Below are positions 1 through 64,000 of a DNA stretch of 64,000 bases, piece after piece; within the stretch, counting starts at the first letter, position 1, and the number at the start of each line of letters is the position of its first letter. The stretch is taken from assembly GCA_946803585.1 (NCBI GenBank), contig CAMPEQ010000005.1, forward strand, positions 155,607-219,606, written 5' to 3'. The notes below the pieces were generated by a model. That model worked only from the letters and a program-made list of their open reading frames with translations. It had not been told where the DNA came from and made no database searches. This DNA comes from an uncultured Actinomycetes bacterium (lineage in GTDB: Bacteria; Actinomycetota; Actinomycetes; S36-B12; UBA10799). Both the position numbers and the translations under genes were made by a program.

Positions 1-563
1 TCGATATGCTGATCGAGCATCTCGCAGTAGTTCGCTAGTAACTTCTCCCAGACAGTCGGCAAACGCTGCGAAAGTGCTTTAAGCCCGTACATCTGAGCTG
101 TCAGCGTCGGCCGGGAGTGTTCCGGTGAGACGTCATCTGACTCGTCCTCGTTCGCAAACTCAACGGCCGCTTGACGACCAATCGCGAATACGAGAGCCCG
201 GTCGAATTCCTTCTCCCCTTGACTACCCTTCACGATCACGTCTTGAGCCCCCAGCCTTAGGGCTTCCCGCTGAGTCTCGTATCTATCGTCCTGCGACCAA
301 ATGACGATAGGGAGCGCCGTGACCGCGCGCAAGTCCTCGATCTGATCGACGCCGGAAGCATCCGGTAACCCAAGATCAGACACCACAATGTCGAACTCCT
401 CAGCACGGAGGATGTCGATCGCTTCCTTGTTCGACAGAACTGAGACAACTGGGAAGTCCGCACGAACGGATGTCTTGAGCCAAGAAGTCAGCAGGTGGGT
501 GTCGTGAACGTTGTCCTCGATATTGAGGACCCGAATGACAGGCCGCTCCCCGTCGCTAGGCAA
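1..563 (-). CDS. Receiver-domain (REC) response regulator with helical C-terminal extension, partial
   Basis: The gene runs off the left edge, so its C-terminus is missing. Residues 10-125 form a receiver domain: acidic pair E16-D17, phospho-acceptor D63 in VVSDLGLPD, S90 and K112. About 60 visible residues follow (an acidic linker, then an amphipathic stretch LPTVWEKLLANYCEMLDQHI) and they look helical; no DNA-binding or GGDEF domain is visible. A stop lies in frame upstream, so the start must be TTG at 561-563 or 567-569; both overlap the last codons of kaiB, implying translational coupling. It is the fourth gene of an apparent operon. By position it may act with KaiB, and its REC-plus-helices layout recalls KaiA3-like proteins, but that is inference only. 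Its receiver resembles the second receiver of the GGDEF protein at 40461-41849. Confidence 0.85.
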   Translation of the reverse strand, partial: MPSDGERPVIRVLNIEDNVHDTHLLTSWLKTSVRADFPVVSVLSNKEAIDILRAEEFDIVVSDLGLPDASGVDQIEDLRAVTALPIVIWSQDDRYETQREALRLGAQDVIVKGSQGEKEFDRALVFAIGRQAAVEFANEDESDDVSPEHSRPTLTAQMYGLKALSQRLPTVWEKLLANYCEMLDQHI

Positions 564-900
564 TGTCAAGACCTAACAGGACCCGATCTCGATCGGAGAG
601 ATCCCCAATGATCCGCTGCATTGGATGCGGCAACTCCCTGATAAGGGTGGGTGTTGCAACGATCTTCTCGTTCTCTGCAAGCTGCGGGTGATCAATCACG
701 TTAATCACCTCGATTGTGTAACGCCCCTCGTCAAGGTACGTCTCGCAGATCTCGTGAAGATTGCGGATCGCAGTCCTCGAGGCCAGCGTCTCACCGGTCA
801 CATACAGCTTAAGAGTGAACACCAATCCAAGATAGCCTACGCGCGCCGACACCAAGACGGGTACGGTGAAGAGCCGCACCCAACTCATGGAGTTACTCAC
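556..900 (-). CDS. kaiB: KaiB-family circadian clock protein
   Basis: The protein matches KaiB along its whole core: KLYVTG at the N-terminal strand, VINVIDHPQLAENEKIVATP in the middle, and IIGDLSDRDRVLLGLDI at the end. KaiB is a small thioredoxin-like, fold-switching protein that binds the KaiC ATPase ring and relays timing or stress signals. The longest frame starts at GTG 898-900 (114 residues) after a GAGAG-like ribosome site; the family usually begins right before KLYVTG, so TTG 823-825 or GTG 820-822 (88-89 residues) is an alternative start. It lies 15 bases after the deiminase gene and overlaps the receiver gene. No kaiA or kaiC is present inside the window. Confidence 0.93.
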   Translation of the reverse strand: MSNSMSWVRLFTVPVLVSARVGYLGLVFTLKLYVTGETLASRTAIRNLHEICETYLDEGRYTIEVINVIDHPQLAENEKIVATPTLIRELPHPMQRIIGDLSDRDRVLLGLDIA

Positions 901-915
901 AGCACAGCGGGACTC

Positions 916-2175
916 TCAACTGACGATTGGCGATTGGGCAGCAGGAATATTGCGGGTGTTGCAGTGAATTCCACCGCCATGCACGTTGAGTGCCAGTGAG
1001 TCGATCATCACGATCTCGCGGTCGGGATAGAGCCGTGCAAGGGTCTCTCGGGCCGCTTCGTCTTTGGTTTGAACTCGCGAATCGCGCCCAGGAGCCCAGT
1101 AGCTTTGGCCCAGCACCGTTCCGTTACTCACCAGGTAGTTGCAGTAGCTCATCGCCGGGAGTATCGACATGTCACCGGCTGGCATCTGCGAACCATCGAA
1201 CATCGTCGTCGCGCCCGATAGTGATGCGACCGTCTGCCATATCTCGTGCCACTCATCTTCCGGTGTCATCTCCAGATAGAACGGCTCGGGCATCGGCATC
1301 CGGACGATCTCGAACGGGTTTCCGTCATGATCTGTGGCAGTGCGTAGGGCAGCAAGGTTTGCTTCCATCCGCGCGCGATTAATGGCGTGAAGTGGGTTCT
1401 CGGCGGCCTCTTGCTCAGTGACCTCAGCCAGCAGAATCGTGCTCGGTGAAACGAATCGGCACACCTCGTCGATGTGGCCGTTGGCTGAGCCTGACCGATA
1501 CCCGCTCGACCCAGTCTCGACATCGATCAGTGGATCGAGCAGGACGTGCTCATCCTCATACGCCGGGTATGGCAGCCACACGACCTTGTCGACAGAGAAG
1601 ATCCGCACGAACTCCGCTTCGATCTCATCTCGGCTCATTCCCGGGTTGCGCTGCAGTTCGGTCTTCTCGATCGCCATCATGACGCCGTGGCCGTTGAACT
1701 CGCGCGCTCCACCCTCGCTACACACACGCGTCCACGCATGTTCGGGAATACCAAGATGAGCCGCGAGTTTGCGATCCACCTGCTCCATCGCCCGACTCAT
1801 CGGGTGCTCACTGGAGGCATAGCCATAGACGGTGCAGTTGATGTCAACGAAGCCGACACTCCCGTCGCTCTCGATCACGCACTCGGGGGCGATATCGCGT
1901 GGGTAGACGTTCATTGACAATTCTGGAACGTGCAGGAAGTCAATCTCCTCGATTGAGAGCCCATGGCTTGAGAGCGCACGTTGCGCTTGCTCAAGTTGTT
2001 CGGCATGCTCGGCGATCACCACAATCCCGACTCGGCCGCGCAGGGCGGCGACTTCGGCGATGTGCACTGGATCGGTTGGTAGTCCGCGAATGTGCTCGGC
2101 CCCGTCCCAAGCGATGATGACCTTGTCCTGTGGTTCCCACTCACCTGGTACTCGCGTCGTCCTCATATCGTCCAT
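916..2175 (-). CDS. Agmatine deiminase / peptidyl-arginine deiminase family protein
   Basis: This 419-residue protein belongs to the guanidino-group-modifying superfamily (PAD_porph). Hallmarks are YPRDIAPE near residue 93, EGGAREFNGHGVMMA near 155, GHIDEVCRF near 235, and the catalytic-cysteine motif NVHGGGIHCNTRNIP near the C-terminus. The family hydrolyses the guanidino group of agmatine (to N-carbamoylputrescine plus ammonia) or of C-terminal arginine; the true substrate cannot be read from the sequence. No signal peptide is seen, so it is probably cytoplasmic. It is slightly longer than typical agmatine deiminases (about 370 residues). It starts 6 bases after the ABC-F gene and is followed 15 bases later by kaiB. 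Confidence 0.88.
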   Translation of the reverse strand: MDDMRTTRVPGEWEPQDKVIIAWDGAEHIRGLPTDPVHIAEVAALRGRVGIVVIAEHAEQLEQAQRALSSHGLSIEEIDFLHVPELSMNVYPRDIAPECVIESDGSVGFVDINCTVYGYASSEHPMSRAMEQVDRKLAAHLGIPEHAWTRVCSEGGAREFNGHGVMMAIEKTELQRNPGMSRDEIEAEFVRIFSVDKVVWLPYPAYEDEHVLLDPLIDVETGSSGYRSGSANGHIDEVCRFVSPSTILLAEVTEQEAAENPLHAINRARMEANLAALRTATDHDGNPFEIVRMPMPEPFYLEMTPEDEWHEIWQTVASLSGATTMFDGSQMPAGDMSILPAMSYCNYLVSNGTVLGQSYWAPGRDSRVQTKDEAARETLARLYPDREIVMIDSLALNVHGGGIHCNTRNIPAAQSPIVS

Positions 2176-2181
2176 CCTGGC

Positions 2182-3798
2182 TTAGCTGACGTCGAACGTC
2201 AGATCAAGTTGCACAGACGACGCAAACTGCTCATCGTGAGTGACGAGAATCAGCGTTCCCGAGTATCGATTGAGTGCCTGTTCGAGCTGCTCGATTGCGG
2301 GTAGGTCCAGGTGGTTCGTCGGCTCGTCGAGGATGAGGACATCGGTCGAGCGCGCGGACAGTAGAGCGAGGTTCACCCTGGTCCGCTCCCCTTGCGACAG
2401 GGTGCTCATCGGCCGGTTGATGTCGTCGCTGTCGAGGCCGAACTTCGCCATCAGGGTACGGGAATCGGTGAGCTCACGATTGGCTTCGGTTGGGAACCAG
2501 TCAATCAGCTTCGCTTCTGAGCGCGGCACGGCTGATCTTTCTTGATTCATGAGTCCCACGCTGCCTCCGCCAGAGCCCGTGACACGACCAGAATCGGGAC
2601 TCATCGCGCTAGCGAGTAGGTCCAACAACAGTGACTTGCCCGAGCCGTTCCTCCCCACGATGCGAACGCGCGAACCCGCGGCGATGGACAGGTCGACTGG
2701 ACCCAGCTCAAAGCCGCCGCGGGATACCCGGGCAGCCTCGGCGGTGATCACCCGTGCGCTAGGTGACTTAGCGGGGAAGTCCAGATTCAGTTGCCAGATC
2801 TTTCGGAGCTGCGTAGGTTGTTCCATCCGGGCGATCTCGCGCTCGACTCGAGCCGCCGACGATCCTGCGGCGCTCGCACCTTCCCGCATCGCTCCGCGCT
2901 GCAGCTTATCGGCGCGACCTTCCGAGTAGGCACGGTTGGCTGCTCCGGTCCCCCGCGCGGAACTACGCCTGGCCGCGTCCGCCTGCTCTCGAAGCCGCGA
3001 CACCTCTTCGGAGTACCGCTGGTCAGCATCGATTGCGCTCTGTCTCGCTCGCTCTCGCTCGCGCTGCCACGCATCGAATCCGCCCGCAAAGCTCACGACC
3101 TTGGCCAGCGCCGGATCGAACTCGACTACACCGGTGATCGTTTGGCGGAGGAACGCGCGGTCGTGGGACACCAATAGGACAGGTTCCCGGCGCGACGTCA
3201 CAAAGTCGGCGAGCATCTTGAGCCCGTCACCGTCGAGGTCATTGGTCGGCTCGTCGAGCAGAAGAACATCGAACTGACTAAGCAGGATGGCTGCGAGGTT
3301 GAGTCGCGCAAGCTCGCCACCGGACAGCCCTCGACATGGGCGATCTAGCTCCAAGGTGAGCCCCACCTCGTGTAAGACCGTCGGCGCTCGGTCTTCAATG
3401 GATCCGCCACCGACGTTAGAGAAGTTTGTGAGGGCTTGGTCATACTCTACGGCCGCGGCATGTGAGTCATCGGTGGCAAGCGCCGCAGCTGCCTCGACCA
3501 ATCGGCCTTCAGCACTGGCGACACCCGTCAGTTGCCGCACCGCCTCGCCAACTGTCCAGGTCTGCGGGACAGCACGGATTTGCTTGAGGTAGCCGGTCGT
3601 CGGATGGGGTGGCGCCGTCTCGATGTGCCCGCTGTCGAGCGGGATCAAGCCCGCGACTGCCTCAAGCAAGCTCGACTTCCCGCACCCATTGGGACCAACT
3701 AGTCCGATGCAATCACCAGCCCCAAAACTGCCGGTGAATCCATCGATCAGCACCCGTGACCCTCTCGAGACCACAATCCGGTCCAGAGTTATCAGCAC
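2182..3798 (-). CDS. ABC-F family ATPase (ribosome-associated type)
   Basis: Two ATP-binding cassettes lie in one 538-residue chain with no membrane segments, the ABC-F layout. Cassette 1 has Walker A GPNGCGKSS and signature plus Walker B LSGGELARLN...LLLDEPTNDLD; cassette 2 has GRNGSGKSL and LSQGERTRVN...LILDEPTNHLD. A charged linker rich in Arg, Glu and Ala (about residues 240-330) separates them, as in ABC-F proteins that act at the ribosome in translation control or antibiotic protection. The start is GTG 3796-3798. It is the first gene of the kaiB operon and is divergent from the reductase at 3900. Whether it gives antibiotic resistance cannot be told from sequence. Confidence 0.9.
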   Translation of the reverse strand: MLITLDRIVVSRGSRVLIDGFTGSFGAGDCIGLVGPNGCGKSSLLEAVAGLIPLDSGHIETAPPHPTTGYLKQIRAVPQTWTVGEAVRQLTGVASAEGRLVEAAAALATDDSHAAAVEYDQALTNFSNVGGGSIEDRAPTVLHEVGLTLELDRPCRGLSGGELARLNLAAILLSQFDVLLLDEPTNDLDGDGLKMLADFVTSRREPVLLVSHDRAFLRQTITGVVEFDPALAKVVSFAGGFDAWQRERERARQSAIDADQRYSEEVSRLREQADAARRSSARGTGAANRAYSEGRADKLQRGAMREGASAAGSSAARVEREIARMEQPTQLRKIWQLNLDFPAKSPSARVITAEAARVSRGGFELGPVDLSIAAGSRVRIVGRNGSGKSLLLDLLASAMSPDSGRVTGSGGGSVGLMNQERSAVPRSEAKLIDWFPTEANRELTDSRTLMAKFGLDSDDINRPMSTLSQGERTRVNLALLSARSTDVLILDEPTNHLDLPAIEQLEQALNRYSGTLILVTHDEQFASSVQLDLTFDVS

Positions 3799-3899
3799 CC
3801 GGACAGTATGGCCGATCGGCGCAAGGAGATGACGGCTCTTTGTTCTCGCGGACTTCTGCTCCGCGGAATAATCGGTGCGCTGTTTCGCTTTCAGTGTGC

Positions 3900-4331
3900 A
3901 TGGCCCACGACTTGCAGTTCAAGACCATGAACGCTATCCACCGTGCTCTTCTGACCGTCAGTTTTGGCAAGGTTGGTTGGGGTGTGATGGGGATGCCGGT
4001 CGTCGAGTTGACCACGATCGGCCGCAAGAGTGGTGAGCCGCGAACCACCATGCTGACGAGCCCTTGGAAGGTTGATGGCAACCCGGTGATCGTGGCTTCC
4101 CGTGGTGGCGACGATCGTGACCCAGCATGGTTCCTTAACCTGCAGGCGAACCCCGACGTCACAGCTCGGATCGCTGGCGGTGCCGCCCAAGAGTTGCGTG
4201 CGCGAATCACCGAAGGCCAGGAGCGGGCATCGCTCTACGCAGACCTCGGGGCTGCGCATTCAAACTACGCCGACTACCAAAAGAACACTGACCGCGAGAT
4301 ACCGGTCATCGTGCTGGAACCGCGACCTTGA
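3900..4331 (+). CDS. Nitroreductase/quinone reductase family protein (F420H2-dependent, Ddn-like)
   Basis: The protein has 143 residues from ATG 3900. It carries the DUF385/Ddn family pattern: PVVELTTIGRKSGEPRTT, then TSPWKVDGNPVIVASRGGDD, then PAWFLNLQANPDV. Members are split-beta-barrel proteins, many of which bind deazaflavin F420 and reduce quinones or nitro compounds. The frame is open upstream to 3756, but that part lacks family similarity and would overlap the divergent ABC-F start, so ATG 3900 (or ATG 3927) is preferred. The gene is monocistronic and faces the DUF2786 gene at its 3' end. F420 use is inferred from the family. Confidence 0.85.
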   Translation: MAHDLQFKTMNAIHRALLTVSFGKVGWGVMGMPVVELTTIGRKSGEPRTTMLTSPWKVDGNPVIVASRGGDDRDPAWFLNLQANPDVTARIAGGAAQELRARITEGQERASLYADLGAAHSNYADYQKNTDREIPVIVLEPRP

Positions 4332-4381
4332 TTTGTCGTTCCTCATCGGTGTTCCCTGGTAGGAACGACAGGTCGCCGGGT

Positions 4382-5095
4382 TTAGGTAGGCAGCGCGGCT
4401 CGCACACCACCAAGCCGCTCGTTGCCGATGTCTGCCCGGAATCCGGCATCCCGACCAGCATCCATTCCTGACCAGGAGCCGCCAGTCGTTCGCTGGCTGC
4501 GGATGTTTCTCAACGATTCGTGTTGATCGACCATCGCCTTCTTATCGCGTAGAACCAACGCGCTTGAGTGACCATACTCAGATTGTGCGGCGGCGTTCGC
4601 CCGATCTGCCGCGGCTGAGAGTCGAAGCGAGATCGCCACGCAATACCCGTCGTAGAATCCCATCCGGAACTTGAAACCACCTTGACCTTTTGGCTGTCGC
4701 CGCATCTGTCGCGTCGCTTCGGACTGCATCTGAATCGATATCAGCGCATACATATTGCGGACCAGTTCAATATCCTCGGGAAACCCCACGATGACGCAGA
4801 TTCCGCTGGTACCGCGTCGAAAGGATCGACAGAAGTTGTTCTGCGCAATTGTTCCCAGCAGTGTTAACAGACGCGGTAAGGACCTGGAATTCGGTTGGGT
4901 CGCCCGAATCTCGACAGTGATGACCTCGCTGGCCCTGACCCTATCGTCTATCGACCGCAGCATCGCCGAGTCGATCGAGTGGCGAGCCATGAGCTCTTGC
5001 GCCTTACTCAGATAGGCATCCGCCTCCGGGCCGTATCCCGTGCTCTCCGCCTTTGCCAGCAGCGCTTCAATTCGGTTGATCATGGAGTCGTTCAT
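4382..5095 (-). CDS. DUF2786 domain protein
   Basis: The N-terminal 45 residues (INRIEALLAKAESTGYGPEA followed by LSKAQELMARHSID) match the DUF2786 signature found in many bacterial and phage proteins of unknown function. The rest, about residues 60-237, is an Arg-rich alpha/beta region usually annotated DUF7168-like; it contains repeated aromatic/basic motifs but no catalytic motif I recognise. The start ATG 5093-5095 is preceded by GAGGGGGAC at good spacing. It is the last gene of a minus-strand run and lies 90 bases after the gene ending at 5186. Function unknown. Confidence 0.75.
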   Translation of the reverse strand: MNDSMINRIEALLAKAESTGYGPEADAYLSKAQELMARHSIDSAMLRSIDDRVRASEVITVEIRATQPNSRSLPRLLTLLGTIAQNNFCRSFRRGTSGICVIVGFPEDIELVRNMYALISIQMQSEATRQMRRQPKGQGGFKFRMGFYDGYCVAISLRLSAAADRANAAAQSEYGHSSALVLRDKKAMVDQHESLRNIRSQRTTGGSWSGMDAGRDAGFRADIGNERLGGVRAALPT

Positions 5096-5185
5096 TGCGT
5101 CCCCCTCGCACTCCAGTGGCGGTGCGCCTGGTGCTCCCCGCCGATACTCGGACGATATGCGTGGACTCTGACAATGCGGCGGTGG

Positions 5186-5797
5186 CTACTTGCGCAGCAT
5201 CTCAGGTAGCCGCTGTTCGACCCAGGCGGTCATTACGTCGGAATGAACGTCACCCTGACAAAGGTGATCAACATTGGGGAATGCGCAACCCAATGCCTGA
5301 TACTGCGCCGCAAGCGCGATGGGATACCCGGTGATCTCAACAGCTAGGCCATGCAGCGCGTAAGTCACGTCAGCAAGGTTTGCGGCACTCGAAATCGCCT
5401 CAGCCGCATCGGGATCATCGAGTAACTCGACGATGGCCTCGTCGTAGTAGTCGCGGACTTCCGCCACGCTAACCTCGACCCTCGCGACCACCTCGAAGCC
5501 ACCGACCCGTTCCAGGGCTCGGTGCAGTGCCGCCGCTGCAGCTCCCGCGTCTTGCGCTTGCCAGAACTGCAAGACCGTGATCCAGGGCTGGCCCTGCTCT
5601 GACTCCCCCGCGATACCAGCGATTGCGCCGGAGGTGTGGGCAACGACGAAGCCCATCTCACCGGCGAGTGCTCGGCTCGCGGGGACGGCAAGGCGGTACG
5701 CGTGCAGCGTCCCGGACGGATCGAGTGTGCCCAGATTGTGGTGCAGTTCCACGTAGTTGAGTCGGCCACCGATGCCGAGGTTGTCAACGAGATACAT
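5186..5797 (-). CDS. Hypothetical protein, overlapping its upstream neighbour
   Basis: I do not recognise this 203-residue protein. It begins MYLVDNLGIGGRLNYVELHH, is acidic, shows no membrane segment or signal peptide, and seems to alternate strands and helices, with Ala-rich helices around residues 80-150. The start ATG 5795-5797 overlaps the stop of the preceding gene (TGATG), which fixes it over the longer open frame and implies coupled translation. The stable overlap suggests the two products work together. No catalytic motif is seen. Confidence 0.6.
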   Translation of the reverse strand: MYLVDNLGIGGRLNYVELHHNLGTLDPSGTLHAYRLAVPASRALAGEMGFVVAHTSGAIAGIAGESEQGQPWITVLQFWQAQDAGAAAAALHRALERVGGFEVVARVEVSVAEVRDYYDEAIVELLDDPDAAEAISSAANLADVTYALHGLAVEITGYPIALAAQYQALGCAFPNVDHLCQGDVHSDVMTAWVEQRLPEMLRK

Positions 5798-6306
5798 CAG
5801 CGACCACCTAGCCCAGCGATGTCGTCGGGAACGACGACGTCGACCTCTAGCCAGCGTTCGAGGGTTGCCTTGGCCTCCCACAGCGCAACGCGGCTCACCA
5901 GGAATCCGATGCCGTCGACGTCGGAGGCTTCCTCATCGAGGTAGACGACTACCTGCACGATCAAATCGAGCTCATCGTCTTCAATGGCGCGGACACAGAT
6001 CTCGAATCCAGCGGTTTGGCTCTCGACGGCTGGAATCAGGTGAACTCCGTCTGCCACCAGAGCTGCCTGGACAAAGTCGAGCAGGCCAAGGAGATCGGCC
6101 AACGTCAAGTCACGGTTCACGTAGTGAACGATTCGCTCAGGGGTCAGTAGCGAGATAGTGAAGCGATTCGCGGTGACGCACGCGCCGTTGACGTTGCCGG
6201 TCCAGGGAGTCCGCTCAATCAGCAGTGCAGCACCGGAAGAACCGACGATGCGCAATCGTTGATCTGTGCGCGCCTCCGATCCCGAGCGCGTTGGGAAAGT
6301 GGCCAT
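5797..6306 (-). CDS. Hypothetical protein, possibly WapI/DUF5959-like
   Basis: This 169-residue protein starts at ATG 6304-6306, preceded by AAAGG at proper spacing; a longer frame to 6405 lacks a better start. The second half has alternating hydrophobic strands (ICVRAIEDDELDLIVQVVVY, then GIGFLVSRVALWEAKATLERWL), a pattern I loosely associate with small actinobacterial WapI/DUF5959-type proteins; this is a weak resemblance. The protein is acidic with no membrane segment. It overlaps the next gene by one base. The region upstream contains four copies of a 12-base repeat. Confidence 0.55.
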   Translation of the reverse strand: MATFPTRSGSEARTDQRLRIVGSSGAALLIERTPWTGNVNGACVTANRFTISLLTPERIVHYVNRDLTLADLLGLLDFVQAALVADGVHLIPAVESQTAGFEICVRAIEDDELDLIVQVVVYLDEEASDVDGIGFLVSRVALWEAKATLERWLEVDVVVPDDIAGLGGR

Positions 6307-6514
6307 AGGATTGCCTTTCGTTCTTGGACCGCGCATCGCGGCAGCCCTGGTCTTGCCGAACGACATGTCGTCGCACGGCCAGCTCTTTCCTGGAGCACCC
6401 CGCACCGTTGGAGGGGGTTGCTAAGTGACCAGCCAGGCCTGACAGTCACTACTCGTGAGCCCGTTCGTTGATTACTTGTTCAAGGTACGCCGAGGGTCTG
6501 ACTTTTCAGCGCTC

Positions 6515-6572
6515 GTTCACGACAGCGCTCGTTCACGACAGCGCAGGTTCACGACAGCACGTTCACGACAGC
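6515..6572. repeat. Short tandem direct repeat, 4 x GTTCACGACAGC
   Basis: Four perfect copies of GTTCACGACAGC start at 6515, 6531, 6547 and 6561, giving steps of 16, 16 and 14 bases; most gaps contain GCTC or similar. The array lies between the stop of the deoxyribonucleotidase gene (6583) and the next minus-strand gene (start 6306). It is too short and too regular to be CRISPR. It could be replication slippage, a protein-binding array or an mRNA element. Confidence 0.85.
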
Positions 6573-6582
6573 GCTCGGGCGA

Positions 6583-7047
6583 CTAGCCGATTCCGAGTCT
6601 GCGCAAAACCGAGTCCCAATCTGGATAAAGCTCAGTGCCGAAGTGGATGTGCTCGCCGGCAAACAACTCCGCGCCATTCTTCTTTCGATCATCGATCAGG
6701 TAGGAACCGCGCAGGAGGTTCTTGTTGTGGCTGATAGTGAGTCGCTTGTATGCCGGGGTCTCCTCGGTCTCCCCTATGTAGCGACGAACCCAGCTGACCT
6801 TGTCGGTCCAGGCAGATGGGTTGTTCCATGGTGCGGTCGACAGGATGTGCGTCTCGTAGTTCTCACTCACGAGCCGAAACGCGTCGAGCGCGCCTGGGAT
6901 GGGATCCATCAGTGCGAACATCCCTGGGATCTCGTCCTCGTTGCCCAGGTATTGGGCGCGAACTGCGGACGGAATACGGCTCACACCAGATTCGAAGTCA
7001 ACGAGGACCCCATCCATGTCGACGTAGACGATCTCTTGGTTTTTCAT
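6583..7047 (-). CDS. 5'(3')-deoxyribonucleotidase family (NT5C-like HAD phosphatase)
   Basis: The 154-residue protein opens with the HAD nucleophile motif VYVDMDGVLVDF (D10, D12) and continues with the NT5C pattern: small cap, ILSTAPWNNPSAW, and LLRGSYLIDDRKKNGAE. This family removes phosphate from deoxyribonucleoside monophosphates in the cytoplasm. ATG 7045-7047 follows AGGAG at 7 bases, which is better than the upstream in-frame ATG. It starts 7 bases after the ADP-ribosylglycohydrolase/phosphatase gene, so the two are probably co-transcribed. Confidence 0.85.
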   Translation of the reverse strand: MKNQEIVYVDMDGVLVDFESGVSRIPSAVRAQYLGNEDEIPGMFALMDPIPGALDAFRLVSENYETHILSTAPWNNPSAWTDKVSWVRRYIGETEETPAYKRLTISHNKNLLRGSYLIDDRKKNGAELFAGEHIHFGTELYPDWDSVLRRLGIG

Positions 7048-7054
7048 TGGTCTC

Positions 7055-8521
7055 CTATCGGCTGACATCGGTAGTTGACCATCCGGTCAGTACGTCAACA
7101 AAGTAGTCGTTTGGACGGGGATCGGGCAGCGCCGCGCACACTTGATCAAGCGCAAGCTGAGGATTGATGCCTGCTTCCTTGGCCGCTACCAGCGCAGCCA
7201 CGGTCGGAGTTCGCGACTGCCCCGCTGCGCAGTGCAAGAAGACGGTGCGGCCCTCCGCTCGGAGTTGGAGAACAGCCTCTGCGGCTTGATCGAGAACGAA
7301 CTCCAGGTGCGGATTGCTAGCTGGGTCAGTGGAGTCGAGCAACCAGATCCTCACTTGGTCTGAGTCACTACTGACACCTGTCGGGCGATCGTCACGGCTG
7401 ACCCGGCATAACGACACGATGGCGTCCACCTCGGTCGGAAGGTGAGGAATCGCGTTGATGGGCCCAATCAGGAGACGATCAACAAGTGGGTGTGGCGTCT
7501 GTTGTGAGAGCGAGCTGAGGTAGCCGTAGCTGAAGCCACCCGGCTCGACGCCCCTACTCCACACGGCCAACGCCAGATCAACTAAATCGTGCTGACGTAG
7601 TCCCGGCCAACCGTGGAGTATCCGCTGCCAGGCAACGGGTACGGCTGAGACTCCTAGTCGTCCACCAATGAGCATCCCAGCGATGGCCGCGACCGTATCG
7701 GCATCGCGTCCACCTCGAACCGCTGCCTCGAGAACCTGGCGCAGTACCCCAGCCTCGAGTCGTGGCCTCGTGAGGTCAGCTCCCACCACCTCGCGGATCG
7801 CCGACCATGCGGCGAGCAGTGCCTCGACAACCCAGCCGTTGCTGGCAAAGTCACGAGGCCGTCGGTGTTGCGAGTCGGCAATGCGGTCCCGCCACAATTG
7901 CTGGCGGTCCGAATCGAGCCACGCGACTCCCGACACCAAATCAAGTCGCTGATTGACCACCGCCTCGCGGATCGCGAGACACCAGAGGACACAGGCGTCT
8001 CCCGCGTCGGGGTCATAGTGCGTTAGAGAACTGACTGATCGCGCTGCATCGACCATCGCAGCAGGATCGTCCAGGAGGGCCAACGCAACTGGTGCGGTCC
8101 GCATCAGTGAACCGTTCCCACCGGATTGGCCGTTGCTCTCGTGGTGTTGCCATGCCGCCTCAGATGCGGAGACTGACGGAGCCGCGTCGGTGACGGCACC
8201 GAGCACTTGGCGGGTTTGGATACCCACATCCTTTGCATGGCGCATCCATCGAACCCAACCGGACACCACGGCATCCTGGGTCAAGGTCGCTCGCAGGTCG
8301 TGCCCATCCGCTGCGGCTTGAGCGATCACGATCGCCATCGATGTGTCGTCGGTCCACTCTCCCGGTGCCCAACCAAAGCCACCCCCGCCTGCCATCTTGA
8401 CATCGTGACCATCGGCCAGCGGTGGCCCAAACTCGTAGCCTGCGCCGAGGGCGTCGCCGCACGCCATTCCCACGAGAACGCCAGCGACCCGGTCCCGGAT
8501 CGCCGCGTCACTGGTTGCCAT
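7055..8521 (-). CDS. ADP-ribosylglycohydrolase fused to tyrosine/dual-specificity phosphatase domain
   Basis: Residues 1-290 are an ADP-ribosylglycohydrolase (DraG/ARH) domain with VGMACGDALGAGYEF, metal-binding GEWTDDTSMA, GNGSLMRTAPVA and GRDADTVAAIAGMLIG. Residues about 345-488 are a DSP-like phosphatase domain with VFLHCAAGQSRTPT (catalytic C431, Arg in the CX5R loop). The first domain cleaves ADP-ribose from proteins, nucleic acids or small molecules; the second removes phosphate. A single chain could act in turn on a phosphorylated ADP-ribosyl product. The start ATG 8519-8521 overlaps the preceding gene by 14 bases; a longer frame to 8602 exists. It is the middle gene of a three-gene unit with the deoxyribonucleotidase. 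Confidence 0.87.
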   Translation of the reverse strand: MATSDAAIRDRVAGVLVGMACGDALGAGYEFGPPLADGHDVKMAGGGGFGWAPGEWTDDTSMAIVIAQAAADGHDLRATLTQDAVVSGWVRWMRHAKDVGIQTRQVLGAVTDAAPSVSASEAAWQHHESNGQSGGNGSLMRTAPVALALLDDPAAMVDAARSVSSLTHYDPDAGDACVLWCLAIREAVVNQRLDLVSGVAWLDSDRQQLWRDRIADSQHRRPRDFASNGWVVEALLAAWSAIREVVGADLTRPRLEAGVLRQVLEAAVRGGRDADTVAAIAGMLIGGRLGVSAVPVAWQRILHGWPGLRQHDLVDLALAVWSRGVEPGGFSYGYLSSLSQQTPHPLVDRLLIGPINAIPHLPTEVDAIVSLCRVSRDDRPTGVSSDSDQVRIWLLDSTDPASNPHLEFVLDQAAEAVLQLRAEGRTVFLHCAAGQSRTPTVAALVAAKEAGINPQLALDQVCAALPDPRPNDYFVDVLTGWSTTDVSR

Positions 8522-8774
8522 CGGGATCACCCCTGCGCTCAAGTACGCGGGCGGTAATCCAGAACGGAGAAGCGAGAATTCCACCGACCGCCATACCCGC
8601 AACGACGCCTAAGAACAGGGTTACGTAGGCACCCCAGCTCATCCCCCAGACCAACCACTCGCCCAGCGATCCTGTCGGAGCGAAGAAGCTCAGGATGAAA
8701 CCAGCGACAACAACCGGTGCGCAGCCAATAACGAACGCGACTCGGGCTACCGAATCCCATGTACTCGATTCCAT
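8508..8774 (-). CDS. Small integral membrane protein
   Basis: The product is 88 residues with two to three hydrophobic segments (about residues 10-32, 37-58 and 58-75) and a charged tail RVLERRGDPDGNQ. No family recognised. It is first in the minus-strand unit and overlaps the glycohydrolase/phosphatase gene by 14 bases, so the pair is translationally linked. It may anchor or partner the downstream enzyme, but nothing in the sequence shows this. Confidence 0.65.
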   Translation of the reverse strand: MESSTWDSVARVAFVIGCAPVVVAGFILSFFAPTGSLGEWLVWGMSWGAYVTLFLGVVAGMAVGGILASPFWITARVLERRGDPDGNQ

Positions 8775-9116
8775 CTATCCCCCATTCAGCGCGAGCCAGA
8801 GGCCAAAATCGACGGTATGCTGCGCTCAAACGAACCACCTGACACATGCGCCAAGTCTTGATCGTTATCGATACTAGGTCGGCCGTCTGACAGTGTGTCG
8901 CCTGTGTACAAGTAGATGCCCAAACATCATTCCGGGAGAACCTCGTCCGCCGCGTGAAGCGTGGAATGAAGGCGAACCAGCGAAGTGATGCTTCATGCAC
9001 TTTCTGGCCGTTCCTCCACTGCCTGCAGCGCGAACCGCCAGGTATTCGTGGCGCTCTCACTCCGGCGGATCATGCTCGCGAATCCGCGAGTATCGGGATG
9101 TTTGGAGGCGGGGAAA
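8775..9116. other. Divergent intergenic region
   Basis: This stretch of about 340 bases separates the minus-strand small-membrane-protein operon from the plus-strand lipoprotein gene and should hold both promoters. I see no convincing coding frame; open frames here have no family features. A GGAGG ribosome site at 9104-9108 serves the lipoprotein gene. Confidence 0.6.
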
Positions 9117-9553
9117 ATGAACAGGAAACGATTAGGAATTGCGTCGACGTTGGTACTTGTCGGCGCCATGGCGATGGCAGGTTGTAGTTCTGCAACAACA
9201 ACTAGCGACACCTCAACAGCACCGGCTCAGCCGACTGCACCGAGCTCCCAGTCCTCTCAAGGGTGCAGCGTCGCTGACGTCAGCGGGCAGTCAAAGAACC
9301 CGGAGCTGCAAGCGTTGGCAATGGAGCAGTACAACGCGCTCGATTGTGCCGGGGATCTAGGCGCACAGCTGACCGCACTCGGCGTTGATCCTGCGCTCGC
9401 AAAGCAAGTGAAGCTGCCGGTTTGGATGTCACGACCGGTGAGGCTGCTGGCGGTGTCACGATGAACATCGTCGACGTGAAGGAGCGCACGGCCTGCACGA
9501 TCACAGTTATCGACTCAATGAAAGCGAAGTCGGTGACCTGCGCGGATCTGTAG
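9117..9553 (+). pseudogene. Lipoprotein gene with a probable -1 frameshift
   Basis: ATG 9117 follows GGAGG and opens a lipoprotein signal: basic start, hydrophobic core, lipobox AMAGC with C23. A Ser/Thr/Pro-rich linker and a small domain with paired cysteines follow. The frame then reads into an Arg-rich tail and stops at 9464. In the next frame, from about 9395 to TAG 9551-9553, there is a natural continuation (AAGLDVTTGEAAGGVTMNIV and then a Cys-containing C-terminus). One missing base near 9407-9413 would restore a single chain of about 145 residues. This is either a sequencing/assembly error or a recent mutation. The stop at 9553 sits just before a terminator hairpin, which supports the longer gene. 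Confidence 0.65.
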
Positions 9554-9572
9554 GAGCAACGCTCGAAGTATC

Positions 9573-9609
9573 GGTGGCTGGTCACCTTCGATCGAGGTGG
9601 TCAGCCACC
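9573..9609. terminator. Bidirectional terminator hairpin between convergent genes
   Basis: GGTGGCTG (9573-9580) pairs with CAGCCACC (9602-9609); pairing continues inward through two G-U pairs and CACC/GGTG to a 9-base loop. It lies right after the restored stop of the lipoprotein gene (9553) and overlaps the end of the opposite gene (stop at 9601). Confidence 0.65.
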
Positions 9610-9813
9610 GCTCTTGCGACGGAACATCTTGGTACCCCCGGATGGCCCGCCGGCTTTGCCGACCTTGGCCTGGCCATCGGTATGCGATTCGCCAGCCTTT
9701 TCTTTGGAGTGCTTGCGCTCTAGTGCGAGCCGCATTTGCTCCTTTGGGTCGGTTGGGTCTGCGGGGGTACTTTCTTGAGGTTCGGTGCTTTCTTGAGGTT
9801 CGCTGCTTTCCAT
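9601..9813 (-). CDS. DUF5302 family small protein
   Basis: The 70-residue product starts at ATG 9811-9813. It contains a short tandem EPQEST duplication and then the DUF5302 signature: DPKEQMRLALERK, a Lys/Gly/Ser linker, GPSGGTKMFRRKSG at the C-terminus. These are small, basic, probably disordered actinobacterial proteins of unknown role. The frame is open upstream to 9969 but that part overlaps the divergent HIT-HNH gene and lacks similarity. The gene converges on the lipoprotein gene. Confidence 0.8.
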   Translation of the reverse strand: MESSEPQESTEPQESTPADPTDPKEQMRLALERKHSKEKAGESHTDGQAKVGKAGGPSGGTKMFRRKSGG

Positions 9814-9872
9814 GTTCACCAGCCTAGTGTTGCGGTACAGCGCGAGCAAGCAGCAGTCGGCGGTATCGTCGC

Positions 9873-11417
9873 ATGATGGTTGATCAACCGGAAGCCCTCG
9901 CCGAGGATCGGACGTTCGCCAAAATACCGGCGGATCATTGGGTCGCAAGCAACGATCTGGCGTTCGCAATCCGCGATCGGTTTCCGGTGAGTCCAGGACA
10001 CACTCTGATCATTCCTAAGCGCCTCGTGACGACCTGGTGGGATGCGACCGAAGCGGAGCGAGCCGCGCTGTTTGCGTTGGTCGACATCGTGAAGTCTGAC
10101 CTTGATCAGGAGTTGTCGCCCAGCGCTTACAACGTTGGCTTCAATGCGGGTGAAGCTTCCGGGCAGACAGTCATGCACCTGCACGTTCACGTGATCCCGC
10201 GGTATGACGGCGATATGACCGATCCGACCGGCGGGGTTCGGCATGTGATTCCTGAGAAGGCGAACTACCTAACCAGTGCAGGTCCGCGAAGCAGCAAACC
10301 AACCGCCCTGGAATCTAGAGCCAGCGAACAGATAGACACCGCTGCGTTCCTTCAACGTCTCCTGACAATCATCGACGAGGGTCGGCGATCAGCGACCTAC
10401 AAGCCGGCGCTGTTGCTCGCCTTGATGGAGCTATCAGCGGAGCGTGTCACCGGCTCCGACCCGCTAGCACTGCCGCTGACTGATGTGGCGGAGCGCATCA
10501 TGGAGCTCTACTGGCCCCACACCCGCGCATATCCCGAGACGCAAGTTGTTCTCAACCAGGTGTCGGGAGGGCGTGGGCGGATTATTGCTGCACTTGCGGA
10601 ACTACGTGGCGGCTCCGGCGCGACGACGAACACCTCACTCACAGCAATCCGAATCGTCGATCCAGTCGGATTCGTCAAGGCACGATCAGCGATCGCGAAG
10701 GCGTTGGCTAAGCAGCCGGTTCCTCGCCTCCAGCGCCCAGGAACAGATGCCGGGCTCAGCCAGTACCCGCGCTTCCTCTTCGATGACAGCCGCTACGAAG
10801 CCGAGCGTGGCGCGTTAGATGCCGATCCCGCGATCGTACTGTTACCCGGAGTTGCCGAGGCGCTTGCCAGAAGCGCGCCACTTCTTCGCGTAGCGCTACA
10901 GGATGTGTGGACACGCGAGGTGGCTGCCATTAACCGACTCCACCGTGACGAGGACCGGCTGCGCCATTTCTTGTTTGGTGCCGATCGAATTAGCCTCGCG
11001 TCGGTCGCGGAGGGCTTGCGGGGTCTAGGTGTGCGGAATTGCTTCTGGTGTGAGAGTGCGTTGGGAACTGACACTGAAGTCGACCACGTGATTCCGTGGA
11101 GCTACTACGCGAACAATGATCTGTCGAATCTGGTGCTCGCTGATCGAACGTGTAACGGCGATAAGCGGGACAGACTGGTAACGGCGCCGATGGTCAGTCG
11201 CTGGCTTGATCGCGATCTTTCCAATTTGGAGCAACTTGGCGCGGACCTTAGCTGGAGTGTTGATCTCGACCGAGCGAAGGACGTCGCGAGATCAGCCTAT
11301 AGGTACGCACCTGATGGAGTTCCACTTTGGGGCGGACGCCGAAACTTGGTGCTCCTGCAGCCCGAGGAACGGGAATCTATCTCTAGTGCTCTCGGAGACC
11401 TGAGTCCGCCGCTGTAG
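9873..11417 (+). CDS. HIT-domain / HNH-nuclease fusion protein
   Basis: Residues 1-125 form a HIT hydrolase domain: FPVSPGHTLIIPKR, then YNVGFNAGEASGQTVMHLHV and the histidine triad HLHVHVIPR (H102, H104, H106). Such domains act on nucleoside phosphoramidates, dinucleoside polyphosphates or AMP-linked adducts. Residues about 160-230 carry an all-helical segment (FLQRLLTIIDEGRRSATYKP) seen ahead of some restriction-type HNH enzymes. Residues about 385-440 are an HNH nuclease: NCFWCE, VDHVIPWSYY, DLSNLVLADRTCNGDKRD. So a nucleotide hydrolase is joined to a metal-dependent nuclease through a helical region. It looks monocistronic. A role in nucleic-acid defence is plausible but unproven. Confidence 0.88.
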   Translation: MMVDQPEALAEDRTFAKIPADHWVASNDLAFAIRDRFPVSPGHTLIIPKRLVTTWWDATEAERAALFALVDIVKSDLDQELSPSAYNVGFNAGEASGQTVMHLHVHVIPRYDGDMTDPTGGVRHVIPEKANYLTSAGPRSSKPTALESRASEQIDTAAFLQRLLTIIDEGRRSATYKPALLLALMELSAERVTGSDPLALPLTDVAERIMELYWPHTRAYPETQVVLNQVSGGRGRIIAALAELRGGSGATTNTSLTAIRIVDPVGFVKARSAIAKALAKQPVPRLQRPGTDAGLSQYPRFLFDDSRYEAERGALDADPAIVLLPGVAEALARSAPLLRVALQDVWTREVAAINRLHRDEDRLRHFLFGADRISLASVAEGLRGLGVRNCFWCESALGTDTEVDHVIPWSYYANNDLSNLVLADRTCNGDKRDRLVTAPMVSRWLDRDLSNLEQLGADLSWSVDLDRAKDVARSAYRYAPDGVPLWGGRRNLVLLQPEERESISSALGDLSPPL

Positions 11418-11625
11418 CGCCCACCCCTAGGCAATCCGCTTCGCCCCGGAACCAACCACACGCGCGGAGGGACGCTCATGCCGGATCCGCGTCTCGTCGA
11501 GCCCGCATGCCACATCCAGACAGCGCAATCATCATCGCTAGCCCTAATCGGACAGACGTCGCCGTCGTTCTGGAACCGCCTCGCCGAGTCGGAATGATCT
11601 GCGCCGCGCACATTAGGGTCCTGAC

Positions 11626-12054
11626 ATGACAACTCCGCGGAGCACACCTCTACTTGCCACGGTCTTCCGGTGGGTACTGGCTGGGTTTCTCACCATCGCC
11701 GCGGCGGGCCACTTCATCTACCCCGACAGCTTCATGGCCCAGGTTCCACCCTGGCTCCCCTTCCCCGCCGCCATCGTTGCGATCTCTGGCGCCATCGAGC
11801 TAACGCTAGCCATGTGCCTCTTGGCAGTCCCTAAATGGCGAATCCAAATCGGTTGGGTCGTCGCGGCGTTTTTCGTTCTGATATTCCCCGGGAACATCTC
11901 GCAGCTCATCACCCAGACCGACGCCTTCGGGTTGAACTCCGACGCCAGCCGCGCGCTGCGACTCGTATTCCAACCCATCCTGATCGCGTGGGCGTTGTGG
12001 TGCACGGGCGCATGGCAGGCGTGGATGAACAACCGCCGCAACGAGGTGCTCTGA
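11626..12054 (+). CDS. DoxX-like four-helix membrane protein
   Basis: The 142-residue protein has four hydrophobic segments: about residues 10-28, 45-65, 72-92 and 112-132. An early conserved AAGHFIYPDSFMAQVPPWLP and a later IELTLAMCLL fit the DoxX/DoxD-like membrane family, some of whose members take part in thiol redox and oxidative-stress complexes. It stands alone, with about 200 bases of non-coding sequence before it and 108 before the P450. Specific function unknown. Confidence 0.75.
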   Translation: MTTPRSTPLLATVFRWVLAGFLTIAAAGHFIYPDSFMAQVPPWLPFPAAIVAISGAIELTLAMCLLAVPKWRIQIGWVVAAFFVLIFPGNISQLITQTDAFGLNSDASRALRLVFQPILIAWALWCTGAWQAWMNNRRNEVL

Positions 12055-12162
12055 AGCATCCTGGCAGATTCGGTAGGGCCCCAGGCAAACCGCCCGAACA
12101 GCGCGTCTCACCTAGTATGGGCGGTCCCGCCGACCACGAGGGTCGGCACAGAAGGGAACCCT

Positions 12163-13308
12163 GTGGGAGATCAAGTCGATACCGGCAGCAACCCCCAACC
12201 ACCAGACCCCGGAACGACCCACGACGCCGCTCACCGATCCTGTCCAGTCACCCGCGAAGGCGACACCTGGGTCCTGCTCGGGCACGCCGAAGTCACTGCA
12301 GCGGCGAATGACCCACTGACGTTCTCAAGCGCAACATCCCAGCGGCGCGCAATCCCCAACAGCCTCGACGGCGCTGAGCACCTGGCCTTCCGCAAGGTTG
12401 TCGACCGCTACCTAACCAATGATCGAGTCGCCCACGAGGAACCAGCCTGCCGGACAACAGCAGCCGCGATCATCGATGGACTTCCCCGGAACGAGACGGT
12501 GGAGACCATCGAAGAAATCGGTATTCCGTTCGCCGTGCGCACTCAGTCAGCGTGGCTCGGTTGGCCGCCGGATCTCGAGGGGGCGCTCGTTGAGTGGGTT
12601 CGTGACAACCACGCCGCAACCAGGTCTGGTGATCGCACCAAGACCGCGGAGGTTGCGGAACGGTTCGACCGAATAATTCGCCAACTCATGGCTGCCCGGA
12701 CCGACCACGCGCCAACCGATGTCACGAGCGAACTGATGGCTGACACCGTCGATGGCCGCCCTCTGACCGACGAAGAGATCGTATCCATCCTACGGAACTG
12801 GACCGCTGGAGATCTGGGATCGATTGCCGCTGCGGTCGGGGTGATCGTTCACTTCCTAGCCACCAACGCCGAGCACCAACGAGCGCTGCGAGCACTCGCA
12901 GAGGACGGGGACCACGCCGCGCTGGAATCAGCGATCGAAGAGATCCTGCGAATCGACGATCCCTTCGTGTCCAACCGCCGGGTCGCCACCGCACCCGTTG
13001 AGATCGGCGCCGAGCACATCAACTCGGGTGATCGCGTCATCTTGAACTGGGCTGCGGCGAACCGTGATCCGCAAGTCTTCGACGATCCGGACCACTACGA
13101 CCCCGCAGCCAACGCCAACCAGAACCTCGTGTTCGGTACTGGCCCACATGCCTGCCCAGGCCGGGTACTGACCCTGATGGAACTGCGAGTGATTCTGCAG
13201 GAACTACTCACCCGCACCAACTGGATCGACCTAGCGGCAGACCAACCAGCAGTGCGCGAGGAGCCGCCGCAGGGCGACTTGAAGACGGTCCCCGTAGTGC
13301 TGCGGTAG
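12163..13308 (+). CDS. Cytochrome P450
   Basis: A 381-residue soluble P450 with the K-helix EEILRID (ExxR) and the heme-thiolate loop FGTGPHACPGR carrying the proximal cysteine. The oxygen-activation segment reads NWTAGDLGSIAA, so the usual acid-Thr/Ser pair of the I-helix appears changed. P450s insert oxygen into organic substrates using ferredoxin-type partners; no ferredoxin or reductase gene is nearby, so partners and substrate are unknown. The start is GTG 12163, preceded by AAGGGA at about 7 bases. Its neighbours are unrelated. Confidence 0.9.
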   Translation: MGDQVDTGSNPQPPDPGTTHDAAHRSCPVTREGDTWVLLGHAEVTAAANDPLTFSSATSQRRAIPNSLDGAEHLAFRKVVDRYLTNDRVAHEEPACRTTAAAIIDGLPRNETVETIEEIGIPFAVRTQSAWLGWPPDLEGALVEWVRDNHAATRSGDRTKTAEVAERFDRIIRQLMAARTDHAPTDVTSELMADTVDGRPLTDEEIVSILRNWTAGDLGSIAAAVGVIVHFLATNAEHQRALRALAEDGDHAALESAIEEILRIDDPFVSNRRVATAPVEIGAEHINSGDRVILNWAAANRDPQVFDDPDHYDPAANANQNLVFGTGPHACPGRVLTLMELRVILQELLTRTNWIDLAADQPAVREEPPQGDLKTVPVVLR

Positions 13309-13410
13309 GGCTGGGAGATCGCCTACGAGCATGCTCATCTAACCGCACGCACCGCACCCCACCCAGAAAACTCTCATCCGTATTTCAAACGAACGTGGAA
13401 CGATCAGTAG

Positions 13411-14562
13411 ATGCCCACCACAATCCGAAAGGCAGCACACCCGATCCGTATCTGGGCCGACCCGGCGACGGTCGAGGATCAGGCATTCGCCCAGCTGCTC
13501 AACATCGCGAACCTCCCCTACATCCACAAGCACGTTGCGGTGATGCCTGACGTCCACTTTGGCAAAGGCGCGACGGTCGGATCGGTGATCGCAATGAAGG
13601 ACGCTGTCTCGCCCGCGGCAGTCGGCGTCGACATCGGTTGCGGAATGGCCGCCGTCAAGACCAACCTCACCACCAACGACCTGTCCGAGGACCTCGCCGC
13701 CATACGCTCCGATATCGAGGCTGCAATTCCTGTCGGCTTCAACTGGCACGAGACGGCGATCAACAGCGCTCCGATGCACGGCTTCGATGAGCTCACAGTT
13801 GATCTATCAGCGAAGGCCTCGCGAATCGCCTGCCAGGTCGGCACTCTTGGCGGCGGAAACCACTTCATCGAGCTCTGCGCTGACGATGACGGTTCGCTGT
13901 GGATGATGCTGCACTCGGGAAGCCGGGGTGCGGGCAAAGAGATTGCCGATCAGCACATCAAGGCAGCAAAGGAGCTTGAGCACAACCACGCGCTTGCCGA
14001 TCCGGACCTTGCGGTGTTCCTGGCAAACACCGAGGAGATGCGGGCGTACCGGCGGGACTTGGACTGGGCGCAGAAGTACGCCCGGGAGAACCGCGCCACC
14101 ATGATCGGCCTCTACAAGGCAGTCATGCGCGGGCACTTTCCCCACGTCGAGTTCACTGCTGAGATCAACTGCCACCACAACTACGTCAACGCCGAAACCC
14201 ACTTCGGCCAGGACGTCCTCGTTACCCGCAAGGGAGCGATCAGCGCTAGGCAGGGCGAGTGGGGAATCATCCCCGGATCCATGGGCACTGGCTCTTACAT
14301 CGTGAAGGGCCTGGGCAACCCTGACTCGTTCCAATCTGCGTCACACGGCGCCGGTCGGCGTATGTCACGAAACAAAGCGAAGAAGCAGTTCACCGTCGCC
14401 GACGTAGCCGAGCAAACCCAGGGCATCGAGTGCCGCAAGGACGCCGGAATCATCGACGAGATTCCAGCGGCCTACAAGGACATCGATACCGTCATCGCTC
14501 AGCAGGCTGATCTTGTTGAAGTGCATGCGCGCCTGACCGCATTACTATGCGTGAAAGGTTGA
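13411..14562 (+). CDS. rtcB: RtcB-type RNA ligase
   Basis: The 383-residue protein shows the full set of RtcB signatures: MPDVHFGKGATVGSV, GVDIGCGM, GTLGGGNHFIEL, MLHSGSRG, NCHHNYV, IPGSMGTGSYIVKG, SASHGAGRRMSR (the guanylated histidine lies in this loop) and ECRKDAGIIDEIPAAYKDI. RtcB joins RNA 2',3'-cyclic phosphate or 3'-phosphate ends to 5'-OH ends with GTP and Mn2+, in tRNA/RNA repair. No rtcA, rtcR or archease gene is adjacent. No ribosome-binding site is obvious, so it may be leaderless. Length fits the shorter bacterial subgroup. Confidence 0.93.
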   Translation: MPTTIRKAAHPIRIWADPATVEDQAFAQLLNIANLPYIHKHVAVMPDVHFGKGATVGSVIAMKDAVSPAAVGVDIGCGMAAVKTNLTTNDLSEDLAAIRSDIEAAIPVGFNWHETAINSAPMHGFDELTVDLSAKASRIACQVGTLGGGNHFIELCADDDGSLWMMLHSGSRGAGKEIADQHIKAAKELEHNHALADPDLAVFLANTEEMRAYRRDLDWAQKYARENRATMIGLYKAVMRGHFPHVEFTAEINCHHNYVNAETHFGQDVLVTRKGAISARQGEWGIIPGSMGTGSYIVKGLGNPDSFQSASHGAGRRMSRNKAKKQFTVADVAEQTQGIECRKDAGIIDEIPAAYKDIDTVIAQQADLVEVHARLTALLCVKG

Positions 14563-14754
14563 GTGTCGAGGTATAGACAATTGGCGATTAGCCGACGGCT
14601 CCTACGGCCGACGTTATCGCAGCATAGGGTTCAAGAATGCTGTCGACAGTTTTGATCTCGGCGACCGATCAGCACGCTCGCACCGCTCGAGACAGACGTG
14701 GGCGCAAACAGAAAAATGCTGCACTGACTAAGCCGTAGAAGGGGTGGGTGAACG

Positions 14755-15060
14755 ATGAACACGCACCCAACTCCGCCCTGGCTCCAAGAACGCTCGGATG
14801 GGGTCGCCCTCACTGTGATGATCACCCCTAACGCGCGACGCACTGAAGTCATCGGGCCATACGGGGACGCGCTGAAGGTCCGCGTCGCGGCGCCACCGGC
14901 CGACGGCAAGGCAAACGCGACGCTGCTGCAATTCATCGCCGCCAGAGCGGGGGTGCATCGCCATGACACCGAGATCCTGTTCGGAAAATCCGCTCGGCGG
15001 AAGGGCATTCTTATCGGCGGCGCCAGCATCGCTGACCTAGCTAAGGTGTTCGGCGGCTAG
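14755..15060 (+). CDS. DUF167 (YggU) family protein
   Basis: The 101-residue product has the YggU family core: VMITPNARRTEVIGPYGDAL, then KVRVAAPPADGKANATLLQF, ending with a GKSARRKGILI strand. The family is a small conserved alpha/beta fold of unknown biochemical role, often encoded near YggT or cell-division genes; here it is alone. The 190 bases between rtcB and this gene hold no clear open frame. It faces the gene at 15073 with a 12-base gap. Confidence 0.85.
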   Translation: MNTHPTPPWLQERSDGVALTVMITPNARRTEVIGPYGDALKVRVAAPPADGKANATLLQFIAARAGVHRHDTEILFGKSARRKGILIGGASIADLAKVFGG

Positions 15061-15072
15061 CCAGCGGGCTTA

Positions 15073-15900
15073 CTACCCCTCAGCCGGCAACTGGAACAAC
15101 GCTGGGTCCTGCTGGTAGGCGCGGAAGAAACAGGTGATGTAGCCCATCCGCTCGTGTAGCGATTCCCAACTCGTCGCGTTCGAGTAGCGAGTGGTGTTGG
15201 GGGTTTGCCCGTAACCTCGAACGAGCGCAACCAATCGGTCGTCGCTGAGATCATCTAGGGGCGCAGGCCACTGCCCACCGTTTAGATAGCCCGGACGCGG
15301 AACGTCGCGACAAACGTCGAGGTCACCGTCGGGCGTCGTAATCTTCACGAATCGCGTTCCAAGAATCCCCGCAACACCGCCCAGTGGGATCGCGGCATCG
15401 ACCAGTGGGTCAGCGAAGTCTTGTTCATGGTGCGCAATCAAAATGTTCGCCCGCAGAATCAACTGAGCGCGGCGGCGAAGCGCGGCGTCATCGCTCGCCG
15501 AGGCCAACAAGATCGCGTCGGCGTAGCAGGCAAATGCCTCAGCCAACGCCGGTGACTCGGTCAACAACTGCTCTTGCGCGACGGCACCGCCAACATCGGC
15601 AGTTGGTACTTCATCGCTTAGCTCTAGGAACCGGGCGAACCGAGGTCCGATATCGCAGATGATCGCGAGGTTGCCTTGTGCCACTGCGCTCTGGCCCCAA
15701 CTCACCGGCACCAGATCTCCGCGGATGAACTTGCCCGCACTGTGGCTCGCCCATGCACCGAAGATCAACCAGTTGGCGTCGCGCTTCCCCAATCGATCGG
15801 CCAAGTCCACGCCGAGCGAGTGGTACTGCGCGGTGATCGCATAGTTGCGTTGCACAGGATCAGGGATATCGATGAGCCGCTGTGCGAGGTTGGAATTCAT
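15073..15900 (-). CDS. Hypothetical protein
   Basis: I do not recognise this 275-residue protein. It appears soluble and mostly helical, starting MNSNLAQRLIDIPDPVQRNY; patterns such as WLIFGAWASHSAGKFIRGD and DNA-independent helices dominate. A conserved-looking segment GVAGILGTRFVKITTPDG lies in the C-terminal third. ATG 15898-15900 is chosen because the upstream extension to 16008 overlaps the promoter region of the divergent gene and looks non-coding. The ribosome site is weak. Confidence 0.6.
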   Translation of the reverse strand: MNSNLAQRLIDIPDPVQRNYAITAQYHSLGVDLADRLGKRDANWLIFGAWASHSAGKFIRGDLVPVSWGQSAVAQGNLAIICDIGPRFARFLELSDEVPTADVGGAVAQEQLLTESPALAEAFACYADAILLASASDDAALRRRAQLILRANILIAHHEQDFADPLVDAAIPLGGVAGILGTRFVKITTPDGDLDVCRDVPRPGYLNGGQWPAPLDDLSDDRLVALVRGYGQTPNTTRYSNATSWESLHERMGYITCFFRAYQQDPALFQLPAEG

Positions 15901-16083
15901 CGGACTGACCACATCATTGCGAATCCATCCTGATTGGTCCAAGTAGCGGAAGTCACCGCAGGATCTCCTTGCACGCACAAACGCCGAGTTGTGGCGCCCC
16001 AACGCCATCCGAACGGTGGATCGCTGAGCACCTTTCGACCGATCTTATTGCAGTCGCGGGCAAAACCTGCCGATGCGCCCAGC

Positions 16084-17055
16084 ATGGCGCAGCCCGACCC
16101 GATACCTCACCGGCGTTTCCCCGCGATTCCACGATTGGGTTGGGCCTCAATCGGGGTGTCGACCGTCATCCTGATCGGAGCTGGATCGGCCGTTGCCGTC
16201 ACCACTTCCGGTGACGCAGACACAACGACTGCCTCGGCAGAGCTACTCACTGATTCGTCGACCAACGGCCAATCAAGTGGTCCACGGATTCCATTGATGC
16301 CCAGCGGTGACCCAGCAGCCGCCATCGCCCCCGAGGCAGCAGTCGCACCACCCCCACCCGCAGCTGTAGCTGTAGCTGTAGCTGAACCCAAGTCGAAGAA
16401 GGCGGACGCTACGCCCCAGGCCGCAGTCGCCGCCCAGACAATCCCTTCGCAACAACGCATCTTGAATCTCGTGAACAAGCACTTCCCCGCCAACGAAGTC
16501 GGTCATGCGATGGCTGTCGCACAGTGCGAATCGGGTCAGGCGAATCGGATCGGGTCCACCAATCAGAACGGCACTACTGACTTTGGGGTCTTCCAGCTCA
16601 ATAACGGCGGAACGCTGCAAACCGGACTGCGCATGATCGGCCACCCGTTCGGTTCGATGACAGATGCCGAGAACGCCGCACTGCGAGAGGACGTGAACGT
16701 TCGAGCGGCCGCCGCGATTTGGCGCTCGCGCGGAGGGTGGGGACCGTGGGTGTGCGCGTCCAACCTCGGCATCGTCAAGAGCCTCTACACCAACGAGAAG
16801 GGGCCCGCGTACGGGACATTCAGCGCTGTCGGTAACCCGGGTTTGACGCTGCCTGCGGCCGACACTGTGTCCAAGCCACCGAAGAAGCCCACCAAGAAAC
16901 CGACTAAGAAGCCGGCGAAGACCCCGTCCAAGGCACCGACCAAGACCCCGTCAAAGACGCCATCTCAATCCCCCACCGCGACGCCGCCATCCCAGCCAAC
17001 TCCGGAGCAGTCTGACTCACACACGGCCTCACCAGACTCGGCCGCAACGCCGTAG
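16084..17055 (+). CDS. Secreted or membrane-anchored transglycosylase/lysozyme-like wall protein
   Basis: From ATG 16084 the 323-residue chain has a short basic N-terminus, one hydrophobic segment (WASIGVSTVILIGAGSAVAV, about residues 20-40), an Ala/Pro-rich linker with a repeated VAVAVAE stretch, and a lysozyme-like domain around residues 120-220: HAMAVAQCESGQ with catalytic Glu, DFGVFQLNNGG, and IWRSRGGWGPWVCA. The C-terminal 75 residues are low-complexity Lys/Pro/Thr/Ser repeats (KKPT, KTPSK). It probably cleaves or remodels peptidoglycan outside the membrane, with the basic tail binding anionic wall polymers. The stop abuts the convergent DUF4012 gene. Confidence 0.82.
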   Translation: MAQPDPIPHRRFPAIPRLGWASIGVSTVILIGAGSAVAVTTSGDADTTTASAELLTDSSTNGQSSGPRIPLMPSGDPAAAIAPEAAVAPPPPAAVAVAVAEPKSKKADATPQAAVAAQTIPSQQRILNLVNKHFPANEVGHAMAVAQCESGQANRIGSTNQNGTTDFGVFQLNNGGTLQTGLRMIGHPFGSMTDAENAALREDVNVRAAAAIWRSRGGWGPWVCASNLGIVKSLYTNEKGPAYGTFSAVGNPGLTLPAADTVSKPPKKPTKKPTKKPAKTPSKAPTKTPSKTPSQSPTATPPSQPTPEQSDSHTASPDSAATP

Positions 17056-18969
17056 CTAGACGCCCGGACAGCGGATCGAGAGCACCTCGGTTCGCTCCAG
17101 TGGCCCAACGAACGTCGCCTCCCCCGCATCGAGATTCCACTCGGGACTGGCGCTACATCCACTACTGGGCAGCCGCACATCGATCGACAGATTCACCGGG
17201 AAATGTAGCGGTTGCGGATTGAGGTAGGTCCGGTACTCAAGGCCATCAGTGGTGCTGAACGTCCCGCTAGGCAGGGAGTATCGCGCGACCAGTTCGGCCG
17301 TCTCGCCGACCGGAAGCTCACCGGTGGTCGCCAAGACCTCGCGCCCAAATCCATCGGGATGAACACTGGCCTTGTCGTAGCCCGCTGGAGTCGTCAAGCG
17401 TGAATCAGTCGCGCCAACTGGCAGGACGAACAACCAGTCATTCACCGACAGATTCGTCAGGTAGCCGATGGTGTCTGAATCGTTGCCGTGATCGGTCGCG
17501 CCGTTATGGACGCTCAGAGTCTGGCTCACCGTTGCGCTTCCGTCGGCGGCTACATCAACCTTCACTGCTAGATCTCGCTGCGAGTAGATGTCGACCTTAC
17601 TTCGGTTGCGGTTACGTGAGTAGATCCCGATCGAATCGCCGCCCTGATCTGCCCGCACGACGCCACCCATCCCCAGATTCACCACTGCCTCCTCCAACAC
17701 CGGATCGGTGAAGACTGCCTGCACGTGACGGCCTTGAGCTTCCTGAACGAGGACGCTGGCGGTGGTGACCAGAGTGGCTGCGTTACCTGATAACAGTCTG
17801 CGGATCACCGCGTCGCCGATCTCGTCGTTCCCGCGTTGACGTTCCTCCTGATCCTCGGAGTATTCGTCGTACGAGCCTTGAAGGACTAGATCGGTGAAGT
17901 TAGTTGAATCGACGGTCCCGAACTCCTCGGTTTCCACCGGTCCGGTCACTCGCAGCAGCGACTGCAGCGCGCGGGTGTCAAGGGCGATCACCCCGTCAAC
18001 TTTCAGATCTTGCGAGGCGTTCCAAACACGACGCAGGTCCTCGCCCGACATTCGCCAATCTGGGTGGTTATTGGCGCTGGTGAACGACAGTCCGATCTCC
18101 GGCTTACCCCACAAGGGCACGGAGGCGCAAGCCTCGGCCGAAGACTGGCAAGCAACCTTGGAGGTGGAATCGTACTGGATCCTGGGGTGGCCCTTATATG
18201 CCTTACCTTCGACATATCCGCTAAACGGAACCGTCACTTTCCCCTGATCGACCTTGATGACTGAGACAGACAATGCCGCCCCGCCGGAGGCCCTAAGCTG
18301 AACGTTGTTCAGTAGCGGAACGAGGTAGTACTGCGCAGATTCCGACCCCAAAGCGCGCAGCACGTTTGCCCTGTTCGGGGAGAACTGGTCGGTGGCGACG
18401 TCCAGCGTTGCTATCCCGGCCAGGGCATCGTCGCGATATCCGCTGATGAGCCCGCCGGCAATCCCATCGCCCTTTACCAGCTCCAGCGATTCACGCGCTG
18501 ATGTGAGTTCCTGCGACGCCCCGGGTAGGGCCGCGAGTAAGCCATCGACGGTTTGCAAGTTGATGGTCTGATTAGCGAATACATCCGCCTGGTAGGCCGG
18601 GGCAAGCTGCTCGGCGATACCCACGGCGCTCACACCTGCATCAGAGAAATACTGCGCATCGCGCACGGATCGACCCACGTAGGGCACATAGCTAGCGATC
18701 CGAACAGGTGGTGACCAAACGGCGGTATTGACCTGATCGACCGCGCCCTGCAGTTGCGCGACTGCGCCCTGCATTCGCTGGCTATCACCGGAGCGAGCAG
18801 CCTCCCTGGCTTCCACCGCAGCAGCTTTGGCCGAGGTCAGCCCGGAGTACATGCTCCATGACAGCCACAAGGTCGAGGCGATCGCCAAGAGCAGGACCGC
18901 AACAATCGCCCCGACAGACACCCGCGCCGCGAGTGGTAGTCGCTCAAACCAAAGACCAACTGACGTCAT
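17056..18969 (-). CDS. DUF4012 membrane-anchored protein
   Basis: The 637-residue product from ATG 18967-18969 has one N-terminal hydrophobic anchor (about residues 15-38), a helical Ala/Gln-rich stretch, then a long extracellular beta-rich region matching DUF4012 (SAQYYLVPLLNNVQLRASGG is typical, as are YLNPQPLHFPVNLSIDVRLP near the end). Such proteins are common in actinobacterial surface-polysaccharide and wall gene neighbourhoods; their biochemical role is not known. An upstream frame adds 14 residues to 19011. It converges on the transglycosylase-like gene with no gap. Confidence 0.82.
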   Translation of the reverse strand: MTSVGLWFERLPLAARVSVGAIVAVLLLAIASTLWLSWSMYSGLTSAKAAAVEAREAARSGDSQRMQGAVAQLQGAVDQVNTAVWSPPVRIASYVPYVGRSVRDAQYFSDAGVSAVGIAEQLAPAYQADVFANQTINLQTVDGLLAALPGASQELTSARESLELVKGDGIAGGLISGYRDDALAGIATLDVATDQFSPNRANVLRALGSESAQYYLVPLLNNVQLRASGGAALSVSVIKVDQGKVTVPFSGYVEGKAYKGHPRIQYDSTSKVACQSSAEACASVPLWGKPEIGLSFTSANNHPDWRMSGEDLRRVWNASQDLKVDGVIALDTRALQSLLRVTGPVETEEFGTVDSTNFTDLVLQGSYDEYSEDQEERQRGNDEIGDAVIRRLLSGNAATLVTTASVLVQEAQGRHVQAVFTDPVLEEAVVNLGMGGVVRADQGGDSIGIYSRNRNRSKVDIYSQRDLAVKVDVAADGSATVSQTLSVHNGATDHGNDSDTIGYLTNLSVNDWLFVLPVGATDSRLTTPAGYDKASVHPDGFGREVLATTGELPVGETAELVARYSLPSGTFSTTDGLEYRTYLNPQPLHFPVNLSIDVRLPSSGCSASPEWNLDAGEATFVGPLERTEVLSIRCPGV

Positions 18970-19058
18970 CACACTCTTACCCCCAACTACCAATTTTACC
19001 CCGGGAGTCAAGGGGTCTAGCGGATAGCAGAAGGGCGCATGATCTTGCTGAAACCGTC

Positions 19059-19604
19059 CTAGACCGCGCGGGTGTGCATCCGTTCACCGTCGTCGTTGAA
19101 GATGCTGAGAACCTGGGCTGCACGTTTGCCGACCGCCCAGACCGCGTGCGGTGTTCTGGTGTCGAACTCGGCTGCCTCACCGCGGCCCAGAGTGAAGTGT
19201 TGATCACCGAGATGTAGGCGCAGCCGACCGCTGATAACGAACAACCATTCGTAGCCGTCGTGGGTCTTCTGCTCAGGTGCCTCACTGATTGGCGGGTAGG
19301 TGATCTTGTATGTGTGAATGGGTGCGTTCTCGGCCGACAGCGGAACCATCACCTGGCCGTGCCGACGGATCTCTGAACGTCGAATCCGGGGATCAGCTTG
19401 CTCGTCTGGAAGCAGGTCCTCAACCCGAATCCCAAGCTGGCGGGTAAGCGGTACCAGCAACTCCAGACTCGCTTGACGCTTTCCGGCTTCCAGCCGCGAC
19501 AGCGTGCTTGGGGACATCTGCGCGCGGGCTGCAAGCTCATCTAGCGTCCAGTTCCGCTCGTGTCGATAGGACCGTAACCGTTGACCAACCCTGGACAGAT
19601 CCAC
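19059..19604 (-). CDS. XRE-family regulator with C-terminal cupin domain
   Basis: Residues 1-62 are a helix-turn-helix domain: LRSYRHERNWTLDELAARAQ, then SPSTLSRLEAGKRQASLELL. Residues about 95-181 form a cupin barrel (THDGYEWLFVISGRLRLHLG, EAAEFDTRTPHAVW). XRE-cupin proteins sense small molecules and repress or activate adjacent operons. The start is taken as GTG 19602-19604 because AAGGAGG lies 6-7 bases before it; the ATG at 19622 lies before that ribosome site. It is divergent from the flavoprotein-methyltransferase fusion, its probable target. Confidence 0.85.
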   Translation of the reverse strand: MDLSRVGQRLRSYRHERNWTLDELAARAQMSPSTLSRLEAGKRQASLELLVPLTRQLGIRVEDLLPDEQADPRIRRSEIRRHGQVMVPLSAENAPIHTYKITYPPISEAPEQKTHDGYEWLFVISGRLRLHLGDQHFTLGRGEAAEFDTRTPHAVWAVGKRAAQVLSIFNDDGERMHTRAV

Positions 19605-19672
19605 TATCCACCTCCTTGCCATTTCCGCAAGAGCCCTTGCAGATATCCGATGTTCTCATGCACTCTTCACCT
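19605..19672. promoter_or_regulatory. Divergent regulatory region of XRE-cupin / flavoprotein-methyltransferase pair
   Basis: Only about 68 bases separate the two start codons. The region holds an AAGGAGG ribosome site for the regulator and an inverted repeat CTTGC (19615-19619) / GCAAG (19627-19631), followed by another CTTGC near 19636-19640. These are candidate operator half-sites for the neighbouring regulator. Confidence 0.45.
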
Positions 19673-21271
19673 ATGACCAATCAGAACCTCGGAACCGATC
19701 AGAATCTAGATTTCGACGTCCTCGTGATCGGTGGCGGAGTAGCAGGTTTGAGCGCGGCCCTAATGCTGGGCCGAGCTCGCCGCCGAACCCTCGTCGTCGA
19801 TTCAGGGCTCCCCCGCAATCGGTTCGCCGATCACATGCATGGCGTCCTGGGCCATGAAGGAACCGCTCCAGCAGACCTTCTCCAACGCGGCCGTGTTGAG
19901 GCAGCCGGCTACGGCGTTGATTTCACCGAAGGCCTAGTCACCGACCTCCGCGAAGTTGAGGGCGGAATCGCAGCTGTCTTCGAGAATGGCACGACCGTGT
20001 CGGCACGCGCAGTTATCGTCGCAACGGGATTTCGCGATGAACTTCCCCACGTCCCAGGACTGGCTGAGTACTGGGGCAAGGCAGTCCTTCATTGCCCGTA
20101 CTGCCACGGGTGGGAAGTGCGCGATCAACGACTCGCCGTATTCGCCACTTCCGAACTGAGCCTGCACCAGGCTGCCCTCGTGCGCCAATGGAGCAATGAC
20201 ATCACCCTGTTCGCACACGCAATCGCACCCCTATCGGCCGACTCGGTCCAGCCCTTCCAAGCGCGGGGAATCCAGATCGTCAATAGCGAGGTGGTTCGGG
20301 TCGAGGGTGACGGTAGTTCGCTGACCGCTGTGCATACCGCTGACGGCGCAGTTCACGCGATCGATGCGCTGTTCACCCACCCGACACCGGTGCTAAACGA
20401 CCGCTTCCTGGCGAATCTCAACCTCGACCAGAACGAGACACCGTTCGGAACCTTCCCATCGGTGGACTTCGCCGGCAAGACGAGCAACGAGCGGATCTGG
20501 GCCGTCGGTAATATCTCGAACCCCGGCGCAAACGTTGCGATGGCGATGGGCGCTGGGGCAATGGCCGGGGGTGCCGTCAATGGCATGCTCGTCGAGGAAG
20601 ATTTTGACCACGCCACGCACCACAACGAAGGAGCCGATATGAGCCTTGAAGATCCGACTACCTTCTGGGAGGACAAGTACGCCGGTTCGGATCGGGTGTG
20701 GTCCGGCAACCCCAACCGGGTCCTGCGCGACACTGCAGCCAACTTAACGCCCGGTCGCGCTCTGGATCTCGGTTGCGGCGAGGGCGCCGATGTTGTGTGG
20801 CTAGCGCAACAAGGCTGGCAAGCAACCGGGGTGGACATCTCCGAGACCGCTACGTCGCGAGCACGTGAGGCAGCTAGCGGGGCCGGGATCGCCGATGGCG
20901 AGGCGATCTTCGTCGCGACAGATCTTTCTGCCTGGATTGATAGTCACGATGGCGCCTACGAGTTGGTTACTGCGAGCTTCTTTCAATCGCCTGTGGCCCT
21001 GGCGCGCACCAAGGTACTCACCAAGGCATGCAGCCTCGTCGTTCCCGGTGGCCACATCTTGATCACCTCACATGGCGAGCGACCGCCGTGGGCTTCCCCA
21101 GGACATGGCCCGTCTCACTTCCTCACGGCACAGGAGGAGTTCGATGCACTTGCCCTCAGCCCGCAGCAGTGGGAGACAGTCACTGTCGAGATGCGGGCCC
21201 GGGAAGCGACCTCACCAGCAGGCGAGCCGTGCGAGCTCGTGGACTCTGTTGTCCTTCTCAAACGGCTATGA
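19673..21271 (+). CDS. Thioredoxin-reductase-like flavoprotein fused to SAM methyltransferase
   Basis: Residues about 10-310 are an FAD/NAD(P)-binding oxidoreductase of the thioredoxin-reductase type: VIGGGVAGLSAALMLGRA, a CxxC redox pair in LHCPYCHGWEV, and a C-terminal ANVAMAMGAGAMAGGAVNG that closes the FAD site. Residues about 325-532 are a class I methyltransferase with FWEDKYAGSDRVWSGNPN and SAM-binding ALDLGCGEGADVVWLA. The fusion occurs in other actinobacteria; the methyltransferase part resembles TPMT/tellurite-resistance-type enzymes. Start ATG 19673; ATG 19658 is possible. The neighbouring XRE-cupin gene probably controls it. It overlaps the convergent membrane gene by 6 bases. Confidence 0.87.
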   Translation: MTNQNLGTDQNLDFDVLVIGGGVAGLSAALMLGRARRRTLVVDSGLPRNRFADHMHGVLGHEGTAPADLLQRGRVEAAGYGVDFTEGLVTDLREVEGGIAAVFENGTTVSARAVIVATGFRDELPHVPGLAEYWGKAVLHCPYCHGWEVRDQRLAVFATSELSLHQAALVRQWSNDITLFAHAIAPLSADSVQPFQARGIQIVNSEVVRVEGDGSSLTAVHTADGAVHAIDALFTHPTPVLNDRFLANLNLDQNETPFGTFPSVDFAGKTSNERIWAVGNISNPGANVAMAMGAGAMAGGAVNGMLVEEDFDHATHHNEGADMSLEDPTTFWEDKYAGSDRVWSGNPNRVLRDTAANLTPGRALDLGCGEGADVVWLAQQGWQATGVDISETATSRAREAASGAGIADGEAIFVATDLSAWIDSHDGAYELVTASFFQSPVALARTKVLTKACSLVVPGGHILITSHGERPPWASPGHGPSHFLTAQEEFDALALSPQQWETVTVEMRAREATSPAGEPCELVDSVVLLKRL

Positions 21272-22543
21272 ACCCGTGTGCACCTTACTCGCGACACCCT
21301 GAGATGACTCAGAGCTCGCAGAACGCCCAACACCGAAGGCGATAAGGGCGACAATCACAGTCGCGACAATCGAGGCCCAGCCGAGAACGAGTTGCTGAGT
21401 CGCGATCAGGATTGCCGCAGCTACGGCGGAGGCGATAGCCCCTGCGATCACTCCTCGTCCCGGCGAGGCAGTCCCGTCGATGTGCGCAGCGACGGTCGCT
21501 ACGGCAAGCAGTGATGTGACAACAATGAGCGGCTCGGAACCGACACCAAGCAGGGCAACCACGACCGCAATCGCTGCGCCGATAGCGACGAACCGTGGCG
21601 CGCTTGTCGTCGTCTGGGAGTCATCCTCACCTGCGAGCTGCGCTTCCTGCGGGTTCCACAGCGCACCTATCCCGGCCAGCGCATTGGCCACCAGCGCAGA
21701 GAAGATCACGGTCAGAATCGCCAGCAGAATCCCAGCAAGACCGGGGAGGGCGTCGATGTTGGCTGGAACGACGAAGAACTCCATTGACGGCGCAAACATC
21801 ACTCCGCCAAAGAACATCAACAGCCCAACAACAACGAGCAGGATGACTCCGAGAACCCAGGCGATTACCCGCACTGGAGTCAAGGCACCCAACTTGTTGA
21901 ATGCCTCCAAACTGCGGTCCGCACCGCCGAGGACGAACACAGCAACGGCGATGGCAAGGATCGCGGCGATTGGGGTCGAGTCAACGAGCCTAATCGGCGA
22001 GATGACAACGGGGGCACTACCGAGCATGAAGCCCAGCGCCAAGGCGATCAGGATCGGGACGACTAGTAGCCACATCGATAGAGAACTGATCCGACTACTT
22101 GCAACCAAACCCTGCCCGGCCACCAGCACCGCAGCCACGACGGCGATGACAAGGATCATGATGCGGGGATCAACGCGCCCTACGAGCGCAAGTGTCTGAC
22201 CCCCGGCGATGAGTAGGACCGTTGCCAGACCCGTCCCAACAAGTGCACGCACGTAGCGGGTGGCAGGCTCTTCCTGCGCCGACGATGCATAGCTTCCCGC
22301 CAAGCGCGAGCCAACGAGGGCAAGGACAACAACGACCAACAGCGCAATCAGACCGACCACGGTCATACCGTTGATAGTGAAGACTGGGACCGCGATCACT
22401 GCATACGTCAACAGGGCGATCATGGCTGATCGCCGAAGCACGGGCTTACTGGGTAGCTTCGAACTCCGGAACGCAGCAATAACCACGATGAGGAGTCCGG
22501 CAGTAATCCCTAGGCATATTTCAAGGATGGATTCGCGGTTCAC
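21266..22543 (-). CDS. Polytopic membrane protein of unknown function
   Basis: The 425-residue chain has about twelve hydrophobic segments rich in Ala, Val, Ile and Gly with very few charged residues between them, starting VNRESILEICLGITAGLLIV. No transporter motif or family recognised. GTG 22541-22543 overlaps the stop of the lipase gene by one base (TAGTG), so the two are translationally coupled; the frame continues further upstream but inside the lipase gene. Co-expression suggests a membrane partner of the secreted lipase, for example in export or product uptake, but this is inference. Confidence 0.7.
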   Translation of the reverse strand: MNRESILEICLGITAGLLIVVIAAFRSSKLPSKPVLRRSAMIALLTYAVIAVPVFTINGMTVVGLIALLVVVVLALVGSRLAGSYASSAQEEPATRYVRALVGTGLATVLLIAGGQTLALVGRVDPRIMILVIAVVAAVLVAGQGLVASSRISSLSMWLLVVPILIALALGFMLGSAPVVISPIRLVDSTPIAAILAIAVAVFVLGGADRSLEAFNKLGALTPVRVIAWVLGVILLVVVGLLMFFGGVMFAPSMEFFVVPANIDALPGLAGILLAILTVIFSALVANALAGIGALWNPQEAQLAGEDDSQTTTSAPRFVAIGAAIAVVVALLGVGSEPLIVVTSLLAVATVAAHIDGTASPGRGVIAGAIASAVAAAILIATQQLVLGWASIVATVIVALIAFGVGRSASSESSQGVASKVHTGS

Positions 22544-23880
22544 TAGTTCACCGCCGTCGTCGTGTTGAGCGTGCCAAGTAGTTGGTTCGCACAATTCGAA
22601 GGCGCTGGCTCGCCAGCCCACCGCGCGTTCATCCAGTCAATGACCGACGGGTTGTGCAGCCGGGCCTGATAGTTCAGCGACGGATGGTCGTCCTCGGGGT
22701 ATCGAACATAGAACGTCGTCGTGCCCACGGCACACTGTGACATCACCTGCGCATGGGTGAACTGCGGAATGATCGTCTTATCCTTCAGCCCTTGCACAAC
22801 CATGATGGGGCTCTCGAGTTTCACTCGCCCGGGCATTGCCTCCCCAAACGCGGTGACAAACCCTGGTGCCACTGGGTAGTTGATGAGCTCACTGAGCGGG
22901 ACATCGGAGACCTTCTCTGCCAACCCGTGCCCGCAGTTAGATTCCAGCAGACTCACTTTCTCAAGACCAGTCGGACTGAGGATGTCGTCGAGAGACACCA
23001 ACTCTGGATAGTTCTCCGCGTACGACTGCGCCAACAGCATCACGAACATGTTTTGCGAGGTACTCGTGGGGTTACTCGCGACAGCATCGAGGATTCCGGC
23101 CAGCGGCGGTGTGAATCCTGGCGCCAGGATGACCCCACCAGCGAGGTCAAGTTCCGAGGCATAGTCCGGGGCGAGCTGAAGAGCTGACATCGCAGCCTCG
23201 CCGCCCTGCGACTTACCATAGACGCCTAGTTTGCTTTGGTCGATGGGAACGTCACCGATCATCGGCGACGAGTTCTCCACCGCCCGGATCGCATCTAAGA
23301 CTCCCCTCGCTTCCAATGGGCCGACGAGGTAGGACGACGGCCCGGGCGCTCCCATTCCCGAATAGTCCGATGCCACAACCGCCCAGCCGGCTTGCACCAG
23401 TGGCTCGATATGCGGGACATAGTTCGAGTTAGCCGGGGTGTCTTCCTGAAGTGGGGACTGACTCATTCCGCAGACCTGGCCAACGCCGGTCGTTCCGTGA
23501 GCGAACGAGACCAGCGGGAAGCCACCCTCCGGCGCCGGCGCATCAGGTGCCGCGTACAGACCGGTGACGGGGATGGCACGACCCTGCAAATCGGTCGACT
23601 GATACATGATTCGGTAGAGCTTGACTCCGGTCGGCGCGCCCTCGATTGGCTCGGCCTTCACCAAAGTTCCAGGAGCACCCGGCTCCCAGCTCGTAACGTT
23701 GTAGAAGCTTGAAAGCTCCGGGGTCACCTTCGTGTCGATCGTCTCGCTGGAGTCAGAACCCTCGGGGCTGATAGGGGCATCGACCAAAGTGGTGCCAGGC
23801 GCCGTCACGAACACCAGCAATCCACCCAGGACCGCGCAAGCGACCGCAACGAAGAACTTCGCCATACGCGACATTCCCAC
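22543..23880 (-). CDS. Secreted alpha/beta-hydrolase, secretory lipase (LIP) family
   Basis: A 445-residue protein with an N-terminal signal/anchor (FFVAVACAVLGGLLVFVTAP), then the secretory-lipase pattern: IPVTGLYAAPDAP, FPLVSFAHGTTGVGQVCGMS, VVASDYSGMGAPGPSSYLVG, and the nucleophile elbow GVYGKSQGGEA with S224. The acid/histidine end fits YPEDDHPSLN. Family members are extracellular lipases/esterases. It is followed with one base of overlap by the polytopic membrane protein. The 230 bases upstream of it hold no reliable gene. Confidence 0.85.
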   Translation of the reverse strand: MGMSRMAKFFVAVACAVLGGLLVFVTAPGTTLVDAPISPEGSDSSETIDTKVTPELSSFYNVTSWEPGAPGTLVKAEPIEGAPTGVKLYRIMYQSTDLQGRAIPVTGLYAAPDAPAPEGGFPLVSFAHGTTGVGQVCGMSQSPLQEDTPANSNYVPHIEPLVQAGWAVVASDYSGMGAPGPSSYLVGPLEARGVLDAIRAVENSSPMIGDVPIDQSKLGVYGKSQGGEAAMSALQLAPDYASELDLAGGVILAPGFTPPLAGILDAVASNPTSTSQNMFVMLLAQSYAENYPELVSLDDILSPTGLEKVSLLESNCGHGLAEKVSDVPLSELINYPVAPGFVTAFGEAMPGRVKLESPIMVVQGLKDKTIIPQFTHAQVMSQCAVGTTTFYVRYPEDDHPSLNYQARLHNPSVIDWMNARWAGEPAPSNCANQLLGTLNTTTAVN

Positions 23881-24118
23881 TACCCTCCGACTGGCTCGTA
23901 CGCTAAGCCCTCGCTAATCCACGAGGCCTGAAGTGCGAGAAACACTGGCCGCCAAGCCTGTCGCAAATACTCGTTGGATGCCATTTGAGGCACTGCTGAG
24001 TAGGCCGCCTGAAGATCAGCTATCGCAATCGCAGGTGCGCCTAGGGAGCACTCCAGCACCGCCGTACAAGTAGGGCTAGGGGCCAACCACGTCCGAATCA
24101 ACTGGGCACAAACCCAAG

Positions 24119-24150
24119 ACAGGTGGGCCCGCGTGTGAGGGCCCACCTGT
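24119..24150 (-). terminator. Strong hairpin downstream of tRNA-His
   Basis: ACAGGTGGGCCC (24119-24130) and GGGCCCACCTGT (24139-24150) form a perfect 12-base-pair stem with an 8-base loop. It lies 28 bases downstream of the tRNA-His gene and most likely ends its transcript; on the plus strand it is followed by TTTC. A smaller GAGAGATCTCTC dyad lies between it and the tRNA. Confidence 0.75.
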
Positions 24151-24177
24151 TTCTCGATCTCGCGAGAGATCTCTCTA

Positions 24178-24254
24178 TGGGGTGAGTAACGGGACTTGAA
24201 CCCGCGACATCTCGGACCACAACCGAGTGCTCTACCAGCTGAGCTATACCCACC
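24178..24254 (-). tRNA. tRNA-His (anticodon GTG), CCA encoded
   Basis: The reverse strand folds as a full cloverleaf: acceptor GTGGGTA/TACTCAC, D-arm with AGCTGGTA, anticodon arm CTCGG-TTGTGGT-CCGAG with anticodon GTG, and T-arm GCGGG-TTCAAGT-CCCGT. C73 and the preceding extra G (24254) fit the special G-1:C73 pair of tRNA-His. The CCA end is encoded (24178-24180). Confidence 0.96.
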
Positions 24255-24448
24255 ATGGTGCAGCGTCGAAGTCTACCCGCTCCCCTATCGACTACGCGAT
24301 GCAGCACGCGACGTAGTACCCACCCGGCGATATCTACCCGCTTCGGCAGGCTCATCGCCATGATTTGAACCGTCGCGAGGTAGCCCCACAACCCGAACCG
24401 CGCATTCCCATCGGCGACCAGCGTCTGAGCACGCTAGCGTTTGCTCTC

Positions 24449-25255
24449 GTGGCCATTGATTTGAACTCTGATATCGGCGAAGGCATCGGGGACGACCCAG
24501 TTGCGCTTGACGATGCTCTCCTCTCTGTTGTCTCCAGCGCGAATATCGCAGCCGGTGGTCACGCTGGTGATGCCGACACGATGGCGCGCGTTTGTGAGCA
24601 AGCAGCGGCGCGCAAAGTGGCGATCGGCGCCCACGTGTCGTATCTGGACCGCGAGGGATTTGGTCGCTCACCACAGGTCGTCGACGATGACACCCTGCGC
24701 GCTCAGATCCTTGATCAGATCACTGCCCTAGATGAGGCGGCGCAGGCGGTTGAGTCGGCCGTGACCTACATCAAAGCCCATGGAGCTCTCTACCACCAAG
24801 CGTGTATCCCAGGGAGCCGAGAAGCGGAGATCATCATCGACTCGGCCTTGCAGTTCAAAGCTGAACACGGCCGGTCACTTGCCATCCTGGGATTCGCTGG
24901 TTCCGACCTCATCGCCCGCGCACGCGAAGCCGGGTTGAAAGGCGCGAACGAGGCCTTCGCCGATCGTGCCTACACCACGGAAGGCTGGCTGGTTGCGCGA
25001 TCAGAAACGGACTCGGTGATCACCGACCCAAGTCAAGCCCTCGTCCGGCTCAAACGATTGCTGCGAGACGACGAGATCATCTCCATCGAGGGAACACCAA
25101 TCGAGGTCAAGGCCCAGAGCATCTGCATCCACGGCGATACCCCCGGAGCGGTGGTGATGGCTCGACGACTGAAGGCTGCCATCGATGCGGACCGTGTGAG
25201 GATCGCTCCATTCGCGCCACCGCCAAGGCCCCAACCCAAAGTCCACACCAGCTAG
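24449..25255 (+). CDS. pxpA: 5-oxoprolinase subunit A (LamB/YcsF family)
   Basis: Starting at GTG 24449 the protein reads VAIDLNSDIGEGIGDD, the characteristic N-terminus of PxpA, followed by SANIAAGGHAGDADTM, AIGAHVSYLDREGFGR and KAHGALYHQA, and ends with SICIHGDTPGAV. About 268 residues, close to the usual 250. PxpA, B and C together hydrolyse 5-oxoproline (pyroglutamate) to glutamate with ATP, which removes a damage product of glutamine/glutathione-type chemistry. An open frame upstream to 24365 is not family-like. First of three tandem genes, 37 bases before pxpB. Confidence 0.92.
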   Translation: MAIDLNSDIGEGIGDDPVALDDALLSVVSSANIAAGGHAGDADTMARVCEQAAARKVAIGAHVSYLDREGFGRSPQVVDDDTLRAQILDQITALDEAAQAVESAVTYIKAHGALYHQACIPGSREAEIIIDSALQFKAEHGRSLAILGFAGSDLIARAREAGLKGANEAFADRAYTTEGWLVARSETDSVITDPSQALVRLKRLLRDDEIISIEGTPIEVKAQSICIHGDTPGAVVMARRLKAAIDADRVRIAPFAPPPRPQPKVHTS

Positions 25256-25292
25256 CCTGCGTCATGAGCGAGTAGCAGGTGGGAGCGCGATA

Positions 25293-26009
25293 GTGAGCGA
25301 GATGGATCGAGCGGTCTTGCGAGTGGACTCTTACGGGGAGGATGCCTTCCTGATCCATCCGGTGGATCCCGCGACCATTCCAGCACTGCTTGATGCGTTG
25401 GATGGGCAGATCTCAGGAACCTCAGTACTGCGCGAGGCGCATCCCGGTGAACGGTCGATCCTCGTGCGATTCGATCCCACAAGCACTGCCAGTGCGGCAA
25501 GCCCTGCTAGTACTGCGAGCGCGGTCGGGACTGCCAGCGAGCCCAGCACGATCAAACCGGCAACAACACCGCACGCGGAAATCGAAGGCCTGCTTGCGAA
25601 TCTGCTACCTATCCCGTCGCCTAGCGCGCAAGAGTCCGTCACCTTGCCGGTTCGATACGACGGGCCCGACCTGACCCACGTCGCTGACCAATGCAACCTC
25701 AGTGTTGATGCGGTCGTCGCACTCCACCAACGCACGACCTACCGCGCCGCCTTCTGCGGGTTCGCACCTGGCTTCGCCTACCTCACCGGCCTTCCCCAAC
25801 AGCTTCAGCTTCCCCGCCTCGATTCGCCGCGCAGTGTGGTCCCGGCCGGGTCAGTCGCCATCGCCGCGCATTACTGCGCCGTGTACCCGTCGCAATCCCC
25901 GGGCGGTTGGCTACTCATCGGCCATTGCGATACCGAACTGTTCGATCCATCAGCCACCCCGCCCGCGCTACTTGTCCCGGGCACCGCTGTCAGGTTCGAG
26001 GCGATCTGA
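25293..26009 (+). CDS. pxpB: 5-oxoprolinase subunit B (KipI/AHS1 family)
   Basis: The 238-residue product has the PxpB/KipI cyclophilin-like core: VTLPVRYDGPDL, then GFAPGFAYLTGLP, PRSVVPAGSVAIA and SPGGWLLIGHCD. The start is GTG 25293. Between residues about 65 and 95 it carries a low-complexity Ala/Ser/Thr stretch (STASAASPASTASAVG) not usual in the family, probably a flexible loop. It is the second subunit of the 5-oxoprolinase complex and overlaps pxpC in TGATG. Confidence 0.9.
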   Translation: MSEMDRAVLRVDSYGEDAFLIHPVDPATIPALLDALDGQISGTSVLREAHPGERSILVRFDPTSTASAASPASTASAVGTASEPSTIKPATTPHAEIEGLLANLLPIPSPSAQESVTLPVRYDGPDLTHVADQCNLSVDAVVALHQRTTYRAAFCGFAPGFAYLTGLPQQLQLPRLDSPRSVVPAGSVAIAAHYCAVYPSQSPGGWLLIGHCDTELFDPSATPPALLVPGTAVRFEAI

Positions 26010-26956
26010 TGGGAATCCTCATCATCAAACCGGGTATGCAGTGCCTACTCCAAGACGGAGGACGCTTCGGCCACGCCCGATTCGGAGTCGCCCGCAGCGG
26101 CGCGTTCGACCTCGCGTCCTGGCGTCGGGCGAACCAGCTCGTCGGCAACCCCATCCCGGCCCCGAATGAGATCGCCCGTGGACCGGCTTCCCTTGAGTTA
26201 CTCGTCGGCGGCCTCGAGTTCATAACGACCACCGAAGTCACCCTCGCTATCGCTGGGGCCGACTGCGCCACAACGACAGCTGACCCCGCGGGGCAGCAAC
26301 ACCAACTCGAACCCGCTGCCGCGCATCACCTTCAGGCCGGTGTCACAGTCAGCCTCGCTCGCGCCAAGAAGGGTCTACGCACGTACGTTGCATTAAGCGG
26401 CGGAATAGATGCTCCGTTAGTTCTGGGTTCGCGCAGCTACGACACCACCGCCCAACTTGGCCCACTTCCGCTGGTCGCCGGAACTGAGCTGGCGATCGCG
26501 GCCAAGACTCAACTACCGGAACGCCCTCCTGGCGACCGGACGCACCATGACACCGCCCCGACCGATCCCTGGACCCGCCCTATTCGCCTAGTCGTAGGAC
26601 CAGAAACACAGCTCACACCAAACGGTCTGGCTTCGCTCACGAGTCAACGGTGGAAGGTCACCCCGAACTCGAGTCGGGCCGGAATCAGACTGATCTCGAC
26701 AGAGCACGGCCCGAACTTCCCACCACTGGTCGATGCTGGAACACTCCCCTCCGCGCCCACAATCGCCGGAGCGATTCAGGCGCTTCCCAGCGGGGAACTC
26801 GTCGTCCTTGGCCCAGACGGACCGACCACTGGCGGCTACCCCATCGTGGCGATCATGTCGAGGTCGGACCTAAGTCGGCTGAGCCAGATCCGACCAGGCT
26901 CAACGGTCGAGTTCGACACCTCAGACGCTTTAGACGCCATAGCCGCCCCGAACTGA
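26009..26956 (+). CDS. pxpC: 5-oxoprolinase subunit C (KipA/AHS2 family)
   Basis: The 315-residue protein starts at ATG 26009, overlapping the pxpB stop. Family signatures: IIKPGMQCLLQDGGRFGHAR, VARSGAFDLASWRRANQLVG, LELLVGGLEF, RTYVALSGGIDAP and the C-terminal LVVLGPDGPTTGGYPIVA. It pairs with PxpB to form the ATP-dependent ring-opening part of 5-oxoprolinase. The last gene of the operon; the next gene begins 216 bases on, behind a dyad. Confidence 0.92.
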   Translation: MGILIIKPGMQCLLQDGGRFGHARFGVARSGAFDLASWRRANQLVGNPIPAPNEIARGPASLELLVGGLEFITTTEVTLAIAGADCATTTADPAGQQHQLEPAAAHHLQAGVTVSLARAKKGLRTYVALSGGIDAPLVLGSRSYDTTAQLGPLPLVAGTELAIAAKTQLPERPPGDRTHHDTAPTDPWTRPIRLVVGPETQLTPNGLASLTSQRWKVTPNSSRAGIRLISTEHGPNFPPLVDAGTLPSAPTIAGAIQALPSGELVVLGPDGPTTGGYPIVAIMSRSDLSRLSQIRPGSTVEFDTSDALDAIAAPN

Positions 26957-27079
26957 ACCTTCCGATTCGCTTACCAACGGTCTCCGGCGAGCCGCTCGGG
27001 AATGAACTGCATTTCTGTACGGTTCAAGTAATCAACGAGGAAATTTTCGGATTCCACCAATCCATCTGCGGGCACACAC

Positions 27080-27105
27080 CGAATACCGGTCGTACACGGT
27101 ATTCG
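27080..27105. promoter_or_regulatory. 26-base perfect dyad upstream of ABC exporter operon
   Basis: CGAATACCG (27080-27088) and CGGTATTCG (27097-27105) are perfect inverted repeats around an 8-base spacer, 67 bases before the first permease start. The size and symmetry fit a dimeric repressor (TetR/MarR-like) site. No regulator gene is adjacent. The rest of 26957-27172 shows no gene. Confidence 0.6.
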
Positions 27106-27172
27106 AGGAACGCGATCACGACTGATCGATGACGGCGCAACAGGCCATCATCGGATTCGGAGGGACTGACTA

Positions 27173-28270
27173 GTGCGCCTAGCTCTACTCGAGATGCGGC
27201 GAGCCAAGCTGCGCTTTGGGCTGCTCACCGGAGCCGTCTCATTGCTCATCTTCCTCGTGCTGTTTCTTTCGGCCCTTTCCGGCGCACTGGTGAACTCCTT
27301 CACTGGAGCCTTCAGCAACCTCGACGCAGACGTACTCGTCTACTCCGATACGGCGCGGGACAATATTCAGGGGTCACGCTTACAACCCGACACAGTTGCA
27401 AAGGTGGCAGCCGTGCCCGGAGTAGCCGCCGCCGGTGGCCTGGCCACCACCACCACATCCGCGCAACTGTCGACCGGGAAGAGTGATCTGCAGGTATTCG
27501 GCTTCACCCCCGGAGCCCCCGGCACTCCTGGCGGTCTCACAGATGGTCGCCTTCCGAGCGCCCCTAATGAGACAGCCGCAGACATCTCCGACGCCGCTAT
27601 CGGCGACACCATTACCCTCCTACCGACGAATATCGAACTCACCGTGGTCGGGCTCCTCAAGGGTGCTCAGTTCAATGCGGCCCCGACGGCCTACGTCGAC
27701 CTCGCTAGTTACGAGGCTGCGCAGAAGGCTGCCAACCCGAACGCTCCCTACGTCCCAATCAACGCCGTCGCTGTCAACACCGAACCTGGAGCTTCAGCGA
27801 GCACTGTCGCTACCGACATCGGCAGCACGGTTCAAGGGACCAAGGGCTACACGATGAGTAGCGCCATCGCGAATATTCCGGGTGTCTCATCCGTCAGTCA
27901 GACCTTCGGCATTCTCGTCGGCCTTACCTTCATCATCGGAATCGTTGTGATCGGCTTCTTCTTCCTCATCCTCACGGTGCAGAAGATGAAGGTGTTCACG
28001 TTGCTACGGGCGACCGGAGCTTCCACCTGGCAGCTCACCAAGACGGTCTCATTCCAGATCACCGCTGTGGTGTTCCTGGCAAGTATCGTCGCTAGCCTGC
28101 TCACCTTCGGCGCTCTGCAGGGCGTCAATACCGGCTTGCCCGTGTCCCTGAGCCCAGCGCTCGTCGGAGCTGTGGTGGTGGCAGTCTGGATCTTTAGCTT
28201 GCTAACCGGATCATTGAGCGTACGAAGAATCCGCGCCATTGACCCAGCGAGCGCGGCAGGTGCCCGATGA
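27173..28270 (+). CDS. FtsX/MacB-type ABC transporter permease (first)
   Basis: The 365-residue protein has one N-terminal membrane helix (about 15-40), a large extracellular domain (about 45-240), and three C-terminal helices (about 250-280, 300-325, 335-355), the FtsX/MacB permease layout. The extracellular part holds low-complexity GFTPGAPGTPGG and NTEPGASAS. Starts at GTG 27173 and overlaps the next permease by four bases (ATGATG region). With the second permease and the ATPase it should form a heteromeric exporter or mechanotransmission complex; substrate unknown. Confidence 0.85.
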   Translation: MRLALLEMRRAKLRFGLLTGAVSLLIFLVLFLSALSGALVNSFTGAFSNLDADVLVYSDTARDNIQGSRLQPDTVAKVAAVPGVAAAGGLATTTTSAQLSTGKSDLQVFGFTPGAPGTPGGLTDGRLPSAPNETAADISDAAIGDTITLLPTNIELTVVGLLKGAQFNAAPTAYVDLASYEAAQKAANPNAPYVPINAVAVNTEPGASASTVATDIGSTVQGTKGYTMSSAIANIPGVSSVSQTFGILVGLTFIIGIVVIGFFFLILTVQKMKVFTLLRATGASTWQLTKTVSFQITAVVFLASIVASLLTFGALQGVNTGLPVSLSPALVGAVVVAVWIFSLLTGSLSVRRIRAIDPASAAGAR

Positions 28271-29364
28271 TGCTCGCGTGGGCGGAGATCCGCCGATCTA
28301 GTGGACGCTTCCTTTCGATCATCGGTGCACTGTCGCTAATTACCTTCCTCGTGCTGACGCTGTCAGCACTTTCTGATGGGCTCTTCTTTGGCTCAACTGG
28401 CGCGGTAAAGGCACCATCAGCGCAGGCGTACGTGTTCAGCGAGGATGCCGAGGGCTCTTTCATCCGATCGCAGATCCCCGCAGCCGACGTCGAGAAGTAC
28501 CGACAACTCGACGGGATCGATCGCGCGGGCCCGGTCGGGGTTCTCCTTACTTCCGGCAAAGCCAGTAGTGGTGAGCTAGACGTTGCAGTGTTCGGTGTCG
28601 ACCCAGAAAGCGCGAGCGCCCCGCAGACAGTCACCAAGGGCCGACTCCCCACTCCCGCAGAGAATGGCGTTGCGGCGATCGACGACAGTGCGAAGGGAGT
28701 CGAGATCGGCTCAACCGTCACTGTCGGCGATGTGCCTGTCGAGATCGTTGGACTCACATCCGGATCGAGCTACCAACTCCAGCCGACGCTGTGGACCACC
28801 GTCGACACCTGGACAGCGATGCAAGAAAGCGTCCGACCGGAGACTCGCGGCTTACCGGCATACGTCTCTGCGATTGCCCTCGACCTCAGCGCGGGCACGA
28901 CTGTGGAATCGCTGAGGTCGATCGCTGGCACTGTTGTCCTCACTGAGGATCAGGCCGCGCTAGCGATTCCCGGGGTCGAGCAACAGCGCTCCACCCTCAA
29001 CTCGATCATCTACACGACGCTGTTGGTCGCGGCACTAGTCGTTGCCCTGTTCTTCGCGCTCATCGTGTTGGAAAAGCGCGACCTCTTCGCTGCACTCAAG
29101 GCACTGGGCACATCGACCGGCCGACTAGGTCGATCCGTCATCATCCAAGCCATCTTTGCCTCCGTGATCGGGGTGATCCTGGGGGCCATCGCCTCACGCC
29201 TACTGGGCCTCGTCATCCCGTCAGAAGTCCCAACGCTCTACCTCACCAACTCCCTCATCCAGATATCCGTCTTCACCATCGTCGCGAGTGTGCTCGGTGC
29301 GGTGTTCTCACTTCGTCGAATCGCCAAGATTGATCCGGCAACTGCTCTAGGAGGCAACCTCTAA
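28267..29364 (+). CDS. FtsX/MacB-type ABC transporter permease (second)
   Basis: A paralogue of the preceding permease with the same length (365 residues) and the same topology: N-terminal helix, extracellular domain (about 45-230), three C-terminal helices. Both N-termini share an LLIFLVLFLSALS / LITFLVLTLSALS segment and both end with an R-I-x-x-I-DPA motif, the FtsX C-terminal signature. It overlaps its neighbours on both sides (ATG 28267 inside the previous stop; its TAA overlaps the ATPase start at 29364). Substrate unknown. Confidence 0.85.
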   Translation: MMLAWAEIRRSSGRFLSIIGALSLITFLVLTLSALSDGLFFGSTGAVKAPSAQAYVFSEDAEGSFIRSQIPAADVEKYRQLDGIDRAGPVGVLLTSGKASSGELDVAVFGVDPESASAPQTVTKGRLPTPAENGVAAIDDSAKGVEIGSTVTVGDVPVEIVGLTSGSSYQLQPTLWTTVDTWTAMQESVRPETRGLPAYVSAIALDLSAGTTVESLRSIAGTVVLTEDQAALAIPGVEQQRSTLNSIIYTTLLVAALVVALFFALIVLEKRDLFAALKALGTSTGRLGRSVIIQAIFASVIGVILGAIASRLLGLVIPSEVPTLYLTNSLIQISVFTIVASVLGAVFSLRRIAKIDPATALGGNL

Positions 29365-30125
29365 TGGCTAGCAACACGACAACCGCAGACACAGCTTCTA
29401 CCGGTTCAGCAAGCACCGAGCCAATCCTTCGAGTCAACGACGTCACAAAGACCTACGGCGAGGGTCACACGGCCGTGACGGCGGTGGCCAACGCATCGCT
29501 GGCGGTCAAGGAGGGCGAGTTCGTCTCGCTCCTAGGACCATCGGGATCTGGCAAGACCACCCTCATCTCGATGATCGGGGGGCTCCTAACCTCAACTAGT
29601 GGCACCATCGAACTCGGCGATGTGGACGTCTCAACTTTGTCGAAGAAGGACCTGACGGCATTCCGAGCCCAACGCGTCGGCTTCGTCTTCCAGGCCTCCA
29701 ATCTCGTCCCCTTCCTTACTGCCAAGGAGAACCTGGTCTACGTCGCCACACTGCGTAAGGACTACGACCGCAAACAAGCCAGCAAGCGAGCAGACGAACT
29801 CCTCGGTGAGCTGGGATTGAGCGAGAGGATCGGCAACCTCCCTGAGCAACTCTCCGGCGGCGAGCGCCAACGAGTAGCGATTGGACGCGCACTTATGAAC
29901 GATCCGGACCTAGTCCTCGTCGACGAACCGACCGCGTCACTGGACACCGAGCTGGGACGACAGGTCGTTCAACTACTCGCTCGTGAGGTCAAAGATCGGG
30001 GCAAAACGGGCATTATGGTCACACATGATCTTCGAATGGTCGAGTACACCGATCAGGTTTTCGAAATCTTAGATGGAAAGCTGAGCGCCGAGGGAACCGG
30101 AAAGGAGAAAGCTAAGTCACACTGA
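29364..30125 (+). CDS. ABC transporter ATP-binding protein (LolD/MacB type)
   Basis: The 253-residue cytoplasmic ATPase has Walker A GPSGSGKTT (residues 58-66), Q-loop GFVFQASNLVP, signature LSGGERQRVAIGRAL, Walker B LVLVDEPTASLD and switch histidine MVTHD. The subtype is the one paired with FtsX-fold permeases. An extra Ser/Thr-rich N-terminus of about 20 residues precedes the domain. It is the last gene of the exporter operon; a short hairpin TTCCCC/GGGGAA (30135-30159) follows the stop and may end transcription. Confidence 0.92.
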   Translation: MASNTTTADTASTGSASTEPILRVNDVTKTYGEGHTAVTAVANASLAVKEGEFVSLLGPSGSGKTTLISMIGGLLTSTSGTIELGDVDVSTLSKKDLTAFRAQRVGFVFQASNLVPFLTAKENLVYVATLRKDYDRKQASKRADELLGELGLSERIGNLPEQLSGGERQRVAIGRALMNDPDLVLVDEPTASLDTELGRQVVQLLAREVKDRGKTGIMVTHDLRMVEYTDQVFEILDGKLSAEGTGKEKAKSH

Positions 30126-30309
30126 GAGCCAAGCTTCCCCTCTATCACGAATCGGGGAAACGAGGTTACGATTGACAAGATTGAGTGTGGATCATTTGCC
30201 GCCACAAGCACTCTTGGTAATAACCAGGCAACACCGACTGTTAATGCGACACCGACCAGTGTTGTAACGCAAACTACAGCCACCTACTAGTGCGGCCAAG
30301 GACAGGAAT

Positions 30310-31497
30310 ATGAGTAAAAGAGTTCTCTTCACCGTCGTGATCGGTTCCGGCGCCCTCGCACTATCAGCATGCTCAGGGCTGACTGCCTCGACGAGTAACG
30401 ACTTCGTGGGCGCAGACGCCTCAACGGTGTCCGACCTTGTCGTGCTGACTTCCAACATTGATGACACCCAAGAGCTGAAGGCTGGCCAGCGCGTGAAGTT
30501 CACCGCGCAGGAGCCTTGGCTCATCGAGTCGGTCACCGTCAACGGCCCGTCTGGCAACGAGACCTTCGGTGTCACCGGAACGGGCGAGAAATGGAAGTCA
30601 GACCCCCTAGCTCCAGCACAGATGTCCACTTACACCGCAACCATGCGTAACTCCGATACCGGCGAAGCCGTTGCTGTGAAGCGCCAGGTCATCGCTGGCC
30701 CGGCGACGGACACCTTCGAGGTTGACGTAACGCCGACCAACGGCAGCTACGGCGTCGGCATCATCCCCAAGGTCGAGTTCGACCAAGATGTCCCGTCCAA
30801 GGACCGCGCCGCGATGGTAGAGCGATTCACCGTCACCTCCGCCCCGACTGAGGTCACCGGAAGCTGGCGCTGGACCGACGCCAACACCGTCGCCTTCCGT
30901 CCCGATACCAAGTTCTGGCCAGCGGATCAGAAGGTCGTTGTCTCTGCTGACATGGAAGGTGCCCGTATCTCTGGGAAGAAGGGCAAGTCCACCTTCGGCG
31001 AGGGAACGGAATCCACCAAGTTCAAGATTGACCGTTCGCTTGTCGTGACACTCAATGGTGCGACTAAGTCTGGGACCGTCAAGATTGATGGTAAGAAGGT
31101 CCGGAGCATCCCCATCTCGCTCGGTAAGTCCGGCTACACCACCCGCTCGGGTATCAAGACGATCACGGACATCATCCGGGTCCAGCGCATGACAAACGTT
31201 GGCGTCACCGACGATGAGGTCTACGACCTCCAGGTGCCATTCGCGATGCGTGTCACTGACACTGGCGAGTTCCTTCACGGAGCGCCTTGGAACGGCAATA
31301 TCGGCTACGCGAACACCTCGCACGGCTGCTCAAACCTCACCTACTCCGACGCTTCCTGGCTGTTCTCCCGGGTGAAGTACGGCGACCCGGTCATCACCAC
31401 CGGGACCGGCCGAGCAATGGAGACCTGGAACGGCCCGGGAGCCCTCTGGAATATCAAGTACAGCAAGTGGGCCAACACCCCCGAGGCCTCCGCCTAA
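30310..31497 (+). CDS. L,D-transpeptidase lipoprotein with Ig-like domains
   Basis: The 395-residue protein begins with a lipoprotein signal and lipobox LSAC (C21). Two Ig-like beta domains (about residues 40-240) precede a YkuD catalytic domain (about 250-380) with FLHGAPWN and the active-site SHGCSNLTYSDASWLF containing the nucleophile cysteine. This is the actinobacterial Ldt architecture; the enzyme makes 3-3 cross-links in peptidoglycan on the outer face of the membrane. The usual motif is SHGCVN; here the residue after Cys is Ser. Stands alone, 184 bases after the ABC ATPase, and ends in a strong terminator. Confidence 0.92.
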   Translation: MSKRVLFTVVIGSGALALSACSGLTASTSNDFVGADASTVSDLVVLTSNIDDTQELKAGQRVKFTAQEPWLIESVTVNGPSGNETFGVTGTGEKWKSDPLAPAQMSTYTATMRNSDTGEAVAVKRQVIAGPATDTFEVDVTPTNGSYGVGIIPKVEFDQDVPSKDRAAMVERFTVTSAPTEVTGSWRWTDANTVAFRPDTKFWPADQKVVVSADMEGARISGKKGKSTFGEGTESTKFKIDRSLVVTLNGATKSGTVKIDGKKVRSIPISLGKSGYTTRSGIKTITDIIRVQRMTNVGVTDDEVYDLQVPFAMRVTDTGEFLHGAPWNGNIGYANTSHGCSNLTYSDASWLFSRVKYGDPVITTGTGRAMETWNGPGALWNIKYSKWANTPEASA

Positions 31498-31513
31498 ACC
31501 GCACTCACACAAG

Positions 31514-31556
31514 AGCGCGGCAGCTACCGATTCGCTTCGGAGCTGCCGCGCTTTTG
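31514..31556 (+). terminator. Rho-independent terminator after L,D-transpeptidase
   Basis: AGCGCGGCAGCT (31514-31525) pairs perfectly with AGCTGCCGCGCT (31541-31552), loop of 15 bases, then TTTT. It lies 16 bases after the L,D-transpeptidase stop, between two convergent genes. Confidence 0.9.
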
Positions 31557-31589
31557 GTTGTCGTTGTGGGTGGGTATGAATCCTCAGGT

Positions 31590-31862
31590 CTACTTCGGTA
31601 GGGAGGAAGCTGCCTTGTCCGCCGCCGCCTTGGCCGCTGCTGACAAGGATGCCGCACCGCCTTTGAGCTGGTCCGAGGCCAAGTTAATAGCTGCTGTTGC
31701 GTGATCCTGAGCCGTGTTACTGACCTCCGTCACCTGCTCCGGAAGCGCCTCCGCCGCCTTACCGGGAATCGCGCTCACCGCCGCGGCTAGGTTCGCTGCT
31801 GCCACTTGGGCCGCTGCAACTGCCTCTTGTACTTTTGCCATCGCATCATCTGTAGTCGCCAT
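31590..31862 (-). CDS. Small Ala-rich helical protein
   Basis: The 90-residue protein is about 40% Ala, with regularly spaced Lys, Asp and Glu, and should be one or two long amphipathic helices (MATTDDAMAKVQEAVAAAQV; AAIPGKAAEALP-like middle; ASSLPK end). There is no membrane segment. Such helices occur in phasin-like, histone-like or stress proteins; I cannot choose. ATG 31860-31862 or the ATG two codons earlier may be the start; no clear ribosome site. Confidence 0.6.
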   Translation of the reverse strand: MATTDDAMAKVQEAVAAAQVAAANLAAAVSAIPGKAAEALPEQVTEVSNTAQDHATAAINLASDQLKGGAASLSAAAKAAADKAASSLPK

Positions 31863-31974
31863 GGCCACAATTTCGCACTATCGCCCTAGCTGCGTCTACT
31901 CGTCGTCATCCGAGCGGCATAGAGGCGACGGAATCCTCTCCCCTATGCCGCCCAATGGTGCGACCTGAGGCTTC

Positions 31975-32730
31975 CTAGACCTTTTCTGCGGGGACGTCAG
32001 CTAGCGGCGCCTCTGGAGAGTCGGCGTGCGTCGACCGGGAAGCAGCCCAGACTGCCGCGGCGATCAAGCCACCAACAAGTGGGGCAACGATGAATAGCCA
32101 CAGTTGTGAGAGCGCAGCTCCACCTTCAAACAGCGCCGGCCCAATCGAACGTGCCGGATTGACGGAGGTTCCGGTCAGCGGGATTCCGACGAGGTGAACC
32201 ACTACGAGCGTGACTCCGATGGCGACACCGGCCATCGACTCGACTGCCCACTTATCCGTCACCATCAAAATCACATAGACAAAGAGCGCGGTGAGTAACA
32301 CCTCGACCACGAACGCGCCAGCCATATTGATGGTCGTGCCGTAGCCGTTGGTTCCGAGTGCGCCAGTGGTATCCACGACGTCAAAGCTCGTCACCATCAA
32401 CTTCAGCACGGCGGCACCCAAGATTGCGCCCAGGATCTGCACAGCCATGTACGCCAAACCAAGACTGATTTCGATCTTCTTGGTCACCATCATGGCGATG
32501 GTGACAGCCGGGTTGACGTGGCAGCCCGAGATTCCACCAATGGCATACACAAGGAACACGAGAACGAACCCGAAGGCAATGGCGACACCAAGCGTGCCGG
32601 AGGCCGGGACCGGGAAGTCTGCGGTGGCGGTGATGTCTCGTGCCGCGGCGATGCCGGTCACGGCCGCGCCAACAGCGAGGAATACTAATGCGAATGTGCC
32701 GATGAATTCGGCTACCAGTTTTTTACCCAT
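31975..32730 (-). CDS. Aquaporin / MIP-family channel
   Basis: A 251-residue channel with six hydrophobic helices and both NPA motifs: CHVNPAVTIAMM after helix 2 and TSVNPARSIGPAL after helix 5. The Arg following the second NPA is the selectivity-filter Arg. The helix arrangement fits a water-selective aquaporin (AqpZ-like) rather than a glycerol channel, which would have Asp after the second NPA. ATG 32728-32730 starts MGKKLVAEFIGT, the common N-terminus; the frame extends 4 codons upstream to a TTG. Monocistronic. Confidence 0.92.
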   Translation of the reverse strand: MGKKLVAEFIGTFALVFLAVGAAVTGIAAARDITATADFPVPASGTLGVAIAFGFVLVFLVYAIGGISGCHVNPAVTIAMMVTKKIEISLGLAYMAVQILGAILGAAVLKLMVTSFDVVDTTGALGTNGYGTTINMAGAFVVEVLLTALFVYVILMVTDKWAVESMAGVAIGVTLVVVHLVGIPLTGTSVNPARSIGPALFEGGAALSQLWLFIVAPLVGGLIAAAVWAASRSTHADSPEAPLADVPAEKV

Positions 32731-32916
32731 GCGCGCATCCAAGCGGGTACCTGATCGAAATCCAACGCTATTTCACGCGCCGCTCTGCCAATTATTGTCC
32801 AACTGATTGACCAACCTTCCACTTCCAACCCGTTCGTGGGGTTACCGGTATTTAGATTGCGCGATAGCGTGGTCACAACCTGACCACTAGGTGGGCGGTT
32901 TCCACTCCTGAGAGGT

Positions 32917-33963
32917 ATGGCTGTGATGCGGTCGAGACCACGAGCACTACGTTCGGCTGGCGTCATCACCATCTCCCTTGGAATCCTGGCAGGACCATCC
33001 CTAGTCACCGCCGCCGCTACCACCGCCCCATCTGCCACCGTCACGAGTTCCACATCCTCCCCTGCCCGCGTCATCACGGGTGACGTCGTGGCCGCCGGAG
33101 ATTTCGGATCTAACGCTTGGCGCAAGATCCGGCTCGATGTCGAGACCACCACGGTCGGGGCAACATCGATTGCTTGGGCATCGGTTGGATCGCCGACATC
33201 TTCCGACCGCCCACTTGTCATGCTCAATGGCACGGGCTCGCCAATGGCAGAATGGGATCCAGCGCTACTGGCCGCTCTCGCGAAGACCCGCGAAGTCATC
33301 GTCTTTGACTACCCGGGGCTCGGCGAGTCCGGCGCAAACCCCGGACCAACGACCTTCCGGTCGATCGCCGACACCACTGCCGCCTTCCTCACCCAGCTCG
33401 GACTGACCTCAGTTGATTTGCTCGGCTGGTCGATGGGCGGCTTCATTACCCAGGAACTCCTACGGGCCCATCCGCAACTCGTCCATCGCGCAGTGCTTGC
33501 TGGCACAAATCCTGGCGGAAAGAAGGCAAAGCTCGGACCGAAGTGGGTGCAGGAAGCTGACAGCGACCCATCTGGCGCAATCAAGACCTACTTGCAGACG
33601 AACTACCCCGAGACCCGCAGCGCGCAACGCAAGGGAAAAGCCTTCATCAAACGCCTGAACAAGTCGGTGAACTCCGGGCGCTACCCCGATGAGTCGGTCC
33701 CAGCCAAGACGTATCGGCGGATGGTTAGGGCTGAGAATCCGTGGTTGCGATCTAATCAGAACTTCCGCGAACTCAAGCAAGTCAGCCAGCACGTGCTAGT
33801 GATGACTGGCCGCGAGGACGTGATCACTCCGCCCACCAACAGCCGCCGGATAGCAAAACGTCTCCCCCACGCGAAGCTCAAACTGTTCGCCGGTTCAGGT
33901 CACTCGTTCCTATTCCAGAAGCCTAAACGAGTCGCGAAACGAATCGACCGGTTCCTGAAGTAG
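32917..33963 (+). CDS. Secreted alpha/beta-fold hydrolase
   Basis: The 348-residue product has a signal peptide (basic start, hydrophobic GVITISLGILAGPSLV, cleavage near TAAAT) and a Ser/Thr-rich linker, then an alpha/beta-hydrolase domain: LVMLNGTGSPMAEW, VIVFDYPGLGESG, nucleophile elbow LLGWSMGGFIT with S172, and GREDVITPP ahead of the catalytic His in GSGHSFLFQ. Typical of secreted actinobacterial esterases or lipases; substrate unknown. GAGAGG lies before ATG 32917. Confidence 0.85.
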   Translation: MAVMRSRPRALRSAGVITISLGILAGPSLVTAAATTAPSATVTSSTSSPARVITGDVVAAGDFGSNAWRKIRLDVETTTVGATSIAWASVGSPTSSDRPLVMLNGTGSPMAEWDPALLAALAKTREVIVFDYPGLGESGANPGPTTFRSIADTTAAFLTQLGLTSVDLLGWSMGGFITQELLRAHPQLVHRAVLAGTNPGGKKAKLGPKWVQEADSDPSGAIKTYLQTNYPETRSAQRKGKAFIKRLNKSVNSGRYPDESVPAKTYRRMVRAENPWLRSNQNFRELKQVSQHVLVMTGREDVITPPTNSRRIAKRLPHAKLKLFAGSGHSFLFQKPKRVAKRIDRFLK

Positions 33964-33968
33964 CACGG

Positions 33969-34865
33969 TCACTGGACCGACAACGACCCCATCGCCCTGA
34001 CGATTGCTGCCACTCGGGCTACCTCGTGCGTCCGGATAATGCTGGTACCGCCGAGTTGAGCAAAGACGGCGAAGAAGGCCTCCGCAGACCGAAACTCCTC
34101 CTCAAACAGAGCAAAGGCGTGCGGTACCGCATGGCAAATCGGTACCGCCAGGCGACGCAAACGAAACGTGTTGAGCAAGACACTCGTCTGGTGTTGGACT
34201 CGCACTGCGGGGTCGACCAGATTTCCGTAGTAGAAGCCCATCCCTGGGTCAATGGCTATCCGGGCTACGCCATGTGACCGGGCCGTCTCTATCCGCTGGG
34301 CAAAGTGCTCGTGGATGCCGGGGATTGGGTCCTCGCCCACGGTGACGTCCGTGACATCGCGAACGTTGCGACCTCCCACGTAACACATGATGATCGTCGC
34401 CTCGAACTCCGCAGCAAGGTCGTAGATCTCGCGATGATTCTGCGATCCGGTCAAGTTCAACACCTTCGCACCGGCTTGCAGGCACGCCCGCACTACCTCG
34501 GGTTCATAGGTTTCTGCAGAGACAAAGATTCCGTCCGCGCTCAGCGTCTCGATAGCCGGTACAAGGGCGGCGATCTGATCCTTAGGTGCTACCCGACCCG
34601 CCGCCGCGGTTGTCGATTCTGCCCCGAGGTCGATGAAGTCGGCGCCCTGCGCTGCTTGAATCCGGCCCTTGCGAATCGCCGATGCGGAGGAGACCGCGAT
34701 GCTCTCGCGATAGGTCGAATCGCGCGACAGATTGACGCAACCCATGATGGCGGGGCGAACGTTGACGTCAAAAACCTGATCGCCGATCAGCAACGGATCC
34801 ACGCTCAAATCGAGGTCAGCCCGGTACTCGTCAGCTAAGGCGGCGAGCGCCGCGAGCGTGATCAC
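33969..34865 (-). CDS. Dihydropteroate-synthase-like protein, divergent active site
   Basis: From GTG 34863-34865 the 298-residue chain has a TIM-barrel pterin-binding domain: PAIMGCVNLSRDS (metal-binding Asn kept), AAQGADFIDLGAESTT, ETYEPEVVRACLQAGAKVLN, AIDPGMGFYYG and a C-terminal ARVAAIVRAM. It departs from FolP at key places: the usual DT of strand 4 is ET, the following ND is NL, and the C-terminal SRK motif is replaced by CHAVPHAF. So it may not make dihydropteroate. It begins 31 bases after the RibD-like gene, and the two are probably co-transcribed. True substrate unknown. Confidence 0.8.
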   Translation of the reverse strand: MITLAALAALADEYRADLDLSVDPLLIGDQVFDVNVRPAIMGCVNLSRDSTYRESIAVSSASAIRKGRIQAAQGADFIDLGAESTTAAAGRVAPKDQIAALVPAIETLSADGIFVSAETYEPEVVRACLQAGAKVLNLTGSQNHREIYDLAAEFEATIIMCYVGGRNVRDVTDVTVGEDPIPGIHEHFAQRIETARSHGVARIAIDPGMGFYYGNLVDPAVRVQHQTSVLLNTFRLRRLAVPICHAVPHAFALFEEEFRSAEAFFAVFAQLGGTSIIRTHEVARVAAIVRAMGSLSVQ

Positions 34866-34896
34866 CTTGCCACCATAGTCCTCACAAGTTGGCAGA

Positions 34897-35634
34897 CTAG
34901 TCGCTGATGGAAATGTAGCGATTGAACAAGAAGCCCTCGTGCTCAATGACGTGGGCGAGGCGATACCGATCGGGATTATCCAAACCACTTCCAGTGACCA
35001 CTTGGCCACCGGCCACTATCAACGGTGCGATGGAAATATCTGCTTCGTCGAGCAGGCCCTGGGCGGCGATCTCGCCGAGTAGATTGGGTCCGCCCTCGCA
35101 GACGATCCGGTTCCAGCCCCGATCGGTCAGGACGTCGAGCACGGCCCCCGGATCGACCTTGTGACCTGGCAACACCACAACTTCGCAGTGTTCCCGTGCC
35201 CGTTCAACAGCATCCGGGGCGGCAGTCTCGCTGGTCACGACGATTGGAACGAACTCTGATTCTCGAAAGATCGGCTCATCCCAGGGTAGGTCTAGTCGTC
35301 CGCTAATCATGACGACCACAGGTGCCGGGCGAAGTCCAGCTGCTGCACGTGCAGCTTGTTGTTCCGGTTTGGCTTTCAGCGGACGGTACCGCTCCACCCT
35401 CATCGTGTTTGCCCCGATGAGGATGGCATCAGCTAACCGTCGAGCCTCATTGAAGATGACCTTGTCAGCGGTCGACGAGATTGAACCACTCGCGTTGTCA
35501 CTGCCATGGGCTGCTCCGTCTAGCGTTGTCACCATCATTCCGCGCACCCACCGCTGCCCTACCGGCCAGGGATACAGCTCACCAAGGTCCTCTCTAGCGA
35601 CCTCGCCGGGGTTACCGCCCATGAGAATCTGCAT
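34897..35634 (-). CDS. RibD C-terminal / dihydrofolate-reductase-like reductase
   Basis: The 245-residue product has the RibD_C fold: RWVRGMMVTTLDGAAHGSDN, LADAILIGANTMRVERY, a central PVVVMISGRLDLP, and WNRIVCEGGPNLLGEIAAQG near the C-terminus. There is no deaminase domain. The family contains NADPH-dependent pyrimidine (riboflavin) reductases and dihydrofolate-reductase surrogates. Pairing with a dihydropteroate-synthase-like gene suggests a pterin/folate link, though riboflavin chemistry is also possible. It starts 29 bases after the 2TM gene. Confidence 0.85.
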   Translation of the reverse strand: MQILMGGNPGEVAREDLGELYPWPVGQRWVRGMMVTTLDGAAHGSDNASGSISSTADKVIFNEARRLADAILIGANTMRVERYRPLKAKPEQQAARAAAGLRPAPVVVMISGRLDLPWDEPIFRESEFVPIVVTSETAAPDAVERAREHCEVVVLPGHKVDPGAVLDVLTDRGWNRIVCEGGPNLLGEIAAQGLLDEADISIAPLIVAGGQVVTGSGLDNPDRYRLAHVIEHEGFLFNRYISISD

Positions 35635-35663
35635 AGCTATTTGCGACTCCTTCGCACTTGCGG

Positions 35664-35936
35664 CTACTTCCGCTTATTCATCTCGCGCTGGATCTCTTGC
35701 TCTGAGGGAGGCCCCTGACGTGGCCCATACGCGTTGAACCCAATGAACAGTGCCGCCACACCCATACCGCCGATCGCCCAAATTGGCCAGAAGTAGCCCT
35801 GGCCCGAAAGCGCCCAGACTCCGGTCAGGATGATTGAGACGATTACCCAAACCCCGACGTAACTCCAGAATCCACGCTTGGCGTTGATTCTGTTGACCGC
35901 TTGTTTACGCAGATCGTGCTCAGCTGAGTCGGACAT
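35664..35936 (-). CDS. Small membrane protein with 2TM domain
   Basis: The 90-residue protein starting MSDSAEHDLRKQAVNRINAK has two hydrophobic segments (about residues 26-45 and 50-68) joined by the loop SGQGYFWPIW, and a charged C-terminus EIQREMNKRK. This is the 2TM domain found alone or attached to sensor kinases. It lies 29 bases before the RibD-like gene and may be first in that operon. The upstream frame to 36032 is not used. Confidence 0.72.
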   Translation of the reverse strand: MSDSAEHDLRKQAVNRINAKRGFWSYVGVWVIVSIILTGVWALSGQGYFWPIWAIGGMGVAALFIGFNAYGPRQGPPSEQEIQREMNKRK

Positions 35937-35993
35937 AACTAGACCGTAGCGCCGAGTGCAGCCGTCTTCAACGGGAACGACCCCCGAGCACGA

Positions 35994-36034
35994 CGATGGG
36001 GTCGAACCCAGGTTTCCCGAGTACGACCCCATCG
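35994..36034. repeat. Inverted repeat in intergenic region
   Basis: CGATGGGGTCG (35994-36004) and CGACCCCATCG (36024-36034) are perfect 11-base inverted repeats with a 19-base spacer. They lie 58-98 bases upstream of the 2TM gene start and downstream of the csbD gene. They may form a hairpin or bind a regulator. Confidence 0.6.
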
Positions 36035-36042
36035 CTACGTAG

Positions 36043-36064
36043 TAAAGGCCTAGCCGTAAGGCCT
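36043..36064 (-). terminator. Probable terminator of the CsbD gene
   Basis: AGGCCT (36046-36051) pairs with AGGCCT (36059-36064) around a short loop, and on the minus strand is followed by TTTACT. It lies just downstream of the csbD stop (36079). Short stem, so moderate confidence. Confidence 0.45.
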
Positions 36065-36078
36065 AAAGGTGCAGGTGA

Positions 36079-36306
36079 CTACTTGTTTACGGCGTCGCGA
36101 GCCTTGTCGACGAGGCCTTGAGCGGTGTCCTTGGCCTTAGCGCCGGCATCCTTCACCTGCTCACCGACGTCCTTCAGGTCGCTCTTGACCTGATCCGTCT
36201 TACCTTCAGCCTCACGCTGCGAGTCGTTCGTGACCTTGCCTTCGGCTTCCTTTGCCTTGCCGGTCAGGTCTTCGACCTTGTTTGATGCCTTGTCCTCAAT
36301 GCTCAT
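36079..36306 (-). CDS. CsbD-family stress protein
   Basis: The 75-residue hydrophilic product (MSIEDKASNKVEDLTGKAKE, then Lys/Asp/Gln-rich helical repeats) matches CsbD-like general-stress proteins, whose molecular role is unknown. GGGAGGAACGAA before ATG 36304-36306 is a strong ribosome site. A longer frame to 36483 has no support. The 236 bases between this gene and the oxidoreductase gene hold no other open frame I trust. Confidence 0.88.
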   Translation of the reverse strand: MSIEDKASNKVEDLTGKAKEAEGKVTNDSQREAEGKTDQVKSDLKDVGEQVKDAGAKAKDTAQGLVDKARDAVNK

Positions 36307-36542
36307 TTCGTTCCTCCCGTTTGCATAAAACGTGACTATCGAAACTATCCCGAGCTGTGCCGCGGTCCTACCGAAATACGGTTGACAAACCTTCACTGGA
36401 CGACGGCCCCGTTGGACTCGTGTCTCCGACGTTATCTCGATTTCGGTGACTTGAAAAGGGGTAGAAATCGGATATTTCGTCACATTTCCTTAGCGATTCT
36501 CCGGCTTCCCGCCGAGTGAAGCGGGTCAATACCGGCGGCTAC

Positions 36543-38339
36543 CTAGATCGGCATCCGGTAACCAAAGAACTCGTGATCCTCGTTGTAACCTCCGTGACCG
36601 CCGCCGATGTCGTCGAAGTCCCTAACGAACTCGATTGCTTCAACCCATTTGACCTGCTTAAAGCCCAGCTCGACTTCGTCGCGTAAACGAATCGGGGCCC
36701 CGTGGGTTTCACTGAGCGGCTCGCCATTCATTCCGTAGGCGAGGATCGTCTGTTCATGGCGCATGTTCTCGATGCTGTGGCAGTCGTAGTAACGGCCACC
36801 AACCGGACCGTCTGCGAATGAGTAGAAGACAACCCACTTAGCCTCCTGCGATGGCTCCACAAGATCGAGAATGTCCGACATCGCGACACCAGACCACTTT
36901 GCGATTCCAGACCACCCTTGAATGCAGTAGTGCTGAGTGATCTGCTCCCGTTGCGGCATTGCGCGGAGTTCGGCCAACGTGAACTCTTTGGGGTTAGCGA
37001 CGAGTCCATCGACACGAAGGCGATACGCGGCAAAGTCGTCCTGTTTCAGGGCGTCATATACCTCTGCTGGTGGTATCTCGCCGTTGGGCCACAGGTACGG
37101 CGAGATATCAGACTCCTTGTACTGCTTCTTAGGATTCCACCACTCCATCAACCATTTGATGCGGCCAACCAAGAGGGTGCCGATCCGCTGCACTCTCCGA
37201 GGATGCTTCTTGGTGAATGGCGAAGCCGCTAACCACAAACCAACGATCACGACCATCGCAATCAGGTAGATAGCTAGTGCCCACCACGAATCTGTATTGG
37301 TTCCTAGCGTGATGTGATTGAGATTCGGGATTAATCCCGTAATGAAGATCATGACTGTGTGAACCGCGATAAAGAAGACCATCCAACTCAAGACAGCAAA
37401 GTGGATGCTGCGCGCTACCTGTCGGTTGAGGACGCCCTTAGCGAGGCCGAACTTCGCCGCGACTGCGGGCGACTGCAGGAGTCCGGTGATGAAGGCCAGC
37501 GGCGCCGCAACAAAGATGGTGAGGAAGTAGGCGAGCAGTTGCAGCCCGTTGTAGTTCGTGAATCCCTCATTTGCGGGCAGGTCTAGGGATAGGTACTGGA
37601 CCATCGTAGATATCGCATTGGGCACGACGTCCCAAGAAACTGGCACGATTCGCTGCCACTGGCCAGTGGAGAAGAGCAGGATATAGAAGACGATCCCGTT
37701 GATCAGCCAGAAGAGGTCGAAGCTGAAATGCCACCACCTGGCCAACCCGATCGAGTGTCGGAAGCCAGGAAGGCCGACGTTCGCGGGCAACGCCACTGAG
37801 TCGTCTTTGGCTGTCCACACGTTGACCGGATCGGCTGGGTCCATTCGATCCGCAGGTACCGGCCCACGCATCCGCAACCACTCGCTCCCTGGCCGACTCC
37901 CACCATCAAGGTAGAGCCTTGGATGGTCAGCAAAGATCTGCAGCCCGGCCCGAATTATGAACATCATGAAGACGATGTTGAAGAGGTGCTGCCAACGCAA
38001 CCATGCGGGAAATCCATCCGTGACCGCCGGTGCGTACGTCGTGGCCGTCCCGGGGTACTCAACGAGAAAGTTCTGCATCCAATCGTAAGTGAGCAACTGC
38101 TGGGCCACGGCAATCAGAACGAGTAGGAGGACTACGGAGATGGCGGCAAACCAGCCGACGCTTATCCACTTGCGGCCCAACCGAATCGATGGAATAGACG
38201 CCATGTTCTGGTCAATCCCACCAGCCCATTTGTCGACCACGATGGCATCAGTCGAGGTGCCCTCATCCGTGGCCGGATTCAGCTTGGACCGGTCAGGATC
38301 AACCTGCTCACCGTTGTTCTCGGCATCGGCTGACGTCAT
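36543..38339 (-). CDS. Cytochrome b-type membrane domain fused to molybdopterin oxidoreductase
   Basis: From ATG 38337-38339 (GAGAGGG ribosome site) the 598-residue chain has a hydrophilic N-terminus, then about five hydrophobic helices with paired histidines (WLRWQHLFNIVFMMFIIRAG, RWWHFSFDLFWLINGIVFYI, RSIHFAVLSWMVFF, AVHTVMIFITG) as in cytochrome b561-like proteins. From about residue 390 there is a sulfite-oxidase/MsrP-type Moco domain: ITQHYCIQGWSGIAKWSG with the Mo-binding cysteine, YDCHSIENMRHEQTILAYGM and HGAPIRLRDEVELGFKQVKW. It may couple a substrate oxidation or reduction to the quinone pool. Substrate unknown; no Tat signal. Confidence 0.85.
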   Translation of the reverse strand: MTSADAENNGEQVDPDRSKLNPATDEGTSTDAIVVDKWAGGIDQNMASIPSIRLGRKWISVGWFAAISVVLLLVLIAVAQQLLTYDWMQNFLVEYPGTATTYAPAVTDGFPAWLRWQHLFNIVFMMFIIRAGLQIFADHPRLYLDGGSRPGSEWLRMRGPVPADRMDPADPVNVWTAKDDSVALPANVGLPGFRHSIGLARWWHFSFDLFWLINGIVFYILLFSTGQWQRIVPVSWDVVPNAISTMVQYLSLDLPANEGFTNYNGLQLLAYFLTIFVAAPLAFITGLLQSPAVAAKFGLAKGVLNRQVARSIHFAVLSWMVFFIAVHTVMIFITGLIPNLNHITLGTNTDSWWALAIYLIAMVVIVGLWLAASPFTKKHPRRVQRIGTLLVGRIKWLMEWWNPKKQYKESDISPYLWPNGEIPPAEVYDALKQDDFAAYRLRVDGLVANPKEFTLAELRAMPQREQITQHYCIQGWSGIAKWSGVAMSDILDLVEPSQEAKWVVFYSFADGPVGGRYYDCHSIENMRHEQTILAYGMNGEPLSETHGAPIRLRDEVELGFKQVKWVEAIEFVRDFDDIGGGHGGYNEDHEFFGYRMPI

Positions 38340-38640
38340 AGAGCCCTCTCCTTGTTGGCCACGGCCATAGCTCGGCAAGCACTCGCGTGATCACCTGCGG
38401 CTTTCCGCCGCGACCCTAGCGCCTCGCGGGACGCATTTTGGGGAAGATCCGGACCACACGGCCCTGAAATACGCAATGGAGCAGGTCAGAACGACGGCAA
38501 GAGTCGACGGAATCGGCCGAATTCTTCCGTGATCAAGCCACTTGGACAGGTGCATCAGGCGGGATCTGTCTGGTTTCATGGAGGTCTAGGACCTTTGGCG
38601 AGACTCTCGGGACTTTGGTCCCTGCTGGTGGTGATTCGTA
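38340..38640. other. Divergent intergenic region
   Basis: About 300 bases between the oxidoreductase (minus) and the histidine kinase (plus). Promoters for both should lie here. I see no convincing gene or RNA; GGTGGTGAT before ATG 38641 is a weak ribosome site. Confidence 0.6.
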
Positions 38641-40458
38641 ATGGCGTGGCAAATAGTCCTCTGTGTTGCCTTCTTCGCTCTGGCAATCATCTCGATCCGC
38701 CTGTACGCCCAGAACCGAACACGTCTCTCGCAGTACCTCGTCATCATGTTTTGCGCCATCTCGTTCGTCGAGACCTGGGCAACTATTTGGCTGATAGTCG
38801 GACCGCCGGATCGAGGAGCACTTGGGTTCCAAATCGGCTCGCGCTCGGTGTACCTTCTGCTCGTGCTCTACCCGTGGGCGCTGTACATGTTCGCGGCGAA
38901 GGTCAGCGATCAGCGCGCCAAACTTGGTCGCATTCTGGCCACGATCCCGGTAGTGCCGCTGGCAGCCTTCCTTGTTCTCGCCCCGTACCCGGTGCCCCCT
39001 GTTCCGGCGAGCTACCAGCCCGTCATCCAGGGGCTGATGATTGCCATCACGTTGCAGTTCTTGATCACATCGGGATTCGCAGCATTCCTCCTGCGATCCG
39101 CTGCCCGGTCACAACCGACCATTGTGTCCAACCGTCTGCGAATGATGGGCTTTGCTGCTGTCCTGCTGACCGTAGCGCTCATCATTGGCCAGTTCGGCGG
39201 GTCTGCCGCCACTCGATCAACACTGGTTGAATGGATCTTCGGGGTATCTGCCCTCGCCGCCGCTATCGCCTTCTACCTCTGTCTGGCGCCTCCGCGAGTC
39301 CTGCGGGTCTACTGGTCCTACTCGGCCGTCCAGACAGTTCGTACGGTCATGCGCGAGATTCTGCAAGCGGCATCCAGGGAGGAGGCAGTCGAACTCGCCC
39401 TGCCAATCATGGCTGAGGTCGCCGGCAGTGAACGGATCGAAGCGTTCGACACGGAAGGTAACCTCCTTGCGACTTGGAACAAGCACGCTGATGGCTTCGC
39501 CCACGACGCTCAGTTCGCCAAGGAGATCGTCTTACCGATGGAATCCGAGGGCCGGATCGTCCTCCAGACGAGTGCGCTATGGCCATTTGTCGGAGTGGAA
39601 GAGACGGACCTACTGACCTACGTCGCATCCAGCGTCGGCCTTGCCCTCAACCGGCGCAAACTCGACGAGGCAAACGCCCAGATTCGCGTGCAGTCCGCCG
39701 TGGAACGAAGCCTACGGGTGCAGGCAAAGGACCTAGAACGAGTAAATCGAGAGCTCAACGAGTTCGTCGCGGTCGCCTCTCACGACCTCCAAACACCAGT
39801 CCGAAACATCATCGACAACATCGAGTTCCTCAACGAGGATCTGGATGCCAGCACCACTCTCAACCATGAGGCCCGGCAGGATCTGCACTACATCGAGTCG
39901 GGGGCCTACCGCATCAAGCACCTGATCGACGGACTGCTGCATTACACCCGCATTGACGCAGCCGGGAATGCTGAGATGGAGGAGATCGATCTCAATGAGA
40001 TCGTCACTCAAGCCAAGCTGTCATTGGGGCCGGAACTATCGGCGGCAAAAGCAACGGTCACGGTCGAACCACTTCCGGATGCCGTCGGCAACCACTCAGA
40101 GCTCGGCGAGGTACTCGTCAACATCCTCGCGAACTCCTGTAAGTACCGATCACCCCAACGCGCCCTGCAGATCCGCATCAGCGCAACGACCAGTACCAGT
40201 TCGACCGTTGAGATCCTCATTAGCGACAACGGGATGGGAATCGAGCCGGAGTTCCGCGAGCGCGTTTTTGAGATGTTCAAACGACTGCATCGCCACGAAG
40301 ACATCCCCGGCACTGGCATCGGTCTTGCGGTCTGCCGCAAGATAGTCGAGCGATGCGGCGGGCAGATAATCTTCATCGAGCCAGCCTTTGGCCAGGGTTC
40401 GACTGTGAAGCTGATACTTCCGAGCGCGGCCTCCCAGTCACTGCGATCGGTGGCGTGA
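38641..40458 (+). CDS. Membrane histidine kinase with 7-helix-like sensor
   Basis: Residues 1-215 hold about seven hydrophobic segments, suggesting a 7TM-type membrane sensor. Residues about 235-340 look GAF-like. A coiled linker leads to the HisKA domain with VAVASHDLQTPVRNI (phospho-acceptor H381) and the HATPase with N-box LVNILANSCKYRSP, ISDNGMGIEPEFRERVFEMF, GTGIGLAVCRKIV. The HisKA type is the one common in phytochrome-like kinases. It is 2 bases before the REC-REC-GGDEF gene, its probable partner. The signal sensed is unknown. Confidence 0.9.
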   Translation: MAWQIVLCVAFFALAIISIRLYAQNRTRLSQYLVIMFCAISFVETWATIWLIVGPPDRGALGFQIGSRSVYLLLVLYPWALYMFAAKVSDQRAKLGRILATIPVVPLAAFLVLAPYPVPPVPASYQPVIQGLMIAITLQFLITSGFAAFLLRSAARSQPTIVSNRLRMMGFAAVLLTVALIIGQFGGSAATRSTLVEWIFGVSALAAAIAFYLCLAPPRVLRVYWSYSAVQTVRTVMREILQAASREEAVELALPIMAEVAGSERIEAFDTEGNLLATWNKHADGFAHDAQFAKEIVLPMESEGRIVLQTSALWPFVGVEETDLLTYVASSVGLALNRRKLDEANAQIRVQSAVERSLRVQAKDLERVNRELNEFVAVASHDLQTPVRNIIDNIEFLNEDLDASTTLNHEARQDLHYIESGAYRIKHLIDGLLHYTRIDAAGNAEMEEIDLNEIVTQAKLSLGPELSAAKATVTVEPLPDAVGNHSELGEVLVNILANSCKYRSPQRALQIRISATTSTSSTVEILISDNGMGIEPEFRERVFEMFKRLHRHEDIPGTGIGLAVCRKIVERCGGQIIFIEPAFGQGSTVKLILPSAASQSLRSVA

Positions 40459-40460
40459 CA

Positions 40461-41849
40461 ATGACAACCTCCGGACCCTCAGTCCTACTCCTCGAAGACA
40501 ACGCCTCTGATGCCCGCGCAACGATCCGTGCGATCCGCCGGGTGCGCCCACAGTTGCCGGTGACATGGGTCAGCGGCGTGCCCGAGGCCCGCACCTACCT
40601 GGCTGAGAATCGACAACAGGGCGGGGTCGCACCCGGATGCCTTGTCCTGGACCTCAACCTTCCCGGCGCGTCCGGTCTTGAGTTCCTCCGCGAAGTCCGG
40701 ACTCATGCCGAGACCGCAAATCTGCCAGTTCTCATCCTCACAACGTCCCAGCAGCGAGCCGATCGAGAAGCAGCCGCGTTATTTGGCGCCAACGGCTACG
40801 CGACCAAATCATTTGGGTTGGAAGGTCTGGCAGAGACCGGCTCAATCATCGCCAGGTTCTGGGATCGACACGTACAAGGCGACATCATCTTCGAGCAGAA
40901 CACGACCGCGCCGGACCCACCTGCAGTCAACGATCAGACCGTCCTTGTCATCGAGGACGACGACGGGTTCGCTCGAACCCTTCGACGCCTCCTCAATCAG
41001 GTCCTACCCAACTATGAGCACGTCCGGGCAAGCAACCTCGCCGAGGGGTTAGGACTATTAGCTGACACCAAGCCGGCCGTGATCCTCACTGACTTGGGGC
41101 TGCCTGATTCCAGTGCTCAGGACACGGTCAACCGACTGGTCGAGAAGGCCCCCACCACCCCGGTCGTTGTCCTAACAGGTCGATCCTTTGACGAGTTGGG
41201 TCCATCCGCCGTCGATGCTGGTGCCCAAGACTTCGTAACGAAGGACAGCGTTGATGCGGCCGAACTTGCCCGCGTTCTCCGCATTGCCATCCGACGCAAC
41301 GCAGTGCACTACCGCGAGGTCCACGCGGCTCATCACGACTCACTGACTGGACTAGCCAACCGCAGTCACTTCCACACCTCGCTACAAGGCCGTGCTGAGC
41401 GCGCGCGACGCGGTGAGCAGTTCGGATTGCTCTTCATTGATGTCAACGACTTCAAAGACGTTAACGACCGATACGGCCACCGTGCCGGAGATAGCGTGCT
41501 CAAAGCCGTGGCAGCCCGCATTCAAGATGTGGTGCGTTGCGATGACGTCGCTGCCCGCTGGGGCGGAGATGAGTTCGCGGTACTGCTGGGTACCGTCGTG
41601 AGCAAGTTTGACGCAGAATCCACCGCCACCCGAATCGCCCAAGCGATCAACGGGCCCGTCACCCTCGCCCTTGAACCGACCGGCGAGCACGTCGAGTATG
41701 ACCTCTCGGTATGTATCGGAGTTGCCTTGTCCGGAGTGGGCCAGGGTGCGCGAGACGACGATGAGCTCCTCACTGCCGCAGACGCTGCCATGTATCGAGC
41801 CAAATCGGTGGACTCACCATTCGTCTTCGCTGACACGCCTAACAGGTAG
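40461..41849 (+). CDS. REC-REC-GGDEF diguanylate cyclase
   Basis: The 462-residue protein has two receivers: residues about 5-130 (VLLLEDNASDARATIRAIRR, LVLDLNLPGASG) and about 155-280 (VLVIEDDDGFARTLRRLLNQ, ILTDLGLPDSS, DFVTKD), then a GGDEF domain (about 295-460) with WGGDEFAVLL at 367-376. The I-site RCDD (359-362) sits five residues before the active site, so product inhibition is expected. It should make cyclic di-GMP when phosphorylated. ATG 40461 is 3 bases after the kinase stop. The first receiver resembles Rcp1-type phytochrome-linked receivers. Confidence 0.93.
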   Translation: MTTSGPSVLLLEDNASDARATIRAIRRVRPQLPVTWVSGVPEARTYLAENRQQGGVAPGCLVLDLNLPGASGLEFLREVRTHAETANLPVLILTTSQQRADREAAALFGANGYATKSFGLEGLAETGSIIARFWDRHVQGDIIFEQNTTAPDPPAVNDQTVLVIEDDDGFARTLRRLLNQVLPNYEHVRASNLAEGLGLLADTKPAVILTDLGLPDSSAQDTVNRLVEKAPTTPVVVLTGRSFDELGPSAVDAGAQDFVTKDSVDAAELARVLRIAIRRNAVHYREVHAAHHDSLTGLANRSHFHTSLQGRAERARRGEQFGLLFIDVNDFKDVNDRYGHRAGDSVLKAVAARIQDVVRCDDVAARWGGDEFAVLLGTVVSKFDAESTATRIAQAINGPVTLALEPTGEHVEYDLSVCIGVALSGVGQGARDDDELLTAADAAMYRAKSVDSPFVFADTPNR

Positions 41850-41962
41850 CAAGGGCCCGTTCGGCAAGCACCGCTCTGGGCGCCTCCGTTTGCGAAGCCC
41901 GGGCCAATCCGCAACTATGGCGACGACCCACAACACCATACTGCTGGCCGGAGGCCGTTCTC

Positions 41963-43294
41963 ATGAGCACCGAAGCCACAGTTAGTACGTCACGCCGCGG
42001 AGCGATCTTCGGCGCAATCGGGGCAGTCGTTGAGTGGTACGACCTCATGCTCTACGGGTACCTCTCAGTCGTATTCGCGCGGGTGTTCTTTCCCGAGAAC
42101 GCGAGCCCCGGCGTCGCTCTTGCTGCCACCCTCGGCGGATTCGCAATCGGCTTCCTGATGCGCCCTCTCGGCGGAATGTTCTTCGGCAGGCTGGGCGATC
42201 GCAAGGGACGCAAGACCGCGCTCATGCTCGCGATTACCATGATGACTCTTCCCATGATCGGTACGGCTCTACTTCCCGGCTACGAGACACTGGGATGGAT
42301 CGCCCCAGTGCTCCTGATCTTCTTCCGCATGATTCAGGGATTCTCTGCTGGAGGCGAGTTCTCCGGCACCTTGGTATTCCTTGGCGAGGGCGCGACCTCG
42401 GGACGACGCGGCCGACTCGCCTCGGTGGCGACGACATTCTCTGGAATCGGCATTCTCCTTGCTGCTGGAGTCGCAACTCTGCTTACCTCGACCATGAGCC
42501 AAGAATCCCTCGACTCGTGGGGATGGCGGATCGCGTACCTCGTCGGTGGGGTCATCATCGTTGTCGCCATCTTCATGCGCATGCACATGCCTGAGACCTC
42601 TCATTACGAGGCTCTCGAAGCCGCTGGTGAAATCAATGAGCATCCGCTTCGTACGGCAGTCAAGAAGCACTGGCGCAAGGTGCTTCTTATCGCGGCTCTG
42701 GCCGGATACTCCGGAATTGTCTACTTCATCGTGATGACGTACCTCGTGTCCTACCTGGAGACCACCGTCGGAATCGAACACGATGATGCCCTGCTGATCG
42801 CCACAATCGGCGCAGCGATCTACGCCTTCACTGCGTACCTGTTCGGTTGGTTCAGCGATAGGTACGGCCGGAGATCGCCAATGCTCTGGTCGGCGCTGGC
42901 ACTTGTCGTTCTCTCTGTGCCCGCATTCTTCCTCCTCAACACCGGGAATCTGTGGATCATCTGGCTCACATCAATCGTGCTGATGATTCCGCTGCTGTTC
43001 TTCACCGGAGCGTTCTACCCAATGGTCAACGAGATCCTCCCGACCAGCGAGCGCAACGCTGGAGTGGGAATCGGCTACAACTTTGGTGTTGCCCTGTTGG
43101 GATCGACGGCGCCCCTAGTCGCCCAAGTACTCATCAACATCACCGGTGTCGCGACGATTCCCGCCTGGTACCTCGTCTTGGCCTCGATACTCATCTTGCC
43201 CGTGCTTTGGACCTTGAAGGAGACCGCTTTCGACGAGCTTGCGGATACTGATGTGGACAGTCCCTCCGCGCAAAGCGGGGACTCATCAACCTAG
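41963..43294 (+). CDS. MFS transporter, metabolite:H+ symporter (MHS) family
   Basis: The 443-residue permease has about twelve hydrophobic helices. MHS hallmarks: GAVVEWYDLMLYGYLSVVFA in helix 1, GFLMRPLGGMFFGRLGDRKG between helices 2 and 3, FFRMIQGFSAGGEFSG in helix 4 and GWFSDRYGRR between helices 8 and 9. The family imports organic acids such as 2-oxoglutarate, citrate, proline/betaine or shikimate with protons. Substrate cannot be assigned. Monocistronic, 113 bases after the diguanylate cyclase. Confidence 0.9.
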   Translation: MSTEATVSTSRRGAIFGAIGAVVEWYDLMLYGYLSVVFARVFFPENASPGVALAATLGGFAIGFLMRPLGGMFFGRLGDRKGRKTALMLAITMMTLPMIGTALLPGYETLGWIAPVLLIFFRMIQGFSAGGEFSGTLVFLGEGATSGRRGRLASVATTFSGIGILLAAGVATLLTSTMSQESLDSWGWRIAYLVGGVIIVVAIFMRMHMPETSHYEALEAAGEINEHPLRTAVKKHWRKVLLIAALAGYSGIVYFIVMTYLVSYLETTVGIEHDDALLIATIGAAIYAFTAYLFGWFSDRYGRRSPMLWSALALVVLSVPAFFLLNTGNLWIIWLTSIVLMIPLLFFTGAFYPMVNEILPTSERNAGVGIGYNFGVALLGSTAPLVAQVLINITGVATIPAWYLVLASILILPVLWTLKETAFDELADTDVDSPSAQSGDSST

Positions 43295-43378
43295 CTAGGT
43301 GCGGCAACTACCTGACCGCCATCTGAGCTACGGATCTCATACCGAGCCGCATCCCTGCACCGCGAGCCCAGGAACGAC

Positions 43379-43405
43379 GAAACCCCCTGATTTCCAGGGG
43401 GTTTC
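43379..43405 (-). terminator. Hairpin terminator after tRNA-Lys
   Basis: GAAACCCCCTG (43379-43389) and CAGGGGGTTTC (43395-43405) form a perfect 11-base-pair stem with a 5-base loop, 7 bases downstream of the tRNA-Lys gene on its strand. The A/T ends give U-rich flanks in both directions, so it may also stop transcripts from the transporter gene. Confidence 0.85.
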
Positions 43406-43411
43406 TACGGG

Positions 43412-43484
43412 TGCGCCGCCAGGGACTTGAACCCCGAACCCGCGGATTAAGAGTCCGCTGCTCTGCCAGTTGAGCTAGCGGCGC
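43412..43484 (-). tRNA. tRNA-Lys (anticodon CTT)
   Basis: The reverse strand gives a complete cloverleaf: acceptor GCGCCGC/GGCGGCGC, D-arm with AACTGGCA, anticodon arm GCGGA-CTCTTAA-TCCGC with anticodon CTT, T-arm with GGTTCAAGTCC. A73 at 43412; CCA is not encoded. Confidence 0.96.
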
Positions 43485-43606
43485 GTGTAGTGATTTGTTT
43501 CTGTCGTACAAGCAATTCGTGCGTGGGCGAGCATATCAGCGATCGGTGACGGTTCGCCCGCGGCCTCACTCCTGGCGCGATTGACTCGGACTCGACCGGG
43601 ACATCC

Positions 43607-43927
43607 TCAGTCCTTACTGAAGACCCGCTTGCCGACTCGACGAACGACAATGATCCCGACTACGACGCCGACAGTTCCGGCAACCCGCTCCGGCCTGACC
43701 CCGCCGTACTCGTCGACGTAAAAGCCGCGCACCCTCAGCACCTGCACGGACAGGATTCGACGCGGGTCCAAGGTCTTCTTCACCGCAACTTGCAGTTGGC
43801 CGACTGTCTCCACCAGGTGATCTCGCGATGCGGCGATCTCCGCCTCGATCTCGGGGATGCTACGCGTCGCCGGTGGCTTCTTGGCTGCGCCGGATTTCGC
43901 TGCTGCGGACTTCTTTTTGCCAGACAT
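43607..43927 (-). CDS. DUF3618 domain membrane protein
   Basis: The 106-residue product has a Lys/Ala-rich N-terminus (KKKSAAAKSGAAKKPPA), the DUF3618 helix (IEAEIAASRDHLVETVGQLQ), and one C-terminal hydrophobic segment (VAGTVGVVVGIIVV). Such small actinobacterial proteins are of unknown function, often near phage-shock-like membrane-stress genes. It lies 122 bases upstream (in its own orientation) of tRNA-Lys and is divergent from bcp. Confidence 0.82.
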   Translation of the reverse strand: MSGKKKSAAAKSGAAKKPPATRSIPEIEAEIAASRDHLVETVGQLQVAVKKTLDPRRILSVQVLRVRGFYVDEYGGVRPERVAGTVGVVVGIIVVRRVGKRVFSKD

Positions 43928-44016
43928 AGGCGCAAGACTACGAGACGCCCGCCCGTCGTGGCGATTCGGTAACGATAAAGTCGGCTAACGAACCGACCAC
44001 AGCAGAGGGATGAAAA

Positions 44017-44481
44017 ATGAGCAGACTAGAGCCAGGCGACGTTGCACCGGATTTCACACTGCTCGATGACAACGAAGAGTCCGTCACTTTGTCCCAGCTT
44101 CGCGGGTCGAACGTCATCCTTTACGCGTACCCGGCCGCGATGACTCCCGGCTGCACAACGCAGGCATGCGACTTCCGCGATTCCCTCGACGCCCTGGCCG
44201 CCGCTGGCTACAAGGTGCTGGGCATCTCACCCGATAAACCAGCCAAACTCGCTAAGTTCCGTGAGCGAGACAGCATCACGTTCCCGCTGCTGTCCGATCC
44301 CGACAAAGAGGTCCTGACCGAGTACGGCGCCTTCGGTGAGAAGAAGATGTATGGCAAGACCGTGACCGGGGTTATCCGGTCAAGTTTCGTCATCGACCCA
44401 GAAGGCAAGATCGCCGTCGCACAGTACAACGTTCGTGCCAAGGGTCACGTCGCCAAACTCCGCCGTGAACTAGAGATCTAG
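44017..44481 (+). CDS. bcp: Thioredoxin-dependent peroxiredoxin (BCP/PrxQ type)
   Basis: The 154-residue enzyme has the BCP pattern: APDFTLLDDNEESVTLSQLR, YPAAMTPGCTTQACDFRDS with peroxidatic C46 and resolving C51 five residues later, GISPDKPAKLAKF and a C-terminal IRSSFVIDPEGKI. It reduces hydrogen peroxide and organic hydroperoxides using thioredoxin, in the cytoplasm. AGAGGGA precedes ATG 44017. The usual YPKDDTPGC reads YPAAMTPGC here. It is convergent with the LacI-type gene (12-base gap). Confidence 0.92.
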   Translation: MSRLEPGDVAPDFTLLDDNEESVTLSQLRGSNVILYAYPAAMTPGCTTQACDFRDSLDALAAAGYKVLGISPDKPAKLAKFRERDSITFPLLSDPDKEVLTEYGAFGEKKMYGKTVTGVIRSSFVIDPEGKIAVAQYNVRAKGHVAKLRRELEI

Positions 44482-44493
44482 CGAACGAGGACA

Positions 44494-45477
44494 CTAGAGG
44501 TTGGTCGTTCCGCGCACCACAAGTCGGTGTGGCATGAGCGCGCGGACCTGCTCACCATTGGCCACGCGCCTGACGACATCGACCGCGATTCGATGTGACT
44601 TCTCAGGTAGTAGATCGATTGACGTCACGGGAGGTGAGAGGGACTCGGCGACCACGTCAACCGTTCCGTACAGGACCAGGTGGACGTCATCCGGGATGGA
44701 GCGCCCCGCCCCCTTCACTGCACTCACCAGCTCCGCAGCCAGCGGAGTTATCGCAAAGACGCCGTCGACGCCTGCGTCGAGAACTTCCCCAATTTCGGCC
44801 CGTAGCTGATCCTCACCATCAGCGACGTGGATGGCCGGTTCCAACTCGTGTTCAACGCACCATTGCTCGTATGCGTCGATGAGTGATAGCGGGTGGTCAC
44901 CCTCCTCTGTGGGAACCACTAGCGCGATCCGTGTCGCCCCGCTGTGCAGTAAGTGGCTGCAGGCGTCGTTCATGACGGCTACGTCGTCATATCGGACGAG
45001 TCCGCGCAGGTGATCGTCAGGCTCGCCATCCCCAAACGCAACGAGCGGCGCAGTAACTGCGTCCCTGACGGCCGCGATTGCCTCATTCGAGCTGGAGTGA
45101 ACGATCACGGCCTTCATCGATAGCGAATTGCATAGCTCGGCGGACTCGAGCGGCAGGATGATGGGCGCAAAGCCCGCCTTCGAGAGCCCTTCGACCATTG
45201 TCGCGATTCCGCGGAACCAGTAGGTTCCCGGACGATCGTGGGTTCGCAGATTCCCCGGATCGGCGATCATCCCCGCCAGTGGTTTACCTGCGCCCACCCG
45301 AAGTTCTTTCGCCACCGGGTTGGCCTGGTAGCCGAGCTCCTTAGCAGCTTGGAGGACCCGTTTGCGGGTCTGCTCATTGACTTGCCCGATGTTGTTCAGC
45401 GCCCTGGATGCCTGGCTTTGTGAGACTCCCGCAGCCAGCGCAACATGGGCAAGACGGACTCGCCGCTGGGTTGCCAT
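44494..45477 (-). CDS. LacI-family transcriptional regulator
   Basis: The 327-residue protein begins with a LacI helix-turn-helix (VRLAHVALAAGVSQSQASRA, hinge helix VAKELRVGAGKPLAGMIADP), then a periplasmic-binding-like effector domain with ISIDLLP-type contact (TSIDLLPEKSHRIAVDVVRR) and a C-terminal LMPHRLVVRGTT. It should repress sugar or nucleoside-related genes; no such operon is adjacent, so the target is unknown. Its effector region is more divergent than usual. ATG 45475-45477. Confidence 0.9.
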   Translation of the reverse strand: MATQRRVRLAHVALAAGVSQSQASRALNNIGQVNEQTRKRVLQAAKELGYQANPVAKELRVGAGKPLAGMIADPGNLRTHDRPGTYWFRGIATMVEGLSKAGFAPIILPLESAELCNSLSMKAVIVHSSSNEAIAAVRDAVTAPLVAFGDGEPDDHLRGLVRYDDVAVMNDACSHLLHSGATRIALVVPTEEGDHPLSLIDAYEQWCVEHELEPAIHVADGEDQLRAEIGEVLDAGVDGVFAITPLAAELVSAVKGAGRSIPDDVHLVLYGTVDVVAESLSPPVTSIDLLPEKSHRIAVDVVRRVANGEQVRALMPHRLVVRGTTNL

Positions 45478-45565
45478 ACGAGCGAGGGTAGCGACTCGCG
45501 CGCGTCACTGCGCCCGGGCTTCCTCGCGATCTGTGGTTCACGCCGTTCCAAGCTACGGTGTACTT

Positions 45566-45976
45566 ATGGCAAAGCCTCAGATCAAGCAGCTCATTGGCGT
45601 ATACAACGCCGATGGGGGGTTTCGGGGCGAGCTGGCTTACCTGTCAGGGCGACTACGTCAAACCGTTCATTGCGAACTGTGCGACATCACCAACTCGCCG
45701 GTAAGGCGCAAGAAGGAGTGGGATCTGTTCACCTCCACGCTGCCGGTCCCATTCGAGCTACGGCACCGAAACGAGCTCGAGGATCAACCAGACCAGATCG
45801 TTCACATGGCGTTGAAGGCCCCGCCGTGCGTGATCGCGGTGACCGACGAAGGTCCGGTAGTCCTTCTATCCACCACCGACCTAGCCAAAGCTCGCGGTGA
45901 CATCACCATCCTCGACGGAATCATGCGTAACAAAATCGTTGCCCGTGATCTCGAGTTGCCCGCAGCGCAGAAGTAA
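45566..45976 (+). CDS. Conserved hypothetical protein
   Basis: From ATG 45566 the 136-residue protein begins MAKPQIKQLIGVYNADGGFR and contains a CxxC-like HCELCDITNSPVRRKKEWD, LPVPFELRHRNELEDQ and APPCVIAVTDEGPVVLLS. I recall this pattern from conserved bacterial proteins without a named function; the paired cysteines could bind metal. The longer frame to 45362 overlaps the LacI gene and is not used. It converges on the VIT1 gene (26-base gap). Confidence 0.7.
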   Translation: MAKPQIKQLIGVYNADGGFRGELAYLSGRLRQTVHCELCDITNSPVRRKKEWDLFTSTLPVPFELRHRNELEDQPDQIVHMALKAPPCVIAVTDEGPVVLLSTTDLAKARGDITILDGIMRNKIVARDLELPAAQK

Positions 45977-46002
45977 GCACAACCGCCTCAGGTTTAGTGC
46001 AG

Positions 46003-47184
46003 CTAGCCGAGCCCAACCCCCACGAGGGAACCGATAATGAACGTCACGGCGGCAGCACCGGAACCAACGATCAACTGGCGTAGCGCTGACTTCACAATGC
46101 CCGCACCAGAGAGGTAGCCGACGGTTCCACCCACGGCAACGAGAGCGAGCACGGCCAGCACGATTGCGATAACCAGCGCAGCCGTGTCCTGGGCGAAGAT
46201 GTAGGGGATCACCGGGACAGAAGCGCCGACGGCAAACGCGACGAAACTCGAAGCCGCCACCTTGACCGGAGACCCAAGGTCGTCCGGATCCAGGCCTAGC
46301 TCCTCACGTGCCAGCGTATCGAGCGCGGTCTCGGGATTCGCCATGATCGTCTTGGCCAGTTTCTTTGCGCTCTCGCGGTCAAGTCCCTTGGCACGGTAGA
46401 TCAGCTCAAGTTCGCGCTGCTCCTCCAGTGGCTTCTCTCGCAGTTCCTCGGCCTCCATCGCGATTTCGCGGGCAAACAAATCGCGCTGACTAGCAACTGA
46501 GACGTACTCCCCCGCGCCCATCGAGAATGCCCCTGCCAGCAGCCCAGCAATACCGGCGAACAGCACCGTCCCACTAGCGATCCCTGAACCGGCAAATCCC
46601 ATGACGAGGGCAGTATTGGAAACCAATCCGTCGGATACACCGAACACTGCGGCCCGCAGCGAACCGGACTTGTCCGTTCGGTGCCAGGACTCCGCGCTGT
46701 TCATCGCCTCCCTGACTTCTTCGACCGATCGTCCGGCCGGGCTAAAGCCGAGCTTGGCGACCTCATCCTGCGGACGGTCATGATCTACGTCGGGTTTATC
46801 CACCAGCCCAGATAGCACCTGCGCGTGCAATCTCTCGTCCTCGGCCATACCTGGTAGCGCGTCGGGCTCGTTGTCATACGCTCCTTGGGCTTCCCGCTCG
46901 GCCTCCTCTAGGTCGGCGAGGACGGCTTGTAGCGATTCGCGTCGGGCGCGCGCGATTAGCCGTTCAGAACCTGGTTCCAACCTACCGAGATTGGGCGGAA
47001 CGTCGAGGCCGGCTTCCCTAAGCAACTGCTCCCAGTGTGCCGCGTGCTTGTCCTCAATATCGGCAAGTTCTAGCAGCGCTTCCCGTGGATCACCGCTCGA
47101 CAACTCGGCCAACTGCCGGTACATCGTGCTCGCTTCTCGCTCCGATGCAAGGTAGCTCAGGTACCGCTTCGCGCTCTTATCCAT
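46003..47184 (-). CDS. Ferritin-like domain fused to VIT1/CCC1 metal transporter
   Basis: Residues 1-140 are a rubrerythrin/ferritin-like four-helix domain with repeated ExxH-type metal ligands (ASEREASTMYRQLAEL, DIEDKHAAHWEQLL, AEDERLHAQVLSGL). Residues about 170-393 are the VIT1/CCC1 domain: AAVFGVSDGLVSNTALVMG, GAFSMGAGEYVSVASQRDLF, then five hydrophobic helices. Related proteins (MbfA, eVIT1) export Fe2+ or Mn2+ and help iron tolerance. Monocistronic; it is divergent from tRNA-Leu. ATG 47182-47184. Confidence 0.9.
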   Translation of the reverse strand: MDKSAKRYLSYLASEREASTMYRQLAELSSGDPREALLELADIEDKHAAHWEQLLREAGLDVPPNLGRLEPGSERLIARARRESLQAVLADLEEAEREAQGAYDNEPDALPGMAEDERLHAQVLSGLVDKPDVDHDRPQDEVAKLGFSPAGRSVEEVREAMNSAESWHRTDKSGSLRAAVFGVSDGLVSNTALVMGFAGSGIASGTVLFAGIAGLLAGAFSMGAGEYVSVASQRDLFAREIAMEAEELREKPLEEQRELELIYRAKGLDRESAKKLAKTIMANPETALDTLAREELGLDPDDLGSPVKVAASSFVAFAVGASVPVIPYIFAQDTAALVIAIVLAVLALVAVGGTVGYLSGAGIVKSALRQLIVGSGAAAVTFIIGSLVGVGLG

Positions 47185-47295
47185 GCCTATATTCTGCCCC
47201 CTGTGCGGCTACGCCGAAGCCGCGCGGGTAGCCAATAGTCGATCGGATCGTGCACGCGCATCAGGAGGCGTCTATGCTTAGGCGCGCTACACGTC

Positions 47296-47377
<82 letters not shown>

Positions 47378-47593
47378 CAATTTTTTTTCTAGGGTTTCGA
47401 GTCCTCACACCTGGCACTTCAATCGGCAGACGTCTGGACCCCGAGCCCCTCTTATCGGTTGGATCTGGTCGGTCGGCGACAACAATCCACCAACTCGTCG
47501 GCCCGGCACGTACCGACTCCTCGGGAGGCGCCAATGATCCCATCACGTGGTTTCACCGATGCGCGAGTTGCCGTCGCCCTAGGCCCTGGGAGG

Positions 47594-48391
47594 CTAGGTA
47601 CCTAACAGCCAACCGAGCCGGCTGGCTAGGACTGCAAAGCCCACAAAGGCCACCGCATCGATCAGGAAGTGGGCAACGATCATCGGCGACGCTCTACGCC
47701 ACCGCATGAAGAGGATGCCGAAGATCACTCCCATGATGAGGTTCCCGACGAAGCCGCCGACACCCTGATAGAGGTGGTACGTCGCCCGCAGGGTTGCACT
47801 TATGGTGATCGCCCACCACATATTGACGCCAATCTGGCTGAGTCGATGTAGCAGGTAGGCCAGAACGATGATCTCCTCCACAGCGGCGGCCTCCGCGGCC
47901 CGAAGGAGTAGAACGGGGAGTTCGTACCACCGCTCGCCAATCGCACTAGGAGCGACTTGCGCGTTCACGCCAAGCCGTACCGCGCCGACGTACAGGATCA
48001 GTCCACCACCGCCGATAATTGCGGCTAACGCGATCCCCCGCACAAGGTCCCTGCCTGGCTGAGACAGATCAACCCCGATTGAGGCGAAGCTCTCCCCTGA
48101 CCTCGCGAGCAGATACCAGACCAGCGCGACTGCACCGAGTGCGATCACCACTCCTGTTAAGTGGTACGCGATATCCAGCCACGGACGGTCGGCGGCGAAC
48201 GGACGTACCAGTGAGACCGTCTGATCACGCAGCGCCGCATCGGCCGTCAGTCGACTGATGAAGCCCAGCATTGACCGAACAGCTGCCGCCCCTAGCGACA
48301 GCCACAACACGATGACCACCTCTGCGGTTAACAGCCGCCTGGTGAGTCCGGCGGGAAGTGCAGCTAGCGGTTGAGCTGCCGAGTCGGTCAT
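47594..48391 (-). CDS. CPBP-family intramembrane protease homologue
   Basis: The 265-residue protein has about eight hydrophobic helices and the CPBP (CAAX protease and bacteriocin-processing) motifs: AVEEIIVLAYLLHRL, then RATYHLYQGVGGFVGNLIMG and AHFLIDAV. The first motif has EE but lacks the Arg of the classic EExxxR, a variation seen in actinobacterial members. The family cleaves membrane-embedded substrates or acts in bacteriocin immunity; no bacteriocin gene is near. ATG 48389-48391 is preferred over an upstream extension. Divergent from the TRIC gene. Confidence 0.85.
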   Translation of the reverse strand: MTDSAAQPLAALPAGLTRRLLTAEVVIVLWLSLGAAAVRSMLGFISRLTADAALRDQTVSLVRPFAADRPWLDIAYHLTGVVIALGAVALVWYLLARSGESFASIGVDLSQPGRDLVRGIALAAIIGGGGLILYVGAVRLGVNAQVAPSAIGERWYELPVLLLRAAEAAAVEEIIVLAYLLHRLSQIGVNMWWAITISATLRATYHLYQGVGGFVGNLIMGVIFGILFMRWRRASPMIVAHFLIDAVAFVGFAVLASRLGWLLGT

Positions 48392-48534
48392 AGGAGCATC
48401 GTCTACGGAGCGCCGACAGAAGTCGAGTCGAGCTGCGCGAGCGACCGATGGAGCACGTCGCCGAATCCCAACCACCACGGTGTTTTAGCAGAGCGTCGGT
48501 CACGATTGCCCTAACCCAGTCGCTAATCGCTAAC

Positions 48535-49191
48535 GTGTCTCAGGTGACGACGACGGCCGGTGCTTCCAGCAATATCTTCCTCATTATTGAGGTCATTGGG
48601 ACGATCGCGTTCGCCCTTTCGGGAGTGATCGCGGCGGCCCGAGGCAAGATGGACTGGCTGGGCGCCTTTGTACTTGCCGTCATCGTTGCTGTTGGTGGCG
48701 GAACGATTCGTGACCTGCTCGTCGGGCGCCTACCGGTCTTTTGGGTGGAGAACCCTTGGACTGTTGCGGTCGCCATCGGTACTGCCGCACTAGCAATCAT
48801 TTACCTGCGAATCAGGCCAATCACTGACCTCACGAAGTCACGGGCACTTCCGCTTGCGGACGCTGCCGGACTCAGCGCATTCGTGATGGTTGGTGCGCAA
48901 ATAGGATTGATGGCTGGCCGCCAGCCATTCGTCGCGGTGATACTTGCGACAGTCACGGGCACCGGGGGAGGTGTGATACGCGACCTTCTGACTGGCCAGC
49001 GGCCAGGGATCTTGGTGGGGCAGATCTATGCGCTAGCTGCGATCGTCGGAGCAACGTTCTACGTCACCCTCGTCAAGTTCGGCGTTCAAGCTGATCTGTC
49101 GATCTGGTTGCCAATGTTCACGATCTTTGCGATCCGCTTCGTCGCGATTCGAAAGAACTGGCACCTGCCATTGGTAGCCGTATCGGCCTAG
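48535..49191 (+). CDS. TRIC-type cation channel (UPF0126/YadS family)
   Basis: The 218-residue membrane protein has seven hydrophobic helices made of two related halves; GGGTIRDLLVGRLPVFWVEN in the first half and GGGVIRDLLTGQRPGILVGQ in the second show the internal duplication typical of trimeric intracellular cation channels. Bacterial members conduct K+ and similar ions. GTG 48535 or GTG 48544 is likely the start. It is convergent with the sugar transferase gene (48-base gap). Confidence 0.9.
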   Translation: MSQVTTTAGASSNIFLIIEVIGTIAFALSGVIAAARGKMDWLGAFVLAVIVAVGGGTIRDLLVGRLPVFWVENPWTVAVAIGTAALAIIYLRIRPITDLTKSRALPLADAAGLSAFVMVGAQIGLMAGRQPFVAVILATVTGTGGGVIRDLLTGQRPGILVGQIYALAAIVGATFYVTLVKFGVQADLSIWLPMFTIFAIRFVAIRKNWHLPLVAVSA

Positions 49192-49239
49192 ACCTGCTGA
49201 TCGCTTCGAGAACTCACAGCGAATGCACGAGTCTGCGTT

Positions 49240-50661
49240 CTAGTAGGCGCCGGACCCCTTCACGATTGCCGATCCGGTCCTCGCGAGGATCTTCGCGTCA
49301 ACCATCATCGAGCGGGTGTCGATGTAATGCAGGTCCAGGTCAATGCGATCGTCCCAGTGGATCTCCTTACGACCGCTGACCTGCCATAGTCCGGTGAGCC
49401 CCGGCTTTACCAGATGGACCCGATTGCCATCTGCTGGCAAGTCGTGCAGTTCCTCTTCCAAGACCGGACGCGGTCCGACTAGCGACATGTGACCTAGCCA
49501 GACGTTCCCGAGCTGGGGAAGCTCATCGATTGACCACCGGCGGATGAACTTCCCGACTCGAGTGATCCGCGTATCAGTCAGGTATCGCTCCATGATCCCG
49601 TCGTCTGTGGGACCCAGTACGTCGGCGCGCTCCAAGTGAGCATCGACCTTCATCGAGCGAAGCTTAAAGAAGGGGAAGAGCTTCCCGTACTTGCCAACGC
49701 GAGGCTGGACAAAGAAAGCCGGCCCGCGCGACTCGATCCGAATCGCCACCGCGACCAGCGCGATGATGGGAGCTACAAAGATCAGCGCCAGCGATGACAC
49801 GACGAGGTCGAGTGCACGCTTCGCGAAGAGCATCGAACGTGACATGTGATTGTGGTCGATCTGGATGGCGCTCATGTCGTCGATCGCGACGAGGCGACCG
49901 CGGTTCTGCGCGAATGCCGGGATCTTCGTGTCCACGATGAGCGGAACGCCGTGTGACTCGAGTGCCCAGGCGATTCGTCGCGCACTGTCATCGCCAAGCG
50001 CATCGAGATCGCCAACGAGGACTGCGTCGAGCTCATCTAACTGGTGCCACTCCCTCAGCGCCGAGATCGGATCCGAGGTCGAGTTGATCCAGTCAGGGTT
50101 AATGTTCCCAACGAGTTCGTAGCGGCCGTCACGAGCTACCAGGTTGTCTAGCTCGACGTACTGGTTTGACGGGGCAATCAACAACACCTTCGCGCGGGCA
50201 TTCCCAGCCTTTCGCTGGGTTGCCATCGCGCGGGTCAAGCCAACACGACCAACGAGTACGAGCGGAACAGCTATGGCGAGCAGGAGCAGTGTCTCGGTTC
50301 GCATCGAGTTGGCAGCCGCCAGGTACCCGACGATGGATACTGCACCCAGCGCAATCAACGCGCCTTGCAGGACCGGAAGAACCCCAGTGTTGCCACCGAT
50401 ATGCCGACGGCTGTAGCTACCTCGTGAGGCGATTGCAGCTAAGAGAGTGGCACCGACTACCACAGCAGCGAATGCGTTGTACTGCACTCCGGCCGTAAGT
50501 GGCAACACGACTAGTACCGCAATAGCTACCAACAGCGCATCGAGGGCGAACGTGACAACGCGCACGCGCTTCATGGAAATAGCGGTGTGGCGGACATCTG
50601 AGAGGCGGCGAACGTCTAGCCGCTCAATCGCAAGCGTATCTAGTAAAGACAAAGAAATCAT
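49240..50661 (-). CDS. Polyprenyl-phosphate sugar-1-phosphate transferase (exopolysaccharide initiation)
   Basis: The 473-residue protein has about four N-terminal membrane helices (residues 38-130), a Rossmann-like middle, and a C-terminal bacterial sugar transferase domain starting FAKRALDLVVSSLALIFVAP, with AIRIESRGPAFFVQPRVGKY, FKLRSMKVDA, WSIDELPQLGNVWLGHMSLV, GPRPVL and KPGLTGLWQVSGR. It attaches the first sugar phosphate to undecaprenyl phosphate on the cytoplasmic face. ATG 50659-50661 is chosen; GTG 50694 is an alternative. It is divergent from the glycosyltransferase operon across a 400-base gap and starts the polysaccharide region. Confidence 0.93.
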   Translation of the reverse strand: MISLSLLDTLAIERLDVRRLSDVRHTAISMKRVRVVTFALDALLVAIAVLVVLPLTAGVQYNAFAAVVVGATLLAAIASRGSYSRRHIGGNTGVLPVLQGALIALGAVSIVGYLAAANSMRTETLLLLAIAVPLVLVGRVGLTRAMATQRKAGNARAKVLLIAPSNQYVELDNLVARDGRYELVGNINPDWINSTSDPISALREWHQLDELDAVLVGDLDALGDDSARRIAWALESHGVPLIVDTKIPAFAQNRGRLVAIDDMSAIQIDHNHMSRSMLFAKRALDLVVSSLALIFVAPIIALVAVAIRIESRGPAFFVQPRVGKYGKLFPFFKLRSMKVDAHLERADVLGPTDDGIMERYLTDTRITRVGKFIRRWSIDELPQLGNVWLGHMSLVGPRPVLEEELHDLPADGNRVHLVKPGLTGLWQVSGRKEIHWDDRIDLDLHYIDTRSMMVDAKILARTGSAIVKGSGAY

Positions 50662-50694
50662 CCCCCGATGACGGGCTCCCCAGCCCGGTATCAC

Positions 50695-51099
50695 CCGCCA
50701 CTCCCCCCTGATTGCAAGTGGCGTACTTCTAAAAACGATACGTTACTTAGAGTGAATTAGGAAGCAATCAACGCCGGATCCCGGGTCGTTCTGAGTGAAT
50801 CCGCTCACCCTGGGTAGATATTCGGGCGTAAATAGTATCAAAGTGGACAATTCATCTAGTCATTTAGAACCAGGTTGAATCTCACGACAAAAGCGCGGGT
50901 GCGAGGCGGGGCGCAGGTATGTCTCTGCGAACGCTTCGCACATGCGCATCAACGCCGAAGGTTTGCCAAAATGGGATCCATCAAAGGCTCGGTCCCGATC
51001 AGCACCTAGTTCTCGAATCACTCGAGCCCCTAGTCCGCGCGCACTGCCAGAGAGCAAGCTGAACAATGAGCCGCCGTAGTACTTACCGAAAGGCAGGAT
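50695..51099. other. Divergent intergenic region of polysaccharide genes
   Basis: This gap of about 400 bases is A/T-richer than the surroundings near 50725-50860 (AACGATACGTT, TTACTTAGAG, TAAATAGTATC), as expected for promoters and operators. Minus-strand 50860-51165 could encode about 100 residues, but it overlaps the next gene and has no recognised similarity. I found no RNA fold that I can defend. Regulation of both polysaccharide transcripts probably lies here. Confidence 0.5.
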
Positions 51100-51600
51100 G
51101 TGACTCGCCAAGGAAAAGTCGTCGGCTACGCTCCGGGCGTCTTCGATGTCTTCCATATGGGCCATCTCAATATCCTGTTGAGGGCCAGGGCTCAGTGCGA
51201 TGTGTTGATTGTCGGCGTTGTGACCGACGAGAGGGTCGAAGCGGTGAAAGGTAAGACCCCCATGATGCCGCTATCAGAACGGACCGAACTCGTCTCAGCT
51301 CTAGAACTGGTCGATGAGATCGTCGTCGACAATTCAGTCGACAAGGTCGAGATGTGGGACGAACTGCACTTCGATGTCATCTTCAAGGGCGACGACTGGC
51401 GCGGAACGCCCAAGGGAGACCAACTTGAAGCGAGCATGGCCGAGGTGGGTGCGAGAGTTATTTACTTTCCTTACACCGAGCATGTCAGTTCCACCCGCCT
51501 CCGCGACCTGATCAATAAGGCCAACGAGGGGGTCAGCCCCGCGGAGCTGGTCCAGGCCGAACAGCCAGGCTCTCCGGCACCGAGTGAGGCGCAGAACTGA
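51100..51600 (+). CDS. Cytidylyltransferase-like nucleotidyltransferase (glycerol-3-phosphate cytidylyltransferase type)
   Basis: The 166-residue protein has the HxGH nucleotidyltransferase motif in GVFDVFHMGHLNILLRA, the RTEL-type SERTELVSALELVDEIVV, FKGDDWRGTPKG, and the C-terminal VSSTRLRDLI in place of ISTT-x-I/L. It is closest to TagD/glycerol-3-phosphate cytidylyltransferases, which make CDP-glycerol for wall polymers; other CDP-alcohols are possible. The GTG start is 51100. First gene of the operon; its TGA overlaps the next ATG at 51600. Confidence 0.85.
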   Translation: MTRQGKVVGYAPGVFDVFHMGHLNILLRARAQCDVLIVGVVTDERVEAVKGKTPMMPLSERTELVSALELVDEIVVDNSVDKVEMWDELHFDVIFKGDDWRGTPKGDQLEASMAEVGARVIYFPYTEHVSSTRLRDLINKANEGVSPAELVQAEQPGSPAPSEAQN

Positions 51601-52745
51601 TGCGGATTGCAATGGTCGGGACACGTGGGGTCCCCGCCGCTTACGGCGGCTTCGAGACCGCGGTGGAAGAGATCGGGAAGCGCCTCGTGGAGAGGGGGCA
51701 CGATGTTGTTGTCTATACCCGAGTTGATGATCGCAGTGCCGCGCCTCGGGAGTATCTAGGAATGCGGCTAGTGCCGCTGCCTGCAGTCCGGTCAAAAGCA
51801 CTCGAGACCCTCACACACACGGCATCCTCGACGGCGCACGTCATCGCAAAGAGCCGACCGGATGTGGCCTTCCTCTTTAACGCTGCAAACGCCGTCTACC
51901 TACCAGCTATGCGGGCAAAAAAGATCCCAGTCGCGACTCACGTCGATGGGCTTGAATGGCAAAGAACCAAGTGGGGTAAGGGCGGTCGGTCGTTCTACCG
52001 GGTAAGCGAGTCCATTGCGGTGCGCTACTCAGACGCACTGATTGCCGATGCCCAAGGCATCGCCGACTACTACTCGCAGGAATTTGGCGCTACAACCGAG
52101 CTGATCGCCTATGGCGCGCCAATCCTGCTTGAGTGCGATCAAGCAATGCTCGGCGATGATCTCGAGTTCAAGAAGTTCCACGTCCTTGTCGCCCGATTCG
52201 AACCAGAGAACCATGTTCGAGAAGGAGTCGCGGGCTTCGCCAGCAGTACAGCTAGTCATCCGCTTGTCGTGGTTGGCGGTGCGCCATTCGCGGCGGAGTA
52301 CACCCAAGAGGTGGAGGCAATTGCTGCTCGCGACCCTCGAATTCGATTACTTGGACCAGTCTGGGATCAAGCTCGACTAGATGCACTTTACGGCGGGGCT
52401 CTCACCTACCTGCACGGTCATTCAGTCGGGGGTACGAATCCGTCACTGCTTCGAGCAATGGGCGCGGCCACCGCCACCCTCGCTTTCGACGTTAGCTTCA
52501 ACCGCGAAGTCCTCGGTACCGATGGCAAGTTCTGGGCCAACCCAGCGGATCTAGCCGTCGAGTTGACCAACGCCGAATCGCAACCAGCTGAGGCAGTAGC
52601 GACCGGTCAGCGGCTACAGCAACGAGCGCGCGAGCGGTACAACTGGGACGATGTCACCACAAAGTACGAAGCACTCGCTGTTCGACTGAACTCCGGTGAG
52701 ACACAGGCCAAGCGTTTCAACGGCAGGCGACAGACCTCCGGATGA
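51600..52745 (+). CDS. Glycosyltransferase family 4 with DUF1972 domain
   Basis: The 381-residue protein begins MRIAMVGTRGVPAAYGGFET, the DUF1972 signature of rhamnosyltransferase-like GT4 enzymes, and has the middle VPVATHVDGLEWQRTKWG-like segment and a C-terminal GT-B domain with HGHSVGGTNPSLLRAMGA for the nucleotide sugar. It transfers a sugar during polysaccharide repeat assembly, probably on the inner face of the membrane. It overlaps the cytidylyltransferase stop and is followed 42 bases later by the GT2 gene. Confidence 0.9.
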   Translation: MRIAMVGTRGVPAAYGGFETAVEEIGKRLVERGHDVVVYTRVDDRSAAPREYLGMRLVPLPAVRSKALETLTHTASSTAHVIAKSRPDVAFLFNAANAVYLPAMRAKKIPVATHVDGLEWQRTKWGKGGRSFYRVSESIAVRYSDALIADAQGIADYYSQEFGATTELIAYGAPILLECDQAMLGDDLEFKKFHVLVARFEPENHVREGVAGFASSTASHPLVVVGGAPFAAEYTQEVEAIAARDPRIRLLGPVWDQARLDALYGGALTYLHGHSVGGTNPSLLRAMGAATATLAFDVSFNREVLGTDGKFWANPADLAVELTNAESQPAEAVATGQRLQQRARERYNWDDVTTKYEALAVRLNSGETQAKRFNGRRQTSG

Positions 52746-52787
52746 GAAGTAGACGAACCCGAGATGTGAGAACGCAGAGGAAAAGGC

Positions 52788-53777
52788 ATGGCTAGCAGGT
52801 ACGGACCACCAAACTCATTGGCAATCGCGGTACTTACGTTCAGGCGCAATGCCGAAATCGATGAGCTGATTCCTCACCTCGTCGAACAGGCTCGAGTCGC
52901 CAATATCCCAGCGCAGGTGATCGTGGTCGACAACGATCCGGAGGCAAGTGCTCGCAGTATCGTCGAACGATACCGAGAAGAAGGCGTGATCTACGCCCAT
53001 GAGCCCAAGCCAGGTATCGCTCATGGCCGAAACAGGGCGCTCGCCACTGCCGACGACTTCGATCTCCTCGTATTCATCGATGATGACGAGACCCCAGAGC
53101 CAACTTGGCTTCCCATGATGCTGCAGACCTTCGATTCCTACGACTGCGTCGGCGTAGTGGGAAACGTATTCCGAGTATTCGATGTTGAACCAGATGAATG
53201 GATAAAGGCCGGCCGGTTCTTCGACAAGGACACGATTGCCACTGGAACTCCCCAACCGGCGGCCTCAACAGCAAACCTCCTACTCGACCTCCGGTTCCTC
53301 CGCGAAAAGAGCCTTCAGTTCGACCCCGTGTTCGGGCTGAGCGGCGGCTCCGACACGTTGCTTACACGAGAAATCGTCAAAGCTGGTGGCGCGCTGCTGT
53401 GGTGCGCTGAGGCGCTCGTAATCGAGCAGATTCCAGCGACCCGCTCTAACCGCAAGTGGGTAGTGAAACGGCACTTCCGCGTCGGAAATGCCTCAAGTCA
53501 AACCGCGATCGCCATGGCGAATTCCCGTCGGTCTCGGCTTGAGGTTCGCACGAAAGCCGCCGCCGCGGGGTCGGTGCGCGTCGTAGGTGGGGGTTTGCGA
53601 CGCCTATGGGGTAAGGCCGTCGGATCAAAGGCCCACGATGCCCGGGGAATGCGAACTGTCGCGCGCGGCGCCGGAATGGTCTCCGGTGCCGTTGGCTACC
53701 ACTACGACAAAGAGTATCGAAAACTGCGCTCGTCCCCGGCAGAGATTGAACCCCCAGGCCCTCCGGCACAGCGATGA
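52788..53777 (+). CDS. Glycosyltransferase family 2
   Basis: The 329-residue enzyme has a GT-A fold: AIAVLTFRRNAEIDELIPHL, VIVVDNDPEASA, KPGIAHGRNRALATA, metal-binding FIDDDETPEPTWL and FGLSGGSDTLLTREI as the acceptor region. The C-terminal about 80 residues are basic and Gly-rich, perhaps membrane-associated. AGAGGAAAAGG lies before ATG 52788. Its stop overlaps the flippase start by 4 bases. Confidence 0.9.
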   Translation: MASRYGPPNSLAIAVLTFRRNAEIDELIPHLVEQARVANIPAQVIVVDNDPEASARSIVERYREEGVIYAHEPKPGIAHGRNRALATADDFDLLVFIDDDETPEPTWLPMMLQTFDSYDCVGVVGNVFRVFDVEPDEWIKAGRFFDKDTIATGTPQPAASTANLLLDLRFLREKSLQFDPVFGLSGGSDTLLTREIVKAGGALLWCAEALVIEQIPATRSNRKWVVKRHFRVGNASSQTAIAMANSRRSRLEVRTKAAAAGSVRVVGGGLRRLWGKAVGSKAHDARGMRTVARGAGMVSGAVGYHYDKEYRKLRSSPAEIEPPGPPAQR

Positions 53778-55165
53778 CCGACGAGGCGAAATCGGGACTA
53801 CTCGGCCGACTTAGGGAGGGCAGGTCCGAAGTCGGCGGGTGGTACGACATCGTCAGGAGTGGTGGCGTCAAGTTCATCGTCCTCGGGTTCTCCGCCGTCC
53901 TCGGGATCGTCATCTCCCGACTGATCATCACGACCTACGGCACAGATGTCTACGCCCAGTATGGGCTCCTTGTAGGCCTTGGCGCACTCCTCTCAGCTAA
54001 CGCCTTAGGTGTGGGCGCCCCTGTGATCAACACGGTCGCTTCATCCGACCAACCGAGTAGCGACGACCACCTCCGGCAGGTCCTGCTCAGTTCGCTGCGA
54101 GTCATGGCGGTTTCCGCCGTCGTCCTCATCCTCATCGTCGTCGCAATCTCGGGTTTCGGTTGGTGGGAGGCAGTGCTGGGCGAGGGACTCCTACCCGGTA
54201 CTGGACCCCTCGCGGCAGCGGCGTGCATCATCTTCTGGGCTCTGACCATTCCCGCCGGAATGGGTCAGCGCGTCCTCGCGGGCCTTGGAAAGAACCACAT
54301 CGTCGTGGCCACAGCCGGACTGCAATCGCCACTAGTACTCCTCGTCCTGCTGGTCACTCTCGATGCCCGTTCAGAGAACGGGGCATTCATCCCAGTCGTC
54401 GCATATATTGCGACGTTCCTGATCGCCATACTGTGCTGGATATGGGCGGCCCGCCTGATTCGACCGACCCTGTCCACAGCTGCGAAGCAACTTCTGGCTA
54501 GGAAGCGGTTTCCAGGGGCGCGCATCAAACATGAGGCGCTGCCCTTAACGATCATCGTGATCAGTTTGCTGTTGGCAATGCAGACCGACCGCATCATTCT
54601 GAGTCACGTTGCCGATGTCGAGGCACTGGCTCAGTACAACCTCGCCGCGCAAATGTTCACTCCAATCACAGCACTGGCGAGCGCAGCGGGCTTCACCCTT
54701 TGGCCAAGGTTCGCGGCAGCTAGAGCGCGGAATAAGTCGGAATCACCGATGCGACTTGTTGGCGTATTCGGGCTCCTAGGAGCAGGGCTTGCCCTCGGCG
54801 TCGCCATTCTCTCGCCATTACTTGCCTCCTTCGCTTCCGACGGCAGCATCACACTTGGCTGGACCCTCATCCTGGCGTTCTCCGTGCTGGCGACATTGCA
54901 AGCAACCCAGTACCCGATGAGCATGTACCTCACAGATGCTGCGGGTCTGCGTTTTCAGGCCTTCATGCTTGTACTACTGGTTCCCATGAACGTGGGAATC
55001 TCCTGGCTGCTCGCGCAAAAGCTTGGTGCATCCGGACCAGTCATCGGTTCCGTTATCACGATCTTCCTGCTTCAGATCGTCGCCAACATCATCTACATCC
55101 GCTACCGCCTGCGCGCGGTAGCGGATGACACTCACAGCGACACTCAACCCATGACAGGACAGTAA
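53774..55165 (+). CDS. Oligosaccharide flippase (Wzx-type, MOP superfamily)
   Basis: The 463-residue membrane protein has about 12-14 hydrophobic segments and polysaccharide-flippase patterns such as IVRSGGVKFIVLGFSAVLGI at the N-terminus, ISLLLAMQTDRIILSHVADV and AQYNLAAQMFTPITALASAA in the middle. It should move lipid-linked repeat units across the membrane for later polymerisation. It overlaps genes on both sides (ATGA at 53774 and the ATG at 55165). Confidence 0.9.
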   Translation: MTDEAKSGLLGRLREGRSEVGGWYDIVRSGGVKFIVLGFSAVLGIVISRLIITTYGTDVYAQYGLLVGLGALLSANALGVGAPVINTVASSDQPSSDDHLRQVLLSSLRVMAVSAVVLILIVVAISGFGWWEAVLGEGLLPGTGPLAAAACIIFWALTIPAGMGQRVLAGLGKNHIVVATAGLQSPLVLLVLLVTLDARSENGAFIPVVAYIATFLIAILCWIWAARLIRPTLSTAAKQLLARKRFPGARIKHEALPLTIIVISLLLAMQTDRIILSHVADVEALAQYNLAAQMFTPITALASAAGFTLWPRFAAARARNKSESPMRLVGVFGLLGAGLALGVAILSPLLASFASDGSITLGWTLILAFSVLATLQATQYPMSMYLTDAAGLRFQAFMLVLLVPMNVGISWLLAQKLGASGPVIGSVITIFLLQIVANIIYIRYRLRAVADDTHSDTQPMTGQ

Positions 55166-56283
55166 TGAAGAAGCGAACCCTGTTCATCCATTCTTCCGAC
55201 GAGCTGTACGGCGCCGATCGGGTGCTACTCGACATCCTTCGCTCGCTCCCCGACGAGGAACGAGCACAAGCTGTTGTTTGGCTTCCGAGCGACCTCGTTC
55301 ACGCAGCCTTTCCCTTGTGTGAGGCTCTTAATGACTTGGGGATCGAGAACCATCATGTTCCGCTGCCCATTTTGCGGCGGGCCAATCTCACCCCCAAAGG
55401 CATGCTTGATCTCGCGCGCCGAAGCGCCGCGTTTCGACGCGCAGTCGCCCGAGTACAGCCAGAAATGATCTACGGCACGACCAGCGCAACTCTTCCCGCC
55501 CTGGTCAGCGTCTCAGACCGCGGCTACCGACTGGTACTTCACAATCAAGAGGTGTGGGCGCACTCGGAGTCGCTGATTCTTGGGCAAGCTGCGCGCTGTG
55601 CAGACTCCATCGTTGCGATCTCGCAAGCGACGCTAGACGCTGAACCTGCGTATCTCCATGCCCGCACCACGATCGTTCCGAATACCACGACCGACCAAGA
55701 GCTACTTGATGCCTACCGCCCCCTGTCGACGGTTCCAGAAGCCCCACTGATGTTTGCTGCCGCCGGACGTTGGACTGCGAACAAGGGGTTCGACGTACTC
55801 CTTGACGCGTGGGCAATCAATGCTCCCGGTGAGCTCAAGATCGCCGGGAGTGCACCAGATTCGGGACCCGGGTTGGACCTCCACCAGCAACTATCGACTA
55901 ATCCACATGCCGCCAGCGTCGAGCTACTAGGTCAGGTTGACTCAATCGACCAGCTCATCAACTCGTCCCACGTCATGGTGATGCCATCGAGTTGGCAGGA
56001 ACCCTTCGGCCTAGTTGCACTCGAAGCGATGTCAGCCGGGCGACCCGTTGTTGCCACCCGGGTCGGGGGTTTACAGGCTGTCGTCGACGACGAAGTTGGC
56101 TGGCTAGTAGAACCGAACAACCCAGAGCAGTTGGCCGAGGTCCTTGCCTCAATCACGCTGGGCGAGCTCGCGAAGCGTGGAGCTAACGCCCGGCGGCGAT
56201 ACGAGAACCTGTACTCGCTCGAGCAATTTCGCCACAACTGGCGAGCGGCGGTGTTACCACCGCACGCAGCTCCGGCCCGGTAG
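55165..56283 (+). CDS. Glycosyltransferase family 4
   Basis: The 372-residue protein has a GT-B fold: an N-terminal IHSSDELYGADRVLLDILRS acceptor part, then GRWTANKGFDVLLDAW, VELLGQVDSIDQLINSSHVM and the donor-binding MPSSWQEPFGLVALEAMSAG followed by RPVVATRVGG. It adds a sugar to the growing lipid-linked unit. It is the last gene of the five-gene operon and ends about 70 bases before a strong hairpin. Confidence 0.92.
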   Translation: MKKRTLFIHSSDELYGADRVLLDILRSLPDEERAQAVVWLPSDLVHAAFPLCEALNDLGIENHHVPLPILRRANLTPKGMLDLARRSAAFRRAVARVQPEMIYGTTSATLPALVSVSDRGYRLVLHNQEVWAHSESLILGQAARCADSIVAISQATLDAEPAYLHARTTIVPNTTTDQELLDAYRPLSTVPEAPLMFAAAGRWTANKGFDVLLDAWAINAPGELKIAGSAPDSGPGLDLHQQLSTNPHAASVELLGQVDSIDQLINSSHVMVMPSSWQEPFGLVALEAMSAGRPVVATRVGGLQAVVDDEVGWLVEPNNPEQLAEVLASITLGELAKRGANARRRYENLYSLEQFRHNWRAAVLPPHAAPAR

Positions 56284-56353
56284 TTGACGAAGTCGACAGT
56301 CCCACGCTCCCCCAGCGCAAGATCGCATCTAAGTGCTGAGTGAAACGCACGAA

Positions 56354-56401
56354 GGGCTGGGAGATCTCCGATGCAAGTGCACCGAAAGATCTGCCCAGCC
56401 C
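56354..56401. terminator. Strong bidirectional terminator
   Basis: GGGCTGGG-AGATCT (56354-56367) pairs with AGATCT-G-CCCAGCCC (56387-56401) with one bulge, a 14-base-pair stem between convergent genes: the glycosyltransferase operon and the large secreted protein. Little U-tract is visible, so termination may need other factors. Confidence 0.75.
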
Positions 56402-56420
56402 AACGTTAGAGCAAGCGAGC

Positions 56421-59400
56421 CTAGACGATCGAGAGCTTGTCGAACTCGACCGCTACAGGGACCGCGGTCGATCCGCCGACGTAGACCTGAAGTCCGACAC
56501 CGCCCGCAACCTGCAAGCTGGCGTTCGAGTCAGTGGCTTCCACGGTCCAATCGGTTGGCCGCTCATCTGTGGTCTTCCAGACCTTGGCCTTCAGATCGGT
56601 CGAGCCCAGACCGGATACGTCTAGTTGGACTCGGATCGTGTCGCCCGAGTTAAACGTCAACCCGGAGATGGCTCCACTGCGGCTAAGCGTCGTCTCTGAC
56701 CAGCCAACAACCCTCACCAAGCTGGCCTGCACGTCCCCGTCTTCAAGGAAGCGAAGCTTGACCCGGTAGTCGGTGTTATTGCTTACCTTGCGGCCAATAA
56801 CGGATGTGTAGACGCTTCCCGACTCCGGTCGATCCAACGAGATATCGACTGTTGTGCTCGAGTCACTCGTGGACAACCCGTTCAGCGACATCGTTCGAGA
56901 CTGCCCGCCGGTGGGAACCGTAATCACACCTGCACCCGATTCGACTGCGAAGCTCGTAGCTGCACCCGACCTGGTCCAGTCACCACCCTTATCGGAGCGG
57001 CCCCAACCGTTGTTGACAACTCGATCAAAGTCATCCAGCGCAAGCTCAGGCTGAACATCTGCAACAACGACGTCCTTGCTGACCTCGTGCGTTGCACCAT
57101 CGTCATCGGTGACAGTCAGCGTGACCGTGTAGGAGCCTGGCGCCGCATACTCGTGCGAGGCGTTGACTCCAGTTCCGCTCTGCCCGTCACCAAAGTCCCA
57201 GGCGTAGGCGGAGATGGATCCATCGGAGTCACCTGAGGCAGAAGCATCAAACACTCCGCTCAGCTCGCCGCCGATCGCGGTGAAGTCCGCGGTTGGTGCC
57301 TGGTTTGGTACCGGCGGAACATCTGACTTGACATCGAAGTTGTCAAACTTGATCTCGTACGGTGCATTCGCTGCAGCCCTACCAACGTAGGCCTTGAGGC
57401 CGACCGTTCCCGGCACCTGAAGTGCGGATGCTGAATCGGTCTCTTGCATCATCCAGTTCTCGGGCTCCGCCTCGGAAGCCTTCCAGACCTTCGCCCGCAG
57501 AGCGGTTGAGTCTGTCCCGTCAACCTGGAATCGCGCCCGCAGAGTATCGCCATCGTTGACGACGAGCCCGTCGATTGTGCCCCCGCCAATGGTGGTTTCA
57601 CCCCAGTTGACCATCCGGCCGATTACTGCCCGGACCTGGCCATCCTCTTGGATTCGCATCTTCAGTCGGTAGTCATTGCTGTTGCCAACTTGACGACCCA
57701 GGACTGAGACGTACATCGACCCACCAGTCGGACGGTTTGTCGTGATGTCAACCGTGGTGTCGGAAGAATCAACGTTGACCGAATCGAGAGTCTGGGTTCG
57801 CGTCTCGCCGGCGGGAACCGACATCACTCCCGCTCCATCAGCGACGGTGAAGCTTGAGGCTGCACCCGATCGCGACCAAGCGCCGCCCTTCATTGCAGTT
57901 CCCCAGCCATCGGTGACAGCGCGTGCGAAGTCATCGAATGCCAGCGACTCAATAACAGCCAGGACGTTGACATCCTTGGACAGCACGGTCTGCGCGCCGT
58001 CGTCATCTGTCACGGTCAGGGTTACTGTGTATGACCCAGCAGCGGCGTAGGAATGGTTCGTGCTCTGGCCTGAACCGGTCTGTCCGTCACCGAAGTCCCA
58101 GTCATACGAGGCAATCGAACCATCGCTATCGGTCGACGCAGCAGCATTGAATGCACCACTCAACTCGCCACCGACCGCATCGAATGCAGCAACCGGAGCC
58201 TGATTAGGCGGCGGATCAGCAACCAAGACCTCTTGCACCAAGGTGGACTGTGCGCCCTGGTTGTCGGTCACCGTCAGTGTCACCGTGTAGGTGCCACCGA
58301 CCCCGTAGTTGTGATTCACGGACACCCCTGAACCGGTCTCTCCGTCACCGAAGTCCCAGTCATACGAGGCAATCGAGCCATCGCTATCGGTCGACGCAGC
58401 AGCATTGAATGCACCACTCAACTCACCACCGACCGCATCGAATGCAGCAACCGGAGCCTGATTAGGCGGCGGATCAGCAACCAAGACCTCTTGCTCCAGG
58501 GTCGATTGTCCACCCAGGTTGTCGGTCACTGTCAGCGTCACTGTGTAGGTACCGCCGACTGCGTAGTTGTGAGTTGCCGTTGCACCTGATGCAGTTGCGC
58601 CGTCACCAAAGTCCCACTCGTAAGAGGCAATGGTTCCGTCCGCATCGGTGGATGCGCCTGCATCAAAGTTCGCTGTGAGAACACCGGGCGAGGAACTGAA
58701 AGCCGCGACAGGAAGGTCGTTTGGTGGTGGACCACCCAGACCAGATAGCGACCAGTGCCAGGACACCTGATCCTGAGTCAGCGGCGCACCGTAGATGGCT
58801 ACGTCATCGATCTCGCCAGCGAAGTAGCTGCTCGTCGGCTTGTTCGTCCAGCCGTTGAGGTTGTCGCCACCGACTCGCCAGTAGCCGTTGTAAACCTGCG
58901 CGGATGTGACCGAAGCGTCTGTTGCGACTAGTTCGCCGTCAACATACATCTCCATACCGGCATCAGAGAGCTGGGCGACGACATGGTGCCACTCGTTGTT
59001 GTTGTAGCTGTCGGCCGAGGTGATTGATTTGACCTGGCCGGGATAGACGCCGAACGTAACCTTGCCGTCGTCCTGCATGTAGATGTGCCGGTCGTAGCTA
59101 CTGCTGTCCCCTGACGCGCCATTACCGAAGCCCAGGATCTTTCCGCCCTGGTCGGTATCGGTCTTGAACCATCCTTCAGCCGCGAAGGACTGCGGACCCG
59201 CGACCGCACTAGGGGTGCGCGCGAAGTTTTGAGCATTCGCACCGGCGAAGCTGTAGGCCTTGTCGTCGTCTCCGACGATAGCGCCGGTCACACCTCGCGT
59301 CGCGTTCCCAACAAGAACGCCGTTGTTGACACCCCATGCATCGTTGACTGTCGCACCGCTCTCCTCATTGAGGCGGTAGTAGGTATTGGCGTTGTCGTTA

Positions 59401-61109
59401 AGAACCCGCATGCCGTAGTCACTCATTGTTCCAGTGCCGGCAACGACCTCTGTCCAGTCGCCGGTGACGCTATTCCCGTGCGGATCAACGACCTGAACGC
59501 GGTACTCGTAGGTCTCTCCGGCCTCCATCGGGTTCAGATCCGTGAACGAGATCTCCGGTCGATCCCAGAACGTCGAACGCACCTGAGTCGTGTAGAACGG
59601 GTCATCGATACCCCTGCGGAACACGTTGTACGTGAGGTTCTCGTTGTCCATATCGTAGTTCGCCTGGATACGACCCTTGACCATTCCGGCAACCGGTGAG
59701 GTCAACGCAGGTAGGTAGTTCACACCGTGGAGCTCGGGGCCTTCTTCGTTCGGCGCAAGCTCAACTCGAGCGAAGCGGGTGAGTCCCTGCTGCAAAGTAC
59801 CGTTCACTCGTGTGAACTCTCCACCAAGTACCACGTAGTCGGAGTTGCCGGTAACGCTCCAGGCAGCTTGGCTCTGACCGGTGAACGAGCCAGCCTCTAG
59901 GTCGGGGTACCACGTCAACGGCGTTGGCGATGGCACGCCTTCGTAGTCGAAGTACCCGCCGTCGACGTTCTTCTTGTTCACGCCGGTCGCGTCTTCGGAG
60001 AACGCGAGGGCACGCTTAAAGGTCCACGGCGTGGTCTGCGGAAATCCGCCGACAGCCTGGCATTGGTGGGCGTGACCCACCGCGTAAGCAACGCCCCGCG
60101 ATGCCCATGCTGAGTAGTGGTCGCCATGGCAGTCAGCAACCCAGCGAGTCGCTCCGCTATCGGACTCCGCCGAGAACACAGCCTCGAGGTTCCCCTTCGG
60201 ATTGCCGTTCTGGCCGTTTCCGAATACGAATCCGGTGCCGTAGATCGCACCGTCAGCATTAGTCAAGCTGGTGATCGAAGCATTAGATCCAGAGTTGGTA
60301 ATGAAGTTTCCTGTGTCCCACGGGACCTGCTCCCCAGTGACTGCGTCCGCGGCACCCAAGCCGAGCTGACGATTGCCATTGAGCTGAGTAAATGAGCCAC
60401 CAATGACGACCTTTGACTGATCGGATGACAGAGCCAGCGCAGAAACGGTTCGGTCGACAGTCGGCGCCCAGTCAAGCGTCGCACCATCAGTGGCACTGAC
60501 CGCCGCGAGACGGCTGCGGTCAAACCCGCCCGTCCTGGAAAAGCTACCGCCGGCATAAATCGTGTCGCCCTTGATCGCGATTGCACGAACCTGCGAATCG
60601 AAGATCGCGTTGAAGCCCATGATTGTTGAACCATCGCTGGCATTGAGCGCGACCATCCGGTAGCGGTTGGCCCCGTTGACGTTCGTGAAACTACCAACTG
60701 CGTAGATACGTGAACCGTCTTCAGAGGCTGCGAGGCCGAGAACCTGTCCATTGAATGCTGGGGCAAATGAATTAATGAGCTCGCCTGTACGGATGTCGTA
60801 GGCAAGCATGTAGGGCCGGGACACGGTGTTCTGTCCGGCGGCAGATCCGGCGGGCCGCGCAGTCTGGAAGTTACCTCCGACGTAGACGGTGTCGCCAACT
60901 ACGAGCTGGGTCCACGCAACACCATCGAGTTGCACGGTGGGAAGAGCGTCATTGCTGACCGTGGTCGGTTCGCCGACGGTCTCTGGGGCTGTGTCCGCCA
61001 TCGCTGCAGTGGGTTGCAAGCCGAATGCCAACGCAGTGGCGGCCGCAACGCCACCAACGATCGAGTGTGTAGCGACGCGTGATTTTTTGGTCTTGCTTGA
61101 AGTACTCAC
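56421..61109 (-). CDS. Large secreted multidomain protein (beta-propeller, LamG, PKD repeats)
   Basis: The start is taken as GTG 61107-61109 because GGGGGAAATT lies before it; a frame to 61163 exists. About 1562 residues. A signal peptide (GGVAAATALAFGLQPTAAMA) leads to a propeller-like region of about 400 residues with five GG-x-F repeats (VYVGGNFQ, YAVGSFTNVNG, YAGGSFSRTGG, VVIGGSFTQLNG, VVLGGEFTRVNG). Then come an Fn3-like segment, a LamG/concanavalin-type lectin domain (SFAAEGWFKTDTDQGGKILG), three PKD domains, a jelly-roll domain, a fourth PKD (YAWDFGDG) and a second jelly-roll. No anchor at the C-terminus. It probably binds carbohydrate at the cell surface. Confidence 0.87.
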   Translation of the reverse strand: MSTSSKTKKSRVATHSIVGGVAAATALAFGLQPTAAMADTAPETVGEPTTVSNDALPTVQLDGVAWTQLVVGDTVYVGGNFQTARPAGSAAGQNTVSRPYMLAYDIRTGELINSFAPAFNGQVLGLAASEDGSRIYAVGSFTNVNGANRYRMVALNASDGSTIMGFNAIFDSQVRAIAIKGDTIYAGGSFSRTGGFDRSRLAAVSATDGATLDWAPTVDRTVSALALSSDQSKVVIGGSFTQLNGNRQLGLGAADAVTGEQVPWDTGNFITNSGSNASITSLTNADGAIYGTGFVFGNGQNGNPKGNLEAVFSAESDSGATRWVADCHGDHYSAWASRGVAYAVGHAHQCQAVGGFPQTTPWTFKRALAFSEDATGVNKKNVDGGYFDYEGVPSPTPLTWYPDLEAGSFTGQSQAAWSVTGNSDYVVLGGEFTRVNGTLQQGLTRFARVELAPNEEGPELHGVNYLPALTSPVAGMVKGRIQANYDMDNENLTYNVFRRGIDDPFYTTQVRSTFWDRPEISFTDLNPMEAGETYEYRVQVVDPHGNSVTGDWTEVVAGTGTMSDYGMRVLNDNANTYYRLNEESGATVNDAWGVNNGVLVGNATRGVTGAIVGDDDKAYSFAGANAQNFARTPSAVAGPQSFAAEGWFKTDTDQGGKILGFGNGASGDSSSYDRHIYMQDDGKVTFGVYPGQVKSITSADSYNNNEWHHVVAQLSDAGMEMYVDGELVATDASVTSAQVYNGYWRVGGDNLNGWTNKPTSSYFAGEIDDVAIYGAPLTQDQVSWHWSLSGLGGPPPNDLPVAAFSSSPGVLTANFDAGASTDADGTIASYEWDFGDGATASGATATHNYAVGGTYTVTLTVTDNLGGQSTLEQEVLVADPPPNQAPVAAFDAVGGELSGAFNAAASTDSDGSIASYDWDFGDGETGSGVSVNHNYGVGGTYTVTLTVTDNQGAQSTLVQEVLVADPPPNQAPVAAFDAVGGELSGAFNAAASTDSDGSIASYDWDFGDGQTGSGQSTNHSYAAAGSYTVTLTVTDDDGAQTVLSKDVNVLAVIESLAFDDFARAVTDGWGTAMKGGAWSRSGAASSFTVADGAGVMSVPAGETRTQTLDSVNVDSSDTTVDITTNRPTGGSMYVSVLGRQVGNSNDYRLKMRIQEDGQVRAVIGRMVNWGETTIGGGTIDGLVVNDGDTLRARFQVDGTDSTALRAKVWKASEAEPENWMMQETDSASALQVPGTVGLKAYVGRAAANAPYEIKFDNFDVKSDVPPVPNQAPTADFTAIGGELSGVFDASASGDSDGSISAYAWDFGDGQSGTGVNASHEYAAPGSYTVTLTVTDDDGATHEVSKDVVVADVQPELALDDFDRVVNNGWGRSDKGGDWTRSGAATSFAVESGAGVITVPTGGQSRTMSLNGLSTSDSSTTVDISLDRPESGSVYTSVIGRKVSNNTDYRVKLRFLEDGDVQASLVRVVGWSETTLSRSGAISGLTFNSGDTIRVQLDVSGLGSTDLKAKVWKTTDERPTDWTVEATDSNASLQVAGGVGLQVYVGGSTAVPVAVEFDKLSIV
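58083..58494 (-). repeat. Tandem near-identical PKD repeat inside the large secreted gene
   Basis: Bases 58083-58236 and 58341-58494 are 154 bases long, offset by 258 bases (86 codons) and differ at two positions that I could count. The unit encodes a PKD domain with YDWDFGDG. The very high identity points to a recent in-frame duplication or gene conversion. Confidence 0.9.
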
Positions 61110-61513
61110 AATTTCCCCCGTGATTCGTGCGATCTGAGTCGCAATTTCGACGACGTTTTCCACTGCAGGTCATACCCAATGATCAGCAATAGAAACGTTC
61201 CCCCGACCGAAAACCCCTGTTTTTAGTCTCGCATACGACGATCTCATTGCCCCTACGGATCCGTCAACCAAGATATTTCCCAATGGCATCACTCGTTCGT
61301 GTCACCTTGTAAACGCTTTGTAGCATTTCGCCCATACCCAACCACGGACAGTGACCAAGAACGATCAATTCACTAGCGAAAGCGCCTCCAGTTCCGTAAC
61401 GGAACGCATCAGGCACTGGCCTCGTCCTAGGCATATCGTTATCATTTTCGAAGTGCTCACCGGATCCGGAAATCGCTGGGTTCAATGGGTAAACAGCTCG
61501 GGGGACAATAGAC
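61110..61513. promoter_or_regulatory. Divergent promoter region with 15-base palindrome
   Basis: About 400 bases lie between the large secreted gene (minus) and the lipoprotein gene (plus). At 61391-61405 GTTCCGTAACGGAAC is a perfect palindrome around one central base, a likely operator, 109 bases before the lipoprotein start. No other gene or RNA found; open frames here have no family features. Confidence 0.5.
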
Positions 61514-62062
61514 ATGCGTAGACACTCAAGACTGCTAGGCGCGGGGATCGCAGCCGTTGGCCTGTCAATCACAATCGTCGGTTGTTCAAGCTCGGAGGAC
61601 CAGCCTGGTGTCGCGGTCAGTCCCTCAACCGCGGTGAGCGGATCCGTTGCACCGGACAGTTCAAGCGGCCAGGTTGAGCTCGCGCCCGTCACACTCAAGA
61701 AGGCCGCAACCTACCCCAACGGCGTCGCGGTCAAGCTTGCTGGAATTTCGCGCACGACGCTGGAAGCCAAAGGTCCCGGCGAGGTCTCCGGCCCAGGTAT
61801 CACCGTTCAGGTTCAGGTGACGAACGGGTCAGGTCAAGAGATCGTCGTAGACGGCACGACTGTCAATCTGTTCTACGGGAAGGCCAAGAATCCCGCCGCC
61901 CCCGCCTCGACTTCAGACAAGCCGATTAGCGGACCGGTTGCCGTTGGTGGATCTGCGGATGGCGTCTACAACTTCTCTGTGCCGGCCAGTGGCAACCCAA
62001 TCGAAGTCGTTGTCAGTTACTCAGCCGCGGAACCGGTCGCAGTATTCGCCGGGAACCTCTAA
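61514..62062 (+). CDS. Lipoprotein of unknown function
   Basis: The 182-residue product has a lipoprotein signal with lipobox IVGC (C24), a Ser/Thr/Pro-rich linker to about residue 60, and a beta-rich domain (KAATYPNGVAVKLAGISRTT, GPGITVQVQVTNGSGQEIVV, SYSAAEPVAVFAG). This resembles DUF4352-like immunoglobulin-fold lipoproteins. It probably sits on the outer face of the membrane in the polysaccharide region. It meets the beta-helix gene end to end (3-base gap). Confidence 0.82.
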   Translation: MRRHSRLLGAGIAAVGLSITIVGCSSSEDQPGVAVSPSTAVSGSVAPDSSSGQVELAPVTLKKAATYPNGVAVKLAGISRTTLEAKGPGEVSGPGITVQVQVTNGSGQEIVVDGTTVNLFYGKAKNPAAPASTSDKPISGPVAVGGSADGVYNFSVPASGNPIEVVVSYSAAEPVAVFAGNL

Positions 62063-62065
62063 GCC

Positions 62066-63172
62066 CTAGCCACCACGTTTGATGGTTGCTGGCTGACCGT
62101 TGTCATCCCAGACATTTCCAGTGGGGACCAGATCAGACACTGCTTGCTTATGGATCACGGCACAGTTGTCGAAGGACTGGCCACGACCGAACCGGTTGTT
62201 GTTGACCTGCATACCCGTTTTGTAGGCGCCGTTGGACTTGTAGTTCAGGCTGCACCAGCCATCGTCGATCCAGTTATTGTTGATGGCCAGATTCTTCGTG
62301 ACTCCAACGTCCTGTGTGATCATGACGGCCGCGTTCTTGGCACCTTGCAAGGTGTTGCCGACCAGGTTGATGTTGCGTCCGGCCTGCACCTGGATCGCGT
62401 CGCCGTGGGAGGGATTTCCGCCTTGGTTGGGGTCGTTTTGAAAGTGGGTGTAGTCGTGTAAGTAGGAGCGCTCGACTCGGACACCGTCACCGTAGATGAC
62501 CATTCCGTCGACGGTTTTCGAGCTATCGACTCGGCGGAACGTGCCAGCCTGATTCACCTTCACGCCGTCGTGGTTGGCTGAGATCACCTGCGGAAGCAAT
62601 GTCACATCCTCGATCAGGTAGCCCGTCGCACCGGCGGTGACGATCGCGAGCAAGCCACGTGACTGCGAGGGACTCGTTGACCCGCCCCGAATGATCGAAC
62701 GTTTGATCGTCACATTTGGAGCTTTCACGTGCACATATCCGCGAATATCCAAGCCGTTGATCAGCGTGCCGGCTTTTGTGATCGTCAGGTTGCCGTGATG
62801 AACCGTGAGATTCGCAGACGCGGGGGCTCCGGTATTGGCTGCTGATGGAGGGCCCGTGTCTGCCGGCCGCTGAGCCACATCGGCGTCCAGCGGCTGGTTT
62901 GCAATCTGTGCCGCCAGCAGTGCGGCCTTTATCTTGGCCTTCTTCTTGGCCTTCTTCTTGGCCTTCTTCTTCGCCGCCTTCTTCGCGGCCTTCTTCTTCG
63001 CCGCCTTCTTCGCGACCACGCCTGCGCTACTCGCTGCACGTGCCTGGTGCGATGCGGAAGTCTGCTGCGAACTAGCACTCGTGGGAGTGCTAGCCGTTGC
63101 AGCACCGGCGCCTACTTGGACTAGTCCAAGGGCGAGCGCGACGGCCAGGAAGACCGCAAGTATTCGTCGCAT
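62066..63172 (-). CDS. Secreted right-handed parallel beta-helix protein with Lys/Ala-rich segment
   Basis: The 368-residue protein has a signal peptide (residues 1-27), a Ser/Gln-rich linker, a Lys/Ala repeat region (about 55-83, KKAAKKKAAKKAAKKKAKKK) and a parallel beta-helix of about 230 residues made of short strand repeats (NLTITKAGTLINGLDIRGYV; GDAIQVQAGRNINLVGNTLQ). Beta-helices of this type are found in polysaccharide lyases, epimerases and carbohydrate-binding surface proteins; no catalytic motif is certain. Neighbours suggest it acts on or binds the exported polymer. The basic segment may bind polyanions. Confidence 0.85.
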   Translation of the reverse strand: MRRILAVFLAVALALGLVQVGAGAATASTPTSASSQQTSASHQARAASSAGVVAKKAAKKKAAKKAAKKKAKKKAKKKAKIKAALLAAQIANQPLDADVAQRPADTGPPSAANTGAPASANLTVHHGNLTITKAGTLINGLDIRGYVHVKAPNVTIKRSIIRGGSTSPSQSRGLLAIVTAGATGYLIEDVTLLPQVISANHDGVKVNQAGTFRRVDSSKTVDGMVIYGDGVRVERSYLHDYTHFQNDPNQGGNPSHGDAIQVQAGRNINLVGNTLQGAKNAAVMITQDVGVTKNLAINNNWIDDGWCSLNYKSNGAYKTGMQVNNNRFGRGQSFDNCAVIHKQAVSDLVPTGNVWDDNGQPATIKRGG

Positions 63173-63254
63173 GCTCGTGCATCGACGTCGATCTCATTCT
63201 TCTACAGACGGATCACCCGATCGGACCAAACCGTCATCGGGCGCGGCCCTCGCG

Positions 63255-64000
63255 CTACTGAAGTGTCTCGCTGCTGACGGCCGCCTGCTGGCCAGGCATC
63301 ATCTCGGTAGCTCTCACGGCATGTCTGAGCCTCGCCGAGGTAACCACCGGAAGTCCGATCGCGACCGTGAACATCACGTAGGCAAGGTTCGAGAATGTGG
63401 GTTCGAACGCAAGACTCCACACGGAGATAATCGTCATAAGACTGAGTAATCCGGTGGCGGCGCGGTTACCTAGCGCGTCAAGCAAGTTGTAGACGAGCAA
63501 GCCTGCGAGCGTGACCGCAAGTGCGAGCCCCATGATTCCAAAGGCAACCCACATATCGGCTCCGATTGAGTGGAGCTTGATATGGCCGCCAAACATATAG
63601 TTCTCTCGAAATGTGTCATTCGGTGTGCTTCCGACTGCGACCATCCCGGCATTTGCTGCGGCAATATCTGCCCCGTTGAGGGTCGTACCTAGACCAAACC
63701 CACCAGGGCTCACCTCGGCTAGTGCCAGGGTCGCTGCCCACTCAACGCGGCCTCCAACGAGTAGGTTCCCTCCGTTCTCGACCTGTTCCAGCGTTCTGGT
63801 CTGCGTCTCCTCGCCGAGATAACCGCCCAAGAGTAGGGAGCTCGCTGCCGAGTACAGCGCTACGAGGGCCACTCCCAGCAAAGCAACAGTTGCGAGCTTG
63901 CTTGGTTTACGTTCACCGGAGCGTGTCCGGTTCTGCCAAACAAGAACCACGACAGCCAGCATGCAGAATCCAAACATGCTGCGGAAGTCAGCTGCCGCGC
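63255..64000 (-). CDS. O-antigen ligase/polymerase-like membrane protein, partial
   Basis: The frame is open to the right edge, so the N-terminal part is missing. About 248 residues are visible: hydrophobic helices flank an extracellular loop with GYLGEETQTRTLEQVENGGN, LALAEVSPGGFGLGTTLNG and NDTFRENYMFGGHIKLHSIG, then three more helices. The long loop with Arg and His followed by helices fits Wzy/O-antigen ligase (PF04932) proteins, which polymerise repeat units after flipping. It is minus strand, upstream (by transcription) of the beta-helix gene. A full-length match needs the sequence beyond 64000. Confidence 0.72.
   Translation of the reverse strand, partial: AAADFRSMFGFCMLAVVVLVWQNRTRSGERKPSKLATVALLGVALVALYSAASSLLLGGYLGEETQTRTLEQVENGGNLLVGGRVEWAATLALAEVSPGGFGLGTTLNGADIAAANAGMVAVGSTPNDTFRENYMFGGHIKLHSIGADMWVAFGIMGLALAVTLAGLLVYNLLDALGNRAATGLLSLMTIISVWSLAFEPTFSNLAYVMFTVAIGLPVVTSARLRHAVRATEMMPGQQAAVSSETLQ

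Follow-up and report, generated by a model that had tools for sequence, protein, structure and literature searches.

Judged by its sequence, the left edge of the window (a stretch of 64,000 nucleotides, G000:C5:155607-219606, from an actinobacterial genome of 2.71 Mb that is 98.8% complete) is part of a complete kaiB-kaiA3-kaiC set in Actinomycetota, of the kind that oscillates in Synechocystis (PMC11372060) and with an unusual gene order. We read the locus as a KaiA3-KaiB-KaiC timing module, probably acquired horizontally, whose likely output is a diguanylate cyclase (probability roughly 0.6). The identity of the module as KaiA3-KaiB-KaiC is close to certain, a timing function is rather probable by analogy with the cyanobacterial systems, and a self-sustained rhythm is less so. 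KaiA has long been held to be cyanobacterial, and it has long been asked whether cyanobacteria alone have true Kai clocks. None of the close relatives sampled has clock genes; this actinobacterium may carry a cyanobacteria-like timer, and similar sets occur in other actinobacterial families and in Nitrospirota. The locus thus offers a compact, reconstitutable system for the question of non-cyanobacterial oscillators, together with a concrete output hypothesis, c-di-GMP. An initial annotation of the window had proposed an undescribed actinobacterial timing or stress module; an actinobacterial Kai module is indeed present, but the KaiA3-KaiB-KaiC type has already been described (PMC11372060). 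In two freshwater actinobacteria examined for light responses, all Kai proteins were reported absent (PMC8591293). Our search of the open-licence literature for Kai together with Nitrospirae and a response regulator returned no report, and earlier accounts of actinobacterial KaiA3 may exist elsewhere.

Read along the minus strand, the closely packed genes run ABC-F, deiminase, kaiB, the kaiA3-like receiver gene and kaiC. The ABC-F ATPase gene (window 2182..3798; NCBIfam ABC-F, 333 bits) and a gene of the peptidyl-arginine/agmatine deiminase family (916..2175; PAD_porph, 181.7 bits) are the upstream neighbours and lie 6 bp apart. kaiB occupies 556..822 and encodes 88 aa. The kaiA3-like gene covers positions 1..569 and continues for 375 bp to the left of the window (genome C5:155231-156175), where we recovered the remainder of the receiver protein followed directly by kaiC. 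Both genes lie in L009 (C5:141001-161000), a stretch taken because the KaiC family search matched there: the kaiA3-like gene at L009:14231-15175, with a TTG start and a product of 314 aa comprising a receiver and a KaiA-type four-helix domain, and kaiC at L009:12718-14238, with a product of 506 aa. Overlaps of 14 bp (kaiB and kaiA3) and 8 bp (kaiA3 and kaiC) join the three into one trio. On the plus strand, a PAS-GGDEF gene for a diguanylate cyclase (L009:11777-12682) converges on kaiC, its end 35 bp from the kaiC end. An uninformative promoter scan of the region yielded no consensus sites, fewer than shuffled sequences did.

The tight one-strand packing of four genes described in the initial annotation is borne out, with spacings of 6 bp, 15 bp and an overlap, although the 15-bp gap between the deiminase gene and kaiB holds if kaiB starts at the GTG at 900. 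That start would add 26 residues at the N-terminus ahead of the core, and the aligned KaiB proteins begin close to the core. From the sequence alignment, the GTG at 822 is the likely start, which separates kaiB from the deiminase stop by 93 bp; the deiminase and kai genes may therefore not share a transcript. The assignment of kaiB as a clear family match holds (Pfam KaiB 93.9 bits, cut-off 27), with further support from PDB KaiB matches and an alignment in which the GDLSD segment is present. Its scores fall below the NCBIfam clock-KaiB equivalog cut-offs (94.4 versus 145.3 and 96.5 versus 110 bits), and the protein is therefore not filed as a cyanobacterial equivalog. A search for a SasA-type kinase found none: the KaiB profile matched one further place in the genome, weakly, in a thioredoxin-like ORF of 337 aa.

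The receiver domain of the third protein is recognized by Pfam (Response_reg, 54 bits) and keeps its active-site residues, with the phospho-acceptor Asp65 and Lys114 invariant in seven homologues of 21–29% overall identity. Beyond the receiver, the C-terminus matches RsbU_N in Pfam below the threshold (E 0.24), and RsbU_N and the KaiA C-terminal domain have a common fold (PMC11372060). The Pfam KaiA family (PF07688) had no match by hmmscan up to E 1, and kinship to canonical KaiA appears only by profile and fold. Whole-protein searches were swamped by receivers: single-sequence phmmer of the full-length protein against the PDB had ordinary response regulators among the matches listed, and the VIA search with the whole model was filled by receivers. 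The C-terminal domain was consequently searched alone. A 14-sequence profile of this domain, run against all PDB sequences, placed KaiA in the first eight positions (E 0.0012–0.043), followed by an unrelated entry at 0.57. Its AlphaFold model is a helical bundle (pLDDT 87.6), for which the top six Foldseek and top eight VIA-align matches are all KaiA. The VIA-align matches (Z 10.7–11.8, RMSD 2.3–4.2 Å over 89–105 residues) reach Z values attainable by chance for helical bundles, so that their weight lies in the unanimous top rows taken together with the sequence result. When the whole protein was modelled, it aligned with full-length KaiA (4g86) over 300 columns with an E value of 4e-7. Against plasmids, tblastn with the C-terminal domain returned chance-level matches only. 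The earlier impression of a helical extension recalling KaiA3 is thus upheld by structure prediction, and the conclusion goes beyond predicted structures because the PDB sequence-profile search agrees: on profile and modelled fold, the receiver protein is KaiA3-like and its helical extension is a KaiA-type domain. In described KaiA3 cases the gene lies upstream of kaiB; here it lies downstream, adjacent to and overlapping both kaiB and kaiC. The B-A3-C order is one of the reasons for the label KaiA3-like, and we do not treat gene order as family-defining.

KaiC, which the initial annotation had suggested seeking to the left of base 1, matches the family twice within one gene, as expected of CI and CII domains, and passes the clock-KaiC equivalog cut-offs (TIGR02655, 572.2 versus 546.25 bits; PRK09302, 641.5 versus 408 bits). 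The best PDB match is 8zn5 at 611 bits, with S. elongatus KaiC at about 521 bits. Walker A and the catalytic glutamate pair (EE) are intact in both CI and CII, and the equivalent of Thr426 is conserved. Ser431-Thr432 is replaced by an S-S pair, the second phosphosite being serine rather than threonine, and in this the protein differs from every other KaiA3-linked KaiC aligned. The tail lacks the long C-terminal extension of KaiC2 proteins. All eight KaiCs that neighbour a KaiA3 have an A-loop-like GI-x-x-G segment and a tail in which LF or MF precedes the last few residues; this ending is absent from the KaiCs of two actinobacterial genomes (L014 and L015) that have kaiC-kaiB and lack KaiA3. 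Four of the eight belong to one clade, leaving few independent cases, and the LF/MF tail (e.g. L009:12718-12800) is possibly a candidate KaiA3-docking peptide. In two large actinobacterial genomes (G785, L068:4853-6379; G798, L069:4469-6211), KaiC lacks the CII catalytic glutamate pair and the phosphosites. In G785 this KaiC still adjoins kaiB, in both genomes it adjoins a PAS-kinase of the kai-linked PAS group, and these KaiC proteins have perhaps turned into non-phosphorylating scaffolds.

KaiA3 homologues adjoin kaiB or kaiC in cyanobacteria, Nitrospirota and Actinomycetota. Searching named genomes with KaiC led to the Nitrospirota Candidatus Magnetobacterium casense and Candidatus Magnetominusculus xianensis, both of which encode a homologous receiver protein upstream of kaiB-kaiC. 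The C-terminal domains of these two and of the studied genome gave a profile (A1) that matched in 4 of 396 actinobacterial genomes, the studied one included. A second profile (A4), made from seven sequences outside the cyanobacteria, matched in 11 of 117 cyanobacterial genomes; the match is strong in nine, each time directly upstream of a kaiB, and weak in two (G643 and G587). In the Leptolyngbya genome, the sole other match of A4 was the canonical kaiA (E 0.007). Further actinobacterial clusters occur in G327 (two loci) and G412, all A3-B-C, as are the other complete same-strand clusters read. A diverged receiver protein adjoins kaiC in G025, where kaiB is on the other strand, and G494 has a KaiA3 with neither kaiB nor kaiC in the stretch read. 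The G494 protein (L025:5370-6182) is encoded downstream of an apparent histidine kinase reading frame, and a kinase partner may exist there. G643 (1.9 Mb, in the cyanobacterial sample) has three consecutive receiver genes (L052:4299-6253), of which the first encodes a C-terminus that weakly matches the KaiA3 type (E 7e-7); no kaiB or kaiC lies in the stretch around them.

The closest described counterpart is KaiA3-KaiB3-KaiC3 of Synechocystis sp. PCC 6803 (PMC11372060), with which the locus shares a receiver and KaiA-type fusion of ~300 aa, a phospho-acceptor Asp at position 65, an adjacent kaiB and a KaiC of the KaiC1/KaiC3 kind. It differs in its actinobacterial host, the order B-A3-C rather than A3-B-C, S-S rather than S-T phosphosites, a proline- and lysine-rich KaiA3 tail and the PAS-GGDEF neighbour. 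With canonical KaiABC (Synechococcus elongatus and Thermosynechococcus) it has in common a three-protein set, the KaiA four-helix fold and a double-ATPase KaiC with CII phosphosites, whereas the N-terminus here is a receiver with a phospho-acceptor instead of a pseudo-receiver, and SasA was not among the proteins found.

The cyclase beside kaiC has an intact GGDEF motif and, by eye, an RxxD inhibition site (RHTD-SVARL-GGDEF). PAS-kinase proteins lie near kaiC in Magnetobacterium, Magnetominusculus, Leptolyngbya, G785 and G798, and PAS-GGDEF proteins do so in G412 and G025. When a profile of six kaiC-neighbouring PAS domains (A5), built with the studied genome left out, was run against that genome, the kaiC-adjacent cyclase was the best match (45.1 bits, E 2e-11, nearly full length), and the next was partial at 22.5 bits. 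Being convergent with kaiC, the cyclase gene is not co-transcribed with it. By adjacency and PAS kinship, the PAS-GGDEF protein is a better candidate for an output than the deiminase or ABC-F protein, and a c-di-GMP output of the Kai module can be put forward tentatively from these sequence relationships. In S. elongatus, c-di-GMP changes the clock's period, phase and amplitude (PMC13001216), and PAS-GGDEF-EAL neighbours of kaiC are listed in the Ramlibacter genome paper (PMC3164672). Those loci resemble ours in having a c-di-GMP enzyme next to kaiC; in contrast to them, KaiA3 is present here and the PAS domain belongs to a kaiC-adjacent group common to histidine kinases in other phyla. A wider, speculative proposal is that non-cyanobacterial Kai oscillators swapped a histidine-kinase output for c-di-GMP, the KaiC-reading PAS being carried on a kinase (Nitrospirota, cyanobacteria and some actinobacteria) or on GGDEF or GGDEF-EAL proteins (other actinobacteria). 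If so, actinobacteria with a KaiA3-driven clock would signal time through a second messenger.

Directly observed are the three proteins with their intact motifs, the overlaps between the genes, the KaiA-type domain and the PAS kinship, and the proposed mechanism is carried over from Synechococcus and Synechocystis (PMC11372060). In this scheme, the helical domain of KaiA3 would bind the A-loop and C-terminal tail of KaiC and stimulate autophosphorylation at the S-S pair. ATP hydrolysis in the CI ring would then allow fold-switched KaiB to bind and sequester KaiA3, upon which KaiC would dephosphorylate, its phosphorylation serving as the state variable of the cycle. Through the KaiA3 receiver, with Asp65 intact, a histidine kinase could set or entrain the cycle, and the PAS domain of the adjacent PAS-GGDEF protein would read the KaiC state and convert it to a c-di-GMP signal. 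Weighing against the reading as a whole are the 21–29% identity of KaiA3 to its homologues, the S-S phosphosites, the SasA search that found no kinase, the convergent orientation of the cyclase gene and the KaiB scores under the equivalog cut-offs.

The same parts could also make up an hourglass or stress regulator that is not self-sustained, in which KaiA3 is a phosphorylation-controlled two-component input and every environmental signal resets KaiC; a similar scheme has been proposed for KaiBC systems that lack KaiA. The conserved receiver active site would suit such a role, and KaiBC timers and stress roles are known in non-cyanobacteria (PMC10076222, PMC4794148 and PMC5520375). S-S phosphosites are typical of KaiC2 (PMC5520375), and the KaiA3-B3-C3 oscillator of Synechocystis is itself damped in vitro (PMC11372060). 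The KaiC2-type KaiBC timers of Rhodobacter and Rhodopseudomonas likewise combine kaiB, kaiC, a nearby signalling gene and S-S phosphosites in hosts that are not cyanobacteria, but they lack KaiA, and KaiC2 is a separate clade with a long C-terminal extension. In the KaiC tree, KaiC2 proteins (R. sphaeroides, Sinorhizobium and the actinobacterial G864) are set apart, and the studied KaiC falls outside them, as a lone branch among KaiC1/KaiC3-like proteins whose branching order the tree does not resolve. This position, the missing extension and the presence of a KaiA-type activator argue against an hourglass, which we consider rather unlikely.

The origin of the Kai module is likely horizontal transfer. 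KaiB at E<=1e-10 occurs within the order (n=166 genomes) in the studied genome and weakly in one other, with no KaiB in three congeners, and KaiC at E<=1e-60 is found in 12 of 395 genomes of the class including this one, the best of the others at 52% identity. The kai genes have a GC content of 53.6–57.4%, compared with 62.5–63.1% for the nearby ABC-F, MFS and abhydrolase genes and 59.0% for the deiminase gene. The KaiC and KaiA3 trees do not place the lineage, and we therefore claim no donor. No insertion site was found, as the ABC-F neighbourhoods in relatives have no flanking genes in common with the locus. The initial annotation took conservation of the gene order in relatives as its touchstone; the order is not conserved among close kin, which have no kai system at all, whereas the kaiA3-kaiB-kaiC set is conserved across phyla, in the order A3-B-C. 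Confinement of kai to the studied genome among close relatives, a kaiB-kaiA3-kaiC order unique in the sample and long branches in the trees would also suit a recently acquired relic, non-functional or drifting, but all reading frames and catalytic motifs are intact and the gene overlaps are kept, making this quite improbable.

The deiminase reaches 131–132 bits against agmatine deiminase models with cut-offs of 382–483 (TIGR03380, 130.7 versus 381.8) and is classed by sequence as a member of the PAD_porph superfamily only. Its homologues occur in three other actinobacteria of 396 (37–40% identity), none with KaiA3 in the same sample, and ABC-F orthologues of 54–55% identity are found in G122 and G118, of the same genus and family, among other neighbours, with neither kai nor a deiminase alongside in those stretches. 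The suggestion in the initial annotation that the two proteins are outputs or cargo of a clock operon is very improbable: they share the strand with kai and are 6 bp apart, and the deiminase is, like kai, missing from ten family relatives and intermediate in GC between kai and ABC-F, but the pair lies 93 bp ahead of the likely kaiB start and neither occurs at any other kai locus read. Since ABC-F is present in relatives that have no kai, and the deiminase has homologues in genomes lacking KaiA3, both are probably bystanders outside the clock. Elsewhere in the window, the minus strand at 7055-8602 encodes an ADP-ribosylglycohydrolase fused to a dual-specificity-phosphatase-like domain, the latter just below the Pfam cut-off.
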